Shown here: positions 1 through 64,000 of the stretch, piece by piece
Numbering within the stretch: the stretch's first letter is position 1
Layout: each line of letters opens with the position of its first letter
Source: an uncultured Methanobrevibacter sp.
Lineage (GTDB): Archaea > Methanobacteriota > Methanobacteria > Methanobacteriales > Methanobacteriaceae
Assembly (NCBI RefSeq): GCF_902764455.1
Contig: NZ_CACWVY010000016.1
Location: 1 to 64,000 of the forward strand
Reading direction: 5' to 3'
Length of the DNA: 64,000 bases
Notes under the pieces: generated by a model
What the model saw: only the letters and a program-made list of their open reading frames with translations
The model's database searches: none
Told to the model about the DNA's origin: nothing
Translations under genes and position numbers: made by a program

Positions 1-103
1 AGAAAATTCAATATGAACTACAGATTAACATGAAAAAAGAGATATATAAAAAATCAAAAAGATAAAAAAATTATGAAATTCTTAAATTGACGGCATTGAC
101 TAA

Positions 104-112
104 CCAATAGCA
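104..112. repeat. Left target-site duplication of the dead IS
   Basis: The 9-mer ccaatagca lies just outside the left inverted repeat and recurs at 1470-1478 just outside the right one. It is read as the target duplication made when the element inserted. The exact boundary could be off by one or two bases. Confidence 0.6.
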
Positions 113-116
113 GTCA

Positions 117-138
117 CTTTCAAAAACTTGCGTGATTT
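117..138 (+). repeat. Left terminal inverted repeat of the IS
   Basis: The reverse complement of this 22-mer matches 1445-1466 with a single g/a mismatch. The core is ctttcaaaaacttg. Confidence 0.75.
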
Positions 139-224
139 GAATTTTCACTAGTTTTTGAGTCACGAAATTTTTTCGTTCTAATTTTTCTTTATTTTTAATT
201 TAAAAGCAGTGAAATTAATATATA

Positions 225-1420
225 ATGTGGAACTTAAATATTAATATGTCTAGTAAAAATATTAAAGCTCCATATGAATGTATGGAGTTAAAAGAATATA
301 AACTTTCCGATTTTGTACCTGAGTTTTCTGAATTCCGTCAATTTGATGATCTTTCTCGATTTGGTTGTGAAAATATTGAGGATAATCTTATCAGATTGGA
401 AAAAAGAGGTAAATTCATTTTGAAAATAGAATTGCGGCCTGCCCATCATGTAAATCGCATCACACCGTTAAAAATGGAACTTATGAAAGAAAATTAATTT
501 TCTTAAGAATAGGGGAGCAAATTTGCACTATTCAAAAGTATAAAGGTAAGAAATGTGGCAAAGTCTTTTATTCTGATTTATCTTTACTTGTTTACCATAA
601 TTCTAACATTACCTTGCCAGTTATTGATTGTATTGAAAATTTATATCAAATCTATGGTGCCGGACTTCATAAAATACGTTTTGACTTAAAACAACAACAT
701 AACGTTGAAATCTCACATCAAAGCATAGAAAATATCATTTTGAACTCCAAATATGAATTTGACTATGATAATTGGTACTATTCTGGATATTACTTATTTT
801 ACAGCCTTCGGGCTAGAATTAATGAAGTATGGCAACATATTTTGGAATTATTCGATGTTAAATTAAATACTTTCGTTTCGACCAAATTGGTCAAATCAGA
901 GGATTCCAAGATCATTTATACTTTTTTAAACGAATCACTACGTAATCAGAAGAAAATATCAATTGGAACGGATTTAAAACAGGAATATCGATAAGCAATA
1001 GACAAATTAAAAGTAAAACATCATTTCTGTAAATTTCACGTAAAACAAGCAATAAACAAAAGATTTAAAGATTATTTTGACAAAAACCAAATAAATGAAG
1101 AAGAAATGGAAAAATTAATTGATTTAAAACAACACATTTTTAAAATATTGAATGCAAATAACTTTGATGAAGCAAAAAAATTACGTGATAAACTTATTGA
1201 TAAAAATTATCCAAAAAATAAGTTTACACACAAAATCGTGTGGAAATTCACCATTCCTTACTTTAAAAAATTAACGACACAGTTGAAAAATAAAAATATT
1301 TCATCCACAAACAATAAAATTGAAAATATCTTTCAAAAAGTATTTCCAGAACATATAAAAAGAACAATGAAAATAGAACAAGGACTTTCAAGCAGATTTA
1401 TGCTAAAATTAAATCATTGA
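225..1420 (+). pseudogene. Transposase pseudogene (frameshift plus nonsense codons)
   Basis: Three open stretches join into one transposase. The first part (225 to about 437) shifts frame near 435-440. The new frame then reads CPSCKSHHTVKNG, an N-terminal zinc-ribbon half, and continues through FLRIGEQ and IQKYKGKKCGKVFY, where the first Cys of the second CxxC is now Gly. It runs on into the body at 614-994. A TAA at 992-994 interrupts the frame, which continues directly as HHFCKFHVKQAINKRF and then to 1420. The TGA at 1418-1420 stands where related proteins would be expected to have Trp, and the same frame stays open to 1528, beyond the right inverted repeat. The C-terminal TNNKIEN...FPEHIKRT...GLSSR segment is typical of DDE transposases that carry a zinc ribbon. 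At least three inactivating lesions make it a pseudogene. Confidence 0.85.
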
Positions 1421-1444
1421 AACATAAATAATGAAAAAGAAAAA

Positions 1445-1466
1445 AAATCACACAAGTTTTTGAAAG
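1445..1466 (-). repeat. Right terminal inverted repeat of the IS
   Basis: Pairs with 117-138, with 21 of 22 positions complementary. It lies after the first stop of the transposase pseudogene. Confidence 0.75.
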
Positions 1467-1469
1467 AAC

Positions 1470-1478
1470 CCAATAGCA
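1470..1478. repeat. Right target-site duplication of the dead IS
   Basis: Direct copy of ccaatagca at 104-112, immediately outside the right inverted repeat. Confidence 0.6.
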
Positions 1479-1540
1479 CCCTATTGAAATTTAATCCAAA
1501 AGATAGTATAATAAATCAAATCAAGTAATCTTATAATAAA

Positions 1541-2407
1541 TTAGTTAGTTTCATAGTCGTTCAATTTATTTTCCAAAAATTCTATTCTTTCATTTAATTG
1601 ATCGATGTGATTTTTTAATTCAAAATAGTATAAATGAATGGCATAATGATTTAAAAAAGAATCATAAGATAATAAATTTTCTTCATTCTCGCATAAACTT
1701 ACTTCATTTGATTTATTCATAAAATCATACATTTCCAATGAAGACTCATTAATCTCATCAAAATGCTCTAAAAATCGGATGAATTTTACCTGTTTTTTAA
1801 ATAAAACATATTCTTCATTTAATTCATCCATATCTTTTACATTATTAAAATAATTTAAAAAAAATGGATAATAATCAAAAATGGTTTTAAATTCCAAATA
1901 TATCTCAAACATGTCTTTGTCATCAGATACAATTTCAAATTCATAAGGTTGGTCATGATAAATTAATTTATTTTCCTGAAAAATTAAGTTATCATTAATT
2001 TTAAAAGTAGTGAAATTTACATAAACAGGATATCTGATATTGTCTACATCCCTATAATCTACCCCCCTCAAATAGATTTTTAATGTACCCTTATTTACAC
2101 ATTGAACTTTTAAATTCAATTTTTTATCAGAACCCTCAATATGACAACCTTGACCATAATCATCTTTAAACCATGATGGAAAACGAATATGCAAATTATT
2201 GGGATTTTCGAATATGTTAACTCTATTAAAAGTGTTTCCTCTGTTTTTTAAATCAAATCTGCATAATTGCCAACAATCCTTTTGATAATTAATTAAGTTA
2301 ACGATTTCATTAAAATCATATCCCTTAGAAGAAAGCAACAATAATTCATCAATTTGTCTTTCAAATTCACTTAACATAATCATATTATCATTCAAATAAT
2401 CACCCAT
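1541..2407 (-). CDS. Hypothetical protein with one copy of the recurring WHD/NDG beta domain
   Basis: Function unknown. Residues about 47-176 are a diverged copy of the domain found twice in each of the proteins at 2497-4641 and 7863-9923. Preserved landmarks are CRFDLKN, PSWFKDDYGQG, CVNKGTLKI, RYPVYVNF and YHDQPY, where the other copies read WHD.PF. An N-terminal helical stretch precedes it, and the last 45 residues (NHIDQLNERIEFLENKLN) form a short coiled coil. There is no signal peptide or membrane segment, so it is probably cytoplasmic. It is the last gene of the minus-strand glycan operon, 89 bp after its neighbour, so a role in glycan synthesis or in binding the product is inferred. 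The start is uncertain: an ATG at 2407 is used, but a GGGTGAT just inside it could serve a TTG or ATG a few codons later. Confidence 0.7.
   Translation of the reverse strand: MGDYLNDNMIMLSEFERQIDELLLLSSKGYDFNEIVNLINYQKDCWQLCRFDLKNRGNTFNRVNIFENPNNLHIRFPSWFKDDYGQGCHIEGSDKKLNLKVQCVNKGTLKIYLRGVDYRDVDNIRYPVYVNFTTFKINDNLIFQENKLIYHDQPYEFEIVSDDKDMFEIYLEFKTIFDYYPFFLNYFNNVKDMDELNEEYVLFKKQVKFIRFLEHFDEINESSLEMYDFMNKSNEVSLCENEENLLSYDSFLNHYAIHLYYFELKNHIDQLNERIEFLENKLNDYETN
1880..2268 (-). other. Recurring beta domain, copy E (diverged, single)
   Basis: The fifth and most divergent copy of the domain. It keeps R.D.KN.G, P.WFKD..G.G, C.N.G.L, R.P.Y and HD.P, but lacks the NGQIIN motif near the end. Confidence 0.65.
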
Positions 2408-2496
2408 TAATCCATATCTTTAAATATATAACTTTTTATCTATATTAAAGTTATTATTTTTTTATTTGATGTTTAATATTGCGTGAAAAATCAACT

Positions 2497-4641
2497 TTAA
2501 CCTATGGAACTTAAGAGTTTAACTTTAAGATTGTTCAATTCTTTATTTTCACTATTTAACTTGTCGAGTTCATTTTTTAATTTATTTATTTCACCATCCT
2601 TTGAATTAATCCTCATGTTATCCTCCTGAATTAACGGTAAATTACTATTTTCACTTAATGGTTTCCATTCTGCTTGAATGTTGATAATTTGATTATTTTC
2701 AACTTCCATATTATAAACAAAAGGAGCATCATGCCAAACACTGATATTATCTTCAATGATATCAACATCATTAACTCGTATTTTAGTATAATCAATGAAA
2801 ATTGGGATTCTTTTATTATTCCTATCCTTAAAATCTATAGCTCTAAAATCAATATTTAAATTACCATCATTTATACATTTAAAAGAAATATTAATATTTC
2901 CAGAACTACTATTAACGACAGTCCCAACACCAAATTCATCTTTAAACCAAATAGGTTTATAAATATGGCTTAAAGAATCATCACAATCAACTAAAATTAA
3001 ATCATTATTTTCCTTTCCAACATTTTTAACATCAATGCGGGCTTCATAAAAATTATTTATTAATTTTTCATAATCCGTTTCTAAAAAAAGATTACTCTTA
3101 TAGTTAATTGGACCCCATCTAACTTTAATATTTATTATTTCCCCATCTTTAACATCTTTTTCGAAAATGAAAGGAGAATCATGCCAAGACACTTGGCTTT
3201 CCCCAACAATAACATTATTATTTACCAATATTTCATTATAATCAATATAAATTGGTATTCTGTTTCCAGTTTTATCTTTATAATCTATAGATTTGAATCC
3301 AATAACTAACCTGCCATCATTCACACATTTGAAAGATAAATTTAAATCACCTTTGACACTACTAATCACAGCCCCAATACCATTTTCATTCTTAAACCAA
3401 GAGGGTTGTGTGAATTTCAAACTAGAATCATTGGATTTTAACAGAACAATATCATTTGTTTCATTGCCATAATTTTTAATATCGATTCTTGATTCTAGAT
3501 ATTTAATTAAAAATTCAGCATTTTCATTGAAATATTGTGAATTTATTTCATTCTCAATATTTTTAGTTTCTTCATCGAAAGATACTTTATTATCAACTAT
3601 GAATCTATTAATTTTTATTAATTCGTTGAATGATGACTCTTGAAGGTCAGTACTTAGATTCATAAAATTGTTTTTAGAAAGATACTTGAGATAATCTCTT
3701 AATCGATTAATATCTACAAAATTACTATCCACAGATGATTCTTCAAAAAGGTATTTTTTTATTTCTAAATATTCATTTAGTTTAGAGTCCTGTGCTACGT
3801 TAATATAACTATAATCTTCCTGATTCAATTCAGAATTAGAGTCATCATTCAACATTTTATTGTTTAATTGATTTTCATTAATTATCTCCAATATTTTTTC
3901 AAAAGCATTAATATAAAATTCATCACAATAATTGACAAAACCTTTGCCCCATATATGATTTTCATTTACCCTAACATCTTTTGTACAATCAACAACAAGC
4001 ACATCATGATTTTTTTCTAAATAATTTTCCAGTACCCTTATTAAAGGATTATAGTTTTCTAATTCTCTTTGAAAAATTTCATCGATATAATAAGAACCAT
4101 CGTCTTTTAATACTTTAGAAGATAACTTAACTTTATTTAGAATAATTTTAACATTTGGAAAATTTTCATGAAAATAATCAAAAAAAACATCACAACTATT
4201 TCTCCATAAAATATAATACTCTAAGAAATTATGGTATAAAGTTAATTTATTTTTTTCATCAATTGTTTCATAAAATGCAGTATCAGGATAATCCCAAAAA
4301 TTGTTAGTGATATAAGTGTCATTTATTTTTATTACACCAAAGTAAGCTTCAAAAAATTCATCAATAATTAAATAATCAATATTTTCACCGATACTCCTAA
4401 TAAAATCTTTAGATAAATCATGCCTCAATCTCTCAGATCTAAATTTATTATTATCATTTAAAGGATAAATTTGAATATCTTTCTCATTAAATTCTATAGA
4501 ATGGTCAATATCCATTAAACTTATTAATGAAACCCTTTCTAATGAGGAAATAATTTCAAAATATTCATCATAATTATTAAACACTGAACGAAAAATATCC
4601 CTTGTAACACAAGAACCCAATATTCCTATTTTAATCTTCAT
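2497..4641 (-). CDS. DUF6270 (SGNH-like) protein with two recurring beta domains and a coiled coil
   Basis: The N-terminal ~255 residues resemble DUF6270, a family found in polysaccharide clusters and probably SGNH-hydrolase-like. GILGSCVTRDIF opens the protein, with a Ser in the place of the nucleophile, and DYLIIDEFFEAYFG, NKVKL and a late H/D-containing stretch follow. A helical linker leads to two copies of the WHD/NDG beta domain (about 379-512 and 530-662). The last 45 residues are a coiled coil (LKNELDKLNSENKELNNLK). No signal peptide is seen. The start at 4641 was chosen because GTGAGG lies six bases upstream of MKIKIG; an earlier in-frame codon at 4674 has no ribosome site. Glycan acylation or deacylation, or phosphate transfer, is possible, but the reaction is unknown. 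It lies fifth in the operon, behind four glycosyltransferases. Confidence 0.8.
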   Translation of the reverse strand: MKIKIGILGSCVTRDIFRSVFNNYDEYFEIISSLERVSLISLMDIDHSIEFNEKDIQIYPLNDNNKFRSERLRHDLSKDFIRSIGENIDYLIIDEFFEAYFGVIKINDTYITNNFWDYPDTAFYETIDEKNKLTLYHNFLEYYILWRNSCDVFFDYFHENFPNVKIILNKVKLSSKVLKDDGSYYIDEIFQRELENYNPLIRVLENYLEKNHDVLVVDCTKDVRVNENHIWGKGFVNYCDEFYINAFEKILEIINENQLNNKMLNDDSNSELNQEDYSYINVAQDSKLNEYLEIKKYLFEESSVDSNFVDINRLRDYLKYLSKNNFMNLSTDLQESSFNELIKINRFIVDNKVSFDEETKNIENEINSQYFNENAEFLIKYLESRIDIKNYGNETNDIVLLKSNDSSLKFTQPSWFKNENGIGAVISSVKGDLNLSFKCVNDGRLVIGFKSIDYKDKTGNRIPIYIDYNEILVNNNVIVGESQVSWHDSPFIFEKDVKDGEIINIKVRWGPINYKSNLFLETDYEKLINNFYEARIDVKNVGKENNDLILVDCDDSLSHIYKPIWFKDEFGVGTVVNSSSGNINISFKCINDGNLNIDFRAIDFKDRNNKRIPIFIDYTKIRVNDVDIIEDNISVWHDAPFVYNMEVENNQIINIQAEWKPLSENSNLPLIQEDNMRINSKDGEINKLKNELDKLNSENKELNNLKVKLLSSIG
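2655..3052 (-). other. Recurring beta domain, copy B
   Basis: The second copy in the DUF6270 protein. Landmarks are ARIDVKNVG, NNDLIL, WFKDEFGVG, CINDGNLNI, RIPIFIDY, VWHDAPF and INIQAEWKPL. It follows copy A after a short linker. Confidence 0.8.
3103..3505 (-). other. Recurring beta domain, copy A
   Basis: The first copy in the DUF6270 protein. Landmarks are SRIDIKNYG, TNDIVL, WFKNENGIG, CVNDGRLVI, RIPIYIDY, SWHDSPF and IINIKVRWGPI. Confidence 0.8.
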
Positions 4642-4782
4642 TTGATTCCTCACAATTACTGTATTTTGTACCATAATATAATCTATTAAACATGAAAAAA
4701 TTTTTCAATCCATGATATTATTAAAAAAATTAATTTACATAATACATATATATTTATCACAATTATAATTTATAAACATTCA

Positions 4783-5691
4783 TTAATATTTAATCAGATA
4801 ATCCATTATAAAGAAACCATATTCTTCTTCATCGAAATAATCTTTATAATTTTCAAATAAATTTTTTATAATTTTCTTAATTTCTTTATCGTGAATATTA
4901 TTTGAATAAACTAAATAATCTATGAATTCTATTTTATAGATAGAAAAAATTGAATTAAAATTATGCATTTTTAAAATATCAAAAATATCTTTAAAATGTT
5001 TTAGGTAAGCAAATTTTTTTTCATAATTATTGATTTTTTCATTAACACCCCCTCCCATGGAATGATTATACCCATATAAATCAAGAGATGTAGCAAAGAA
5101 TTCATTAAGATTTACTAAAACATTAACCATAAAAACCGGATCTTCACCAAATCGTAAATCCGGAAAAATAATGTTATTTTCTTCAAGAAAACTTCTTTTA
5201 AATAAATTTCTATAAAATGCAAAAGGAATACCATATTCTTCAGATTTAAAAATTTCTTTTTTATAAAAATATTTAAATCTTGAATTAAGAAAATCATAAT
5301 GAGTATCAATTGTATAATCTTGGTTAATCCATTTTAGATTAGCACAAACTAGATTAAAATCTTTTACTTTACCTAAATTATACATTGTTTCTAATGCATC
5401 AGCATCCAAAAAAATATCATCACTATCTAAAAATGCAATATATTCCCCTTGAGCATTTTTTATTCCCATATTTCTAGCCATTCCAGGACCCGAATTTTCT
5501 TGACAGATAATCTTAATATTTCCATATTTCTTATTTAAATCATTTAAAACATCTATTGAATCATCAGTTGATCCATCATCGACACAAATAATTTCAATGT
5601 CTTTTAATGTTTGTTTTTGAATACTCTCAATAGATTTATTTAAAAAATTAGAACTATTATAAACTGGCATTATTATTGATACAGCAACCAT
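4783..5691 (-). CDS. Family 2 glycosyltransferase
   Basis: A GT-A fold transferase that moves a sugar from a nucleotide donor onto a growing surface glycan. It has the SIIMPVYN start strand, the VDDGSTDDS nucleotide-binding loop, the NSGPGMARNMG stretch and the FLDSDD metal-binding DXD motif, all within the first ~110 residues. The rest is the variable acceptor half. No membrane anchor is seen. The start at 5691 (MVAVSIIMP) is preferred because an AGGGA lies upstream and family members start there. A codon at 5727 would add 12 residues with no ribosome site. It lies 29 bp or more downstream of the preceding transferase in one operon. The donor and acceptor cannot be told from sequence. Confidence 0.88.
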   Translation of the reverse strand: MVAVSIIMPVYNSSNFLNKSIESIQKQTLKDIEIICVDDGSTDDSIDVLNDLNKKYGNIKIICQENSGPGMARNMGIKNAQGEYIAFLDSDDIFLDADALETMYNLGKVKDFNLVCANLKWINQDYTIDTHYDFLNSRFKYFYKKEIFKSEEYGIPFAFYRNLFKRSFLEENNIIFPDLRFGEDPVFMVNVLVNLNEFFATSLDLYGYNHSMGGGVNEKINNYEKKFAYLKHFKDIFDILKMHNFNSIFSIYKIEFIDYLVYSNNIHDKEIKKIIKNLFENYKDYFDEEEYGFFIMDYLIKY

Positions 5692-5756
5692 TGAAATCCC
5701 TAAACCTACTTTTAATTTCTTAAACATTGATAAAGTTTACAAAGTACTTTATTACT

Positions 5757-6737
5757 TTACTTATTCTCCTCAAAATGTTGGAGCAATAATGGAGACATGA
5801 ATTTATAATATAAAACTTTAAAATTACTTATTAATTCACATCTAACCAAATTACTATCAACTTTTTTTAATACCTTTTGAATATAACAACAAGTTTCATA
5901 ATCTAATGAATATAAATCATTATCATTACTTTCAAGAATTATTTCAATATATCTGAATAATCTTTTATAAAAAAACAAAATAATATTCTCATCCTTAACT
6001 TTATTTTCTTCTAAAACATCATATATATCTAAAATTCTTTTCATGGGTAAAGTATTATCATTAAAATCATTTGTGGAGGAATTAGGATTTGTTATCCTAT
6101 AATAATAAACCTGTTTATCTAAATAAATTATCTTTTGAGCTTTTAAAGCAGTTTCATAAAAGAAAGGATTATCAACCCATCCTCCTTTAGGTACTTCTAA
6201 AAAAGTGATATTATTTTTTTCTAAAAATTCTCTTAAATAAATTCCCGCCCAAATAGAAGGATGGCCTTCAATGAATAAAGGTTGTTCTTTTAATATAAAT
6301 ACTTCATTTGGAATTAAAAAATTTTTAGCAGTATCTTTCACTAGTTCTACTTCATCACCATAATCATTTAAATAATAAAAATTAGCTTTAATAATATCAA
6401 CTGTATTATTTTGTGAAAACTCATATAAATCATTTAACATATTTTCATCAATATAATCATCAGTTTCAACAATACTAATGTAAATTCCTTTAGCTTCTTT
6501 TAATCCCAAATTAACCTGATGCCCATAACTTTTTTTATCAGAAGTTATAATTTTAATCCGTTTATCACTTTCTTGATGTTTTTTAATTATATCTAAAGTT
6601 TGGTCAGTAGATCCGGCATCCACACAAATTACTTCAATTTCTTTTAATGATTGGTTCAAAACACTAGAAAGACATTGTTCCATATAGTCTCCAACATTTA
6701 AAGAAGGCATTATGACTGAAATTTTAGGTTTTTCCAT
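5757..6737 (-). CDS. Family 2 glycosyltransferase (GHQVNLG subtype)
   Basis: A cytoplasmic GT-A glycosyltransferase. ISVIMPSLNVGDY opens the fold, VDAGSTDQT is the nucleotide loop, SYGHQVNLGL is the subtype signature, and VETDDYID holds the DXD-like metal site. Residues around GGWVDNPFFYETAL and YYYRITNPNSS form the acceptor half typical of this subtype, and the same signatures occur in the larger enzyme at 7863-9923. A GTGAT four bases before the ATG supports the start. It is the third gene of the minus-strand operon, and its substrate is unknown. Confidence 0.88.
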   Translation of the reverse strand: MEKPKISVIMPSLNVGDYMEQCLSSVLNQSLKEIEVICVDAGSTDQTLDIIKKHQESDKRIKIITSDKKSYGHQVNLGLKEAKGIYISIVETDDYIDENMLNDLYEFSQNNTVDIIKANFYYLNDYGDEVELVKDTAKNFLIPNEVFILKEQPLFIEGHPSIWAGIYLREFLEKNNITFLEVPKGGWVDNPFFYETALKAQKIIYLDKQVYYYRITNPNSSTNDFNDNTLPMKRILDIYDVLEENKVKDENIILFFYKRLFRYIEIILESNDNDLYSLDYETCCYIQKVLKKVDSNLVRCELISNFKVLYYKFMSPLLLQHFEENK

Positions 6738-6784
6738 TTATATCACTTTGTAATTAAAATTTCTATAAATTTAACCAATATTTA

Positions 6785-7828
6785 TTAATTATGTACTGAT
6801 TTTAAAAAAGCTTTTCGATTAATAATATTATTAAATTCAGTTGTAATAAATAAATTTTTCCTAAGTAAATAAAATTCATAAATATTTTCACTAATCAATA
6901 TTTGTTCAAAAATTTTTCTATTAAAATCTGACAAAAATTCAATTGATTCATCTTCAAATTCCCCACTTAAAAATGTATCTATTAAATCATTTCTAAAAAT
7001 ATTAAAGAAATTTTCTTTATAATCTTCTTTAATTCTACTGTATTCCCTCATAAAAAAACTAAGTTTCAATTCTAAAAAATAATGTTTATAAACAGCAAAT
7101 TCATTAATTTCACTAAACTTTTTTAATATTAAGTCATATTCTTTAAAAATATTTCCAATTTTGATTTCATCTCTTTTTAAAAATTCAAATGGTTTTTTAT
7201 AATCAAATAAAAATTCTTGCACATATGAAATTTTATCAGCAGACAATAATGAGTTATAAAAAAACAAATATTCCGGGTATTTTAAATCTTCAGAAAACTT
7301 TAATTCCCCATTTTTTATAAACTTTAATCTGTAAAATTTATTTTCTAAAGAGGGATCAATTGAGAATATTAAATTATTTAACTCTTTATAATTAAAAACT
7401 TGATTACTGATATTTTGTTGAATTTGATATATTGAATCTGATTTATTATAATACATATTTTCATATTGATAATTTACATCTGTAAAAATAATATCTGATT
7501 CAGTTTTTTCAGCGTGATTATAAAGAATATCCAGGGCATTAAATTTTAAAAAGGTTGAAGGTTTCATGATATAAATATATTTTCCATCAACAAAACTCAT
7601 TGCTTTATTCATTGCTTTAGAAAATCCCATATATTTAATAGATACGAATCTAATACGTGCATCTTTTTTCGAATATGAATCTAATATTTCCAAAGAATCA
7701 TCATCAGATTCATCATCAATACAAAATATTTCAAAATCAGAAAAAGTTTGATTAATGAGACTATGTAATGATTCTTTTAGAAAATTTTCACAATTATGAA
7801 CATATAATAATATAGATATTTCAACCAT
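6785..7828 (-). CDS. Family 2 glycosyltransferase-like protein lacking the DXD motif
   Basis: The GT-A fold is clear from EISILLYVHNCENFL, the CIDDESDDDS loop and FSKAMNKAM. Where active relatives have a DSDD-type metal site, this protein reads YIYIMKPSTF, so no DXD is visible. It may be an inactive partner subunit, or it may work without metal. The C-terminal two thirds are helical and rich in Lys, Asn and Phe. The start at 7828 is supported by a strong AAAGGTGAT just upstream; an alternative seven codons earlier lacks such a site. It lies 34 bp after the preceding gene in the operon. Confidence 0.78.
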   Translation of the reverse strand: MVEISILLYVHNCENFLKESLHSLINQTFSDFEIFCIDDESDDDSLEILDSYSKKDARIRFVSIKYMGFSKAMNKAMSFVDGKYIYIMKPSTFLKFNALDILYNHAEKTESDIIFTDVNYQYENMYYNKSDSIYQIQQNISNQVFNYKELNNLIFSIDPSLENKFYRLKFIKNGELKFSEDLKYPEYLFFYNSLLSADKISYVQEFLFDYKKPFEFLKRDEIKIGNIFKEYDLILKKFSEINEFAVYKHYFLELKLSFFMREYSRIKEDYKENFFNIFRNDLIDTFLSGEFEDESIEFLSDFNRKIFEQILISENIYEFYLLRKNLFITTEFNNIINRKAFLKSVHN

Positions 7829-7862
7829 CAAATCACCTTTATTAAACAATTTTTAGAACATG

Positions 7863-9923
7863 TTAAGAAATATTCTTTAATAATTTATCATTAAATTCTT
7901 TTAGTTCATTATTTTTAATAGTCAAATCTTCAATTTCTTTTTTTAATTTTTTTACTTCAATGTCTTTAAACTCAAGAGTGTTACTTAAATGCGCCCATTT
8001 TAATTTAATATTAATAATTTGCCCATTTTTTACCATTTTATCATAAAATAATGGCCTATCATGCCATACAACAACATTATCATCAATAATAGATTCACCA
8101 TCAATTTTTATATCTTGATACTCAATAAAAATAGGAATTCTATCACAAGTTTTATTCCTTAAATCGGTTGATCTAAAATTAAGTTTTAAATGTCCATCGT
8201 TTATGCATTCAAATGATAAATCTAAAATCCCCTTGTTACTTGTTAAAATTGAACCTACTCCCAAATTATCATTAAACCATTCTGGTTTAGAAACATCATA
8301 TAAACCACTAGATTTAAGGAACCTTATATCATTATTAGATTCTCCTTCATTTTTAATATCTATGCGGCAATTTGTCAATATGTTTAAAAGCCTTTCATAA
8401 TCTGTAATGAATTTAAACATGCTATTAACATTGAGTGGTTTCCATTTGACTTGAACATTAATAATTTGTCCATTTAGAACCTTTTTTTGGAAATTAAATG
8501 GATTGTCGTGCCAAGATACTCTACTTCCAGAAACTAAAATTTCATCATCAATAATTATTTCTGTATAATCAATATAAATTGGAATTCTATAACCCTTCCG
8601 ATCTGCATAATCTATTCCTCTAAAATCAAAGTTTATTGTTCCATCATTTACACATTTGAAAGATAATTCCAAACTACCAGTATTACTTTCCAGCACATGA
8701 CCTACTCCAATATCATTGTTAAACCAATCAGGAGCATAAAAATTCTGTAAAGGGTCAGTAGTCTCTATTAAAATAATATCATTGTCATTCGAACCTAAAT
8801 TTTTAATATCTATGCGACATTGCAAATATTTCTTTAAAAATTCATAATGTTTAGAATCAATATTATATTTGAAGTCATAATATTCATTAGGCCTTTCAAT
8901 AATCCAATTTAATATATTCAAATCATATTCATTAAGTAAAGAAGTATCTAACTCATTATTGTTTTTCATTAAATTAAACTGTTCAGACGTGCTTAACAAA
9001 AACTCTTTTTTAAATTCCAAACCAATTCTATCCATTGTGAAATGAAAATTGTGATATTTAGCATAAACAAATGCATCTAAAAAATCTTTTTTTATGCCTT
9101 CATCATCTAAAAAATTATTGATTAAATCATATTCAACATCCATAGCATAAATTTTAGTCTTATTACTTATAGAAGAATTAGGGTTGTCTTGTCTGTACAT
9201 ATAAAAAGCTTCTGGTATAAACATAACCTTTTCCCCATGGAAAAATGTTTTAAACCAAAAACCATTATCCTGATAAGATGCCCCGGGTGTTTCGGAATGG
9301 CGAATATTGTTTTTTCTCAAGAAATCAATATTATATAAACCAGTCCAAGTATTCATAAGAAGAGTATACATTTTATGATTTTCACGTGTGGAAAAAATTT
9401 TATTATAAAATTCTCCACTACAATCTATTTTTTGATACTCTTTAAGTATATTAGTATTATCTTCACCATAAAACTGATAAAAATCACTTTTAACAAAATC
9501 TAAATCATTTTTTTTAGCAACTGCATATAAAGTTTCAAACATTTTTGGTAAAATAAAATCATCACTTTCAACTATTGCAAAATATTCACCTGATGCCATG
9601 TCCATCCCCAAATTCATAGTATGGCCATATCCTGCATTATCTTTATTGATAATTTTTATCCTCTTATCTTTAGTTGCATATTCTTTTAGTATATCTAATG
9701 AAGAATCCGTAGAACCATCATTCACACATATAACTTCAAATTCTTTAAATGTTTGATTAAGAATACTATCTAAACATGCTCCAATATAATCTTCAACATT
9801 AAAAATAGGCACTACAACAGAAATTTTTATATTGCCCACATTCTCTTCAAAATTTATCAATTGATGTATTGTTACTTTATCATAGGTTTTCTTTTTTTCT
9901 TTCTCATAATCACCATATTTCAT
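7863..9923 (-). CDS. Family 2 glycosyltransferase with two recurring beta domains and a coiled coil
   Basis: The first gene of the minus-strand operon. The GT-A domain (about 30-290) has ISVVVPIFNVEDY, VNDGSTDSS, AGYGHTMNLG and VESDD. The acceptor region with YQDNGFWFKTFFHG and MYRQDNPNSS matches the enzyme at 5757-6737. Two copies of the WHD/NDG beta domain follow (about 364-497 and 515-646), then a C-terminal coiled coil (about 650-686). The architecture after the catalytic domain parallels that of the DUF6270 protein, so the beta domains are probably accessory, perhaps binding glycan. The start at 9923 has GGTG six bases upstream, whereas an in-frame codon at 9932 has none. No signal peptide is seen. 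Confidence 0.85.
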   Translation of the reverse strand: MKYGDYEKEKKKTYDKVTIHQLINFEENVGNIKISVVVPIFNVEDYIGACLDSILNQTFKEFEVICVNDGSTDSSLDILKEYATKDKRIKIINKDNAGYGHTMNLGMDMASGEYFAIVESDDFILPKMFETLYAVAKKNDLDFVKSDFYQFYGEDNTNILKEYQKIDCSGEFYNKIFSTRENHKMYTLLMNTWTGLYNIDFLRKNNIRHSETPGASYQDNGFWFKTFFHGEKVMFIPEAFYMYRQDNPNSSISNKTKIYAMDVEYDLINNFLDDEGIKKDFLDAFVYAKYHNFHFTMDRIGLEFKKEFLLSTSEQFNLMKNNNELDTSLLNEYDLNILNWIIERPNEYYDFKYNIDSKHYEFLKKYLQCRIDIKNLGSNDNDIILIETTDPLQNFYAPDWFNNDIGVGHVLESNTGSLELSFKCVNDGTINFDFRGIDYADRKGYRIPIYIDYTEIIIDDEILVSGSRVSWHDNPFNFQKKVLNGQIINVQVKWKPLNVNSMFKFITDYERLLNILTNCRIDIKNEGESNNDIRFLKSSGLYDVSKPEWFNDNLGVGSILTSNKGILDLSFECINDGHLKLNFRSTDLRNKTCDRIPIFIEYQDIKIDGESIIDDNVVVWHDRPLFYDKMVKNGQIINIKLKWAHLSNTLEFKDIEVKKLKKEIEDLTIKNNELKEFNDKLLKNIS
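7986..8381 (-). other. Recurring beta domain, copy D
   Basis: The second copy in the large glycosyltransferase. Landmarks are CRIDIKNEG, NNDIRF, WFNDNLGVG, CINDGHLKL, RIPIFIEY, VWHDRPL and NGQIINIKLKW. Confidence 0.8.
8434..8833 (-). other. Recurring beta domain, copy C
   Basis: The first copy in the large glycosyltransferase. Landmarks are CRIDIKNLG, DNDIILI, WFNNDIGVG, CVNDGTINF, RIPIYIDY, SWHDNPF and NGQIINVQVKWKPL. It ends just before copy D starts. Confidence 0.8.
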
Positions 9924-10187
9924 GAAAAGCACCGAAAATATTTAAACATAAAATATCTAATTAATAATTAATTTTAAGGTTTATCCTTTTTATTATAAAT
10001 TTATATGTATTTAATATAATATAAATTGTACATAAAATTCGAATATGATTTATATAGGATTTAATAATCACTTGAAATTTAAACATTTCCTAAAATAAGC
10101 AAATTCTTAATTAACACACAATTTTAATAATAATTTTATATATTTTAAAATAAATATAATTATTAATTAAAAAGTATAGGTTTTCCC
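9924..10187. promoter_or_regulatory. Divergent intergenic region between the two glycan clusters
   Basis: 264 bp of very AT-rich DNA separates the minus-strand operon (first gene 7863-9923) from the plus-strand cluster starting at 10188. Promoters for both directions must lie here. TATA-like runs occur at about 10001-10030 and at 10135-10143 (ttttatata). The latter is suitably placed upstream of 10188. No clear inverted repeat or operator was recognised. Confidence 0.55.
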
Positions 10188-11186
10188 ATGTCTACAGAAA
10201 CTAATAACATTAATATTTTGTTAGAAAAAATTGAAAAAATTACTAAACAAATGAAAAAATTTGAAGAGAATTCGAAAAATGAATATTCAGAAGTTTTTGA
10301 TAAATTAGAGGATTATGAAAATAAAATAAATTCCACAAATATTGAAATAAATAACCTTAAAGACATTATTGAAAAAAATAAAGAATATTTATTATTAGAA
10401 CTTGAAACTAGTACTGATAAAAATAAGCAAATCCAAATCGAAAATGAGCAAAAGTATTCTGATTTAATTGTTTTTCTAAAAAATGACGAGACTGATAAAA
10501 TTTTATCATTAAGTGAAGACATAGGGAAATATAAACACGAATTAAGTAAAAATAATGAATATATTAAAAATATGAAAAATAAAAATGATGATTTAAATAA
10601 TATTTTAGTTGAACGTGAAAACCAAATCAATTCCCTAACCGAACAAATAACCAACATCACAACAACAAAAGACACAGAAATAAACAAAATAACCGCAGAA
10701 AAAAACAATGAAATAAACAACCTAAAAAACACCATAAACAAACAAAAAAACCAAATCCAAACACAAAACGAACAAATAACCAACATCACAACAACAAAAG
10801 ACACAGAAATAAACAAAATATCCACAGAAAAAAACAATGAAATAAACAACCTAAAAAACACCATAAACGAACAAAAAAACCAAATCCAAACACAAAACGA
10901 ACAAATAACCAACATCACAACAACAAAAGACACAGAAATAAACAAAATTGTAGAAGAACATGAAACACATATAAAAACTATAAATAATGATTTGAATAAC
11001 TTAAAATCAAAATTAAAACAAAAAGAAAGTCAAAATAAAGATTTAAATAATGAAATAAATATAATTAAATTAAGTCTTGAAGAAAAAAATAAACAGATTA
11101 AATCTCTAAAAGAAGAAATTAAAATTTTAAATTCAACTATTGAAGAGCAAGATAAAACTATTGACTCATTTAAAATTGGTGATTAA
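10188..11186 (+). CDS. Cytoplasmic coiled-coil protein with 43-residue tandem repeats
   Basis: A 332-residue, highly charged and almost wholly helical protein rich in Lys, Glu, Asn and Ile, with no signal peptide, membrane segment or enzyme domain. Residues about 152-253 contain 2.4 copies of a 43-residue repeat beginning EQITNITTTKDTEINKI, nearly identical at the DNA level. The rest is diverged heptad-like sequence. It ends with TAA directly followed by the ATG of the next gene, so the two are translated together. Its place at the head of a glycosyltransferase cluster, beside other proteins with coiled-coil parts, suggests a scaffold for the enzymes; this is inference. Confidence 0.75.
   Translation: MSTETNNINILLEKIEKITKQMKKFEENSKNEYSEVFDKLEDYENKINSTNIEINNLKDIIEKNKEYLLLELETSTDKNKQIQIENEQKYSDLIVFLKNDETDKILSLSEDIGKYKHELSKNNEYIKNMKNKNDDLNNILVERENQINSLTEQITNITTTKDTEINKITAEKNNEINNLKNTINKQKNQIQTQNEQITNITTTKDTEINKISTEKNNEINNLKNTINEQKNQIQTQNEQITNITTTKDTEINKIVEEHETHIKTINNDLNNLKSKLKQKESQNKDLNNEINIIKLSLEEKNKQIKSLKEEIKILNSTIEEQDKTIDSFKIGD
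10641..10945 (+). repeat. 129-bp in-frame tandem repeat, about 2.4 copies
   Basis: Copies start at 10641, 10770 and 10899 (period 129 bp = 43 codons) and are almost identical. The plus strand here is made mostly of A and C, with AAC, ATC and ACC codons, while flanking codons of the same gene use AAT and ATT. The repeat block therefore differs in composition from the rest of its gene. Confidence 0.9.
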
Positions 11187-13053
11187 ATGAATAATTTTTA
11201 TAATATCGATGCAATTTCTAAAATATTAAAAGTATTTAAAGTCGATAATGCAATTATTTCAGGAATAAAAGATGAAAATCTAATTAATAATATTCTTAAG
11301 TATGATGCATCATTTACACAGATTAACACCAGAAATCCTAATTGTATTTCTGACACCCCACTCAATGCACTTCAAAAATTTGAAAATTATGATGCAATAT
11401 TTATTGATGATGATCCTAATTGGTATACTCTCATTAACGAATTAAAAATCATTAAAAATACAAACCATGAATTTCCATTAGTATTTATTTGTAATAATAA
11501 CTTCCCCAACAAGAGACGAGATTCATATTTAAATCCAGATAACATCCCTGCTAATTTTAGGCAGGAATATACTAATAAGTTAACAATTAGTTTTAATAAT
11601 GAAAAAATTACCATTAGTGACGGATTTTATCATGCCTGTGATGAAAATACATCTAAAAATGGAGTATCAACTGCAATAGAAGATTTTTTAGATGAAAATT
11701 CACATATTGGAACTATGAAAATTAATTTTATTAAAGAAATATGTATTTTATACCCTAAATCACAAATTAATCAAAAAAGAATTAAAATTATTGAAAAAAA
11801 CATCCAAACCTATAAAAATAATGACATCAATATCTCCGATAAATTAATTGAAAACGAAATACTAATTTCATATATTAACAAATATGAACTATTTGATGAC
11901 AATTTAATTGATATGGACTCTGAAATATCAAAAAAAGATAGTATTATAAAAGATTATGAAACAAAAATTAGACATCAAACTAATCAAATAAATTTAAATG
12001 ATTCCAAAATTAGTGGATTTGAAAGCAATTTAAGTTTAAAAGAATCACAAATAAAAAATATTGAATCAAAATTAGTTAATAAAGATAAAAAAATTCAGGA
12101 TTTACAAAATCAACTAAAAACAACAAAATCCGACTTAAACACAATAGAACAAGAATCACACAACAAAATCAACACACTTGAAAATCAACTAAAAACAGCA
12201 AATTCCAACTTAGACTCACTAGAACAAGAATCACACAACAAAAAAAACAGCAAATTCCAACTTAGACTCACTAGAACAAGAATCACACAACAAAATCAAC
12301 ACACTTGAAAATCAACTAAAAACAGCAAATTCCGACTTTGATTTTTTAACTCAAAAAATTAATGAAACCGCAGATGAATTTTTAGAAAGAAAGTCATATT
12401 ATAATGATAAAATCAACTCATTAAATAATGAAATTAAACAAAATAAAATAGATTTTAAAAATACTGAAAATGAATTAAATAAACAGATTAAAACTAAAGA
12501 TAATGAAATTAATGAATTAAAAAATTATTTAACAAAAAAAGATAATGACCTTACAAATCAAATAAACATTAGTAATGATCAAATAAAAGCTAAACAACAA
12601 GAATTGGATGCTGAAAAAAAGCAGTTAAGCACATTAAAACGTTCATATAGAAAAAATTTATCTAAATTAGATAATGAAAGATACTGCATAAATTGTTTAA
12701 AAGAAGAAATAAGCAATAATAAAACAGAAATTGAATATCTTAAAAACAATAGCCTTACTAAAAAGATTTTAAGTCCAATAGGATATTTATATTTAATTAT
12801 TAAATCAAAACCTAAAGAGATTTCACTGAATATTAACCTATATCAAACTTTAAAAAATAGTAAATGTTTTGATGTTGGATTTTACTTACATAATAATAAA
12901 GATTTAATCAATAGTAAATGGTGCAAATACTTTTCACCAGAACTACATTATATTTGTAATGGGTTTGAAGAAGATAGAACATTTAATAAAAAATATTTCA
13001 ATAGAAATTCTAAAAAAGAGTTATTAGACTATCTATTAAATTGTGATAAATGA
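11187..13053 (+). pseudogene. Coiled-coil protein with FDxxFYL...HY C-terminal motif, split by a 23-bp deletion
   Basis: Two open stretches, 11187-12308 and a frame running from about 12250 to 13053, are one gene broken inside a 75-bp tandem repeat. Restoring 23 missing bases at the A-run 12240-12247 would give one product of about 629 residues. The N-terminal ~230 residues include DAIFIDDDPNWYT, reminiscent of the late part of a Rossmann-type methyltransferase domain, but no SAM-binding loop is visible. A long coiled coil follows. The C-terminal end (FDVGFYLHNN...LHYICNGFEEDRTFN) matches the FDxxYYLxxNPD..HYL..G..EGR motif attached to many bacterial polysaccharide glycosyltransferases. The final TGA overlaps the ATG of the next gene. 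It is either a true null, a switchable allele or an assembly error. The upstream fragment alone would give a 373-residue protein. Confidence 0.8.
12111..12345 (+). repeat. 75-bp tandem repeat with an internal 23-bp deletion
   Basis: Units starting caactaaaaaca lie at 12111, 12186 and 12313. The last gap is 127 bp (150 minus 23), so one unit has lost 23 bp. The junction is a run of eight A at 12240-12247, and the two ends of the missing segment both lie in A-rich stretches, as expected for slippage. The encoded unit is 25 residues. Confidence 0.88.
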
Positions 13054-14465
13054 TTTTTATGATTTCAATTATTATACCAATGTTTAACCAAGAAAATTGC
13101 ATTAATATTTGTTTAAATAGTTTAATAAAACAATCCTATAAAAATTTTGAAGTAATATGCATTGATGATGCATCCACAGACAATACAGTAAAAATTTTAG
13201 AGTATTTCTCAAAAAAAGATTCAAGAATAAAAATTTATAAAAATAAAACAAGAAAAGGTGAAGAATATTGTAAAAATAAAGGATTAGAAACTTCAAAAGG
13301 AGAAAATGTAATCTTTTTAAATGCTAATGAATGGTTAAGTTTTAATACATTAGATTTACTTTCACAGGAATCCGAACACATTATAGAAAAAAATTCATCT
13401 AATAAAATTTCAAATTTTAGAAAAGAGACCCCTAACTTAAAACATAAAAATGAAATAGAACATTACAAAACAAATATTCAAAAAATAAAAGATGACAAAA
13501 CAAAAATACAAAAAAAATTAGCTAAATTCACAAAACCTGAAATTTTCAATAAAATTAAAAATAATGATTATACTAATTTAACAATTGCTATTAAATCCCC
13601 CCATCCCGAAGGAACAACCCACTGGGGAGAATTATTTTTCTCAAATGCTATTAAAAAATCATTTGAAAAGTTTGGATTTAATGTTATCATCCAAGAAAGA
13701 GAACATTGGTATGATGAAAAAGATATTGATATTGCATTAGTTTTAAGAGGCGAATTAGAATATGAACCAGATTATTCTAATCTCAATATTATGTGGAATA
13801 TTTCCCACCCCAAATCAATTTTAAAAGAAGAATATGAAAAATATGATTATGTATTTATTTCTTCAAATAAATATGTTGATAAACTTAAAAATAAAGTAAA
13901 TACTAATGTGCATGCATTATTGCAATGTACTGATCCAGATGTATTTTATCCTGAAAAAGATAAATATTTTTCAGATGAAATATTATTTGTAGGAGTTACA
14001 AGAGGGGTTTATAGAGAAATCGTTAAAGATATCTTAAAAACAAAACATGATGTTTCCATTTATGGAATGGGATGGGAAGAATTCATTGATGAAAAATATG
14101 TTAAAGGTTATTTTATTCCAAATGATGAATTGCATAAATATTACTCTTCTTGCAAAATACTTTTAAATGACCATTGGGACGATATGCGTGATGAAGATTT
14201 CCCATCTAATAGACTATTTGATGCATTATCATGTGGAACATTTGTTATATCAGATAATATTCCATCCGCTAAGACTTTATTTGAAGGAGGAATTGTAACT
14301 TATGACAATGTAAATGATTTAAATAATAAAATTAATTATTATCTAGAACATGAAGATGAAAGAATTAAAATTGCTAAAAAAGGTCAGAAAATAGTTTTAG
14401 AGAATCATACATTTGATAATAGAATTATTGAAATTATATCAGTAATAAAAGAAAATAACCCCTAA
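13050..14465 (+). CDS. Fusion of a partial family 2 glycosyltransferase and a CgeB-like GT-B glycosyltransferase
   Basis: Residues 1-105 are the N-terminal half of a GT-A domain (ISIIIPMFNQENC, IDDASTDNT). It stops soon after the metal site, which reads FLNANEW instead of a DXD. A charged helical linker (about 125-175) follows. The C-terminal ~290 residues resemble Glyco_trans_1_2 (CgeB-like) GT-B enzymes: SPHPEGTTHWGELFFSNA, NISHPKS, LQCTDPDVFYP, YGMGWEEF, LNDHWDDMRDEDFPSNR and FDALSCGTFVISD. The GT-B part is probably the active one, and the GT-A remnant may only bind. The ATG at 13050 overlaps the stop of the preceding gene, so translation is coupled; an ATG at 13059 is an alternative. Confidence 0.82.
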   Translation: MIFMISIIIPMFNQENCINICLNSLIKQSYKNFEVICIDDASTDNTVKILEYFSKKDSRIKIYKNKTRKGEEYCKNKGLETSKGENVIFLNANEWLSFNTLDLLSQESEHIIEKNSSNKISNFRKETPNLKHKNEIEHYKTNIQKIKDDKTKIQKKLAKFTKPEIFNKIKNNDYTNLTIAIKSPHPEGTTHWGELFFSNAIKKSFEKFGFNVIIQEREHWYDEKDIDIALVLRGELEYEPDYSNLNIMWNISHPKSILKEEYEKYDYVFISSNKYVDKLKNKVNTNVHALLQCTDPDVFYPEKDKYFSDEILFVGVTRGVYREIVKDILKTKHDVSIYGMGWEEFIDEKYVKGYFIPNDELHKYYSSCKILLNDHWDDMRDEDFPSNRLFDALSCGTFVISDNIPSAKTLFEGGIVTYDNVNDLNNKINYYLEHEDERIKIAKKGQKIVLENHTFDNRIIEIISVIKENNP

Positions 14466-14797
14466 ACAAATGAATTTTAACTTAGATAATTATATTTATT
14501 TCTATCATTTAAACTTAATATATTAAATTAAATAAAAATAATTAAAATATATGGGCTTGTTTTTAATTTAAAGAGTTTTAAATGGAAAAAATAGTCCTAA
14601 TTAAAGAAAATTCTCAATATTTTTTCCAGAACAAAATAAAAATAAATACTAATTTTATTGCCATATAGAAAAAATAAGTAAAATTATTAAATTAATACTA
14701 TAACAAACCATATAATAAAATGATTTAAATATTTTTAAAATATATAAAATATAATATAATATTAAAATTATTATTAAATGGATTTGGAGAAATATTT
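14466..14797 (+). other. AT-rich intergenic region, 332 bp
   Basis: No gene or structured RNA was recognised. It must hold the promoter of the block starting at 14798. TATA-like runs lie at about 14735-14765, and a GGAGA precedes the next ATG. Confidence 0.5.
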
Positions 14798-15409
14798 ATG
14801 CATAAAAATTCACATTCAAAAATGGAATGGTTTAAAAATACTTATTTAAACATTACAAATAAATTAGACATCCTTGATGTAGGGTCATTAGATGGTAAAG
14901 GAAACTACAATTATTCGGATATTTTTGATGAAGAAAATTGGACATATACCGGTTTAGATTTTAAAGATGGTAACAATGTAGACATTGTTGTAACTGATAT
15001 TTATAACTGGTTTGAAATAGAAGACAACAGTTATGATGTAATCATTTCAGGACAATTATTTGAACACCTAGAATTTTTCTGGCTTACAATGTCTCAAATT
15101 GAAAGAGTTTTAAAACCTGGAGGATATGTTTGTATTATTGTACCATCAGCAGGTCCAAGACATGGGGGAAACACACCTAATTGTTACCTTTTCTATGAAG
15201 ACGGAATGAAAGCACTTGCAAAATATGTTGATTTGAATGTTCTTCATGCATCTGTAGATGAGAGGGAAGAAGCAGCACCTTGGAATGATGCGTGTTTAGT
15301 AGCACAAAAAGCAGGGACTTATGCGAATAATGACACTAAAGAACTTGAAAATCGAATGAACAATTTAGAAAAAAAATTAGACACTATTTTGGATGCCATT
15401 AATAAATAA
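14798..15409 (+). CDS. SAM-dependent methyltransferase (Methyltransf_11-like), paralogue 1
   Basis: A class I methyltransferase of 203 residues. The SAM-binding loop is ILDVGSLDGKGNYNY, the second acidic strand is YTGLDFKDG, and NSYDVIISGQLFEHLE and RVLKPGGYVCIIVPSAG are the later family motifs. The C-terminal 30 residues form a short coiled coil (ELENRMNNLEKKLDTIL). It probably methylates a sugar or glycan end. It is strongly similar to the protein at 26278-26877, including the HKNSHSKMEWFKNTYLN opening and the coiled-coil tail. GGAGA seven bases upstream supports the start. The next gene begins 9 bp later. Confidence 0.87.
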   Translation: MHKNSHSKMEWFKNTYLNITNKLDILDVGSLDGKGNYNYSDIFDEENWTYTGLDFKDGNNVDIVVTDIYNWFEIEDNSYDVIISGQLFEHLEFFWLTMSQIERVLKPGGYVCIIVPSAGPRHGGNTPNCYLFYEDGMKALAKYVDLNVLHASVDEREEAAPWNDACLVAQKAGTYANNDTKELENRMNNLEKKLDTILDAINK

Positions 15410-15418
15410 GATGATTAT

Positions 15419-16231
15419 ATGGAAACTGTAAACTCTCAAAAAGATATTGAAAATTTAGATAAAAATAGAATTGAAGGAAATCCTATAATTACTAATTCCA
15501 CCATCACATTTAAAGGTAATAATAACATATTATACTGTGAAGGTAATGTAAAACTTAATAATGCAAAATTTGCATTTGAAGGAAGCAATTCAATTGTTTA
15601 TCTTTCATCATCAATGAACTCACAGTATTCATTTACTTTAGTAATATACAATGATTCTACATTTTTCATTGGAAGAGAAGGAAATATGTCTTCTCCAGTC
15701 AATATTAACATCCAAGAAAATCAAAATGTAATTATTGGTGCGGATTGTAGTCTTTCAAGTGGAGTAAATATCAGAACTGCAGACATCCATCCAATTTATG
15801 ACAACCAAACAAAACAAAGAATTAACTTTGCTCAAAGTGTTTTTATTGGAGACCATGTTTGGATTGGACATTTAGCTTACATTTCTAGAGGAGTTAAAAT
15901 AGGTTCAGGTGCAATTGTAGAGAATAATTCATTTATTCCCCATAATGCAAAAATTCGTTCAAATTCATTGGTTGTTGGAAATCCAGCTAAAATCGAAAAA
16001 CAAAATGTTTTTTATACAAAAGAATTTTTAGGATATCATCGAGCGGAAGATTCCCTAAATACCCATGAGTATAAAAGTGACGTTTTCATATATGAATTTG
16101 TTAATAAAGAAACATTAAATATGAATCAGATTGATAAAATTTTAAAAGAATTGGATATTAATTCTAGACTAGAATTTATCCAAAAATTATTTGTCAGAAA
16201 TAAACGTAAAAATAGATTCACAATTAACTAA
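15419..16231 (+). CDS. Left-handed beta-helix (hexapeptide) acyltransferase
   Basis: Hexapeptide-type transferase of the LacA/WbbJ kind, probably acetylating a sugar of the surface glycan with acetyl-CoA. The N-terminal ~100 residues form an irregular beta-helix. The catalytic part has VIIGADCSLSSGVNIRTAD.H, with the His expected of the active site, VFIGDHVWIGHLAYISRGVKIG, IVENNSF and LVVGNPAKI. About 65 helical residues follow. Nothing indicates export. It follows the methyltransferase by 9 bp and precedes glf by 21 bp, so it is probably in one transcription unit. The acceptor is unknown. Confidence 0.87.
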   Translation: METVNSQKDIENLDKNRIEGNPIITNSTITFKGNNNILYCEGNVKLNNAKFAFEGSNSIVYLSSSMNSQYSFTLVIYNDSTFFIGREGNMSSPVNINIQENQNVIIGADCSLSSGVNIRTADIHPIYDNQTKQRINFAQSVFIGDHVWIGHLAYISRGVKIGSGAIVENNSFIPHNAKIRSNSLVVGNPAKIEKQNVFYTKEFLGYHRAEDSLNTHEYKSDVFIYEFVNKETLNMNQIDKILKELDINSRLEFIQKLFVRNKRKNRFTIN

Positions 16232-16252
16232 AAAAAATAATGAGTGTTTTAA

Positions 16253-17350
16253 ATGAAATATGATTATTTAATTGTTGGTGCAGGTCTTTTCGGTGCAGTT
16301 TTTGCACATGAAATGACAAAATCAGGAAAAAAATGTTTAGTAATTGAAAAAAGAGACCACATTGCAGGAAATGCATATACTGAATTAACAGAAAACATCA
16401 ATGTCCACAAATATGGAGCCCATATCTTTCATACAAACAATAAAGAGGTTTGGGAATATATAAACCAGTTTGCAGACTTTAACAGATTTACAAACTCTCC
16501 AGTTGCTAACTATAATGGAGAACTGTACAATTTGCCATTCAACATGAACACTTTTTATCAGATGTGGGGCGTTAAAACTCCTGCTGAGGCAAAAGCAAAA
16601 ATTGAAGAACAAAAGGCTGAAGCAAAAGTTGATAATCCAAAAAACCTTGAAGAACAGGCAATCTCATTGATTGGTAAAGACATCTATGAAAAGCTTGTTA
16701 AAGGATATACAGAAAAGCAATGGGGTAGAAAATGTTCGGAACTACCTGCATTTATTATTAAAAGACTTCCAGTAAGATTTACTTATGACAATAATTATTT
16801 CAATGATTTATACCAGGGAATTCCTATCGGAGGATACACTAAAATTGTTGAAAAGATGCTTGAAGGTATTGAAGTTAAACTCAATACAGATTTCTTTGAT
16901 GACAAACAACACTGGTTGGACATTGCAGGCAAAGTAATATTTACAGGTATGATTGACGAGTATTATGATTATTGCTATGGAGAACTTGAATACAGAGGAC
17001 TGAACTTTGAATTTGAAACTTTAGACATAGAAAACTATCAGGGAAATGCTGTAATCAACTATACTGATGCTGAAACTCCATACACCCGAATAATCGAGCA
17101 CAAACATTTTGAAGATTCTGAATCTCCAAAAACAATTATTACACGAGAATATCCTAAAAATTGGGTAAAAGGTGAGGAAGCATATTATCCTATGAATGAT
17201 GATAAAAACTCTGAATTATTCAACAAATATGTTGAACTTTCCAAAAAAGAGGATAAAGTCATCTTTGGTGGACGTTTGGGAATGTACAGATACTTTGATA
17301 TGTGGCAAGTTATTGATGAGGCATTAAAAGTAGTGCAATCCTTAAAATAA
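16253..17350 (+). CDS. glf: UDP-galactopyranose mutase
   Basis: Converts UDP-galactopyranose into UDP-galactofuranose using reduced FAD, in the cytoplasm. The FAD-binding motif YLIVGAGLFGAVFAHEM starts at residue 5. The family stretches KYGAHIFHTNN, TEKQWGRKCSELPA, RLPVRFTYDNNYF, QGIPIGGYT and the late GGRLGMYRYFDMWQ are all present. The length of 365 residues is normal. It implies that galactofuranose is a building block of the glycan made here. It lies in the plus-strand block, with T-rich DNA after its stop suggesting that some transcripts end there. Confidence 0.96.
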   Translation: MKYDYLIVGAGLFGAVFAHEMTKSGKKCLVIEKRDHIAGNAYTELTENINVHKYGAHIFHTNNKEVWEYINQFADFNRFTNSPVANYNGELYNLPFNMNTFYQMWGVKTPAEAKAKIEEQKAEAKVDNPKNLEEQAISLIGKDIYEKLVKGYTEKQWGRKCSELPAFIIKRLPVRFTYDNNYFNDLYQGIPIGGYTKIVEKMLEGIEVKLNTDFFDDKQHWLDIAGKVIFTGMIDEYYDYCYGELEYRGLNFEFETLDIENYQGNAVINYTDAETPYTRIIEHKHFEDSESPKTIITREYPKNWVKGEEAYYPMNDDKNSELFNKYVELSKKEDKVIFGGRLGMYRYFDMWQVIDEALKVVQSLK

Positions 17351-17352
17351 TT

Positions 17353-17391
17353 CTTTTTTTTCAATAATTTTTTATATTATTTTTTTTATAG
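17353..17391 (+). terminator. T-tract terminator after glf
   Basis: Three runs of six to nine T follow the glf stop without a strong hairpin, the usual form of archaeal termination signal. Genes beyond may still be partly co-transcribed. Confidence 0.5.
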
Positions 17392-17426
17392 TTTATAATA
17401 GTTTTAAATCAATTTAGGTTTTTTAA

Positions 17427-20400
17427 ATGTATAAAATATCGGTTATCATCCCTGTTTATAACGTTGAAGATTATCTTAGAGAATGTTTAGATAGTATATG
17501 TAATCAGACATTAACTGATATTGAAATTTTATGTATTAATGACGGATCCACTGACAATTCTTTAAAAATCCTTGAGGAATACTCACAAAATGATTCAAGA
17601 GTTAAAATCATCACAAAAGAAAATGGAGGCCAAGCAACTGCACGTAATTTAGGAATCCTTGAAGCTCAAGGAGACTACATTAGTTTTATTGATTCGGATG
17701 ATTTTATTGAACCAGATATGCTTGAAAAACTATACTCAAAAGCAAAAGAGAATAATTTAGATATTGCCATGTGTAAAATAGCTACATATGACAATCAGAC
17801 TGGCGAAATTAAAGATAATGTCTGGTATTATATGCTTGGCGTTTTTAGAGACTTTGAAAAAGATATATTCAACCATGAAGACACCAAAGAGTTTACCTGC
17901 AATATTGCAGTTACTCCTTATAATAAGATTTATAAAACATCACGGATTAAGGACAATAACATTTTATTTCCGGAAGGACTTATTTTTGAAGATGAAAAGT
18001 TCTTTTTTGATGTTTACTTAAGAGCCAAGAGAGTTTCAATAGTTGATGAATTCTTATATTATTATAGAGTTAACAGAAAAGGATCTACTGTCGATATTGC
18101 AAAGGAAAACGACTACACAGACCTCCTGCCAATATCTAAACAAATCAGAGATACATTCAAACAAACTAACAATTACGAAAACTACAAACACTTACTGAAT
18201 AATCGTTTAATACACTTGCAACTGGCAAGATTTACCCAAACTTCACCAAAATACAAAGAAAAATTCTTTAAATTAATGAAAGAGGATTTAACTGAAGTTT
18301 TAAAAGATAAAGAAATTGAAGATAACCTGGAAAGTGATGTAAAATTCAGAGTTGAAAAAATCATTAAATCCAAAAATTATGAAGAATTTAAAAAATTAGA
18401 CCAAAATAAACTATTTTCAGTCGTTATTGCATGTTACAATACTGGAAAATATTTAGAAGAATGCATAAACTCATTAATTGGACAGAGTTTTTCATTCGGA
18501 AGCAATATTCAATTAATTTTAGTGGATGACGGCAGCACAGACAATACCCGAGAAATCTGTGAAAAATATCTAAATTTATATCCTGACAATATTATTTATT
18601 TATATCAGGAAAATCAAGGTCAAGGATCTGCAAGAAACCTTGGTTTAGAGCATGCGAATGGAAAATACATCAATTTCCTTGACAGCGATGACAAATTCAG
18701 TGGAAACACATTTTATAAGATTTATGAGTTTTTTGAACTACATTACAATGAAATAGATTTTGTTTCAACCAGAATGTTTTTCTTTGACAAATACGAAGGC
18801 CAACACCCCCTAAATTATAAATTTGAAGAAGAAAAAATCATTGATTTAACTGAAAATTGGGACTTTCCGCAACTTTCAGCATCTTCAGCATTTTTTAAAA
18901 GAGAACTGTTTGACAACTACAGATTCCCGGAAAGTTTAGTTAATTCAGAAGATACATTAATGCTTAATAAAATGCTTTTGGAAAACCCAAAGTATGGCGT
19001 TGTAACAGAAGCAATCTACTGGTATCGAAGAAGAAGTGACGAGTCATCAACAATAGACTCATCCTCAACAAAAAAAGAATTTTACATAAATCGTTTAGAA
19101 AATTATTTTAAAGCGCTGATTGATGCATCAATTGAGAAATATGGTAAAGTTGTCAAATTCATACAATATCTCATTGTTTATGATATACAATGGATGTTCA
19201 GTGTGGAAAATATTTCAGAAATCCTAACAAATGATGAAATTGAAGAAGTTTATATATCTATTCAAGAAGTTTTGTCCCATTTAGATGACAACATTATTTT
19301 ATCTTTAAGAAACGACAAATTAAACATTAAACATCACATGTTAGCTACAAAATATGCAGTCGTTAATGTTGGTATTAATGGAGTTGTAACTTACGAAAAT
19401 ATTCATTCAAAATTTAATGGTGAATTTGCAGGAGTATACTCAGGAGATATAATTGTAGACAAACTAAATAATCATAAAATTTGGTTGGATATTGTTGAAA
19501 TAAAACATGATAAATTGTTTATTTCAGGATTTTTAATGTCTTTTTTTGAAGACAAAGACATTGAAATTGAAATACTTAAAACCAACAAAAAAACAATAAA
19601 AACAAAAACTTTCGTTGCTAAAAGAGTCTACTATAAAAACACTTCCAAATGTTTTTTAGGCTGTTCATTGGAATCACAGTATAATTTTGATTTTGAAATT
19701 CCTCTTGAAAACAATGAAAATTCAACTATTAAAATATATGCTCGATTTACAGGGGAAAATTCATCAGAATTCACCGCTGAAAAATTACCAATCGATTTTT
19801 CAAATCATGCAAGATTATCACAGTTAAGCAATTACAGCATAAATAAGAGTCACTTTCTCAAATTTAAAGATAACAAATTCCATATCTTAAAATATAATTA
19901 TCTGAAAATGATTAAATCTGAAATTCCAATTTTACTTAGAATATTTAAAAGAAAAGAATCATTTTATACATCAATTATAGGATTTAGATTAATCTATTTG
20001 GCATTATATCCATTTTATAAGAATAAAAAAATCTGGATGTTTATGGACAGAAGAGAAAATGCTGATGATAATGCCGAGCATTTATACAAATATGCAATAG
20101 CTCAAAATGACAATATCGAGAAATATTTCACCGTTAATGAAGATTCAAATGATTTTAAAAGATTGCAAGGATTAAAAAATCTCATTCCATTCTATTCATT
20201 TAAACAAAGAATAAAATATCTGTTTGCAGAAAAAATCATATCATCACATCCTGACGAAAACATATTAAACCCGTTTTTCAATAAAAATGAAACTTCTTAT
20301 GCCGGATTAATTAACTCGGATAAAATATTTTTACAGCATGGTGTTACTAAAGACAATGTTTCATCATGGCTTCATAAGTATGATAAAAATGTAAGTCTGA

Positions 20401-21086
20401 TTACAACAGTTTCAGATGCTGAAAAGGAGTCTTTTCTTGATTTTGGTTATAATTATGATGAAAATACAATCCAGACATTAGGTTTTGCCAGATTTGATAA
20501 TCTTCCTAAAAAAGACAAAATATCCAAACAAATCATAATCATGCCATCATGGAGAGACGATTTATATGATATGACTCCGAATTACATTAAAGAGTCAAAA
20601 TACTTCAAACACATAAATTCGTTAATAAACAACAAAGAATTAATTAGAATATGCAAAAAACACAACTATAAAATTATATTCAAACCACACCCATTAGTTT
20701 ACGAATTTATTGATTTGTTTGACACAAATGATTATGTCGAAATTGATAAATCAAGTACATATCAGGAGCTGTTTAGAAATTCTGACTTGTTAATTACCGA
20801 TTTCTCATCAGTGGCTTTTGATTTTTCTTATATGAAAAAGCCAATAATTTACTATCAATATGCGAAGGATTACAACTTTGAAGAGGGTTATTTCAAATAC
20901 AAAACCATGGGTTTTGGAGAAGTTATTGAAAAAGAAAACAACTTGATACAATTAATCAAGGAATATATTGAAAATGATTGCGAAATGAAAGAGATCTACA
21001 AAAATAGAGTAGATACTTTTTATAAATATAATGACAAAAATAATTGTAAGCGAATTTATGATTACATTTTAAATATGGAATATTAA
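17427..21086 (+). CDS. Giant polymerase-like protein: two GT2 domains plus a TagF-like CDP-glycerol phosphotransferase domain
   Basis: A 1219-residue multidomain enzyme. GT-A domain 1 (1-~325) has SVIIPVYNVEDY, INDGSTDNS, NGGQATARNLG and FIDSDD. GT-A domain 2 (~329-620) has SVVIACYNTGKY, VDDGSTDNT, GQGSARNLG and FLDSDD. A beta-rich linker spans ~650-820. The C-terminal domain (~865-1219) matches the CDP-glycerol glycerophosphotransferase family: DNAEHLYKYA, FLQHGVTKDN, TVSDAEKE, FKPHP (the conserved His) and LITDFSSVAFDFSYMKKPIIYYQ. It probably builds a phosphate-linked polymer with alternating sugars at the cytoplasmic face. It is a close relative of the protein at 22186-24906, which lacks the first GT domain. 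Whether CDP-glycerol, CDP-ribitol or another donor is used cannot be seen. Confidence 0.88.
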   Translation: MYKISVIIPVYNVEDYLRECLDSICNQTLTDIEILCINDGSTDNSLKILEEYSQNDSRVKIITKENGGQATARNLGILEAQGDYISFIDSDDFIEPDMLEKLYSKAKENNLDIAMCKIATYDNQTGEIKDNVWYYMLGVFRDFEKDIFNHEDTKEFTCNIAVTPYNKIYKTSRIKDNNILFPEGLIFEDEKFFFDVYLRAKRVSIVDEFLYYYRVNRKGSTVDIAKENDYTDLLPISKQIRDTFKQTNNYENYKHLLNNRLIHLQLARFTQTSPKYKEKFFKLMKEDLTEVLKDKEIEDNLESDVKFRVEKIIKSKNYEEFKKLDQNKLFSVVIACYNTGKYLEECINSLIGQSFSFGSNIQLILVDDGSTDNTREICEKYLNLYPDNIIYLYQENQGQGSARNLGLEHANGKYINFLDSDDKFSGNTFYKIYEFFELHYNEIDFVSTRMFFFDKYEGQHPLNYKFEEEKIIDLTENWDFPQLSASSAFFKRELFDNYRFPESLVNSEDTLMLNKMLLENPKYGVVTEAIYWYRRRSDESSTIDSSSTKKEFYINRLENYFKALIDASIEKYGKVVKFIQYLIVYDIQWMFSVENISEILTNDEIEEVYISIQEVLSHLDDNIILSLRNDKLNIKHHMLATKYAVVNVGINGVVTYENIHSKFNGEFAGVYSGDIIVDKLNNHKIWLDIVEIKHDKLFISGFLMSFFEDKDIEIEILKTNKKTIKTKTFVAKRVYYKNTSKCFLGCSLESQYNFDFEIPLENNENSTIKIYARFTGENSSEFTAEKLPIDFSNHARLSQLSNYSINKSHFLKFKDNKFHILKYNYLKMIKSEIPILLRIFKRKESFYTSIIGFRLIYLALYPFYKNKKIWMFMDRRENADDNAEHLYKYAIAQNDNIEKYFTVNEDSNDFKRLQGLKNLIPFYSFKQRIKYLFAEKIISSHPDENILNPFFNKNETSYAGLINSDKIFLQHGVTKDNVSSWLHKYDKNVSLITTVSDAEKESFLDFGYNYDENTIQTLGFARFDNLPKKDKISKQIIIMPSWRDDLYDMTPNYIKESKYFKHINSLINNKELIRICKKHNYKIIFKPHPLVYEFIDLFDTNDYVEIDKSSTYQELFRNSDLLITDFSSVAFDFSYMKKPIIYYQYAKDYNFEEGYFKYKTMGFGEVIEKENNLIQLIKEYIENDCEMKEIYKNRVDTFYKYNDKNNCKRIYDYILNMEY

Positions 21087-21098
21087 ACCGGGTATTTT

Positions 21099-22172
21099 AT
21101 GAGTTTTAAAGAAAAAATTTTATCGAACAGTAATTCGTATTCTTATTACAAGGAAGAAACTGAAAGATTGAATGATGTAAATGAGAGATTAAGCAAGGAA
21201 ATTGAATCACTTAAAAAAGAAATTTCAGATTTGAGAAATGCTAAAAAATCAGGCCTAAAAGAGAATTACTACGACATTTACGGTAATGCAGGAAGTTTCT
21301 GCAACTGGTCTTACATTGAAAAATATTTGGATGACAATTTTGAAGATGAGCTTAAAAAAACTACTGAACACATGAGTTATCAAAATAAAAAAGATTTTAA
21401 ATTATATTTTTTAAGGGCAATGGCTTCAGCAATGATATGCTGGGATTCCCTTTATTTTGAACAGGAAGAAAAGGATCAGAAAAAATTCACTGAATTTAAA
21501 ATTAACAATTCAAAACCCGGTGAAATTGCAGGATATAAATTTGAAGGAGATTACAATCTACACCCATTTATCAATTTGAATTTGAATAATCAGGACAGAG
21601 AATTTCTCAAAAATAAAGACATAATCGATGCAGGAGCATTTACCGGAGATACCTCACTTCCATTATCAAAGATTACAGATAAGAATGTCTATGCATTTGA
21701 ACCATTCGAAGAATCATTTGAATTGCTTAAAAAAAATATATCTGCAAATAACATTGAAAACATTATTCCAGTGAATAAATCCTTAGGAAACATTAATGGA
21801 GAAAGAACACTGTTTTTATCGGGCGTTAATGTTCAAGGAATTACAAGTGATCCGAATATCCGAAATTATGATAACGAAATTAAAGTTCAGGAAATAACTG
21901 TTGATAAATTTGTTGAAGAGAATAGTTTGAATGTTGGTTTGATTACTGTTGATATTGAAGGAGCGGAAATGGATTTACTTGAAGGTGCAGTAAATACTCT
22001 CAAAACCCAAAAACCTATCTTAGAAATAAGTATCTATCATAAAATTTCAGATTTCTTCGATATAATTCCATGGATTGCGAATTTAAATTTAGATTATGAC
22101 TTTAAAATTGTTAAAGAACAACCATGGTCATTTGTAGTCGATACAATTGTACAATGTAGGCCTAAAAATTAG
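21099..22172 (+). CDS. FkbM-family methyltransferase with N-terminal coiled coil
   Basis: A class I SAM methyltransferase of the FkbM type, usually O-methylating sugars in surface glycans. Residues about 15-50 are a coiled coil (RLSKEIESLKKEISDLRN). The SAM loop IIDAGAFTGDTSLPLS starts near residue 172, VYAFEPFEESFELLKKN follows, and TVDIEGAEMDLLEGA is the FkbM signature. It starts 12 bp after the stop of the giant polymerase, with GGGT upstream, and its end lies 13 bp before the chosen start of the next gene, so the three are probably one operon. Confidence 0.88.
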   Translation: MSFKEKILSNSNSYSYYKEETERLNDVNERLSKEIESLKKEISDLRNAKKSGLKENYYDIYGNAGSFCNWSYIEKYLDDNFEDELKKTTEHMSYQNKKDFKLYFLRAMASAMICWDSLYFEQEEKDQKKFTEFKINNSKPGEIAGYKFEGDYNLHPFINLNLNNQDREFLKNKDIIDAGAFTGDTSLPLSKITDKNVYAFEPFEESFELLKKNISANNIENIIPVNKSLGNINGERTLFLSGVNVQGITSDPNIRNYDNEIKVQEITVDKFVEENSLNVGLITVDIEGAEMDLLEGAVNTLKTQKPILEISIYHKISDFFDIIPWIANLNLDYDFKIVKEQPWSFVVDTIVQCRPKN

Positions 22173-22185
22173 ATTTAATGATAAT

Positions 22186-24906
22186 ATGAATGAAAATTGG
22201 AAAAATAAAGTTTTTAAATTTGCTGTTGTGATGGCAATATATAATACAGAAGACTTTTTAGAAGAGGCAATCGATTCTGTTATTAATCAAACTTTGGATT
22301 TTGAAGAAAATATCCAAATGATTCTTGTTGATGACGGAAGCGTTGATGATTCTTTAAGAATATGTGAAGAATATAAAGAGAAATATCCAGATAACTTTGT
22401 TGTAATCTCACAGGAAAACAGCGGGCAGGCAACAGCCAGAAATAACGGTTTAGAATATGTCAATGCAAGATATGTTAATTTCATGGACAGCGATGATTAT
22501 TTTTCTGAAGAAACATTTGAAAATGTATACCGATTTTTCATATACCATGACAAAGAAACAGACATTGTTTCTGTTCCAATTAAATTTTTTGGAAGAATCA
22601 ACTGGAATCATCAATTGAACTTTAAGTTTTATGACAATAAAGTACTTGACTTAACCAAAGAACCATACAATCCACAATATCATTCGAACAGCGCATTTTT
22701 TAAAAGAGATGCTTTGAAAGATATTCGCTTTCCAACTGATGTGCTTCCATCCGAAGACGCTATTTTAATCAATAAAATACTTTTAGAGAAAAAAGCTTTG
22801 GGCGTTGTAAAAGACGGATGTTATTATTACCGAAAAAGAAACGATGAAACTTCTACACTGGATTTGACTCATGACCAAATTACATTTTTCACCCCACGGC
22901 TTAAAAAGTACTTTTTAAGATTAATTAATTATTCATTAGACAAATATGGCGAAATTCCTAAATTTTTAGAATTTACAATAGCTCATGATTTATACTGGCT
23001 ATTCAATCAACCGGAAGCATTTTCACAAGATAAAAAGGAAATGGAAGAATTTTATTATTATTTACATAAAATAATCAGTTTTCTTTCAAAAGAAACCATT
23101 GAAAAGTTATACATTGAAGAAAATATTAAAAAATATTTTTTATATCTGAAAAATGGTGAAAAACATATTGAAATTCATGACGGCTTAGTTTCACTAATGA
23201 CCGGAGAAAAGGAAATCGATAGAATCAATTACCACAAACTTTGGTTGGATATTGCTAAAATTAACGGAGATAAATTAAACATCGTCGGGTCATACATGGG
23301 ATTGATTGACAATAAATATTTGTCAATTGAAGCTATTAATAAGCTTTCCGATGGTAGCGTAACTCATACAATAGCTGAGAGAAAATATTACCCTTCAAGA
23401 GATGGAATTACATATTTATCCTGCAGATGGCAATATGCATTTAATTTTGATGTAAACATTCCTATCAATAGAAATCTGGAAAATACCATAGATATTCGCA
23501 TTAATTTCCATAAAGATGGAGACAACACTAATTTCAGTGAAGACAATGTTATCCCAATAACATTGGAAATGGAATTCCAGAATTGGGGAGATTTATACAA
23601 ATTCAGCAATTATGCAGTAGTGGATTCAAATATCCTATTATTTAACAACAATCAATTTAAAATTAAGAAATATTCCTTGAAAAACCGATTGAAACATGAA
23701 TATCACTGTCTTAAAAAGATTAATGAGTTTAAATTACCGGAATACAAACACATCATCCATTTAAGATTAATTTATAATTTAATATATCCAATCATGAAAT
23801 TTAGAACTAAAAACAAACCAATATACCTGTTTGTGGATAGAAAAGACAGCGGTCAGGACAACGCCGAGGCATTATGGGATTATGCTTTAAGTCAAAATGA
23901 CAATATAAGGAAATATTTTGTTGTTGATAAAAATTGCGATGATTTCAAAAGACTATCCAAGAAAGGTAAAGTTATGGACTTCGGATCATTCAAACATAAA
24001 TTATATTATTTATTTGCAGATAAACTGATTTCATCACATCCCGAAGATGATACAATCAATCCATATTTCTCAAAACAATACGGCCATGATTTAAGGCGTA
24101 TGATTTGCGGTTTATGCACTCTTGATAAAATTTTCCTGCAGCATGGAGTGACACAAAATAATCTATCACCATGGCTGACTAAATTTGATAAAAACATAAG
24201 ATATTTCCTAACCGTGTCTGATTTGGAAGAAGAGTACTTGACTGATGTTTTAGCATATGAAAATGAGATATACCATACATTAGGTTTTCCAAGATTCGAT
24301 AATTTGAAAAGCACTTCTTCAAAGAGGATACTATTATGCCCCACTTGGAGATTTAATTTAATTGGAAATAGCTTAAATCACAAAAACATGTTTTTAAGCT
24401 CAGATTATTATAACGATTTAAACAATTTATTTAAGAGTCAGGAACTGAACAACATATTTGAAAAATACGGATATAAATTAATTTTCAAACCACATCCCCG
24501 TTTAAATGACGTCATAACTGAAAGTGGTGAAAAGTATCTGGACTTTTTTGAATTTGGAGAGCATATTGAAATTGCAGATGATGAAACATATAATTCTCTC
24601 TTAAATAGCTGTGATTTAATGATAACAGATTACTCATCCATAGCATTTGATTTTGCATATTTAGATAAACCAATTCTTTATTACCAACCTAATGACGACA
24701 TTCCACATGAAATAGGTTATTTCAAAATCGATGAAATGGGTTTTGGAGATGTAGTATATGAACTGGATGATTTAATAGGAAAAATCGAGGAGAATATAAA
24801 AGACAACTGTAAAAACAAAAGCAAATATACAGACAGAATAAATAACTTTTTCAAATATCATGATAAAAACAATTGTAAGAGAGTTTATGAAGACATTAAA
24901 GGGTGA
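22186..24906 (+). CDS. GT2 plus TagF-like CDP-glycerol phosphotransferase fusion
   Basis: A 906-residue paralogue of the protein at 17427-21086 with only one GT-A domain (1-~300; VVMAIYNTEDF, VDDGSVDDS, SGQATARNNG, FMDSDD). It then has the same beta-rich linker (~360-500) and a TagF-like domain (~540-906; DNAEALWDYA, FLQHGVTQNN, TVSDLEEEY, FKPHP, MITDYSSIAFDFAYLDKPILYYQ). It probably makes or extends a phosphate-containing glycan together with its paralogue. The start at 22186 lies just after the FkbM stop; an in-frame codon at 22147 would overlap that gene by 26 bp and is less likely. Its TGA overlaps the start region of the next gene. Confidence 0.87.
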   Translation: MNENWKNKVFKFAVVMAIYNTEDFLEEAIDSVINQTLDFEENIQMILVDDGSVDDSLRICEEYKEKYPDNFVVISQENSGQATARNNGLEYVNARYVNFMDSDDYFSEETFENVYRFFIYHDKETDIVSVPIKFFGRINWNHQLNFKFYDNKVLDLTKEPYNPQYHSNSAFFKRDALKDIRFPTDVLPSEDAILINKILLEKKALGVVKDGCYYYRKRNDETSTLDLTHDQITFFTPRLKKYFLRLINYSLDKYGEIPKFLEFTIAHDLYWLFNQPEAFSQDKKEMEEFYYYLHKIISFLSKETIEKLYIEENIKKYFLYLKNGEKHIEIHDGLVSLMTGEKEIDRINYHKLWLDIAKINGDKLNIVGSYMGLIDNKYLSIEAINKLSDGSVTHTIAERKYYPSRDGITYLSCRWQYAFNFDVNIPINRNLENTIDIRINFHKDGDNTNFSEDNVIPITLEMEFQNWGDLYKFSNYAVVDSNILLFNNNQFKIKKYSLKNRLKHEYHCLKKINEFKLPEYKHIIHLRLIYNLIYPIMKFRTKNKPIYLFVDRKDSGQDNAEALWDYALSQNDNIRKYFVVDKNCDDFKRLSKKGKVMDFGSFKHKLYYLFADKLISSHPEDDTINPYFSKQYGHDLRRMICGLCTLDKIFLQHGVTQNNLSPWLTKFDKNIRYFLTVSDLEEEYLTDVLAYENEIYHTLGFPRFDNLKSTSSKRILLCPTWRFNLIGNSLNHKNMFLSSDYYNDLNNLFKSQELNNIFEKYGYKLIFKPHPRLNDVITESGEKYLDFFEFGEHIEIADDETYNSLLNSCDLMITDYSSIAFDFAYLDKPILYYQPNDDIPHEIGYFKIDEMGFGDVVYELDDLIGKIEENIKDNCKNKSKYTDRINNFFKYHDKNNCKRVYEDIKG

Positions 24907-24911
24907 TTTTT

Positions 24912-26270
24912 TTGAACCGATATAAAATATCCATTATAGTTCCTACATTTAATCTGGAGGACAAAATTGAATGTGCGTTTGAATCAATGAAAAACCAGAC
25001 ATTAAGTTTTGATAACATTGAAATAATATTTGTAGATGACAATTCAACTGACCATACATTTGATATCATCACTGAATTATCAGAAAAATATAAAAATGTT
25101 TCAGTCTTTAAAACAGATTCAAACACAGGATATGCTGGAAAACCCCGAAATATTGGTTTAGAACATGCCACAGCAGACTATGTTTTATTCCTGGACGGTG
25201 ATGATAAATTACTGCGCAATGCCTGTGAAAGATTATACGATTCAATAGCTTCAACAGACATAGATATCGCCATTGGAGGTCAGATTAATGTTTTTGACGG
25301 AATCCATCAGCACAATCCTCCATTGAATTATGGTGAAGGCAGACTGTTAAAAGATATGAAAACTTCGGAAGTTCTTGATATCCAACCTGCAATATCTGCA
25401 AAATTGTTTAAAAGGAAATTACTAATTGACAATGACATCAGATTCCCCGAAGGAATTTCAGGTGAGGATCTGGTTTTTCTAATGGAAACACTGCTCAATT
25501 CAAAAAAAATAATTACCCTCAATAATTTCTATGTTTATTACAGGATTCTCTCAAACAATTCTGTTACTTTTGACATCAGCGAAAAATATTTGAAAGGACT
25601 TGTAAAAGCCTACACATTAGTTTGTGACTTATACGATAAATTTGAGGTGCCGTTACAGGTTCAGGAAAAAGTAATTTATCAGCACATCAGATTTTTTACT
25701 TCACAAACAATAAGAACAAATGTTGCAAGTAACAAAACTATGCTTCATGACTTATTTAATTCAGATTTATTTAAAAATTTAGCAGATAAAGAAGTTTTTA
25801 AAAATAATAAATATTATAAACAGTACTTTGAGAATATGTCTAAAGGAAAATATGATAATTTTAAATTACTCACCATCATTTCAAACAATTTTTTAAAAGA
25901 AGATGAAAGCAACTTAAAAATATTAAATGAAAAACTTTATTCTGCAAATTTAACTTTAAATGACAAATACAAATCGTTATACCGTGAAAATATAGTGCTT
26001 GAAAAAAATAATGAAAACTTGAATGAGGAAAATATTGAATTAAAGAAAAAATATGAATATGCAAGTAGCGCAAATTCAAAATTAACCAATGACAAATCAA
26101 AACTGGAAGAAGAATTAAAAGATGTTAAATTTAATATGAACATAATAAATGATGAAAATATTTATTTAAAAAAGGACAATGTTAAAATATACGAAAAATG
26201 TGACATACTTAAAAAAGAAAATGATAAAGTAAAATCATCAATATTATGGAAATTAAAAAATATATTTTAG
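24912..26270 (+). CDS. Family 2 glycosyltransferase with C-terminal coiled coil
   Basis: The GT-A domain occupies about 1-300: KISIIVPTFNLEDK, VDDNSTDHT, NTGYAGKPRNIGLEHA and FLDGDD, all consistent with an active enzyme. The last ~130 residues are a long coiled coil (LYSANLTLNDKYKSL... onward). The start is taken as the TTG at 24912, because GGGTGAT lies four bases before it and overlaps the stop of the preceding gene; GTG at 24903 is the alternative. The next gene starts 7 bp after its stop, and its ribosome site GTGAT overlaps this stop. Donor and acceptor are unknown. Confidence 0.85.
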   Translation: MNRYKISIIVPTFNLEDKIECAFESMKNQTLSFDNIEIIFVDDNSTDHTFDIITELSEKYKNVSVFKTDSNTGYAGKPRNIGLEHATADYVLFLDGDDKLLRNACERLYDSIASTDIDIAIGGQINVFDGIHQHNPPLNYGEGRLLKDMKTSEVLDIQPAISAKLFKRKLLIDNDIRFPEGISGEDLVFLMETLLNSKKIITLNNFYVYYRILSNNSVTFDISEKYLKGLVKAYTLVCDLYDKFEVPLQVQEKVIYQHIRFFTSQTIRTNVASNKTMLHDLFNSDLFKNLADKEVFKNNKYYKQYFENMSKGKYDNFKLLTIISNNFLKEDESNLKILNEKLYSANLTLNDKYKSLYRENIVLEKNNENLNEENIELKKKYEYASSANSKLTNDKSKLEEELKDVKFNMNIINDENIYLKKDNVKIYEKCDILKKENDKVKSSILWKLKNIF

Positions 26271-26277
26271 TGATAAC

Positions 26278-26877
26278 ATGCACAAAAGCTCATATTTAAA
26301 AATGCAATACTTTAAAGAGACTTATCTTAATCCAGATGATGAGTTGAAAATACTTGATATCGGATCATTTGATAAGGATGGAAATTATAATTACGGTTTA
26401 ATCTTAAATGAAAAAAAATGGACATATCATGGCCTTGATTTAAGAGAGGGAAACAATATTGATATTGTTGTTAAAAGTCCATATAACTGGAAAGAAATTG
26501 AAGATGGAAGCTATGATTTAGTCATTACAGGCCAGGCATTTGAACACATTGAATATTTCTGGTTAACCCTTGAAGAAGTAAAAAGAGTTTTAAAACCGGG
26601 AGGGTTATTCTTCATTATTGTTCCAAGTACCGGCCCTGTTCATAAAAATCCCTATGACTGCTACAGATTTAACGATACTGCAATGAAGGCAATGGCAAAA
26701 TACATCAATTTTCAGGTTATTGAATTTGGAACCAATTTTGATAAAATCTCAGATCCATGGTATGACAGCTTTTTAGTAGCCAAAAAACCATTAAATACAA
26801 CCACAGATGAGCTGAACAACAGAATGGACTTAATGGAACATAAAGTAGATTTAATCCTTAAAAAATTACAAAAATAA
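26278..26877 (+). CDS. SAM-dependent methyltransferase (Methyltransf_11-like), paralogue 2
   Basis: 199 residues, clearly a paralogue of 14798-15409. The SAM loop is ILDIGSFDKDGNYNYG. YHGLDLREGNNIDIVV, SYDLVITGQAFEHIEYFWL, RVLKPGGLFFIIVPSTGP and CYRFNDTAMKAMAKY follow, then a C-terminal coiled coil (ELNNRMDLMEHKVDLILKKL). It likely methylates glycan sugars. It is the last gene of the plus-strand glycan block, translationally linked to the preceding glycosyltransferase. The matching N- and C-terminal ends of the two paralogues suggest that both interact with the same partner. Confidence 0.87.
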   Translation: MHKSSYLKMQYFKETYLNPDDELKILDIGSFDKDGNYNYGLILNEKKWTYHGLDLREGNNIDIVVKSPYNWKEIEDGSYDLVITGQAFEHIEYFWLTLEEVKRVLKPGGLFFIIVPSTGPVHKNPYDCYRFNDTAMKAMAKYINFQVIEFGTNFDKISDPWYDSFLVAKKPLNTTTDELNNRMDLMEHKVDLILKKLQK

Positions 26878-26970
26878 TTAATTTTAAACTCTCAGACACC
26901 TAAAATATAACAGCCATCATCGCATATAACATACAATTATCCCCACCATTATTGAATAATCATATAAATC

Positions 26971-27016
26971 TTTATATCTTAAAAAAAACTAATTATTAAC
27001 TATATAAATGGTGATA
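26971..27016 (+). promoter_or_regulatory. TATA box and ribosome site for the first adhesin
   Basis: A tttatatct at 26971-26979 predicts a transcript start near 27003. GGTGAT at 27010-27015 lies five bases before the ATG at 27021. The site is independent of the glycan block upstream. Confidence 0.6.
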
Positions 27017-27020
27017 AAAG

Positions 27021-29207
27021 ATGAATTATAAAATATTTATATTGTTTTCATTAGCATTCATCATTTCTATTTCTGCGGTTTCAGCAGAAAATTCTGATAT
27101 TCAAATTATTAGTGAAATAGATGATACAATTGATAGCGTGGATAATAATATATTATCTGATGATGGAACTAATGAAAATGAAGAAGGAACATTTGTAGAA
27201 TTACAGAATACATTTTGGAAATGCTCTGATGGAGATACAGTAGTTTTAGATAAAAATTATTCCTACAATGGAGCTGAGCGTAAAGTAATGAGTATCAACA
27301 ACCAGATAACTGTTGACGGTACCGGTCATACTTTAGACGGAAAACAGGCTTCAAAAATATTTTACATCAGTGCAGATGCAAAAAAAGTAACATTAATGAA
27401 TATTAATTTTGTTAACGGATATACTGACGGTGCTGGCGGTGCAATACAAAATGCCGGTGCAGAACTCTTTATACAAAACTGTACATTTATAAACAACAAA
27501 ATTGTTGGAAGTACAGGCGGTGCAATAGCCAGTAACAATGCCAATAATATTGTTATAAAAGACAGTACATTCAGTGGGAATAAAGCAAAAGGTGTTGGAG
27601 GTGCAATTTCTATCAGCGGAAATAATGCATTAATAACAAATTGTATTTTCACAAACAATGAAGCAACAGAAAGTTTAGGAGGAGCTGTTCTTACCTTAGG
27701 TAATGACAACATTATTAGGAACAATACTTTTAAAAATAATAAAGCTGGCCGTGACGGCGGAGCCGTTGACATGGAAGGTACAACCGTTGAAACAAAAGCT
27801 CAAAGAAATGAAATCAGCAACAATATTTTTACAGGAAACACTGCTGTATATGGAGGGGCAGTTGGTTTAAATGCAAAAGATTCAACTGTTGCCAACAACA
27901 TATTTACAAGCAACAAGGCAATTGATTCAAAATCACTTAGTACAGCAGGAATCGGCGGTGCTATGAGAGTTATAGGAGATAAAAATAACAAAATAATCAA
28001 TAACACATTCACAGACAATACCGCTTACAGACAAGGCGGAGCATTTTATCTTGAAGGAACTAACTCAATTATTTCAAACAATAAATTTTCCAATAACATA
28101 GCTACAAATGATGCAGGCGGATCAATGAATATTAAAGGTAATTACATTAGCGTTTCAGACAATGAAATTATCACCTCCACTTCAAAAAATGCAGGAGGAG
28201 CAGTATTCCTTAAAGGAGACAATGCAAAAATTACCAACAATATAATTAAAAAAGCAACATCAAAATCCTCTTTTGGAGGTGCAATAGGTTTAAACGGAGC
28301 TTCATCCACTATTGAAAATAACCAACTGGCAGACAATACTGCAGGTGATAACGGTGGTGCAATTTATGTATCAGGTGCTAAAGCAACCATAAATAACAAC
28401 ACCATAACCAATAATAAAGGAAGGAGCGGCGGAGCAATATTTATTGACAGTGCAAATGCAAATATTATCAACAATGAATTTTCAAAAAATACTGCTACAA
28501 CCGGATCTTCAATATATGGTAAAGGTACCAATCCAAAAGTGACTAAAAATACTTTTGTCGGTACTAAAAGGTCTGATGGAGTAATTAAATGGGACGGTGA
28601 TCCTCAATTTATCGGCAATACATATACCGCAGACCCTGACAGCGGAAAACTTGAAACAATATTTGAAGCATCTCCAGTAACTACCGTTTATAACGGAAAC
28701 AAATATCTTGTTGCTACTTTAAAAGATGAAAACGGAAATGTTGTAAGCCTTGTAAAAGTAGTTCTTTCATTAACAGGTAAAACTTTAAGCACCACTACAA
28801 AAGCAAACGGACAGGCAAAATTCTCAACAAATTCAATAGCTCCTGCAGCATATCCTGCAAAACTTACTTTCGCAGGCAATGACAAATATACAAGTGCATC
28901 TGCAACCGTTAAAATTACCATTAAAAAAGCAAATGTAAAATTAACTGCAGCTGCAAAAACATACAAAGTTAAAGCAACCAAAAAATACACCATAACTTTA
29001 AAAACCAACCAGAACAAGGTTATGACAAAAACAAAAGTTACCTTAAAAGTTAATGGTAAAACATACTCTGCTACTACCAACGCTAAAGGTCAGGCAACAT
29101 TCAACCTTAAAATAACTAAAAAAGGTAAACTTACTGCAACAATTAAATATGGTGGAAATAAATTCTACAATCCATTATCTAAAAATGTTAAAATAACCAT
29201 TAAGTAG
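27021..29207 (+). CDS. Adhesin-like protein: PMP-type beta-helix plus two Ig-like domains
   Basis: A secreted surface protein of 728 residues. A signal peptide (about 1-23, ending AVSAEN) leads to a right-handed parallel beta-helix of about 460 residues. The helix is built from coils with paired F.(N)N and GGAI/GGAV motifs (for example FINNKIVGSTGGAI and FTGNTAVYGGAV), the pattern of polymorphic outer-membrane proteins and pectate-lyase-like helices. Two Ig-like domains close the protein (about 550-636 and 637-728, ending NPLSKNVKITIK). Unlike the other adhesins here it lacks the HIVTLKSV...KKSAKKL C-terminal domain and has few Cys. A role in adhesion is inferred from the architecture alone. 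It has its own TATA box and terminator. Confidence 0.88.
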   Translation: MNYKIFILFSLAFIISISAVSAENSDIQIISEIDDTIDSVDNNILSDDGTNENEEGTFVELQNTFWKCSDGDTVVLDKNYSYNGAERKVMSINNQITVDGTGHTLDGKQASKIFYISADAKKVTLMNINFVNGYTDGAGGAIQNAGAELFIQNCTFINNKIVGSTGGAIASNNANNIVIKDSTFSGNKAKGVGGAISISGNNALITNCIFTNNEATESLGGAVLTLGNDNIIRNNTFKNNKAGRDGGAVDMEGTTVETKAQRNEISNNIFTGNTAVYGGAVGLNAKDSTVANNIFTSNKAIDSKSLSTAGIGGAMRVIGDKNNKIINNTFTDNTAYRQGGAFYLEGTNSIISNNKFSNNIATNDAGGSMNIKGNYISVSDNEIITSTSKNAGGAVFLKGDNAKITNNIIKKATSKSSFGGAIGLNGASSTIENNQLADNTAGDNGGAIYVSGAKATINNNTITNNKGRSGGAIFIDSANANIINNEFSKNTATTGSSIYGKGTNPKVTKNTFVGTKRSDGVIKWDGDPQFIGNTYTADPDSGKLETIFEASPVTTVYNGNKYLVATLKDENGNVVSLVKVVLSLTGKTLSTTTKANGQAKFSTNSIAPAAYPAKLTFAGNDKYTSASATVKITIKKANVKLTAAAKTYKVKATKKYTITLKTNQNKVMTKTKVTLKVNGKTYSATTNAKGQATFNLKITKKGKLTATIKYGGNKFYNPLSKNVKITIK

Positions 29208-29237
29208 ATGTACCCACATCTACATTTCTATTTTTTT
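29204..29237 (+). terminator. Hairpin plus T-run terminator overlapping the stop codon
   Basis: gtagatgt and acatctac form an 8-bp stem with an accc loop, followed by tttctattttttt. The TAG stop of the adhesin gene lies inside the left arm. Confidence 0.75.
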
Positions 29238-29336
29238 AAATTAAATCTTTAAAAATCACATAATATAAAACTCTCATTGTAAAAAAATTTTAAATTTGCA
29301 CCTTAAACAATTCATGAAAGGCAGCCAATAAAAATT

Positions 29337-29346
29337 ATTATATATT
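29337..29346 (+). promoter_or_regulatory. TATA box placed for a leaderless transcript
   Basis: attatatatt is centred about 27 bp before the ATG at 29369, and no ribosome site precedes that ATG. This is the spacing expected if transcription starts at or next to the start codon. Confidence 0.5.
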
Positions 29347-29368
29347 CTTAAAAACAATAATACTATTT

Positions 29369-30886
29369 ATGATGAGTTATTTGCATAAATTGGAAATCAA
29401 TTCAAATCCAAAAAAAATTAATTACAGAGATTTAATGATTTTTATAGTTCCAATTCTTATCTTTTTTATGTATCTGTTCATATATAATCCTGGAATATTA
29501 ACTACAGAATCATTTAATCAATTACATCAAATTGCAACCGGTGAATTTAACAATGGTCAGCCATTTTTCCATACTTTTATTGAAATGATATTTCTCAAAA
29601 TATTTGGCAGCCCATTATATATTGCTATTTTTCAGATATTAGTATTTTCCACAATTTGGACAGTAATCTGCAAATATCATCGTGACGATTCATCCGAAAG
29701 CAGTAACCAATTCATCGCACAATTTATAGTAACATTAATTATTTGTTTAATTCCAATAAATGCAGTTTATTCCATTACTTTATGGAAAGAAATCTTATTC
29801 AGTTATGGATTGCTGTTTTTATGCTTTTTAATCAAGATGATGATTGACAAGCAAGGACAAATTGATTTAAAATTTGCAATAATTATGGCAGTTACAATTG
29901 CAATTACTTCCCAATTAAGCCCACATGGCCTTTTAATTGGAGTTATTTCATTAATTGTTATTACATTATACTTATTTAGAAAAAATAGAGACAACAAGAT
30001 ATTTTTAATATTGCCGGCCATAGCGATAGTTTGCATACTGTTAATTGCTTCATTAAATGTTATTTATGATGTGGACGACATGCAAAAATCAGGCACTCAT
30101 GATTTAAAAACAAAAGCGATGGTATTTGGAATTACAAGAAATGCAAACTGGGACGGACAGGTTTATTACATTTTTGAAGACGGAGCCCATCTTAAAGAGG
30201 CACGGGACAAATACTTTAAAGACATTAACCAAACTCCAAAAGAAAGTTATGAAAGTTTAACTTCGCCAAAACTTGGACAACATAATTACAATGCAGTAAA
30301 TTCATATGCGCTTGCCTTTAAAAACAATACGGTTTTAGATACACTATTCAACAGTCCTGCATTATACATGTATTTGGCAATCATATTGCTGGGATTCATG
30401 TATTATATAACCCGATCAAAAGAATTGTTTTTAGTTTATGTTCCAAATCTTTTAAATATAATTGGAGTGCTCATAACAAGTCCGTTAAATGAAAACAGAT
30501 TCCTATATGGCAATCTGCTAGTCTTTTACCTGCTTACAATAATTTTCATAGGCATCTGGTTTAAAACAGACAAAACTGCATTACCGGTTAGTTTGAATAC
30601 GAATAAAACAACTAAAAAACAGGAGAGTCCTGAAAATATCACTAACCCATATGGAAGCCCATATGAACCTGATGATGATTACATGAACAGTATTGAATCA
30701 GAACTTGAAGATTTAACACTGGATGAAATTAATTCAATGCTTGATAGGCCTATTCAGGAAGAAGAAATTCCAATGGACAATACAATTCAAAAAGAATTGC
30801 AAAGTACAGACAGTGAGGAAGAAACATCTTCTGAATTGGTGGATCAAATCCTAAAAGAAATCGAAATGGAAAAACAAGATAAATAA
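29369..30886 (+). CDS. Polytopic membrane protein, DUF6020/GT-C-like
   Basis: A 505-residue membrane protein with roughly nine to ten transmembrane segments between residues 22 and 400. An external-type first loop reads NPGILTTESFNQLHQ...QPFFHTF, and SITLWKEILFSYG follows. These resemble the DUF6020 family, proposed GT-C-like membrane enzymes that use lipid-linked sugars. The assignment is from memory of motifs and is tentative. The last ~95 residues are hydrophilic and acidic (SELEDLTLDEINSML, SELVDQILKEIEME) and probably cytoplasmic. It lies alone between adhesins with its own promoter and terminator, which fits a role in glycosylating surface proteins; this is inference. Confidence 0.68.
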   Translation: MMSYLHKLEINSNPKKINYRDLMIFIVPILIFFMYLFIYNPGILTTESFNQLHQIATGEFNNGQPFFHTFIEMIFLKIFGSPLYIAIFQILVFSTIWTVICKYHRDDSSESSNQFIAQFIVTLIICLIPINAVYSITLWKEILFSYGLLFLCFLIKMMIDKQGQIDLKFAIIMAVTIAITSQLSPHGLLIGVISLIVITLYLFRKNRDNKIFLILPAIAIVCILLIASLNVIYDVDDMQKSGTHDLKTKAMVFGITRNANWDGQVYYIFEDGAHLKEARDKYFKDINQTPKESYESLTSPKLGQHNYNAVNSYALAFKNNTVLDTLFNSPALYMYLAIILLGFMYYITRSKELFLVYVPNLLNIIGVLITSPLNENRFLYGNLLVFYLLTIIFIGIWFKTDKTALPVSLNTNKTTKKQESPENITNPYGSPYEPDDDYMNSIESELEDLTLDEINSMLDRPIQEEEIPMDNTIQKELQSTDSEEETSSELVDQILKEIEMEKQDK

Positions 30887-30922
30887 ATCCTATTAAACAA
30901 TAGGATTCTTTTTTTATTTTTG
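30886..30922 (+). terminator. Intrinsic-type terminator of the membrane protein gene
   Basis: aatcctatt and aataggatt form a perfect 9-bp stem with an aaac loop, followed by ctttttttattttt. It begins at the last base of the TAA stop. Confidence 0.85.
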
Positions 30923-31035
30923 TCAAAATTGATTTTTGATTATCTCCGGAATTAATTTTGACTGAATGCTTAAAATATATTAAGCATGTACAAAATATTA
31001 CATAATATATGAATTAAAATTACAGGAGTTTTTTT

Positions 31036-32601
31036 GTGAAAACTAAAATTTTAATAGCTATATTATTACTTATTTTAGCAATAGGAGCAGTTAGTGCAGC
31101 TGATAAAAACATGACCTCAGATGATACAACATCAGATGAATATTTAACTAATCATTTATCAGCAGATAATAATGAAGAAAGTTTAAATGAAAATCCGCAG
31201 GGAACATTTTCTGAACTGTCTGAATTAATAAATAATGATTCGGATACTTTGGAATTAGATAAAGATTATATAAAAGATGAATTAATTTTAGAAGAAGGAA
31301 TAAGCATTACAAAATCAATTACTATTGATGGTAAAGGACACACTTTAGATGCAAACTTCTCATCCAGAATATTCAACATTGAGGCATCCAATGTAACTCT
31401 AAAAAATATTAATTTTAAAAATGGATATTATAGCATTTCAGGAGGTGCAATTAATGCAAAAGGTGATAACTGCCACATTATAAATTCCACCTTTACAAAC
31501 TGTAAAACAGATACAATTTTCACAGAAGAAGAAGGCATTGGGGGTGCAATAAACAGCATTGGAAATTATTGGAGTGTGACAAACTCCACATTTATAAAAT
31601 GCAGTGCAAATACTGGCGGCGCTATTTACACAAAAGGAAAATGCTGGAACATATCGAATTCTACATTTAATCAGTGCAGTGCAAGATATTATGGAGGTGC
31701 AATCTATACACTCAGCAGTTACTACATTAATGAGATAAAGGTGACAAGCAATGATTGGAATATAAACTGCTGTACATTTATCCAGTGCACTTCATATGCC
31801 GGAGGAGGTGCAATTTATTCAAATGGTGACAATTGGAATATTGAAAATTCCTTTTTTACAAAATGTATTGCAAGCGGATTTAGCGGAGGTGCCATATTAT
31901 CAACTCATGCAAATTGCAGTGTTAAAAACTCATCATTTACAAACTGTATCGCCAAATGGGACGGAGGCGCAATTTTCTTTAAAGGCAAAAATCCAAGATT
32001 ACTGGATTATTACTTCAAAAACAACACTGCAAATAAAGGATTAAACTGGCACAGCATATACAACATCACTACCGGCCCTGAAATAATCGCTTCAAACTTA
32101 AATACAGTATACAATGCAAATTCATATTATTCTATCAAAGTATACGGGCATGAAGGAGAATTGGCAAATTGCGAAAAGGTCGTTGTAAAAGTGAATGGAA
32201 AAACATTTAAAACGCTGACTGCCAAAAATGGAATAGCCAGATTTAAAGTGACACAAATTCCTGGAACATATAAACTAAGCATTGCATCATTAGGTAAAAC
32301 AACAACCAAAAAATTGACTGTTAAACACGTTATTGCTCTAAAAACAGTCACTATCAAAAAATCAGCTAAAAAACTAACTTTACAGGCAACATTGAAAAAC
32401 GGTAAATCACCAATCAAAAACAAACAGGTAACCTTCAAGTTCAACAGCAAAACCTACAAAGCAAAAACAAACTCAAAAGGAATTGTAAAAGTAACAATAC
32501 CGAAATCTGTCTTGAAAAATCTAAAAGTAGGTAAAAAAGTAACTTATCAGGCAACTTACCTGAAAGATACTGTTAAAAAAACAGTTAAAGTTCAAAAATA
32601 G
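31036..32601 (+). CDS. Adhesin-like protein: beta-helix plus two C-terminal Ig-like domains
   Basis: 521 residues. A signal peptide (1-22, ILAIGAVSAA) is followed by a parallel beta-helix (about 75-345) with coils of the type NSTFTNC...GGAI, many carrying Cys. An Ig-like domain (about 352-436) and the shared C-terminal domain (437-521; KSAKKLTLQATLK, VTFKFNSKTYKAKTNSKG, KVTYQATYLKDTVKKTVKV) follow. This C-terminal module recurs in six other genes of the window and probably anchors the protein at the wall or in the export path; its function is not proven. The GTG start is supported by AGGAG seven bases upstream. Stretches NLNTVYNANSYYSIKVYG match the Ig-like part of the protein at 38526-40490. 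Confidence 0.87.
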   Translation: MKTKILIAILLLILAIGAVSAADKNMTSDDTTSDEYLTNHLSADNNEESLNENPQGTFSELSELINNDSDTLELDKDYIKDELILEEGISITKSITIDGKGHTLDANFSSRIFNIEASNVTLKNINFKNGYYSISGGAINAKGDNCHIINSTFTNCKTDTIFTEEEGIGGAINSIGNYWSVTNSTFIKCSANTGGAIYTKGKCWNISNSTFNQCSARYYGGAIYTLSSYYINEIKVTSNDWNINCCTFIQCTSYAGGGAIYSNGDNWNIENSFFTKCIASGFSGGAILSTHANCSVKNSSFTNCIAKWDGGAIFFKGKNPRLLDYYFKNNTANKGLNWHSIYNITTGPEIIASNLNTVYNANSYYSIKVYGHEGELANCEKVVVKVNGKTFKTLTAKNGIARFKVTQIPGTYKLSIASLGKTTTKKLTVKHVIALKTVTIKKSAKKLTLQATLKNGKSPIKNKQVTFKFNSKTYKAKTNSKGIVKVTIPKSVLKNLKVGKKVTYQATYLKDTVKKTVKVQK

Positions 32602-32628
32602 AGATTTAAATCATTTATCTATTTTTTT
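32596..32628 (+). terminator. Hairpin and T-run after adhesin gene
   Basis: aaataga pairs with tctattt across a loop that itself contains the palindrome gatttaaatc, followed by a T-run. The stop codon lies in the left arm. Confidence 0.6.
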
Positions 32629-32683
32629 AAGTTCCCAAAGTATATAATCAGTCTTTAAAATATATTATTGTGAAGGGATGCAA

Positions 32684-34258
32684 ATGAAAAAAATTTTAAT
32701 ATTTTTATTACTATTAATTTTAACAATTGGTGCTGTTAGTGCATCAGACAACACAACTGATACTGAATCAGACATGATTGAGGATAATGTAGATAAAAAA
32801 ACTTGGGATATTCAAGTTGATGAATATATTGAAGCTCTTCCATGCCAAAATCAGATTATAGAAATTTACAATTATCCAACTGATACAAAGGCAAATATTT
32901 CCATTTCCATTGATGGAGTAAACCAGACATTAATCAATTCATTAAACCAGTATCTTGAAGACGAATATGATGAATATTGGATATTTGATGCTGCAAATCT
33001 GACATTAGGTGAGTACAAATACGAATTGAATTATCTAGGAGATGCCAATTATTTACCTGCAACAAAAACAGGAACAATAAACATAACTCCAATGATTATT
33101 GAGTTTCCAACAAATGTCCCCATTGAATATAACCATTATACAGATACAAAAGATTCCGCAATATCCACAGTAACCATAAAGTATCTAAATGACATAAAAG
33201 GGAACTTAACTCTTTATGTAAATGGAGTAAAAAGAATCCTGAATTTATCAGATTACGATTACGAAATATATTTCCCAATTGGCAGATATGATGCAATTTC
33301 CGATTATGCAATAAAATTAGATAAAAGCGGACAATTTTATACTTTCAGTGAACCTCTCAATATCCATAAGCCTACAACATTGACCGCAACATATAATGAC
33401 GATTCTATTAACATTAACAAAACAGGTATAGTTAATTTAATTTATGAGTTAAATTGCGCAGATGAAGTTAGAAAAGGAGATGATTTGGAAATTTATATCC
33501 CAAAAAGCATTAAATCCAAAATAACAGTTGAAGTTGATGGCAAACCTGTCAAATTTTATTCAAAACGCATTGTGCTTGACTATGAATACATTTATTTTTA
33601 TGCAAAAATAGGTTCCCTATCCTATGGAAACCATACTGTAAAGATCAATTATAAAGGAAGTGCTGATTCTCCTTCTCAAAGTGAATATAAAACCTTTACT
33701 GTAGTGCATCAGCCTAAAGTAACCCCTAAAACAATTAGTGTATATTACAAAGATAGTTTAACTTGTAATTTTAAAATTTACGGAACTGACGGGAAAGCAG
33801 TAGGTACAAAATATGAAACAGGGTTTATGATAGATGACAATTGGGATACCAGAGTATGGAAAAACACAAAAAATAAAGGAAAAATAACATACAAGGTTCC
33901 AAATAACCTAAAACCCGGAATTCATACATTAAATGTATACATAGATGAGTTAAATATTGATATTAATGTTAAATTGGTTGTAAAACATGTTGTAACACTT
34001 AAAACAGTTACTGTTAAAAAATCTGTAAAAAAATTAACATTGCAGGCAACCCTTAAAAACTCAAAAGCGATTAAAGGAAAAACAGTAACCTTCAAGTTCA
34101 ACGGAAAAACCTACAAAGCAAAAACAAACTCAAAAGGAATTGCAAAGGTAACAATTCCAAAATCAATATTGTCCAAACTCAAAGTGGGTAAAAAGATAAC
34201 ATATCAGGCAACATACCTAAAAGACACTGTCAAAAAAACCGTTAAAGTATCAAAATAA
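32684..34258 (+). CDS. Adhesin-like protein with Ig-like repeats, no beta-helix
   Basis: 524 residues. A signal peptide (1-20, LTIGAVSAS) is followed by about four Ig-like beta domains with signatures such as GDANYLPATKTGTINITP, LTLYVNGVKR and YGNHTVKINYKGSAD. It ends in the shared C-terminal domain (about 440-524; KSVKKLTLQATLKN, FKFNGKTYKAKTNSKG, ITYQATYLKDTVKKTVKVSK). It is secreted and probably displayed on the cell surface. The start at 32684 has AGGG upstream; an ATG six bases earlier is less well placed. It forms a monocistronic unit with its own terminator. Confidence 0.86.
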   Translation: MKKILIFLLLLILTIGAVSASDNTTDTESDMIEDNVDKKTWDIQVDEYIEALPCQNQIIEIYNYPTDTKANISISIDGVNQTLINSLNQYLEDEYDEYWIFDAANLTLGEYKYELNYLGDANYLPATKTGTINITPMIIEFPTNVPIEYNHYTDTKDSAISTVTIKYLNDIKGNLTLYVNGVKRILNLSDYDYEIYFPIGRYDAISDYAIKLDKSGQFYTFSEPLNIHKPTTLTATYNDDSININKTGIVNLIYELNCADEVRKGDDLEIYIPKSIKSKITVEVDGKPVKFYSKRIVLDYEYIYFYAKIGSLSYGNHTVKINYKGSADSPSQSEYKTFTVVHQPKVTPKTISVYYKDSLTCNFKIYGTDGKAVGTKYETGFMIDDNWDTRVWKNTKNKGKITYKVPNNLKPGIHTLNVYIDELNIDINVKLVVKHVVTLKTVTVKKSVKKLTLQATLKNSKAIKGKTVTFKFNGKTYKAKTNSKGIAKVTIPKSILSKLKVGKKITYQATYLKDTVKKTVKVSK

Positions 34259-34289
34259 GGACGAATACTCCTTATTTAACTTATTTTTT
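34253..34289 (+). terminator. Stop-codon-embedded hairpin terminator
   Basis: aaataagga pairs perfectly with tccttattt, and T-rich DNA follows. The TAA stop is inside the left arm. Confidence 0.8.
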
Positions 34290-34354
34290 AATCTGTAAAA
34301 TATATTAGTTATCACCAAAATAAATATATTCAACCAAAGTTTGGAAGTTTTAAA

Positions 34355-36208
34355 ATGAAAAAAATTTTAATAGCTTTATTATTAGTAATTATAACGATAA
34401 GTACTGTCAGTGCAGCTGATAATAATATAATATCAGATAATCTAACCGACAGTCAAAATTCGAATATTCAATTATCTAACATCAATGAAAATAATGGTGA
34501 GGCCATAAGTCTGGAAGAGGGTGAAACACTATCACACAATTCAACCGGAACTCACGACCCAGACATTCAACTGTCCTGTTATCAAAATGAAATACTCAAA
34601 AATCAGAACTTGATGGTTATCTACAGCACTTCAAACTATGAGGACATCACAGGAAACCTGTCCTGTTATATTGATGATGAATTCCTAGAAAGTATAGACC
34701 TTACAAACAGTTACCCTCAATCACTTTTTTTTGATGTGAGAAATTATGACATTGGAAATCATACCTGCAAGCTGTACTATTCCGGAGATGACTACTATAA
34801 ACCTTTCAATCAGACACTTCCATTTGAAATAAGCAATGTTGCATTGGTTTTTAAAGAAATAATGTATGATTACGAGAATATTAAAGTTGAAATGCCTGAA
34901 GATGCAACAGGAACCGTTTCAATCAATATTAACGGAACAAAAAAACGTTATAATGTAGATTATATTTTAGGATACGATACCAAAAGCATTATTTATGAAT
35001 TGGACAATTTGAAATATGGCACATATAATTTGGAAATAACATATTCCGGCAATTACGGAAATATTACAAAAAAGGCAAACTTCACAAAAGATTATAGTTT
35101 TTATCTCTATGACCATGGAAATCTAACAAAATATGTCAATGAAAATGACTTCCTCTTTTTCATTGGCGTTACAAACAAAATTACCGTGTTCATAGATGGA
35201 GTAAACATAAATTATAATCCAAATGACGATCTCGAAGCTACACGATACACAAACTCTCCAAATTATTATGATGGAATGCTATTTGACTGCGCCCCAATCT
35301 GGCTGAACAGGATATCCATGTCTAAAGGATATCACACATTAGAAGTAAAATATTCCGGCGACAAGACACGTCCTGCAAAAACAATCAGGGAAGTGTTTTA
35401 TCTAAACAAACCACAACTTGCAAAATTCAATGACCTCTTTGTAAACTCCAACTATCCAATCAATTTCATATTTTCTGCAAATACAACAGGAAACATTACT
35501 GCATACACCAGTACTGACGGCAAGAACTACAAATTCTTTGCCCGTGCAGACATTGCAAATAATAATGCAAAAATCAACATTCCCTATACAAAAACAGGAA
35601 AACAATATGTCAAAGTAATCTACAATACAAACAATGGAAATGGAAAAGCAGTTACCTCATTCAACGTAATACCTGCAAAAGTTGAATTTTACAAATGGAT
35701 AGGAGTGGACCCGTACAATAAAGAAACTTTCACTTTAAAAAGCGGCAAAAAGGTAACCGGAACATTTTCCATTTATGCAAACAAGAAATTGTATAAAAGC
35801 GTCAAAATTACCAAACAAACCACTAAAATAACACTGCCTAACATATTTGACAAACCAGGAAAAAACACTATCACTGCCGTGTGGAAAACAAACTACGGAT
35901 CTGGTAAAAAAAGCATGAAAATAACCGTAGATCACTTTGTTATCCTTAAAACTGTTAAAGTCCAAAAATCAGCTAAAAAACTAACTTTACAGGCAACATT
36001 GAAAAAAGGCAACACACAACTCAAAAACAAGCAGGTAACCTTCAAGTTCAACGGAAAAACCTACAAAGCAAAAACAAACTCAAAAGGAATTGCAAAAGTC
36101 ATCATCAAATCCAATGTCTTAAAAAAACTCAAGGCAGGTAAAAAAGTAACATATCAGGCAACATACCTAAAAGACACAGTTAAAAAAACTGTTAAAGTTC
36201 AAAAATAA
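34355..36208 (+). CDS. Adhesin-like protein with Ig-like repeats, no beta-helix
   Basis: 617 residues. A signal peptide (1-21, TISTVSAAD) is followed by Ig-like beta domains recognisable from GNLSCYIDDEFLES, YSGDDYYKPFNQT, MPEDATGTVSININGTK and YSGNYGNITKKANF. The protein ends in the shared C-terminal domain (about 528-617; KSAKKLTLQATLKKG, KQVTFKFNGKTYKAKTNSKG). Only a few Cys are present. It is secreted and probably surface displayed. The last 117 bp are almost identical to the end of the next adhesin gene, with two differences, although the rest differs strongly. It has its own terminator. Confidence 0.86.
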   Translation: MKKILIALLLVIITISTVSAADNNIISDNLTDSQNSNIQLSNINENNGEAISLEEGETLSHNSTGTHDPDIQLSCYQNEILKNQNLMVIYSTSNYEDITGNLSCYIDDEFLESIDLTNSYPQSLFFDVRNYDIGNHTCKLYYSGDDYYKPFNQTLPFEISNVALVFKEIMYDYENIKVEMPEDATGTVSININGTKKRYNVDYILGYDTKSIIYELDNLKYGTYNLEITYSGNYGNITKKANFTKDYSFYLYDHGNLTKYVNENDFLFFIGVTNKITVFIDGVNINYNPNDDLEATRYTNSPNYYDGMLFDCAPIWLNRISMSKGYHTLEVKYSGDKTRPAKTIREVFYLNKPQLAKFNDLFVNSNYPINFIFSANTTGNITAYTSTDGKNYKFFARADIANNNAKINIPYTKTGKQYVKVIYNTNNGNGKAVTSFNVIPAKVEFYKWIGVDPYNKETFTLKSGKKVTGTFSIYANKKLYKSVKITKQTTKITLPNIFDKPGKNTITAVWKTNYGSGKKSMKITVDHFVILKTVKVQKSAKKLTLQATLKKGNTQLKNKQVTFKFNGKTYKAKTNSKGIAKVIIKSNVLKKLKAGKKVTYQATYLKDTVKKTVKVQK

Positions 36209-36229
36209 GGATTAAAACTCCTTATTTTT
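36203..36229 (+). terminator. Stop-codon-embedded hairpin terminator
   Basis: aaataagga and tccttattt form a 9-bp stem with a ttaaaac loop, followed by T. TAA lies in the left arm. Confidence 0.8.
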
Positions 36230-36262
36230 AAACCTGTTAATCATAATGAAAGGAGGCGGCAA

Positions 36263-38479
36263 ATGAAAAAAATCTTAATAAGTATATTATTACTAATTCT
36301 AACAATAGGAGCAGTTAGTGCAGCTGATGAAAACATCACATCAGATAATCTGACTGTCAGCAAAGATTTGCAAATCGAATCTTCTACAGATGAAATTTTA
36401 AGTGAAAATGAAGAGGGAACATTTCAGGAATTATCCGATTTAATTAAAAACACTCCTGATGCAGGAACTTTAAAATTAGATAAAAATTATGCAAATTCAA
36501 AATCCGGCGGAGAAATTACCATATCAAAATCAATAACCATTGATGGGGATGGGCATATATTAGATTCTAATTCTGCTTCAAGAATATTTAAGGTACAAAC
36601 ACCAGATACAGTAATTTTAAAAAACATAATCTTTAAAAATGGAAATTCAAAAAATGGCGGTGCAATAGCTTTAGATTATGAGAGCAATATTTATTCATCC
36701 ACCTATGTAGACAACTGTACTTTTATAAATTGTCAAGCAGATGAAAGCGGAGCAATTTATTTTGAAAGAGGTTATATGTACTCCGACGGAGGCCATGGCG
36801 TTAAATATGGAGTGTGTAACTCAAAGATTATAAACTGCAATTTCATAAACTGTACAGCCAAAAACAACGGAGGTGCAATGTGTTTTTATGACTATACAAA
36901 AAATGGAATTATTGACAGCTGTAATTTCATAAACTGTACAGCCAAAAACAACGGAGGAGCAGTTTACTTTTATCCGTACATGTCAGAAGATATTGACATG
37001 GATTTTACATATTATTATTTTAACTCACAGGGAGTCATTAATAATTGTAGTTTTTTAAATTGCAATGCCAAAAAGGGGGGTGCAATTTACATCGGCAGAG
37101 ATTACATCACATCAGATTTTGAATTTCTTAGATATTTCGGTGCTGAAATCAACAGTACCGTCAGTAACTGTGATTTTATGAACTGTTATTCAAATCTGGG
37201 AGGATCAATATACTGGGACAGCATACAGGGAAAAATCGAAAATTCCAAATTCACATCATCACGTGCGAAAAACGGAGGAGCAGTATATGCCTGTGAAAAT
37301 ATTGATTTAGGAATAGCTAACTCCACCTTCATAAACAATACGGCCACTGAATTTGGAAGTGCAGTTTACGGAGGTTTGATTTCAAATTGCAGTTTTAATG
37401 GAAATACTGATCCTGAAATATATAATCTGTACAATTTGACTTTAGACATCTACAAAAACCAGAAAATATCCAACTGCATAATTGGAATAACTCTTCCAAG
37501 AGATACTATAGGAAACTTTTCTCTTTATGTACTGGACGGTGAAGAATACAAATTTGCAGATAGCGTAAACATTACAGGAAGCACTGCAGAAATTAATTTC
37601 AAATCACCAAAAGTAGGAGACATTAAGATAAAAACTATCACTAATACAAATTACGGAGTTTTTGAATCCTACGAGCAAATTAGCCTAACATCCATAGAAT
37701 TTGAAGAATCCTATGACGGAAGATATTATTTGAATTCAATCTACACTGTAAAAACCCTGCTTCCTGAAGATGCCAAAGGCAATTTTTCATTGTATGTAAA
37801 TAATGAGCTATACGAATGTGTTAACTTGACATACGGCGGCGCAGAAATACGCTTCATAACACTAAAAGAAGGCAAATACTGCCTTGAAGCAGTCTGCAAC
37901 AGCAATTACGGATTGGAAAATGCAAGTAATGAAATCAGGTTTGAAGACGGAAGAGATTTGTATATAAGAGTTGAAGTCATGTTCTACAATGAAGCTAAAA
38001 AACTCGAAGTGGACGTTCTTGGTATCAATTCAAAACCAGTTGCAAAAAACACTCCAATTACTGTAAAAATTGGTTCTACCACAATTAAAGCAAAAACAGA
38101 TGCATATGGTACTGCAAAAGTAAATATTCCTAAATTAAAACCTGGAAAATACACAATTACAGCCAGATATGGAAATGTAAAAGTGACCGATAAATTAATT
38201 GTTAATCATATTGTAACACTTAAAAGCGTTAAATTCAAAAAATCCGCAAAAAAACTTACCCTGCAGGCAACTTTAAAAAATTCAAAAGCAATTAAAGGAA
38301 AGACAGTGACTTTTAAATTCAACGGCAAAATATACAAAGCAAAAACAAACTCAAAAGGAATAGCAAAAGTCACCATCAAATCCAATGTCTTAAAAAAACT
38401 CAAGGCAGGTAAAAAAGTAACATATCAGGCAACATACCTAAAAGACACAGTTAAAAAAACTGATAAAGTTCAAAAATAA
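36263..38479 (+). CDS. Cys-rich beta-helix adhesin-like protein with Ig-like domains
   Basis: 738 residues. A signal peptide (1-22, LTIGAVSAAD) precedes a parallel beta-helix (about 70-390) whose coils read NCTFINC, NCNFINCTAKNNGGA and NCSFLNCNAKKGGAI, giving stacked Cys on successive turns. Two or three Ig-like domains follow (for example ITLPRDTIGNFSLYV and KPVAKNTPITVKIGSTTIKAKTDAYG), then the shared C-terminal domain (about 650-738). Here its end reads KKTDKVQK instead of the usual KKTVKV. The ribosome site AAAGGAGG is close to ideal. It is secreted and displayed on the cell surface by inference. Confidence 0.87.
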   Translation: MKKILISILLLILTIGAVSAADENITSDNLTVSKDLQIESSTDEILSENEEGTFQELSDLIKNTPDAGTLKLDKNYANSKSGGEITISKSITIDGDGHILDSNSASRIFKVQTPDTVILKNIIFKNGNSKNGGAIALDYESNIYSSTYVDNCTFINCQADESGAIYFERGYMYSDGGHGVKYGVCNSKIINCNFINCTAKNNGGAMCFYDYTKNGIIDSCNFINCTAKNNGGAVYFYPYMSEDIDMDFTYYYFNSQGVINNCSFLNCNAKKGGAIYIGRDYITSDFEFLRYFGAEINSTVSNCDFMNCYSNLGGSIYWDSIQGKIENSKFTSSRAKNGGAVYACENIDLGIANSTFINNTATEFGSAVYGGLISNCSFNGNTDPEIYNLYNLTLDIYKNQKISNCIIGITLPRDTIGNFSLYVLDGEEYKFADSVNITGSTAEINFKSPKVGDIKIKTITNTNYGVFESYEQISLTSIEFEESYDGRYYLNSIYTVKTLLPEDAKGNFSLYVNNELYECVNLTYGGAEIRFITLKEGKYCLEAVCNSNYGLENASNEIRFEDGRDLYIRVEVMFYNEAKKLEVDVLGINSKPVAKNTPITVKIGSTTIKAKTDAYGTAKVNIPKLKPGKYTITARYGNVKVTDKLIVNHIVTLKSVKFKKSAKKLTLQATLKNSKAIKGKTVTFKFNGKIYKAKTNSKGIAKVTIKSNVLKKLKAGKKVTYQATYLKDTVKKTDKVQK

Positions 38480-38508
38480 TGGGATTAACATCTCCACCAT
38501 TATTTTTT
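38474..38508 (+). terminator. Stop-codon-embedded hairpin terminator
   Basis: aaataatgg pairs with ccattattt across a 14-base loop, followed by a T-run. The TAA stop is in the left arm. Confidence 0.75.
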
Positions 38509-38525
38509 AAATAAAAGGTAAAATT

Positions 38526-40490
38526 ATGAAAAAAAAGATTTTAATAATATCCCTGCTGCTTATTTTAACAATAGGTGCTGTCTGGGCAGGTGATGATATA
38601 ACTTCTGATGAACTGACAGTTAGTGCAGATGCAAGTATCTGCATAGTTAATGAATCCAATGAAATCTTAACAGAAAATCATAGCGCAACATTCACAGACT
38701 TATCAGAACTTATTAAAAACACACAAGAAAATGATACTTTAGAATTGGATGAAGATTATGTAAATGAAGGAGAAATTTCAAAAGAAGGAATATGCATCTC
38801 AAAAGCCATGACCATTGACGGAAAGGGACACACATTAAATGCAAACAAAGTATCCAGAATATTTGATATCCACTCATCAGACGTGATTTTGAAAAATATT
38901 GTTTTTAAAAATGGACAATATCTCTATCCTGAAAAGGACTATTACAGCTGGGATGAAGGAGGTGCAATTTATTTTAATTATGATGTGAAAAACTGTACCA
39001 TCAACAATTGCAGCTTTATTGACTGTGTTAGTGAAAGTGGAACAATTCATTTCAGTTACGAATCATGCGATAATATCATAAACAACTGCAGCTTCATAAA
39101 TTGCCTGGCAAAATACAGAGGAAGTGCAGTTTCCAGCAATGGAGATAACAACTACATTAATAACACCAGCTTTATAAAATGTTCAAAAAATGGAGAAAGT
39201 GTAATTTCCTATGATGATTGCAGCAAGTGTATTGTTAATAACAGCCGCTTTATAGACTCAAAAGGAATAGGAATTGAATATTTATACTGCAGCAATTGTT
39301 TTACTAACAATTGTACATTTATAAATTGCAGAAATAGTGCAATTTACTTTTCTAGGGGTTATTCAATAAGTGACGGAGGATATGGTTATTATAAAGGATG
39401 TTATAACTGTACAGTGAATAAATGCAGTTTTACAAATTGCTATTCAGGTGATGACGGAGGAGCCATCATATTTTACGACAGCAATGAAAATGGAATCATC
39501 GAAAACTGTATTTTTACTAACTGTCAGGCAAAAAATGGCGGTGCAATATACTTTTATGATTATTATGAATCTAAATGGTGCAGCTATTTTTCCTTTGAAA
39601 AAGCAATAATTAGAAATTGCAGTTTTATAAACTGTAAGGCCAACTATGGAGGTTCAGTTTATGTGGGTGACGATTCATATTACGCCAAAGTGATTGGATG
39701 CAGTTTTATAAATTCCAATGCGATTGTTGGAGGAGCCATATATTGGAGCGGTAAAAACGGCAGAATTGAAAATTCAAATTTTACATCATCCCATGCAGTA
39801 AATGGCGGCGCAGTATATAGTGATAAAAACATCAATTTAAAAATTATCGAAACCGATTTTAAAAACAATATTGCAGACAAATACGGCAGTGCAGTTTACG
39901 GAGCAAGCGTTTCCAAATGTACTTTTAGCAAAAATACCAAACCTGAAATCTACAGCAAATATAGTCCTGCAATTAGTGCAGCGAATACAAAAATTACATA
40001 TACTGAAATATACTCCATAAAAGTTTACAAAAATACCAAAGTTTCTGCAAAATACACTAAAATCATACTTAAACTAAACGGCAAATCCTTTAAAACAGTA
40101 TATACCAAAGACAACGGTATTGCAAAGTTTAAAATTGACCAAAAACCTGGAAGATATAAGTTAAGTATAACATCCCTTGGTAAAACAGTGACAAAAACAC
40201 TAACTGTAAAACACATTGTGATTCTAAAAGCAGTTAAAGTTAAAAAATCAGCCAAAAAAATAACATTGGAGGCAGCATTGGCTAAAGTCAACGGCAAATA
40301 TCTTAAAAACAAACAGATTACTTTTAAATTCAACGGTAAAACATTCCCGGCAAAAACAAACTCAAAAGGTGTAGCAAAAGTAACCGTGCCCCAATCAGTT
40401 CTAAGCAAACTTAAAGTAGGTAAGAAAATAACCTATCAGGCAACATACCTGAAAGACATCGTCAAAAAAACTGTTAAAGTTAGAAAATAA
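38526..40490 (+). CDS. Cys-rich beta-helix adhesin-like protein
   Basis: 654 residues. A signal peptide (1-22, LTIGAVWAGD) has Trp where the paralogues have Ser before the cleavage site. A long parallel beta-helix (about 80-475) consists of coils like NCSFIDC, NCSFINCLAK, NCTFINCRN and KCSFTNCYSGDDGGAI, with Cys pairs on most turns. An Ig-like domain (about 485-565; SAANTKITYTEIYSIKVYK) and the shared C-terminal domain (about 566-654; AKVNGKYLKNKQITFKFNG, ITYQATYLKDIVKKTVKV) follow. The C-terminal domain carries the same AKVNGKYL insertion as the giant adhesin at 47190-54044. It is a probable secreted surface protein. Confidence 0.87.
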   Translation: MKKKILIISLLLILTIGAVWAGDDITSDELTVSADASICIVNESNEILTENHSATFTDLSELIKNTQENDTLELDEDYVNEGEISKEGICISKAMTIDGKGHTLNANKVSRIFDIHSSDVILKNIVFKNGQYLYPEKDYYSWDEGGAIYFNYDVKNCTINNCSFIDCVSESGTIHFSYESCDNIINNCSFINCLAKYRGSAVSSNGDNNYINNTSFIKCSKNGESVISYDDCSKCIVNNSRFIDSKGIGIEYLYCSNCFTNNCTFINCRNSAIYFSRGYSISDGGYGYYKGCYNCTVNKCSFTNCYSGDDGGAIIFYDSNENGIIENCIFTNCQAKNGGAIYFYDYYESKWCSYFSFEKAIIRNCSFINCKANYGGSVYVGDDSYYAKVIGCSFINSNAIVGGAIYWSGKNGRIENSNFTSSHAVNGGAVYSDKNINLKIIETDFKNNIADKYGSAVYGASVSKCTFSKNTKPEIYSKYSPAISAANTKITYTEIYSIKVYKNTKVSAKYTKIILKLNGKSFKTVYTKDNGIAKFKIDQKPGRYKLSITSLGKTVTKTLTVKHIVILKAVKVKKSAKKITLEAALAKVNGKYLKNKQITFKFNGKTFPAKTNSKGVAKVTVPQSVLSKLKVGKKITYQATYLKDIVKKTVKVRK

Positions 40491-40520
40491 GGACTAAGCA
40501 TCCTTATTATAAATTTTTTT
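40486..40520 (+). terminator. Stop-codon-embedded hairpin terminator
   Basis: aataagga pairs with tccttatt across a ctaagca loop, and seven T follow shortly after. TAA lies in the left arm. Confidence 0.75.
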
Positions 40521-40780
40521 AGATATGATGCAAATTGCCATCAATCACTTTTCATTATATTGTAATCTACTTATATATGAAAGATAGAAACCGTGAGAAA
40601 ACATTTTTACTGCTTCTGGATTAACAATAGTTTTCATATTAATAATTGAATAACATTTCTTAAAAGTGAGATTAACTTCCCATACCTTCTTTTTTAAAAC
40701 TAATAATAAATTATATTTTAATTTCCCATAAATTGTATATACTAATGTATAAAAAATATATTACTATAGGAGATTTTCAT

Positions 40781-43700
40781 ATGAAAAAAATATTTTTTTT
40801 AAGCATTTTATTAATAATGCTAACGATAGGAGCAGCTTGTGCAACAGATAACACTACATCAAATGAACTAAAAGCAGATAACATTGATGTGCCTATTGCA
40901 CAAACAATTGAAGACAACAATTCTTTAAACACAAATAACATTCAAGAAGAACCTACTCAAATAACTGAAAACACCCCATCTGGTGAAAAACTTAATGCTA
41001 GCTATATGATTTATGTTGATGGCGAATATTTAAGAGGATCACGATTTGAAGGTGAATTCAACATAGAAATGTATGATAGAGAATTTTTAAATGGACAGCT
41101 GGAAGTTTATATTGATGATAATTTAAAGTTTAAGACAAACCCTGCAATAGATTATGGTTCAGATACATATTCATGGGAAAGTGCAGACTATAAAAATTCA
41201 TATTGTCTATGGAACATTTACTTTTTAGACGAATTAGAATTGGAATATGGATTACATAAGGCGGAATTTAAATACAGTGGAGATTCTCTCTTCAATGATT
41301 TCGATGAAATAAGATATTTTAACTACACATATATGCGGTTTTATGTCCCTGAAGACGAAAATGAATATGAAAGCACATGTCGCATTTGTGTTGAATCATA
41401 TGATGCAACTGGAAATTTAAAAATATTGCTTGACAATAAAACAATACACGACGAGAAATTTACTGGTTATGAATATATTGATTTAGAAAATCTGACTTAT
41501 GGCAACCACGCATACGACATTTACTATACTGGAAAGTATAATTTCGAATCAATCCACAAGCATGGTACATTTAACCGAACTTACAGTTTATATGCATATC
41601 TTAGTGACGATGAGGGAAAACTCCCAATAGATGAAAACATAATAAACATTGAATTGCCAGAAGATGCAAAATCCAACATAACAGTCATTGTAAACAATAA
41701 AACCTACATGACCCCCACAAAAAACGGTAAAGCAAGCGTAACTATAACCAATTTTAATATAGGACAAAACTACATTTACATTACCTATAAAGACGACAAG
41801 TATTATGAAAAGACAATTATCAAAAACATTACCGTCATACCTGCATTGCATTTTACATATGCAGATTCTGATAAATATCAAAGCGATGCAAATGTGGAAT
41901 TAATAATGTCTGAAAATGCTAAAGGAACTTTAAAAGTTAAAGTAGACGAAGACTACTTTACTTCCGATTTGTCAAATGGCAAAGCATCAGTTCCTTTGAA
42001 TATGGTCATGAATGGAACACATGATTTTGAAATAACCTATGTCGGAGACTACGGCGAATACTTCAAAAATGAAACATATGAAAACATTAGCATAATCAAT
42101 GTGACAAAAAAGGATTGGGATATGGAATTCAGTTTTTATCTGGATACAACTCTCAGTGAACCTTATTTATACATAATTGTCACAACCCCTTACGAATTTG
42201 GAGTAACAGAAACATATTACATTGACGGGGAAAAATGTGCACAATACACACATTATGATTATGCATATTACGACTGGGAGTCACGGGAAGAAGCATACAA
42301 AAATTTAGGAGATTATTACTCCAAATTAGCTAATGGGACACATACATTAACAGTTAGACATTCTGGAAATGATGACTACATTGCAAAAAGTAAAACAGTG
42401 ACATTTTCAAAACCATTTGATGGAAAAATTCATTCAGGAGCCAATATAGCACTTGACGATGATATGGTAAGACTTGAACTGCCTGAAGGTGAAAGCGGAA
42501 TTCTAACAGTAAAAATCAATAACACTACAAAGAAAGTAAATATTGCAAATAAAACTTCTTTTTCATATCCATTAAATTTGAAGGAGGGAGTATGGAATAT
42601 TAATGTAACATACCAAGGAAAAAATATAAGCAAAACAAAAGTATTTAAACTTGATAATTTACCATACTTTGACATAACATGCGAGGAATACTTCTATAAG
42701 GATACAACAAAAGCGGCTTATATTGAATATAATGAAGATTCTTTTTTAAAGCATGTAAATGTATTAATAGATAACAAAAAATACACAGGATCTTTGAAAT
42801 ACGGAAAAATTGATTTAAGCAAATTGGCTGCAGGCAAACATAGCATACGTGTTGATTACAAAAACAGCGAGAATAAAGTACTAAAATCAATCAAGAAAAC
42901 ATTCACTATTCTCAGCTATTCCTATCCGAAAATAGAGTTAAAAGATACTAATTCACAAGAACTCAACAGTAATTTGAATAGCTATCCTCCCACCATCACT
43001 CTAAGTGATGATACAACATTGATTATGGACATAAATTTAAATGGCAACGTTAAAGGAACCGTAACAGTTTATAAAACATTGGTCGATTTCTATGGAAGAT
43101 ATGGTGATGAGCTTGACGAAACCATTATTGGAACATATAAAAGTTTTAGTTTAAGCAAAGGCAAAGCGCAAATAAGCATTCCTACAAAAATTCTTAATAA
43201 AACCTACAGCATTAAATTAGCTATAAAAATTAACGGTGGAAATACCATTTATAAAAGTTTCAAAACCTACTGGTCTCCAAAAGTAGTACATCCAACAAAA
43301 ATGATCTATGGCGATAAGAAAACCTTGACAATATACACCCCAGGATATGACAATAAGGTTATCGGAATGTTTGGTAAGTTCAAACCTATTTATTCAAAAA
43401 TAATCAACGGAACCGCAAAATTCTCACTATCCACACTGCCTGTAAGAAATGGAGTTCCAGTCACATTCATATATACCCAAGATGAATATGACGAAGACCT
43501 AGGTTACTACAATTCTATTTTAGATACTTATAATCTAAAATTAAACATACAAGACACTGCAAGTGAAAAAATAAATATGTACTACAATGACGGAACAGCA
43601 TATAGCTTAAAAGTAGCTAAAATTTATGGAAAAGAAGTTAAAAAAGGCCAAACAGTAACTTTCAAAATAGGCAAAAACAAATTTAAGGTAAAAACAGATA

Positions 43701-44080
43701 AAAATGGAGTTGCAAAGCTTAAAATATCAGATAAGGTCACACCCGGAAAATACACTCTGATTGCAACTTATAAAAATGCTAAAATCTCCAAAAAGTTAAC
43801 CGTTAAACAGGTGCTGACTGTTAAATCTGTTAAAGTTAAAAAGTCTGCTAAAAAATTAGTCCTCCAGGCAACCCTTAAAAGCAAAAAAGTATTGAAAGGA
43901 AAAACACTAACTTTCAAATTCAACGAAAAAACATACAAAACTAAAACAAACTCTAAAGGAATAGCCAAAGTAACCATCAACAAATCTGTTTTAAGCAAAC
44001 TCAAAGTCGGCAAAAAAATAACCTACCAGGCAACATACCTGAAAGACACCATTAAAAAAACAGTTAAAGTTTTAAAATAA
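40781..44080 (+). CDS. Large adhesin-like protein with multiple Ig-like domains
   Basis: 1099 residues. A signal peptide (1-21, MLTIGAACAT) is followed by about ten Ig-like beta domains of 80-95 residues, recognisable by recurring YSGD and GNATGTL-type turns (for example ELPEDAKSNITVIVNNKTY and ELPEGESGILTVKINNTTK). It ends with a Big_1-like domain (VKKGQTVTFKIGKNKFKVKTDKNG) and the shared C-terminal domain. The start at 40781 (MKKIFFL) has AGGAG upstream; an earlier in-frame ATG at 40733 would put 16 extra residues before a perfect signal peptide and is rejected. The 290 bp before it must hold its promoter. It probably spans the wall as an extended stalk. Confidence 0.86.
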   Translation: MKKIFFLSILLIMLTIGAACATDNTTSNELKADNIDVPIAQTIEDNNSLNTNNIQEEPTQITENTPSGEKLNASYMIYVDGEYLRGSRFEGEFNIEMYDREFLNGQLEVYIDDNLKFKTNPAIDYGSDTYSWESADYKNSYCLWNIYFLDELELEYGLHKAEFKYSGDSLFNDFDEIRYFNYTYMRFYVPEDENEYESTCRICVESYDATGNLKILLDNKTIHDEKFTGYEYIDLENLTYGNHAYDIYYTGKYNFESIHKHGTFNRTYSLYAYLSDDEGKLPIDENIINIELPEDAKSNITVIVNNKTYMTPTKNGKASVTITNFNIGQNYIYITYKDDKYYEKTIIKNITVIPALHFTYADSDKYQSDANVELIMSENAKGTLKVKVDEDYFTSDLSNGKASVPLNMVMNGTHDFEITYVGDYGEYFKNETYENISIINVTKKDWDMEFSFYLDTTLSEPYLYIIVTTPYEFGVTETYYIDGEKCAQYTHYDYAYYDWESREEAYKNLGDYYSKLANGTHTLTVRHSGNDDYIAKSKTVTFSKPFDGKIHSGANIALDDDMVRLELPEGESGILTVKINNTTKKVNIANKTSFSYPLNLKEGVWNINVTYQGKNISKTKVFKLDNLPYFDITCEEYFYKDTTKAAYIEYNEDSFLKHVNVLIDNKKYTGSLKYGKIDLSKLAAGKHSIRVDYKNSENKVLKSIKKTFTILSYSYPKIELKDTNSQELNSNLNSYPPTITLSDDTTLIMDINLNGNVKGTVTVYKTLVDFYGRYGDELDETIIGTYKSFSLSKGKAQISIPTKILNKTYSIKLAIKINGGNTIYKSFKTYWSPKVVHPTKMIYGDKKTLTIYTPGYDNKVIGMFGKFKPIYSKIINGTAKFSLSTLPVRNGVPVTFIYTQDEYDEDLGYYNSILDTYNLKLNIQDTASEKINMYYNDGTAYSLKVAKIYGKEVKKGQTVTFKIGKNKFKVKTDKNGVAKLKISDKVTPGKYTLIATYKNAKISKKLTVKQVLTVKSVKVKKSAKKLVLQATLKSKKVLKGKTLTFKFNEKTYKTKTNSKGIAKVTINKSVLSKLKVGKKITYQATYLKDTIKKTVKVLK

Positions 44081-44114
44081 GGATTCACCGCCCTTATTTA
44101 CCTTTCTTTTTTAA
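44075..44114 (+). terminator. Stop-codon-embedded hairpin terminator
   Basis: aaataagg pairs with ccttattt, followed by a pyrimidine-rich run with six T. The TAA stop is in the left arm. Confidence 0.75.
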
Positions 44115-44215
44115 AACCATCAACAAATTTTAGTATGCCTAAATATTTTTGAACAATTTATTTATACTCCGCCCAACAAATTAAAAAATATATAAAAAAG
44201 AGAGTTGAGAGTTAT

Positions 44216-45685
44216 ATGAATTTTAAGGCTAATGAAGATTTTTTAGGGAAATTGATGTATGTCCTTGCATTCATAGTTCTGGGATATACATTATATGTAG
44301 CGGTCAGATACCCCTTCCTGACCGTTGACGGCTGGTTTACGAAAGGTTTGCTGAGTCTGCCGATTACACAGCAAATTTCAATCACTGCAATTGACGTGCA
44401 TCCGCCGCTGTACTATCTGATTTTGAATGCTGTTGTAAGCGTGCTGGGCGTGTTTAATGCTGATTTGATTTTGTCAATGAAAATAGCTTCCATAATCCCA
44501 TATGTGATTATTTTCATTTTATGTCTTACAAAACTAAGAAAGGATTACGGAACACTGGCTGGAGGACTTGCTGCATTTTCACTTCTGACAATGAGTGCAT
44601 ACTTCAACCACTATCTCACAGCAAGAATGTACAGCTGGGCAATACTGTTTATCTTTGCGGCATTTCTTTATGTCAAACCAATTCTGGAGGAAAATGACCT
44701 CAAATCATGGATTATAGTTTCAGTCTTTGCAGTTCTTGGCGCGTATACACACTACTTTGCTGCAGTCGCATTTGTTGCACTTTATTTCCTGCTTTTCGTT
44801 TATGTGATAATCAGAAACAGGGATGCAATTAAAAACTGGTTTATTTCAGTAATAATTGGCATAATACTATACGCTCCATGGGCACTGACACTCCTAAGGC
44901 AAATGAGAAGTGTCAAAAGCGGCTACTGGATTGAACCTGCCAGCCTGAAACTGGTTGTGGACTGTTTTGGAAGCTACATTACATTTTATCCTTCACTTGC
45001 AGTTTCAATTGCAGGGTCAGTTCTGCTATTAGCATTTACCATATTGATTCTTAAAGATTACCTTAAAAATATGGACGTTGAAAATGAATATTATCTGATT
45101 GGAATTCTGGCATTTGCCCTTACAATCATTGCCGGAGCCGTCGCATCATTTGTATACAAGCCTATCATGATTGTAAGATATGTCATGCCGGCATCAGCAA
45201 TGGTGTGGATTGTAATAAGCATATACATATCAAAATTAAATGTTAAAAAGCTTACAATCATACTTACAGTACTGGTTCTTATTGTCGGAGCTGCAAACAT
45301 TGCATATCAAATGCAGGAAGTTCATGAGCTCCACGACACCATGGTCAAGGATCTGGAATATCTTGAAAGCATAAACAACAACAATTCAATCATTGTCTAT
45401 GACGGTATGCAGAAGTACATGAGATTCCATGACAATCTTGACAATGCAACATATTACGTCAACTATGAACTGAATAATGAAACACATGATGAAGCCTATG
45501 TAAAAACACTTGGACTTAACGACACCCTCTTTAAAGTTCCTAAGGATTTAGACAAACACCCCGGAAAAACATTATATCTTATAAGGGACCATAGAGGAAC
45601 CGTAGACCATGTTGACGGATACAAAATGAAAACAGACAACAAAATCCACAACTGTAAGTTCATAAAAATAACAAAAAATAATTAA
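44216..45685 (+). CDS. GT-C membrane glycosyltransferase (ArnT/PMT-like)
   Basis: A 489-residue integral membrane protein with about ten to eleven transmembrane segments up to residue ~375 and a soluble extracytoplasmic C-terminal domain. The first outer loop has AIDVHPPLYYL, the acidic HPPLYY signature of dolichyl- or polyprenyl-phosphate sugar transferases (GT39/GT83 type). KIASIIPYV and LTARMYSWAILF follow. It probably transfers a sugar from a lipid carrier to a protein or glycan outside the cell. A related gene, with the same FHDVHPPLYYM and RMYSWG features, starts at 63391. Base composition is less AT-rich than in the adhesins. Confidence 0.86.
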   Translation: MNFKANEDFLGKLMYVLAFIVLGYTLYVAVRYPFLTVDGWFTKGLLSLPITQQISITAIDVHPPLYYLILNAVVSVLGVFNADLILSMKIASIIPYVIIFILCLTKLRKDYGTLAGGLAAFSLLTMSAYFNHYLTARMYSWAILFIFAAFLYVKPILEENDLKSWIIVSVFAVLGAYTHYFAAVAFVALYFLLFVYVIIRNRDAIKNWFISVIIGIILYAPWALTLLRQMRSVKSGYWIEPASLKLVVDCFGSYITFYPSLAVSIAGSVLLLAFTILILKDYLKNMDVENEYYLIGILAFALTIIAGAVASFVYKPIMIVRYVMPASAMVWIVISIYISKLNVKKLTIILTVLVLIVGAANIAYQMQEVHELHDTMVKDLEYLESINNNNSIIVYDGMQKYMRFHDNLDNATYYVNYELNNETHDEAYVKTLGLNDTLFKVPKDLDKHPGKTLYLIRDHRGTVDHVDGYKMKTDNKIHNCKFIKITKNN

Positions 45686-45717
45686 AATAAGGATTAACAT
45701 CCTTTATTTTTTCTTTT
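45685..45717 (+). terminator. Hairpin plus T-run after the GT-C gene
   Basis: aaataagga pairs with tcctttattt apart from one bulged T, followed by ttttttcttttt. It resembles the adhesin terminators. On the other strand it lies just after the end of the convergent Rpn-like gene. Confidence 0.7.
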
Positions 45718-45741
45718 TAAACCATCTCCAAAAATTAAATT

Positions 45742-46761
45742 TTATTTATTTTCGTTTTTAATCTCCATTACACGTTCCAGAGGCACGTCATAATCACGTG
45801 AAATCTCACGGGGCGAATATTTCTCAAGAAGTTTTAAAATGAATTTACGTTCGGTATCACTGCGCCCTTCCTCAAGACCACTAGCATGACCAATCTCCTT
45901 ACCTTCCTCAAGACCACTAGCATGACCAATCTCCTTACCTTCCTCAAGACCATTAGCATGACCAATCTCCTTACCTTCCTCAAGACCTTCCTTTAAACCA
46001 TTTTCATGAGATCTGAACAATTCCCCTTCAATACGGATTGTTTTCATCACTTTACGAACCATTTCATCTGTTTCCATTGCAGACATATTCAATCCTCCAA
46101 TTACTTTTTTAATATTTTCATCACTTTTGACAAATTTCCCTGCCCACAGCATCAGACATTTCCTTAGAATACCCAATAGCCTCTCATCAACAATAATATC
46201 ATTATATATTTCAACCAAATCCACAATAATATTCTCTATTGCATCATCGCTTCTGAACTTTGGCATCCATATTAAATCACATACATCAAAGACATTCAAC
46301 TGTTCCTGATTTGATATTTTGTGTTTGATATTATTAAGTTTTACTGAAAGTTCAATTTCTTGAGTGTTAATCCAAATCGGATTATAGAATGATGTGGGAT
46401 TAGCATATTCAACTGTGAAATTTGGTATTCTGCCAGTATTAAAAATATATGGATGTACAATCCTATTTGAAGCACTATGAAGAAGAGTCAAATATCCGAA
46501 ATCTCTTGCAAGCAGAGGTTTTGTAATATAAGAATGATGTTCAATGTTAACCAGACTTCCGTCCTTTCTTTTTCTGACAAAATCAACTTCAAGATTGTTA
46601 TAAGCCTCAGATAAATGTTTTTTAGGAAATCTGCCTTGAATATCATCAATATTTGTTAAATACTGTGGAAATTCATTTATTTCATCCATGCAAATATTGA
46701 AAATAGTATCTTCACAGGCCCAAACATCAGGTAAAGAAGTGTCAGTGATTTTTTTACCCAT
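45742..46761 (-). CDS. PD-(D/E)XK/Rpn-like protein with 12-residue tandem repeats
   Basis: 339 residues. The N-terminal half carries LEVDFVRKRKDGSLVNIEHHSYI, a D...E.H arrangement like that of Rpn/PD-(D/E)XK nuclease-fold proteins. The middle is helical. Near the C terminus GLEEGKEIGHAS is repeated three times and begins a fourth time, much like the EGxEEG tails of bacterial Rpn proteins. The final part (SPREISRDYDVPLERVMEI) looks like a small helical DNA-binding-type tail. The start at 46761 has AGGAG nine bases upstream; a TTG three codons earlier overlaps that site. It shares the D...E layout with the proteins at 54414 and 56911. The function is unknown; a DNA nuclease role is only suggested. 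Confidence 0.72.
   Translation of the reverse strand: MGKKITDTSLPDVWACEDTIFNICMDEINEFPQYLTNIDDIQGRFPKKHLSEAYNNLEVDFVRKRKDGSLVNIEHHSYITKPLLARDFGYLTLLHSASNRIVHPYIFNTGRIPNFTVEYANPTSFYNPIWINTQEIELSVKLNNIKHKISNQEQLNVFDVCDLIWMPKFRSDDAIENIIVDLVEIYNDIIVDERLLGILRKCLMLWAGKFVKSDENIKKVIGGLNMSAMETDEMVRKVMKTIRIEGELFRSHENGLKEGLEEGKEIGHANGLEEGKEIGHASGLEEGKEIGHASGLEEGRSDTERKFILKLLEKYSPREISRDYDVPLERVMEIKNENK
45867..45989 (-). repeat. 36-bp in-frame tandem repeat, 3.4 copies
   Basis: Units start at 45867, 45903 and 45939 with a partial fourth from 45975. They are almost identical and encode GLEEGKEIGHA(S/N). Copy-number change would alter length by 12 residues without changing frame. Confidence 0.9.
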
Positions 46762-47189
46762 ATTTTTCAACTCCTAAAAAATGATTCAAACAATATAATA
46801 TTTAATTTTAAAGTATTTAAAGCTTTCTTTAAGCATATAACAATATTTACTTCCATATATTAAATATATATTGCAAAATTGAGTTTAGATTAAAAAAATA
46901 AAACAATATAAAACATTTTTTTAATTAAAAATTCACACCTAACGAATAAAAAAAATCCGAATTTTAAATAGTGAACTATTTTTAAACTAAATTAAAACAA
47001 TTTTTAAAATAATATACTAATTTTAAACGCTTATAAAATTTAAAATAGGCAAAATTAAACCTATTTTTAAAAAATAAAGCATGATTTTTGAATTTTTTTA
47101 TAAAATTATTTATATCATAATCAAAAAAAATTAAATTGTATTCAACTTAAATCTTATTTGGATATATAATATAAAAAATATGTGATATT
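46762..47189. other. AT-rich intergenic region with two palindromes
   Basis: 428 bp without a gene, between a minus-strand gene start and a plus-strand gene start, so it should hold divergent promoters. Palindromes lie at 46966-46981 (aaatagt/actattt) and 47042-47067 (aaaatagg/cctatttt). TATA-like DNA (ggatatataatataaa) lies at about 47160-47175, and GTGAT precedes the ATG at 47190. Confidence 0.55.
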
Positions 47190-50100
47190 ATGAAATATAA
47201 AAAGGTGATGCTCGTAACGTTGATGTTACTTGCAATTCTAACGGTAGGTGCTGTTAGTGCGGCAGACCTAACAGTTAACGAAACACAAGATCCTGTCGGA
47301 TTGAGTGTTGATGATGAAAGCATCATTGCTGAAGATAACCTCCTTGGTGATGATGATATAAATGAAAAGGAAGACATTAATTTAAGTTCAAACGTGATTC
47401 CTGAAAATTATGTAAAAGATTTGGACTACGATAATGATGGTGTTGATTTTCGTATAGCCCCTGAATTTAGCGGCTTCGTAACCGTAACAGCAAATGATAC
47501 CACCATTTATTCTGAATATTGTTACAATACTGCTTACGGTATTTATTTTAGCAGTTTAGATTACGGAGAGTATAACTGGAAAATTAATATAAATGATGAC
47601 AGCGGCAGATATAATCCATTTACAATGAACGGAACAATAAACATCGTCCCAGTTTCCATTAAAATTCCAGAACATGTGACTTTTGGAAATCTGGATTACA
47701 TTTCAGTAATATATTCCCGTTATGCCAGAGGAACAATAACAGTTTTAATTGACGATGAAAAATACTTTGAAGGAGAATTATATGATGGTGAGGATGAAAG
47801 CGTGAAACATATTAGTTTAACTGGACTTTCCTTTGATAATCATACATGTAAAGTAATATACTCCGGATACAAAGAATTCAAACCATTAACAGTTAGTCAA
47901 ACATTTGATGTTGATTATTCCTTAATGTATTATATAACTGAAGATGAAATTCAATATGGAAATAATGCAACATTGGAAATTTACTTGCCGAAAGATGCAA
48001 AAGGAAATGTTACAGTTAACGTGAACGGCAAGCAATTCACTGCAAAAGCTGACAAAAAATATCTTAATGGAAACACAATATGTCTTGATTTAGACATATC
48101 CAATTTTAACCTGGGCGAAAACAATTTCACCATTACATATAACGGCGATGAAAAATACTATTCAAAAACAGTCAATGCAACAGTGAATACAATTGCAAAA
48201 ATTCAATACGAACAGAAAATGGCATATTCAGATGCTTGCATTTCATTAAGGCTTCCTGATGATGCAAAAGGTCGTTTAGTTGTAAAAATTGATGATGAAG
48301 ATTTCGCAAACGTTTTCGGAAAAAATGGAGTGTTTAATATTTCCTTAAGCAATTTGGCTTTGGGAGACTATTCCCTTGAAGCGTCATATGACGGAGAGGA
48401 TTATGAAGTTGAATCAGTTTCCGACTACATCAAAATCATTCCAAAATTCACATATCCTAAAATAGTCGGATTTTATGAAGGTGCTTTAATTACTGTTGAA
48501 GTTCCTGAAGGAATTGAAGGCACATTTAAAATTTATGAATTTGACCCTTATGACTGGGAAATGGAAAGAGTAACAGAAATAAATTCTACAGAAGTAATTG
48601 GAGGCAAAGCATCCCTCATTTTAAATAAATTCCACAGAGTATCATATGAATATGACGATGGAAACTTTAACATTTTCAATTTGGAATTTAAAAATGATAA
48701 ATATGAATATCAACAAAAATATTATCCCTCAATGAGATACTACCCTCGAGACAGTGATTTTAACATTAAAGTACCCTCCACAGTCAAAGCATCCGACTCT
48801 TTAAGATGCTATGTTGAAGATAGCTTTGGAAGAACATATGAGGTATATATCGACGGAATTTATCTTAAAAACGTATTCAATAGAATATATGAAGAAGACG
48901 ACTTTGAGGACGATTACATAACTATTGAATTAAATAACTTAGATTACGGAAAACACAAAATTGAATTCAGATATATAGATGCTGACGGATATTACATTCC
49001 AATCAACAAAACATACTATTTCAATATATCATATATCACAATCGACATTCCGCAAGAAATAATATCTGATGAACTTATCAAGGTTGAATTTGATGAAAGC
49101 GTAACCGGTACTTTGACATTATACATCAATGGAAGTGAATATGCATCCAAATTTATCAACGGCTCAAAAATTGACGAATATTACTTCTATGTTGATGATT
49201 TGGCCTATGGCAGTTATGAGTTTGAAGTTGTCTATTCAGGTGATGCAACCCATGCAAAAGTAACTAAAAAGGCCACAGTTGATGTTACCTACCCAATTGA
49301 GATTATGCATTTAGAGAATAACGATCAGGCATTATCTGGTCTTGATTTGGATTTAACCGCTTCATTACCTAGAAACGTTAATGGAACCGTAAGTATTACA
49401 GTCAATGGTAAAAAATACAGCGCAAAAGCACGTGACTACACTGAATTTAAGATAAGCAATATCAAATATGGTTTAAATGAAATCATTCTTGCATATGATG
49501 GCGATGAAATCTACCCTGCAAAAACCAAGACCTATACGATTTATGGTTATCTTATGCCAATATTGGAAAATGATACTCTGATTTTAAACATGCCTGCTGA
49601 TGCAACAGGAAATATGGTCGTCAGAATTGACGGAGCGGAATACAAGACAGTACCCGTTACAAACGGCAAGGCAACCTTGAAATTGAATGATTTGGATGTC
49701 GGCAGATATTATATTGAAGCAACATATGATAGTGAAGACTACAATGTAAATGGATTTGACGACATGTATAATGCATTCAACATCAGTCTACCGGAATATA
49801 TCTGGATTGAGGAAGGTGCCATTATAAGGGTCGAACTTCCAAAGGACTGCAATGGAGAATTAATTATAAATGATGTTGTTGAAGAGGAAGATGAGTGGGG
49901 AGACTATAGAACTACATATAAAGAAGTCAACAGAACAAATATTACCAATGGAGTTGGAAGTGTCAAATTAACTACTTTTGACGGCATTACTGATGAGGAT
50001 AATTATGACTGGACGTTTAACTACTACCAAATCGTGATTAACATCGACGGCAAAGATGCAATAAATCTCAATTACAAACCTATCGTGATGAAAGACAACC

Positions 50101-53100
50101 CTGATTTTGAATTAAAAGTCTATACAGAAGATAACATCCTAAAATATGATGTTTTAACTGTGGATACCAATTTAGATGATGGAATCAACTATATTGAAGT
50201 TTATCTTGATGGAGAGTATTACAGAAGATACTCTGAGAATATGTTCTCACTATATGGCAAAGATTTAGATTACGGAAGCCATGTCATTGAGATAAGATGG
50301 CCAGGTACTGAATATTACACAAGCAAAACCGGATCCGCATCATTTAATGTAACCTACCTCACTGTGAATGCTCCAAGTGAAGCAGTTATCGGTGAATACT
50401 ACTGCATTGACGGAAGTTCACTTAGAATAAGTTCAGATGATAATGTAGGAGGATATGTAAGTGTTTATATTGACAATAAACTTGTCCTGATGAAATTAAT
50501 GGCTCGGGAAGTATATGTTGATTTAAGTAATTTAAGCTATGGAAAACACAGCTACGAAGTACTCTATTCCGGAGACAAAAATCATCACTCAAAAGTTCAA
50601 AGCGGTGAATTCAACACAATATACTCAGGAATAGTATACCTTGAAGATTCCTATATAAATGAAGGCGAAAATGCTGAGATAACAGTAGAAATGCTTAAGG
50701 ATGCAACAGGTAAAATTGAAATAACAATAGCCAATAAAACATACACCAAAGATGTCACAAACGCATCTGCAAAATTCATCATTTCTGATTTAAACGTCGG
50801 AAACTATGAAATCACAGCAAAATACCTAGGCGATGAGAAATATCCTGAATACATCATAGACACTGCAGAAGTTACAGTAACACCTGCCAGCGAGCAATAC
50901 TACTCCATAAATGTTGGCAACACATATCTCAAGTATGGTGAAAACACTACCGTCAGCTTAACATTGCCTGATGATGCAACAGGTACACTTTATGTATATA
51001 TAGACGATTTACTGTATAAAAAAGCTGATTTGGTAAATGGAAAAGCAGTGATAGTGATTTCCGGCCTAAAATATGGAGAATACCAGCTTGAAGCAAAATA
51101 TGATAGTGAGGATTATGACTATGATGTATATACAGAATATGAGTCAATATATGTAGAACCAGTAACCGGAGAATACAGCCGTATCAATACATTTAACGAC
51201 AAAGTTATCATTCCATTGGAATTTGCAGATGACATAAATGGAGATTTGAATGTATACATTAATGACAAACCGATAACCCCACAAAAAATAGTCAACGGCA
51301 AAGTCAATGTGGATTTAACCGGCAAACTCGATTTAGGATTCAATATAATGGAATACAAATACAACAATGACAAATACAGCATAGATTCTGAAGCGTATGT
51401 ATACCTAGTTCCTGAGGTTATAGTTCCTCAAAACATGACAATCGGTGAAGACAAACAGGCACAGTTCATATTCGGTGATGACTACAACGGAAACCTTACA
51501 GTATATTATGGACTAGTCAATGCCCGTGAAAGTGAAGAAAGCATAGTTAAAACAAAAGTAATCAATGGAAAAGCAAATATTTCTCTATCAGAACTGCCTC
51601 ATGGATTAAACTACTTTGGATTCAACTATGTAGACGAGAATTATGATTTTTCCTCATACGGATCCATTTATGAAGGCAAACAAATACGCATCAACGTATT
51701 GAACATGCAAAGTGACGTGACTGTATTCAACACAACCGAAAGCACCAAAATCAAGTTTGACGATGATGCAACAGGTTCTGTAATTGTTAAAATCAATGGT
51801 AATTATTTCAGTGCAGAATTAGAAAATGGAGAAGCAGTAATTGATGCAGTCGGTGATGAAATAATCATTTCATATTCAGGAGATGAAAAATATGAAGGCT
51901 TTGAAGACATGGCCGTAAACTCATCAGGTGCTGAAACCGAATTGATCAATCCTGAAATAACCGTTAATGCAGAGGACATAAATGTCGGAGATATTGCAGT
52001 CATAAGCATTCAGGCTAATGAAAACTTCACCGCACCAGTCAATGTAACAGTCAACAATAAAGAATACACTGTTAATGTCATTACCGGTGAAGGAAGTATA
52101 AGCATTGAAGATTTAAGTGCAGGAATCTACGACATTAAAGTCATATTCGCAGGAAACGACATATTTAAAAAGGCTCAAAAAACAAGTAAATTTAACGTGA
52201 ACAAACTAATCCCAACAATAATCATCAAAGCAGATGAAAGTATTGTTGAAGAAAGTGATTTAAGTGTAGAGGTCCTAATTGAAGGTGCAACCGGAAATGT
52301 AATCATTAATGATGCGGAAATTGCATTAACAGATGGAAAAGCAACAACAAGCATATCCAACTTAACACTCGGAGAACACACAATCTCCGTCACCTATAAA
52401 GGAGATGAAAAATACGAAAATGCAACAAACTTCACAAAAGTTAATATATATGCTAAAGCAAATCCTGAATTAACCGTAAAAGTGTCCGACGTCAATGTTG
52501 GTGATGATGCAACAGTTAACATCGAAATCAACAAGGATGCAACCGGAAAAGTTACAGTTGACGGAACAGAAATAAGCATCACTGAAGGAAAAGGAACTTA
52601 CACAATCACAAAACCAGCTGAAGGAAACCACACAATAACAGTCAAATACGAAGGAGACAAATACTTCACACAAGACGAAAAAACAGCACAATACAAAGTT
52701 TCTAAAAAAGAGTTCCCTCCTGAAGAGGACCCTATTGTTCCGCAAAGCGGAAACGAAACAGAAAGTGAAAGTCCGACATACACAATCAACCTTCCAAGTG
52801 ACGCAACAGGAACTTTCGAAGTAACAATTGCCAATAAAACATACACCCAAGAACTCAAAGACGGTTCTGCAAGTATAACCGTCGACGATATTCTTCCAGG
52901 AGACTACACAGCTACAATAAAATATTCCGGTGATGCAAAATACGCACCGATTACAAAAACTGTAAACACAACTGTCAATCTAAGAAATCCTGAACTGAAA
53001 GTGAGCGTTGAAGATGTCACTATCGGCGAAGATGCCATAGTAAATGTTGAAATCAACAAGGATGCAACCGGAAAAGTTACAGTTGACGGAACAGAAATTA

Positions 53101-54044
53101 CCATCAGCAACGGAAAAGGAACATTTACAATCACAAAACCGGCTGAAGGAGACCACACAATAACAGTCAAATACGAAGGAGATGCATACTTCACACAAGC
53201 CGAAAAAACAGCACAATACAAAGTAAGCCAAAAACAAATAACTCCAGAAGTAGATCCGTTTGCACCATCTGCAGATGAAAACAAAACTTCTGAAAGCACT
53301 CCTACATTCACAATAAACATGCCTAGTGATGCAACAGGTACTTTAACTGTAACTATCGGCGATAAAACATATACAAAAGAACTCAAAGACGGTTCTGCAA
53401 GTATAACAGTCGACGATATCCCGGCAGGAGACTACACTGCAACAATTAGCTATTCAGGTGATGCAAAATACGCACCGATTACAAAAACCGTGAATGGAAC
53501 TGTTAAAGTAGACCCAGTTATTGTTGTAAAAGCCACATCCGTACAGTATAATGCTGGAAAATACTTCCAGGCAACTGTTTATGGAACAGATGGCAAATTA
53601 GCTGTAAACACACCCGTAACATTTGTTGTTGATAAAAAAACATTTAAAACAGTAAATACAGACACAAACGGTATTGCCAAATTCAAAGTAACTCAAATAC
53701 CAAAAACATACACTGTGACAGCAAAGGCATTAGATAAATCCGCTTCTGCCAAACTAACTGTAAAACACATTGTAACACTTAAATCAGTAACCGTTAAAAA
53801 ATCAGCTAAAAAACTTGTATTGCAAGCTAACTTAGCAAAAGTTAACGGAAAATACCTTGCCAAAAAGAAAGTTACTTTCAAATTCAACGGCAAAACCTAT
53901 AAAAAAGTAACCGATAAAAAAGGAGTTGCAAAAATAAGCATAACAAAAACCGTGCTGAATAAACTCAAAGTAGGTAAAAAAATAACCTACCAGGCAACTT
54001 ACTTGAAAGATACTGTTAAGAAAACTGTAAAAGTTAAAAAATAA
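47190..54044 (+). CDS. Giant adhesin-like protein, 2284 residues, about twenty Ig-like repeats
   Basis: A signal peptide (about 1-26, ILTVGAVSAAD) is followed by an almost continuous chain of Ig-like domains of 80-100 residues. Typical turns are LPDDATGTLYVYIDD, LKYGEYQLEAKYDSEDYD and GDEKYENATNFTKV, resembling Big_3_5-type repeats. The last repeats before the end are a 525-bp tandem duplication. A Big_1-like domain (AVNTPVTFVVDKKTFKTVNTDTNG) and the shared C-terminal domain (AKVNGKYLAKKKVTFKFNG, ITYQATYLKDTVKKTVKVKK) close it. There is no membrane anchor and almost no Cys. It is likely a long surface stalk; an S-layer or adhesin role cannot be separated by sequence. It is the largest gene in the window. 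Confidence 0.88.
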   Translation: MKYKKVMLVTLMLLAILTVGAVSAADLTVNETQDPVGLSVDDESIIAEDNLLGDDDINEKEDINLSSNVIPENYVKDLDYDNDGVDFRIAPEFSGFVTVTANDTTIYSEYCYNTAYGIYFSSLDYGEYNWKININDDSGRYNPFTMNGTINIVPVSIKIPEHVTFGNLDYISVIYSRYARGTITVLIDDEKYFEGELYDGEDESVKHISLTGLSFDNHTCKVIYSGYKEFKPLTVSQTFDVDYSLMYYITEDEIQYGNNATLEIYLPKDAKGNVTVNVNGKQFTAKADKKYLNGNTICLDLDISNFNLGENNFTITYNGDEKYYSKTVNATVNTIAKIQYEQKMAYSDACISLRLPDDAKGRLVVKIDDEDFANVFGKNGVFNISLSNLALGDYSLEASYDGEDYEVESVSDYIKIIPKFTYPKIVGFYEGALITVEVPEGIEGTFKIYEFDPYDWEMERVTEINSTEVIGGKASLILNKFHRVSYEYDDGNFNIFNLEFKNDKYEYQQKYYPSMRYYPRDSDFNIKVPSTVKASDSLRCYVEDSFGRTYEVYIDGIYLKNVFNRIYEEDDFEDDYITIELNNLDYGKHKIEFRYIDADGYYIPINKTYYFNISYITIDIPQEIISDELIKVEFDESVTGTLTLYINGSEYASKFINGSKIDEYYFYVDDLAYGSYEFEVVYSGDATHAKVTKKATVDVTYPIEIMHLENNDQALSGLDLDLTASLPRNVNGTVSITVNGKKYSAKARDYTEFKISNIKYGLNEIILAYDGDEIYPAKTKTYTIYGYLMPILENDTLILNMPADATGNMVVRIDGAEYKTVPVTNGKATLKLNDLDVGRYYIEATYDSEDYNVNGFDDMYNAFNISLPEYIWIEEGAIIRVELPKDCNGELIINDVVEEEDEWGDYRTTYKEVNRTNITNGVGSVKLTTFDGITDEDNYDWTFNYYQIVINIDGKDAINLNYKPIVMKDNPDFELKVYTEDNILKYDVLTVDTNLDDGINYIEVYLDGEYYRRYSENMFSLYGKDLDYGSHVIEIRWPGTEYYTSKTGSASFNVTYLTVNAPSEAVIGEYYCIDGSSLRISSDDNVGGYVSVYIDNKLVLMKLMAREVYVDLSNLSYGKHSYEVLYSGDKNHHSKVQSGEFNTIYSGIVYLEDSYINEGENAEITVEMLKDATGKIEITIANKTYTKDVTNASAKFIISDLNVGNYEITAKYLGDEKYPEYIIDTAEVTVTPASEQYYSINVGNTYLKYGENTTVSLTLPDDATGTLYVYIDDLLYKKADLVNGKAVIVISGLKYGEYQLEAKYDSEDYDYDVYTEYESIYVEPVTGEYSRINTFNDKVIIPLEFADDINGDLNVYINDKPITPQKIVNGKVNVDLTGKLDLGFNIMEYKYNNDKYSIDSEAYVYLVPEVIVPQNMTIGEDKQAQFIFGDDYNGNLTVYYGLVNARESEESIVKTKVINGKANISLSELPHGLNYFGFNYVDENYDFSSYGSIYEGKQIRINVLNMQSDVTVFNTTESTKIKFDDDATGSVIVKINGNYFSAELENGEAVIDAVGDEIIISYSGDEKYEGFEDMAVNSSGAETELINPEITVNAEDINVGDIAVISIQANENFTAPVNVTVNNKEYTVNVITGEGSISIEDLSAGIYDIKVIFAGNDIFKKAQKTSKFNVNKLIPTIIIKADESIVEESDLSVEVLIEGATGNVIINDAEIALTDGKATTSISNLTLGEHTISVTYKGDEKYENATNFTKVNIYAKANPELTVKVSDVNVGDDATVNIEINKDATGKVTVDGTEISITEGKGTYTITKPAEGNHTITVKYEGDKYFTQDEKTAQYKVSKKEFPPEEDPIVPQSGNETESESPTYTINLPSDATGTFEVTIANKTYTQELKDGSASITVDDILPGDYTATIKYSGDAKYAPITKTVNTTVNLRNPELKVSVEDVTIGEDAIVNVEINKDATGKVTVDGTEITISNGKGTFTITKPAEGDHTITVKYEGDAYFTQAEKTAQYKVSQKQITPEVDPFAPSADENKTSESTPTFTINMPSDATGTLTVTIGDKTYTKELKDGSASITVDDIPAGDYTATISYSGDAKYAPITKTVNGTVKVDPVIVVKATSVQYNAGKYFQATVYGTDGKLAVNTPVTFVVDKKTFKTVNTDTNGIAKFKVTQIPKTYTVTAKALDKSASAKLTVKHIVTLKSVTVKKSAKKLVLQANLAKVNGKYLAKKKVTFKFNGKTYKKVTDKKGVAKISITKTVLNKLKVGKKITYQATYLKDTVKKTVKVKK
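52460..53510 (+). repeat. 525-bp tandem duplication of two Ig-like domains
   Basis: The stretch starting atcaacaaggatgcaaccgg at 52527 recurs at 53052, an offset of 525 bp (175 residues). The two units encode matching pairs of domains (INKDATGKVTVDGTE, ITKPAEG, ITVKYEGD, LKDGSASITVDD, YSGDAKYAPITKTVN). The linkers between domains (PPEEDPIVPQSGNETE and TPEVDPFAPSADENKT) differ more. Confidence 0.88.
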
Positions 54045-54077
54045 GTGATTAATTCACTTATTTTCTTTTTTTATTTT
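54039..54077 (+). terminator. Stop-codon-embedded hairpin terminator of the giant adhesin
   Basis: aaataagtga pairs perfectly with tcacttattt across a five-base loop, followed by long T-runs. TAA is in the left arm. Confidence 0.85.
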
Positions 54078-54113
54078 TTACGACATTGCTGAATTTAGAA
54101 AAAAATCAATGAT

Positions 54114-54412
54114 TTAAAGCAACAGCAATGAACTGATAATTTTCTTGGCCTAAGACGAATCAAAGTCCCCTATTTCTTTTAATTTAGAAATCTGATTTTT
54201 ATATTTCAAATTTTGCTGATTTAAAGAATCCATCTTTTCACTCATAGAATCATTTTTTAGTTAATAATTCAATTTCTTCATCTTTTTTGTCGAACTGATC
54301 TCCAAATTCATCATATACCAATTCTTCAAGCAGACTTTTAACTGGTTTTCCGTTAATCATATAAATCAACCTTTTTTTGGAATCATTGAAAAAATAACTA
54401 CAACATCAGTTA
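54114..54412 (-). pseudogene. Decayed partial copy of the neighbouring Rpn-like gene
   Basis: This stretch closely matches the 3' part of the gene at 54414-55322, with the two stop positions exactly 300 bp apart. Reading on the minus strand it gives QISKLKEIGDFDSS, then TAG where the intact copy has Glu, then AKKIISSLLLL. A 2-bp loss (ttttctttag becomes ttttttag) shifts the frame upstream, and a further deletion removes most of the middle. It is a tandem duplicate remnant that cannot encode a working protein. Confidence 0.85.
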
Positions 54413-54413
54413 A

Positions 54414-55322
54414 TTAAAGCAACAGCAAGGAATTGATAATTTTTCGAGCCTCAGGTGAATCAATATCCCCAATTTCTTTTAATTTAGAAATTTGATTTTT
54501 ATATTTCAAATTTTGCTGATTTAAAGAATCTATCTTTTCACTCATAGAATCATTTTCTTTAGTTAATAATTCAATTTCTTCATCTTTTTTGTCAAGCTGA
54601 TCTCCAAATTCAGCATATACTAATTTTTCAATTTCACTTTCAATATGTCTCATGTTAATCATCCCCAGCAACCTTTTTTGTTTTTTAGTGTTTGTAATGT
54701 TTTTTAATATCATCCCTCCAAGAATAACTCCAACGTCAATTTTAAGAAGATTATCTTGAATAATTGCATCATTATATAAGCGAGCTAATGATTCCACAAC
54801 AGGAGGAGCAAATTTTTTTGAAATAAATTTTGAAACAAATGCCAAGTCAAGTGCTTCAATGTCAGTTAATTTTTCTCTATGTTTAACTTTATTAATAAGA
54901 TTATCATATTTTTCCCATATTTCATCCTGACTGATATAAATATAATGAATTTTAATGAAAAGTGATGGTGCATACTCATAGAATTCAAATTCTTTTTTCG
55001 GATCAATATGGCACAATACCACCAAATACACAATCCCCGAATACATGAAACTAGCAAAAAGAATATACTTTGAAAATTTTTTCAAAGTTTTTTCATTAAT
55101 TTCACCACTTTCTTCTTCAAAATTAATCAAAAGCCCCCCCCCATCAGTAAGATAATACTCATCAACCCTCCCAGAATCCAAATTAGGAAAAATTATTTCC
55201 TGAGGCAATCTGCTTTTAAATTCCCCAGGCAAGCTGAAATATTGATGTTGCCTCATACATTGAGCTGCCATCTGGTATTTCAACGTCCGGTCATTAATGT
55301 GATGGATTTGCTTTTTACCCAC
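54414..55322 (-). CDS. Rpn/PD-(D/E)XK-like hypothetical protein with C-terminal coiled coil
   Basis: 302 residues. RVDEYYLTDGGGLLINFEEESGEINEKT holds a D...E.E arrangement that lines up with RVDSSYLAKIGEKICVVNREDESG in the protein at 56911 and more loosely with the protein at 45742. The middle is helical (DIEALDLAFVSKFISKKFAPP). A coiled coil (KKDEEIELLTKENDSMSEK) precedes a SPEARKIINSLLLL end. The start is the GTG at 55322 with a strong AAGGAGG eight bases upstream; a TTG eleven codons earlier overlaps that site. No signal peptide is seen. The function is unknown. A decayed duplicate of its 3' part lies directly downstream. Confidence 0.72.
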   Translation of the reverse strand: MGKKQIHHINDRTLKYQMAAQCMRQHQYFSLPGEFKSRLPQEIIFPNLDSGRVDEYYLTDGGGLLINFEEESGEINEKTLKKFSKYILFASFMYSGIVYLVVLCHIDPKKEFEFYEYAPSLFIKIHYIYISQDEIWEKYDNLINKVKHREKLTDIEALDLAFVSKFISKKFAPPVVESLARLYNDAIIQDNLLKIDVGVILGGMILKNITNTKKQKRLLGMINMRHIESEIEKLVYAEFGDQLDKKDEEIELLTKENDSMSEKIDSLNQQNLKYKNQISKLKEIGDIDSPEARKIINSLLLL

Positions 55323-55621
55323 AGTAAAAACCTCCTTAATTTTTTTAAACTTCAATAAATAAACTATAACCTACAAATAAGTAATTAATCATTTAAAATC
55401 CAACATATATAAGGTTATGCTTTTTAAAAAGTAATTATTGTGCTTTAAATGAAATTTAACATGCGTATCTTAATATTTAGCTCAAGATAGAATAAGACAC
55501 CCCATTTAAAAAAAAATGAATCAAATATATTGCAAAAATCAATATTACAATCAGAATATGAAAAATTACAAAAACTTTTATTAAAATCAAAAAACAGAAA
55601 TTAAAATAATAGGTGAATTTA

Positions 55622-56842
55622 ATGGATTTGATAGTAGCAAAGTTTGATGGAAATGCACTAGCAGACGGTGAAAAAATTAAAAATGCAGCCGCATCTGTCA
55701 TAAAAGAATATGAAAAAGGCAATAAAGTAGTAGTAATAGCTTCAGCTACAAGCAACACTACTGATGAGCTCATAAAGCTTTCCACTGAAGCTGTTGGCAG
55801 GCTTTTGACAGATTCCCAAAAAGCCGAAATTATGGCAATGGGAGAGAGAACCAGTGCAAGACTATTAAAATCAGCCCTTGAAGCCCAGGGTGCAAAAGCA
55901 GAAGTTATCGACCCATATAATGATTTATGGCCTATTGTAACTGATACTAATTTTTTAGAGGCTAAAATTGATCTGATGCAGAGCCAGGCAAAAATCAATA
56001 CCCTGAAAATCCTTTTAAATCAGGGCATAATTCCTGTTGTGTGCGGTTTTTTAGGAAAAGGACCTGGAGGAGAAGTAACAACATTAGGCCGTGGCGGAAG
56101 TGACATTACTGCATTTTTAATTGGAAATTCACTTGATGCAGATGAAATAATTATCGTAAGCGATGTTGACGGAGTTATGTCAAGTGATCCTGCACAGATT
56201 GAAAAGGCCAAACTGGTTAAGGAAATATCCGTTGAAGAACTTAGAAATCTCTCAACCAAAGGAGTGCAACTGATACATCCTCACGCATTGAAATATAAAA
56301 CCAAAGATTTGTATGCAAAAATTATCAACTGTTCACATGTTGACCTCACAGCAAGCGGAACAGAAATTATAGGTCCTTTTGAAGACTCAACACTGAAAAC
56401 AATTTCACTGTATGACTATCCTCTTTCAATAATAGCAATTGTGGGAGATTCACTATTGTCAAAAGAAGGAATACTTTCCGATTTGACACATCATTTGGCC
56501 GAAAACAATTTGAACATCTACAAATTATCAGTCACAGACAATTCAATTACCATTTTTGTAGACAAAAAGGAAGCCCAAAAAGCATATCACATACTGCATG
56601 ATTTTGTTTTAGCAAGCGACATATTCAATTCCCTCTCATTGGGTCAGGACACAGCAATGATTACCATTGTAAGTCTTGACATCATTGAAAAACCGGGAAT
56701 AATAGCTGCAATAACAGAACAGCTTAGAAAAAACAATATAAAAATAATTGAAATCAACTCATCACAAACAGCAATAGTTGTTATTGTTGACTGGAAAGAC
56801 GGTGAGACCGCCAAAGAACTGATTGATGAAATTCTGGAATAG
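55622..56842 (+). CDS. lysC: Aspartate kinase with an altered N-terminal motif
   Basis: Phosphorylates aspartate at the head of the lysine, threonine and methionine pathway. The family features are MGERTSARL, GFLGKGPGGEVTTLGRGGSDITA, IVSDVDGVMSSDP, KGVQLIHPHALK and two C-terminal ACT domains (about 265-406). The universal KFGGTS motif at the start reads KFDGNA instead, keeping Lys and the second Gly but changing Gly, Thr and Ser. The length of 406 residues is normal for monofunctional enzymes. The start at 55622 has GGTGA upstream; a GTG three codons earlier overlaps that site. No amino-acid biosynthesis partner is adjacent. Activity is likely but not certain. Confidence 0.88.
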   Translation: MDLIVAKFDGNALADGEKIKNAAASVIKEYEKGNKVVVIASATSNTTDELIKLSTEAVGRLLTDSQKAEIMAMGERTSARLLKSALEAQGAKAEVIDPYNDLWPIVTDTNFLEAKIDLMQSQAKINTLKILLNQGIIPVVCGFLGKGPGGEVTTLGRGGSDITAFLIGNSLDADEIIIVSDVDGVMSSDPAQIEKAKLVKEISVEELRNLSTKGVQLIHPHALKYKTKDLYAKIINCSHVDLTASGTEIIGPFEDSTLKTISLYDYPLSIIAIVGDSLLSKEGILSDLTHHLAENNLNIYKLSVTDNSITIFVDKKEAQKAYHILHDFVLASDIFNSLSLGQDTAMITIVSLDIIEKPGIIAAITEQLRKNNIKIIEINSSQTAIVVIVDWKDGETAKELIDEILE

Positions 56843-56857
56843 GGATTTGAAAAAAAA

Positions 56858-56978
56858 TTACCTATCCAATTTACCGCTTTCCAACTCACTTCTTGAAAAA
56901 TTACTCAACTCTAAAGCTTTTTCAATACCAAGTTCCTCCTTAATTTTAAGAGCCATAACAAACTCTCCTTGCTCAATA
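56858..56978 (-). pseudogene. Out-of-frame C-terminal tail of the gene at 56911-57732
   Basis: In the next frame the minus strand reads IEQGEFVMALKIKEELG, then IEKALELSNFSRSELE, then a TAA at 56860-56858. This is a natural continuation of FNEGFDSG in the upstream gene. One extra G in the four-G tract at 56979-56982 would join the two. The tail is probably the ancestral C terminus. Confidence 0.75.
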
Positions 56979-57732
56979 CCCCAGAATCGAAACCTTCATT
57001 AAAAATCAATTGTTTTTGAAAATCCATAGCAGTTTTAGCTTCTTGCAATCCAATCACCTCTTCTAAGCGTTGAATATCCTTTAAAGTTTTTGCATATTTA
57101 TGTATAACACATTTCATCTCAAATATCAATTCTAATTTGAATTCTTCATCTTCGATTTTGAGTAATTTAAGCAATTGACAAACTATTTCAAGAATTTGAT
57201 TTTGATTTTCCTTATACATTCGCGGAATCATAATCAAATTCATCGCATCAACATTATCCAAAACCTCATTGTTTAATATTCTATCCCTTACATTAATTAA
57301 TCTTTCCATACCACCCAAATCTGAATAGACAATGCTTTTTGGATTACAAATCAATGTTGGTGACCTATGAATCACATCAGAACTTATTGACGGAACCTGA
57401 TCTGAAGTCAAAAAAGACATTACCGGCAATTCAGTTGCATATTCCAGATTAACCCGATACCTATTGATTTTTTCATAAGTTTCATTATTAACCTTGCCAC
57501 TTTCATCCTCCCTGTTGACGACACAAATTTTTTCACCAATCTTTGCAAGATATGATGAATCCACTCTTGGCACACTACCACTTGCATTTGGATACTCGTT
57601 AGCTAACGGCCCCACATATTTTCCAGGAAGCTCAAAAAATTCATGAATTACATCACCGGCATATGCAGCCTGTCTTTTTGCAAGTGAATCTAAAGGCTTG
57701 TCCATTCTTTTTGTTTTCTTTTTACTACACAT
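56911..57732 (-). CDS. Rpn/PD-(D/E)XK-like hypothetical protein, C terminus frameshifted
   Basis: 273 residues as it stands. RVDSSYLAKIGEKICVV followed by NREDESGKVNNETYEK aligns with the D...E motif of the protein at 54414-55322. The N-terminal LDSLAKRQAAYAGDVIHEFFELPG resembles the KYQMAAQCMRQHQYFSLPG of that protein. Helices follow (LIMIPRMYKENQ, LQEAKTAMDFQKQLIFNEGF). After FDSG the frame slips at a G tract and the last ~21 residues (VLSKESLLWLL...) are probably not native; the original end lies in the next frame down to 56858. AAGGAGGG seven bases before the ATG is an excellent ribosome site. It converges on the aspartate kinase gene. Function unknown. Confidence 0.75.
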   Translation of the reverse strand: MCSKKKTKRMDKPLDSLAKRQAAYAGDVIHEFFELPGKYVGPLANEYPNASGSVPRVDSSYLAKIGEKICVVNREDESGKVNNETYEKINRYRVNLEYATELPVMSFLTSDQVPSISSDVIHRSPTLICNPKSIVYSDLGGMERLINVRDRILNNEVLDNVDAMNLIMIPRMYKENQNQILEIVCQLLKLLKIEDEEFKLELIFEMKCVIHKYAKTLKDIQRLEEVIGLQEAKTAMDFQKQLIFNEGFDSGVLSKESLLWLLKLRRNLVLKKL

Positions 57733-58241
57733 TTATCCCTCCTTCTAATTTCCGGAAATTAAATCATGCATGTATAATATTATTTAGCAACTTATATAAG
57801 TTTAATCTTTGAAATAAGAGCAATTATACAATTAAAAATAATATAAGCAACTTAAAACAATATTTAGGCCAAAATAATAAATTAGTGCATAAAAAGAAAA
57901 TTGTTTTGATTCAAAAATATGATTTCATATGAAGTTGATATACCATCACCGCAAGAAAAAAATTAAAAATTACCCTAAGAATCAAAATTATGAAATGTAA
58001 AATCAAATAAATCAAAATAAAATGTAAAAACCATATTTTACTTAATCGTTTATGCAAGTATATGCCATTAAAAATCAGTCAACAAAAATAAAAAAAAGTT
58101 CGAAGCTACGGCAGTGCAACTTCGAACGGCATTTTTCACGACTTGTTAATTAGTCATTATAATATAACTTGTTCATGACATATAAATTAAATGGTTAGGT
58201 TGAAAATAGGTAAAAAGAAAAAAAGCAGATAATAAATTAAA
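57733..58241. other. Long AT-rich intergenic region, 509 bp, with one GC-rich hairpin
   Basis: No protein gene was recognised. The only compositional exception is a GC-rich island at about 58098-58130, described separately. The rest is A/T-rich and holds the upstream region of the gene ending at 57732 and the 3' flank of the thioesterase gene. Confidence 0.6.
58084..58127 (-). ncRNA. GC-rich hairpin with T-run: small RNA or distal terminator
   Basis: On the minus strand gttcgaag and cttcgaac form a perfect 8-bp stem around a 14-base GC-rich loop (ttgcactgccgtag). A run of eight T, then A and five T, follows (58097 down to 58084). Everything around it is close to 80% A+T. Two readings fit: the terminator of the thioesterase transcript, about 115 bp past its stop, or the 3' end of a small RNA started from TATA-like DNA near 58150-58190. 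Confidence 0.5.
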
Positions 58242-58640
58242 TCATAATTTAAAGCCAGTTCCAATAAACTGGGCAACATCACGGCCAGTATCATCTGAAA
58301 TGTCAACATTAACAATAGAAGAAGTCCTGCCGTTTTTTCTGCATGTAGCTTTGGCTGTCAGTTTATCCCCTTTTGGAGCTGAAAGATAGTGAATGTCAAC
58401 CTGCTGGGCAACAGTGAGCTGGTGAATCTGATTTGAAAGAACTGCAAAGGCAAAATCTGCCAGTGTGAATATTACTCCACCCATCACACCGCCATATGCA
58501 TTTTTATGTTCATCTGTTAAAACCAAGCTGCAGATAGCTTCGCCTTCTGTTAATTCATCTAATGTTATTCCAGTATTTACTGCGAATTTGTCCTTGTAGA
58601 AAAATTCTCTTGCATTTTCTAATGAATCGAAATTAGCCAT
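58242..58640 (-). CDS. Hotdog-fold thioesterase (PaaI-like)
   Basis: 132 residues, a normal length. It has NAYGGVMGGVIFTLADFAFAVLSN, in which the helix after the GG motif carries the catalytic Asp of the PaaI type. QVDIHYLSAPKGDKLTAKA and GRTSSIVNVDISDDTGRDVAQFIGTGF follow. It probably hydrolyses an acyl- or aryl-CoA thioester in the cytoplasm as a tetramer. The His usual before the first Gly pair in many members is replaced by Tyr. GGTG five bases before the ATG supports the start. It stands alone, with the next gene upstream ending 65 bp away. Confidence 0.87.
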   Translation of the reverse strand: MANFDSLENAREFFYKDKFAVNTGITLDELTEGEAICSLVLTDEHKNAYGGVMGGVIFTLADFAFAVLSNQIHQLTVAQQVDIHYLSAPKGDKLTAKATCRKNGRTSSIVNVDISDDTGRDVAQFIGTGFKL

Positions 58641-58705
58641 TTTAACACCAATAATATGATTTATCGAAACACTTTAATTAATATTTTGAAAAAAAAAAGT
58701 AGTCA

Positions 58706-59323
58706 CTAAATAAGTACTTTCAGAGATTCCCACATCAAATAGACTGCTCCTAAAATTATCAGAACTGCAAATATTTTAGGGATATATTTTGTTTTTGAAA
58801 TCAGCCTGTCCAAATCGATTTTTGAAATTAAAAAACTCAAAACAAACAATGTCAATGCAAAACCAAAACAATACAGTAAAATGTTTAATACTGCATAAGC
58901 ACTGTCGGAACCCATAAGAAGTGCAATCAGAGAAATAAGATATGCGCTGTAACACGGAGTCCAAGAAACTGACGTTAAAAGACCTAAAATAAATGATCCG
59001 ACTACACCTTCACCGCTTCTAGAAGAAACTGCTCCAAAAGAAATGGAGCGTCCGGCAAGCATCATAATTCCAATCACAAGAAGGATTAAAGCAGAGACTA
59101 TTCGGATATAAAACATATAGCCGTAAACAATGGATGTGAAAAATCCTGTAAGAAATATTATGGCCACAAAGATACTTAAAAGTCCCAAAACGAATGCCAG
59201 TATTTCAGTTTTTGTTTTTGTCTTTAAGCTGAAAGCTACAAATATCGGAATTATAGGCAAAATACATGGTGACAATATTGAAATTACACCTGTAAAAAAG
59301 GAAATAAAAGGAAGTATTTCCAT
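58706..59323 (-). CDS. ccdA: CcdA-like transmembrane thiol-electron carrier
   Basis: 205 residues with six predicted transmembrane segments. The two redox-active Cys of the CcdA/DsbD-beta family lie in ISILSPCILPIIP (helix 1) and SVSWTPCYSAYLISL (helix 4), each next to Pro. It carries reducing power from cytoplasmic thioredoxin across the membrane. Its ATG follows the stop of the exported thioredoxin gene with no gap, and its ribosome site AAGGAG lies in the last codons of that gene, so the two are translationally coupled. The partner thioredoxin is the likely acceptor. Confidence 0.9.
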   Translation of the reverse strand: MEILPFISFFTGVISILSPCILPIIPIFVAFSLKTKTKTEILAFVLGLLSIFVAIIFLTGFFTSIVYGYMFYIRIVSALILLVIGIMMLAGRSISFGAVSSRSGEGVVGSFILGLLTSVSWTPCYSAYLISLIALLMGSDSAYAVLNILLYCFGFALTLFVLSFLISKIDLDRLISKTKYIPKIFAVLIILGAVYLMWESLKVLI

Positions 59324-59749
59324 TTAAATCTCCTTAAGAGCGCTTAAAAACTCATCACTTTCCACATAACCTTCAATTTTTTGGACTGTCTTGCCGTTGC
59401 CGTCAACAAAATGAACTACAGGTGTTCCGAAAACCTGATATTTGCCGGCAATTTGAGGATTTTTGTTAATGTCAACCAAAAGAACAATGCATTTTTCATT
59501 AAGTTCCTTTTGGACATTTTTGTCACTTAAAACATTATCTTTCAACATGTCACAGTAAACACAGCTGTCCTGGTCAAATATTATTGCAACAGTTTTGTTC
59601 TGGCTTTGAGCTATGCTGAATGCACCGTCAATGTCAGTTGTGACATTCAGACCCTGAATTGCTCCGCTTTCAAAATCAACTGCACTTACAGCCATTGTTA
59701 ATGTTAAAAGGACCATTACAGCAAGTCCTATTAAAATATATTTTTTCAT
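59324..59749 (-). CDS. Exported thioredoxin-like protein
   Basis: 141 residues. An N-terminal signal or anchor segment (about 4-25, GLAVMVLLTLTMAVSA) resembles those of the adhesins. A thioredoxin-fold domain has DQDSCVYCDMLKDNVLSD (active site CVYC), VLLVDINKNPQIAGKYQVFGTPVVHFVD with the cis-Pro, and a final KIEGYVESDEFL. It is similar to Thioredoxin_7/DUF255-type fold members. It acts outside the membrane on thiols and is probably kept reduced by the CcdA partner encoded directly after it. The start at 59749 (MKKYILI) has TGAT upstream; a GTG three codons earlier is the alternative. Confidence 0.88.
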   Translation of the reverse strand: MKKYILIGLAVMVLLTLTMAVSAVDFESGAIQGLNVTTDIDGAFSIAQSQNKTVAIIFDQDSCVYCDMLKDNVLSDKNVQKELNEKCIVLLVDINKNPQIAGKYQVFGTPVVHFVDGNGKTVQKIEGYVESDEFLSALKEI

Positions 59750-59873
59750 GTTAATCACTATTAAAATTAGATATTAATATATTTTTATATCATAAAATGG
59801 TTGACGTTAATGTTAAACTATCTAATCATTAAAAAAAAAAGAATTGATTGTTGGCAAGCCAACAATCTTAAAT

Positions 59874-61262
59874 TTATTCTCTTTTTGTGTTGAATTCATC
59901 TTTTGAGCGTATTCCCACAAGGGAAGCAAATATTGCAAGGACACATGCAACAGTACAGATTCCGCAGATTATCTGTGAAGCCTGCACAATCATTGCAGCA
60001 TATTGGGGTTCAAGCTGCAGGTTGCCCATTACCCATGCAAATATCAAAGTCAGAAGCCCTAAACTCATGGTCTGACCTATTGTTCTCATTGTTGCCTGTG
60101 AAGCAGAAGCTGTTGGAGCATATTTCGGAGGAACTGAACTCATGATTGCGTTCATGTTCGGACTTGAGAAAAGTCCCATACCGATACCCTGCAGAATCAT
60201 TGCCAATATGACAAAGTAAATCGGAGTGTCGCCGTTTAAAAATGTAAGTATCAGAAGAGCAACTGCAGCAATACTCATTCCAACTGCAGCAAGTTTTTGG
60301 GGATGGATTCTGTCTGAGAGCTTACCGGCATTCGGAGCCATTATAGCCATGATGATTGGAGTAATAATCAGTATCATACCTGACATCTGTGCATCCCATC
60401 CACGGACATACTGGAAATGATAATTCAAAATGGTTGTTACAACCATAATAGCCAGATAGCTGCACAGTGCAGCCACATTGGATGATGTGAACTTGCTGTT
60501 TTTAAACAGATTCATATTGAATACCGGTGAGGACTGTCTCAGCTCATAGGCGCCGAAGATACATAAAATCACAAGCCCCACTATTGTCATAACAAGTCCC
60601 TGAGTGGTTACAAGTGATGTAAATCCGTAGATGAATGTCAAAATACCTATTGCCCATAATATTGAACCTAACTTATCGATAGGCTGGCCTTCATATGTTT
60701 TCCACTCCTGCGGAATTTTTACTGCCATCAAAATAATACATAATACCAAAAATGGAATTACAAAGTAAAACATTGCCCTCCATCCGAGATTGTGTACCAG
60801 AAATCCGCAGATAACTGGTGAAAGGGATGTTGCAAGATATACTCCTGTTACTGTAAAACCAAGTGCCTTTCCACGATTTTGAGGTTTGACCGCCTGGACC
60901 ACCATTGCCATTGCAGACACATTTAAAAATGCAACTCCTGCTCCCTGAATGATTCTGAATACCAGAAATGATTCAGTTGAAAAGGAAAGGACTGCACCGA
61001 TAGATCCCAGCAGAAACACGATGATTCCTGCAAGAAGTGATTTTTTAACTCCGAATTTTCCTGAAATCTGACCTGCCGGAACGGTAAATACCGCCACAAC
61101 AAGGAAAAATATTGTTGGAATCCAGTTCTGGATTACATTGTTCATTACAAATTCCTGTGCAATAGCCGGAACACCAATGATTATTCCGTTTGATAAAAAC
61201 ACTGCAAAAAAGGATGTAATGAATGAAATAAATATGACATATGTTTCAAATTCTATTTTCAT
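59874..61262 (-). CDS. MFS exporter, DHA2 (EmrB/QacA-like) family
   Basis: 462 residues, about 14 transmembrane segments. It has GQISGKFGVKKSLLAG after helix 2, RIIQGAGVAF, GKALGFTVTGVYLATSLSPVICGFL (motif C-like for antiporters) and a second-half GKLSDRIHPQKL loop. It is probably a proton-driven multidrug or metabolite exporter. It starts at 61262, five bases after the stop of the MarR gene, with GGGAG overlapping that stop; an ATG five codons earlier overlaps the MarR gene. Being downstream of a MarR repressor fits induction by its substrate. Confidence 0.9.
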   Translation of the reverse strand: MKIEFETYVIFISFITSFFAVFLSNGIIIGVPAIAQEFVMNNVIQNWIPTIFFLVVAVFTVPAGQISGKFGVKKSLLAGIIVFLLGSIGAVLSFSTESFLVFRIIQGAGVAFLNVSAMAMVVQAVKPQNRGKALGFTVTGVYLATSLSPVICGFLVHNLGWRAMFYFVIPFLVLCIILMAVKIPQEWKTYEGQPIDKLGSILWAIGILTFIYGFTSLVTTQGLVMTIVGLVILCIFGAYELRQSSPVFNMNLFKNSKFTSSNVAALCSYLAIMVVTTILNYHFQYVRGWDAQMSGMILIITPIIMAIMAPNAGKLSDRIHPQKLAAVGMSIAAVALLILTFLNGDTPIYFVILAMILQGIGMGLFSSPNMNAIMSSVPPKYAPTASASQATMRTIGQTMSLGLLTLIFAWVMGNLQLEPQYAAMIVQASQIICGICTVACVLAIFASLVGIRSKDEFNTKRE

Positions 61263-61267
61263 AATAA

Positions 61268-61702
61268 CTACTCCCATATAATCTTCATTGAATTGATTGA
61301 AATTTCTTTTATTCTTTTTTTAAGTTCCTCATCGCCATCAGTCAGTCCCACTTCACTTTCCCAGTCTCTTGAGATTTGCCTTATCTTTGGAACCAGTTCA
61401 TTGGCTTTTGGTGTTGTATTTAACATGTATTTGCGTCTGTTTTTAGGATTGATTTCTCTTATTATATATCCATCATCCTCAAGTTTTTTTACAATCTTGG
61501 CTATGTTTCCTTTGCTCTGACCTGAGAAATTTACCAAATCGTCCTGTGATGAATTCGGACGGTCATGAATGAATAATATAAATCTTAAATCATAATCCAG
61601 ATTCATATCACCAAGCTTCAAATTGAGATATTTCAGCTGGTTTTTAGAAATATTATGAATCCATGCCGCAAAGGGTGCCCTGTCAAACATTTCACTATCC
61701 AT
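61268..61702 (-). CDS. MarR-family transcriptional regulator
   Basis: 144 residues. The winged helix-turn-helix is seen in SSQDDLVNFSGQSKGNIAKIVKKLEDDGYI, followed by the wing REINPKNRRKYMLN and C-terminal dimerisation helices (KELVPKIRQISRDWE type). It probably represses itself and the co-transcribed MFS exporter, releasing DNA when a small ligand binds. The start is placed at 61702 because a TATA box (atttatatg) lies about 26 bp upstream, giving a leaderless transcript; an in-frame ATG at 61726 would overlap that TATA box. An inverted repeat next to the TATA box is a candidate operator. Confidence 0.88.
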   Translation of the reverse strand: MDSEMFDRAPFAAWIHNISKNQLKYLNLKLGDMNLDYDLRFILFIHDRPNSSQDDLVNFSGQSKGNIAKIVKKLEDDGYIIREINPKNRRKYMLNTTPKANELVPKIRQISRDWESEVGLTDGDEELKKRIKEISINSMKIIWE

Positions 61703-61723
61703 GATTATACTTTGAGTTAAGAG

Positions 61724-61746
61724 CATATAAATGTTTCTAATGAAAC
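61724..61746 (-). promoter_or_regulatory. TATA box and candidate MarR operator
   Basis: On the minus strand atttatatg (61732-61724) is followed about 26 bp later by the MarR start codon. Directly upstream the perfect inverted repeat gtttc-taat-gaaac (61733-61746) covers the BRE position. A further aatgaaac half site lies at about 61753-61761. This arrangement fits autorepression. Confidence 0.6.
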
Positions 61747-61840
61747 TGTTAAAAATGAAACTAAAAACCTTAACGTTTAAATGCTAAATTTAACAAATAT
61801 TATATAACATAAATTTAAAATCTTATTAATGAGGGATAGC

Positions 61841-62509
61841 ATGGATAAGAAAGAGTTAATAATACTTGGAATAATTGCAGTTGTTGCAGTTGTTATCGCA
61901 GCAATCATATTGGCTCCTCAAATAGATGCCAAATCAACAAGTATTGAAATTTTAAACGAAAAAAACATTGGAGAAAACGGTACCTTATATATAAAATTGA
62001 AAGATAATGAAAAGGGTGCCCTCGCAAATCAATCAGTCCATATTAAACTTACCGATAAGAAAAATAAGGTTATTTATGAAAAAACCGTTAAAACTCATAC
62101 GACAGGAGTTGCAATCGTCAAGCTGAAAAATGTAACTGGAGGCGACTATAACATCAACATAACATACGATGGAGATGCTAACTTTACAGGATGTAGCCTT
62201 TCACAAAAAATAACAGTCCAAGGAGAAGTTGTTGACGATCCTATTGCAAACAGCACACTCATTCAGCAAACCCTTGCAGAAGACAATCAGGATAACAATG
62301 ATGACTCACAAGACTCACAGAGTTCATCAGACTCATCATATTCATCTGACAATTCATACACTCCGTCACAAAGTTCATCCTCTTCTTCAAGTAGTAGTAG
62401 TTCACGTAGTGACAGCGGCGACCTGCCTCAATACGATGAAGACGGATTGATAAACTACGATGAAGACGGATATGTCAACTACGATGAGGACGGTAACGTG
62501 ATAAATTAA
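61841..62509 (+). CDS. Membrane-anchored Ig-like protein with Ser-rich stalk and YDEDG repeats
   Basis: 222 residues. One transmembrane segment (about 5-26) anchors the protein. An Ig-like domain (about 35-135) with KDNEKGALANQSVHIKLTDK and ITYDGDANFTGCSLSQ is related to the repeats of the adhesins. A Ser/Asp-rich low-complexity linker (about 150-198) follows. The C terminus repeats YDEDG three times (QYDEDG, NYDEDG, NYDEDG), resembling calcium-binding or simple acidic repeats. It is probably exposed on the outside with its N terminus in the membrane. GAGGGATAG before the ATG at 61841 supports the start. It has its own terminator and diverges from the MarR gene. Confidence 0.78.
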   Translation: MDKKELIILGIIAVVAVVIAAIILAPQIDAKSTSIEILNEKNIGENGTLYIKLKDNEKGALANQSVHIKLTDKKNKVIYEKTVKTHTTGVAIVKLKNVTGGDYNINITYDGDANFTGCSLSQKITVQGEVVDDPIANSTLIQQTLAEDNQDNNDDSQDSQSSSDSSYSSDNSYTPSQSSSSSSSSSSSRSDSGDLPQYDEDGLINYDEDGYVNYDEDGNVIN

Positions 62510-62513
62510 CTTA

Positions 62514-62567
62514 AATAATAGCTTACAATCGGCTATTATTTCTATTTTTTATTTTTTTATTTTTCAA
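62514..62567 (+). terminator. Hairpin plus long T-run
   Basis: aataatagc and gctattatt form a 9-bp stem with a nine-base loop, followed by several long T-runs before the next gene. Confidence 0.8.
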
Positions 62568-62575
62568 GTGAAAAC

Positions 62576-63364
62576 ATGATATTACTGAGTTTTGATATTG
62601 AAGAGTTTGACGGACCATTAGAGCATGGCGTAGATTATTCTCTTGAAGAAGGAATGAAAGTGTCCGTTGAAGGCACAAATCTTATTTTGGACGTGTTAAA
62701 GTCAAATAACGTAAGGGCGACATTTTTCTGTACAGGAAACTTTGCCGAAAATGCACCTGAGGTCATGGAACGCATAATTAAGGAAGGTCACGAAGTTGCA
62801 TGCCACGGAGTGGATCACTGGCAGCCTAAAGAGACTGATTTTGCCCGTTCAAAGGAAATCGTCGAAGGCATTACCGGCCTTACAGTAACAGGCTATCGCC
62901 AGCCACGCATGTTTCCGGTTGTGGAATCTGAAATCAAGCGTGTTGGATACAGGTACAATTCATCACTCAATCCGGCATTTATTCCTGGCCGTTACATGAA
63001 TTTAAGAACACCCCGAACATGGTTTATGAAAGACGGAGTCATGCAGATTCCCGCTTCAGTAACACCAATTTTAAGATTTCCACTGTTCTGGCTTTCACTG
63101 CACAACCTGCCTGAAGGACTGTATCACCGAATGGTTCGCCGTGTGCTTAACCACGACGGATATTTCGTAACATATTTCCATCCGTGGGAATTTTACGAGC
63201 TTAAAGAGCATCCTGAGTTCAACATGCCATTTATCATAAAAAACCACAGCGGAAGCGAGATGGTTAAGCGTCTGGACAATCTTGTAAAGATGCTTAAAAA
63301 TCATGGCCACCGGTTCATAACCTATGATGAGTTTGTAAATGTTAAACTAAAAAATAATGATTAA
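62576..63364 (+). CDS. Polysaccharide deacetylase (CE4/NodB-like)
   Basis: 262 residues. LLSFDIEEFDGP supplies the catalytic and metal-binding Asp of motif 1. ACHGVDHW carries the two metal His of motif 2, and GYRQPRMFPV is motif 3. The late YFHPWEFYELKEHP is typical of the PuuE/DUF3473-type branch that acts on polysaccharides. No signal peptide is seen, so it probably works on cytoplasmic or lipid-linked glycan intermediates, removing N-acetyl groups. It starts shortly after a terminator and ends 26 bp before a GT-C gene, which may be co-transcribed. Confidence 0.88.
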   Translation: MILLSFDIEEFDGPLEHGVDYSLEEGMKVSVEGTNLILDVLKSNNVRATFFCTGNFAENAPEVMERIIKEGHEVACHGVDHWQPKETDFARSKEIVEGITGLTVTGYRQPRMFPVVESEIKRVGYRYNSSLNPAFIPGRYMNLRTPRTWFMKDGVMQIPASVTPILRFPLFWLSLHNLPEGLYHRMVRRVLNHDGYFVTYFHPWEFYELKEHPEFNMPFIIKNHSGSEMVKRLDNLVKMLKNHGHRFITYDEFVNVKLKNND

Positions 63365-63390
63365 ATAATATCTCTTATAAATATACCAAC

Positions 63391-64000
63391 ATGTATGAAA
63401 AGAGAGACTTGTTAGGTATATTATTTTTTGGAGTGGCAATTGTAATATTGCTTTGTATGTTTATCTCCCCTCTGGCAAATACCTTTATCCACGTTGATGA
63501 ATACTGGACATACACTCTTGTGAATCTGCCTTTCATCGATGGAATGAAGGTGGCATTTCATGACGTCCATCCTCCATTGTACTATATGATATTGTATTTG
63601 CTGACTCCTTTCGGTTTGGACAATCTCTATCTTTTAAAAGTCGCATCAATAATCCCATACATTCTTATTATGATAGTTTCAGCTACAAAAATCCGCGAGG
63701 ATTACGGCTGGCTGACAGCAGGACTATTTGTATTCAGCATAGGAATCATGAGTGACTTTTTCGTGGAGTTTCTGACAATCCGGATGTATTCATGGGGACT
63801 ATTTTTTGTTTTGATGGCGTTCCTTTATTATAATGACGTTATGACCAAATGGGACAAGAAATCTTGGGTGCTTCTGACACTGTTTACGCTTTTATCCGCC
63901 TATACACAATACTTCTTTGCAATCCCGTGTGCACTGATGTATCTGATTATTCTGGTGGAAATTCTGACCAACCAGAAAGACAAGCTAAAACAATTTGGGA
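63391..64000 (+). CDS. GT-C membrane glycosyltransferase, cut by the window end
   Basis: An open frame from the ATG at 63391 runs off the end (203 codons seen). It shows several transmembrane segments and the outer-loop motif HDVHPPLYYMI, then KVASIIPYILIM, KIREDYGWLTAG and RMYSWGLFF. These match the complete protein at 44216-45685 position by position (DVHPPLYYL, KIASIIPYV, KLRKDYGTLAGG, RMYSWAILF). It is a probable polyprenyl-phosphate-sugar transferase acting outside the membrane. It follows the deacetylase by 26 bp, so the two may act on the same glycan. Confidence 0.85.
   Translation, partial: MYEKRDLLGILFFGVAIVILLCMFISPLANTFIHVDEYWTYTLVNLPFIDGMKVAFHDVHPPLYYMILYLLTPFGLDNLYLLKVASIIPYILIMIVSATKIREDYGWLTAGLFVFSIGIMSDFFVEFLTIRMYSWGLFFVLMAFLYYNDVMTKWDKKSWVLLTLFTLLSAYTQYFFAIPCALMYLIILVEILTNQKDKLKQFG

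Follow-up and report, generated by a model that had tools for sequence, protein, structure and literature searches.

The glycosyltransferase family 2 (GT2) enzyme TarS of Staphylococcus aureus carries trimerising tandem CBM-like domains at its C-terminus (PMC5156392). A similar arrangement is found in the locus described here, where tandem beta domains (as predicted) lie C-terminal to a GT2 part in what is plausibly a cytosolic pathway to a surface polymer of the sugar-phosphate type. The gene cluster of the window (the whole analysed stretch of 64,000 nucleotides from an uncultured Methanobrevibacter sp.) also resembles the TarS system in having CDP-glycerol glycerophosphotransferase domains. 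In contrast to the Ig-like and starch-binding-like domains of TarS, the domain of the present study occurs on at least seven kinds of enzymes, and TarS structures are absent among the 50 best fold matches of its models.

Another related system is Wzt, in which the carbohydrate-binding domain Wzt_C is part of O-antigen ABC transporters (PMC9445017, PMC11231755). The domain studied here is likewise a beta-sandwich of comparable size (as predicted) that would act on the cytosolic side of glycan export, and two of the domain proteins contain an ABC ATPase. However, it resides mainly on biosynthetic enzymes, precedes the ATPase in these two proteins (loci L106 and L107) instead of following it, and elsewhere accompanies enzymes that are not ATPases. 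Wzt_C (PF14524) was rejected as a homologue, since none of the 42 scanned members of the domain family matches it in Pfam. In the genomes of 200 archaeal relatives Wzt_C exceeds its cut-off in only 2, in long proteins. The third case is ORF6, the O7 OPS terminator of Klebsiella pneumoniae, with a predicted uncharacterised CBM-like domain beside a coiled coil (PMC11231755). A CBM-like fold next to a coiled coil within a glycan-assembly enzyme is the common feature, but the ORF6 domain is described in that paper as immunoglobulin-like and belongs to one enzyme type.

As in the CBM class, the domain is a discrete folding unit (predicted) on carbohydrate-active enzymes (GT2, GT10 and LicD). This kind of module is known; new are the uncatalogued domain family itself and the unusually wide range of enzymes on which it is used. 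We propose, with a confidence evenly balanced between acceptance and doubt, that it is an accessory glycan-recognition module which holds assembly enzymes on the nascent surface glycan prior to export.

Domain copies in the window and their predicted fold

The minus strand holds six genes between positions 1541 and 9932 (Table 1), and three of them code for domain-bearing proteins: the 288-aa protein, the 725-aa DUF6270 protein and the 689-aa GT2 protein. The five copies of the domain are ~137 residues long (range 135–139) and share 27–52% identity in pairwise blastp comparisons (E from 1e-21 to 1e-53), a similarity far above chance. The sequence-only reading had put five copies at the same places, with borders within a few codons of the refined ones, and the motifs that it listed (R(I/F/V)D(I/V/L)KN.G etc.) are present in the window as described. 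The DUF6270 part of the 725-aa protein matches Pfam PF19786 (E=4.2e-27, residues 18–245) and the GT2 part of the 689-aa protein matches PF00535 (E=1.9e-34, residues 38–187). The genes of these two proteins are separated by three domain-free GT2 genes of the same strand. The dN/dS ratio of the window copies versus those of relatives is mostly 0.14–0.32 (one pair 0.60), thus the copies are constrained coding sequence. The G+C content of the domain-bearing genes (1540–9941) is 23.7% versus 33.1% in the region 31000–64000.

Table 1. Features of the window, with their strand and supporting data
Feature	Position	Strand	Description and support
Probable degenerate insertion element	117–1466	.	Inverted repeats; small plus-strand ORFs
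Gene of 288-aa protein	1541–2407	-	D1 and helical/coiled-coil linker; domain-LicD protein without the LicD catalytic half
Copy D1	1871–2275	-	blastp versus other copies, E 1e-21 to 1e-26; AlphaFold2 pLDDT 94.7, pTM 0.88
Gene of 725-aa protein	2497–4674	-	DUF6270, D2, D3 and C-terminal coiled coil
Copy D3	2641–3057	-	blastp, motifs
Copy D2	3091–3501	-	blastp, motifs; dN/dS 0.14 and 0.22 versus relatives
Three GT2 genes without the domain	4783–7849	-	Pfam PF00535, E 3e-35, 4e-28 and 6e-23
Gene of 689-aa protein	7863–9932	-	GT2, D4, D5 and C-terminal coiled coil
Copy D5	7971–8378	-	blastp, motifs
Copy D4	8418–8828	-	blastp, motifs; AlphaFold2 pLDDT 94.3, pTM 0.87

Scans of the window proteins and the 42 family members against Pfam-A and NCBIfam gave no match of the domain above a curated cut-off; the best values of single members (E 0.001–0.02) are isolated and differ between members. 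PHROGs yielded no consistent family (best E=0.0081, and no single family was matched by more than 2 of the 42 members), and profile searches of PDB sequences with the domain gave matches at E≥0.1 only. The earlier reading, which recognised no named family, therefore holds for the 42-member scans of Pfam, NCBIfam and PHROGs, and a profile match to a described domain, named beforehand as the finding that would speak against novelty, did not appear. In the literature searched neither a description of this domain module nor the name DUF6270 was found. PA14 (PF07691) as a sequence family was rejected, with no Pfam match among the 42 members and a negative profile–profile comparison with eight archaeal PA14 segments, a limited test given the small PA14 alignment. 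As judged from these comparisons, the domain is a new family, assigned to none of the catalogued ones. Its way of working is presumably CBM-like.

The AlphaFold2 models of D4 and of D1, made with 25 family sequences, each comprise a single compact beta unit of 9–10 strands. Both models are confident (Table 1) and have the same strand order, so one independent all-beta unit is predicted, in agreement with the independent beta folding unit proposed previously. A model other than one independent unit was the second outcome that had been named beforehand as refuting, and it did not occur either. A Foldseek search of both models against PDB gave no match at E≤0.001, with TM-scores below 0.45, and no match at E≤0.001 was obtained among viral structure models. 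The weak best PDB matches of both models include PA14, CBM35 and the GH31 enzyme 2xvk, which bears a PA14 insert, with unrelated proteins intermixed; CBM4 is among the weak matches of the D1 model. The PA14-fold matches (2xvk with E=0.01, prob 0.96 and TM 0.36; 5j6y with E=0.02 and TM 0.19) are among the best for two independent models but are not significant. The models support a jelly-roll-like fold as a class; family membership is not assigned because of the low TM-scores and the intermixed unrelated proteins. The presence of sugar-binding jelly rolls among the weak matches of two models favors glycan recognition, and the lack of any match at the above threshold disfavors it.

Partner enzymes and distribution of the domain

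The survey of partners covered 58 fetched stretches together with the window; the 82 reading frames with the domain contain 97 copies, of which 96 are distinct and score above 90 bits. Clustering of the non-domain remainder of these proteins divides the frames into asparagine-synthase-like (27), GT2 (15, one unconfirmed), DUF6270 (8), LicD (7), GT10 (6), alpha/beta-hydrolase-like (6) and SAM methyltransferase (PF13578; 4) groups. The other 9 frames have no assigned partner, are cut by a contig end or stand alone. Pfam supports LicD (1.7e-25), GT10 (9.7e-6, above cut-off), the methyltransferase (2.4e-10), an ABC ATPase (8.5e-21) and GT2, as well as DUF6270 in 7 members. Two labels are tentative: "alpha/beta-hydrolase-like" is based on sub-threshold Pfam matches, and "asparagine-synthase-like" on the SGGFDSR motif with sub-threshold Pfam matches in 4 of 26 members. 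The asparagine-synthase-like bearers (e.g. L060:5630–7930 and L071:2062–4542), with their conserved SGGFDSR, are the commonest partner. No relative of this partner was found in PDB at E≤0.1, and the family is itself poorly described.

A sixth copy was found in the same genome on another contig (C44), on an alpha/beta-hydrolase-like protein. Hence the family is not limited to the window operon: the proposal that the copies are common to partners of glycan gene clusters stands, and their restriction to one operon does not. The domain is present in 34 of 152 Methanobacteriota genomes, all from one family and four genera (Methanobrevibacter, Methanosphaera and kin), and a sample of 297 archaeal genomes added no further genome. 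A scan of the genome-contig collection detected six loci from named Methanobrevibacter and Methanosphaera; it used strict patterns, so that the lack of bacterial matches there is weak evidence. The domain is absent at one Collinsella and one Butyrivibrio locus, both reached via the GT2 part. Viral origin was rejected, with no relatives in viral contigs, phages or viral structures (E≤0.001), and none was found in plasmids; one set of the plasmid, phage and viral-contig searches used a hand-written consensus as the query.

At least seven unrelated families of partners carry the domain, at either terminus: most bearers have it at the C-terminus, and LicD, GT10 and part of the DUF6270 proteins at the N-terminus. 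Such placement is typical of recruiting modules and favors a recruiting role. DUF6270, LicD and GT2 proteins also occur domain-free nearby or in the genome (a domain-free GT2 gene is found within the stretch fetched in 36 of the 58 other loci). As the partner families exist without it, the domain is an optional add-on outside the catalytic fold. Only 6 of the 82 frames contain a segment that exceeds a loose hydrophobicity threshold, from which the bearers appear to be cytosolic. In ten bearers (in L060, L061, L071, L074, L077, L080, L090, L093, L095 and L099) a coiled-coil-like stretch leads into an S-W-K-x-T-like motif at the C-terminus; this tail is perhaps membrane-associating.

Tandem copies are common (two in the window GT2 and DUF6270 proteins, up to four in L064), many bearers have a coiled coil, and 14 of the 34 genomes contain a single matched copy. 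All this would fit self-association, i.e. a module through which its own enzyme dimerises or trimerises and which binds no sugar by itself. Stacked CBM-like domains do form the trimerisation interface of TarS (PMC5156392), and since such domains may oligomerise, this explanation is retained as an unlikely but serious one. With a recruiter it is nevertheless easier to understand that the domain sits at either terminus and accompanies catalytic domains that differ greatly in size.

It is also conceivable, albeit quite improbable, that the domain docks on a common protein or membrane partner (e.g. an export ATPase or a scaffold) and so builds a glycan-synthesis complex, the bound partner being a protein and not a glycan. 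Several bearers may be encoded at one locus (five in L077, four in L080, three in the window), and in L106:3406–6519 and L107:4041–7148, from two genomes, an asparagine-synthase-like part, the domain, a coiled coil and an ABC ATPase are united in one frame. Moreover, bacteria use coiled-coil scaffolds to put together complexes of this kind for O-antigen synthesis (PMC11231755). However, a domain-free ABC ATPase is found within the stretch fetched in only 7 of the 58 other loci, and the genomes with one copy indicate that domain–domain contacts between enzymes are not the general rule.

Conserved residues and possible role

Over the 96 copies (Neff 77) the most conserved positions are R5 (95%), D7 (97%), N10 (95%), N16 (92%), W35 (90%), G41 (96%), G63 (99%) and W129 (88%). 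Arg5, Asp7, Asn10, Asn16, Trp35, Gly63 and Trp129 are nearly invariant; the polar and aromatic ones among them are common to all types of partners. On strand 1, I6 and I8 lie between R5, D7 and K9, so that the latter three probably point to one face. The Trp-His-Asp triad, formerly considered invariant, is not: D1 has YHD, and over the 96 copies Trp106 is conserved at 41%, His107 at 78% and Asp108 at 63%, which led us to reject it as a family signature. The conserved residues common to the partners suggest a shared ligand or a shared protein partner. They are polar or aromatic, which again favors the recruiting role; retention of R5, D7, N10 and N16 across seven unrelated partners goes beyond the usual demands of an oligomerisation interface.

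In the tree, 70 of the 96 copies have a nearest neighbour on the same kind of partner, and 4 have one from their own locus. Copies with different partners are no closer within a locus (mean 2.16) than between loci (2.20), and a smaller distance (1.96) separates copies that share the partner but not the locus. Grouping by partner means that the domain was passed on largely with its enzyme and was not tuned to the polymer of the cluster. Recognition of a cluster-specific glycan thus has no support from the tree, and a ligand common to all clusters, or a non-glycan role, fits it. Passive inheritance through gene duplications predicts the same grouping, and the domain might then be a structural spacer with no binding function. 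This is very improbable in view of the low dN/dS and the strong conservation of polar residues at such Neff, and transfer between unrelated enzyme families points to a selected function.

We therefore return to glycan recognition, which is favored by the precedents of TarS, Wzt and the O-antigen terminator and by the two ABC ATPase fusions. The carbohydrate-binding or product-tethering function suggested in the earlier reading is likewise a proposal. The ligand of this independently folding cytosolic module would be the same for all bearers, and would belong to the surface glycan while this is still growing on its membrane anchor, or to the lipid-linked base. By binding it the module would recruit unrelated enzymes that build or decorate the glycan ahead of export, namely glycosyltransferases, LicD phosphotransferases, the methyltransferase, DUF6270, alpha/beta-hydrolase-like and asparagine-synthase-like proteins. 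The observed base of this explanation consists of repeated copies, many partner types, glycosyltransferase-rich clusters, shared polar and aromatic residues and the predicted fold; the glycan nature of the ligand, its identity for all partners and recruitment as the effect are what we infer.

More tentatively, and with doubt outweighing confidence, the domain may be a lineage-restricted address tag of gut Methanobacteriaceae on a conserved lipid-linked glycan element, gathering at least seven enzyme families and, in some species, the ABC export ATPase. A common address tag, if true, would extend the idea of a CBM on a synthesis enzyme beyond individual examples (TarS, Wzt) to an entire pathway. 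There are few descriptions of the enzymes with which gut methanogens build their archaeal surface polysaccharides. Many of these enzymes carry the uncatalogued module, a single profile annotating at least 82 frames in 34 genomes, and this profile is a handle for finding partners in glycan assembly.

The shortened LicD fusion and the neighbouring cluster

The earlier reading assigned the domain to a glycosyltransferase, a DUF6270 protein and a small protein. The first two attachments are correct, but the "small" 288-aa protein is a domain-LicD protein from which the LicD part is missing: it shares 56% identity over 277 aa with the N-terminal half of a 599-aa domain-LicD fusion, and the LicD catalytic part was looked for in the window and found absent. 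The LicD half was probably lost. Beside the shortened gene, at the very beginning of the contig (the window starts at contig base 1), there are inverted repeats of 22 nt with 95% complementarity (arms 117–138 and 1445–1466). The small plus-strand ORFs between them have no Pfam match, and the region is probably a degenerate insertion element. The loss of LicD is possibly linked to this neighbouring element.

The adjacent plus-strand cluster encodes UDP-galactopyranose mutase, methyltransferases and GT2 proteins with CDP-glycerol glycerophosphotransferase domains; with this content, a sugar-phosphate polymer is plausible. Two large fusions of GT2 with CDP-glycerol glycerophosphotransferase, located at 17427–24906 of the window, represent teichoic-acid-type chemistry in an archaeon.
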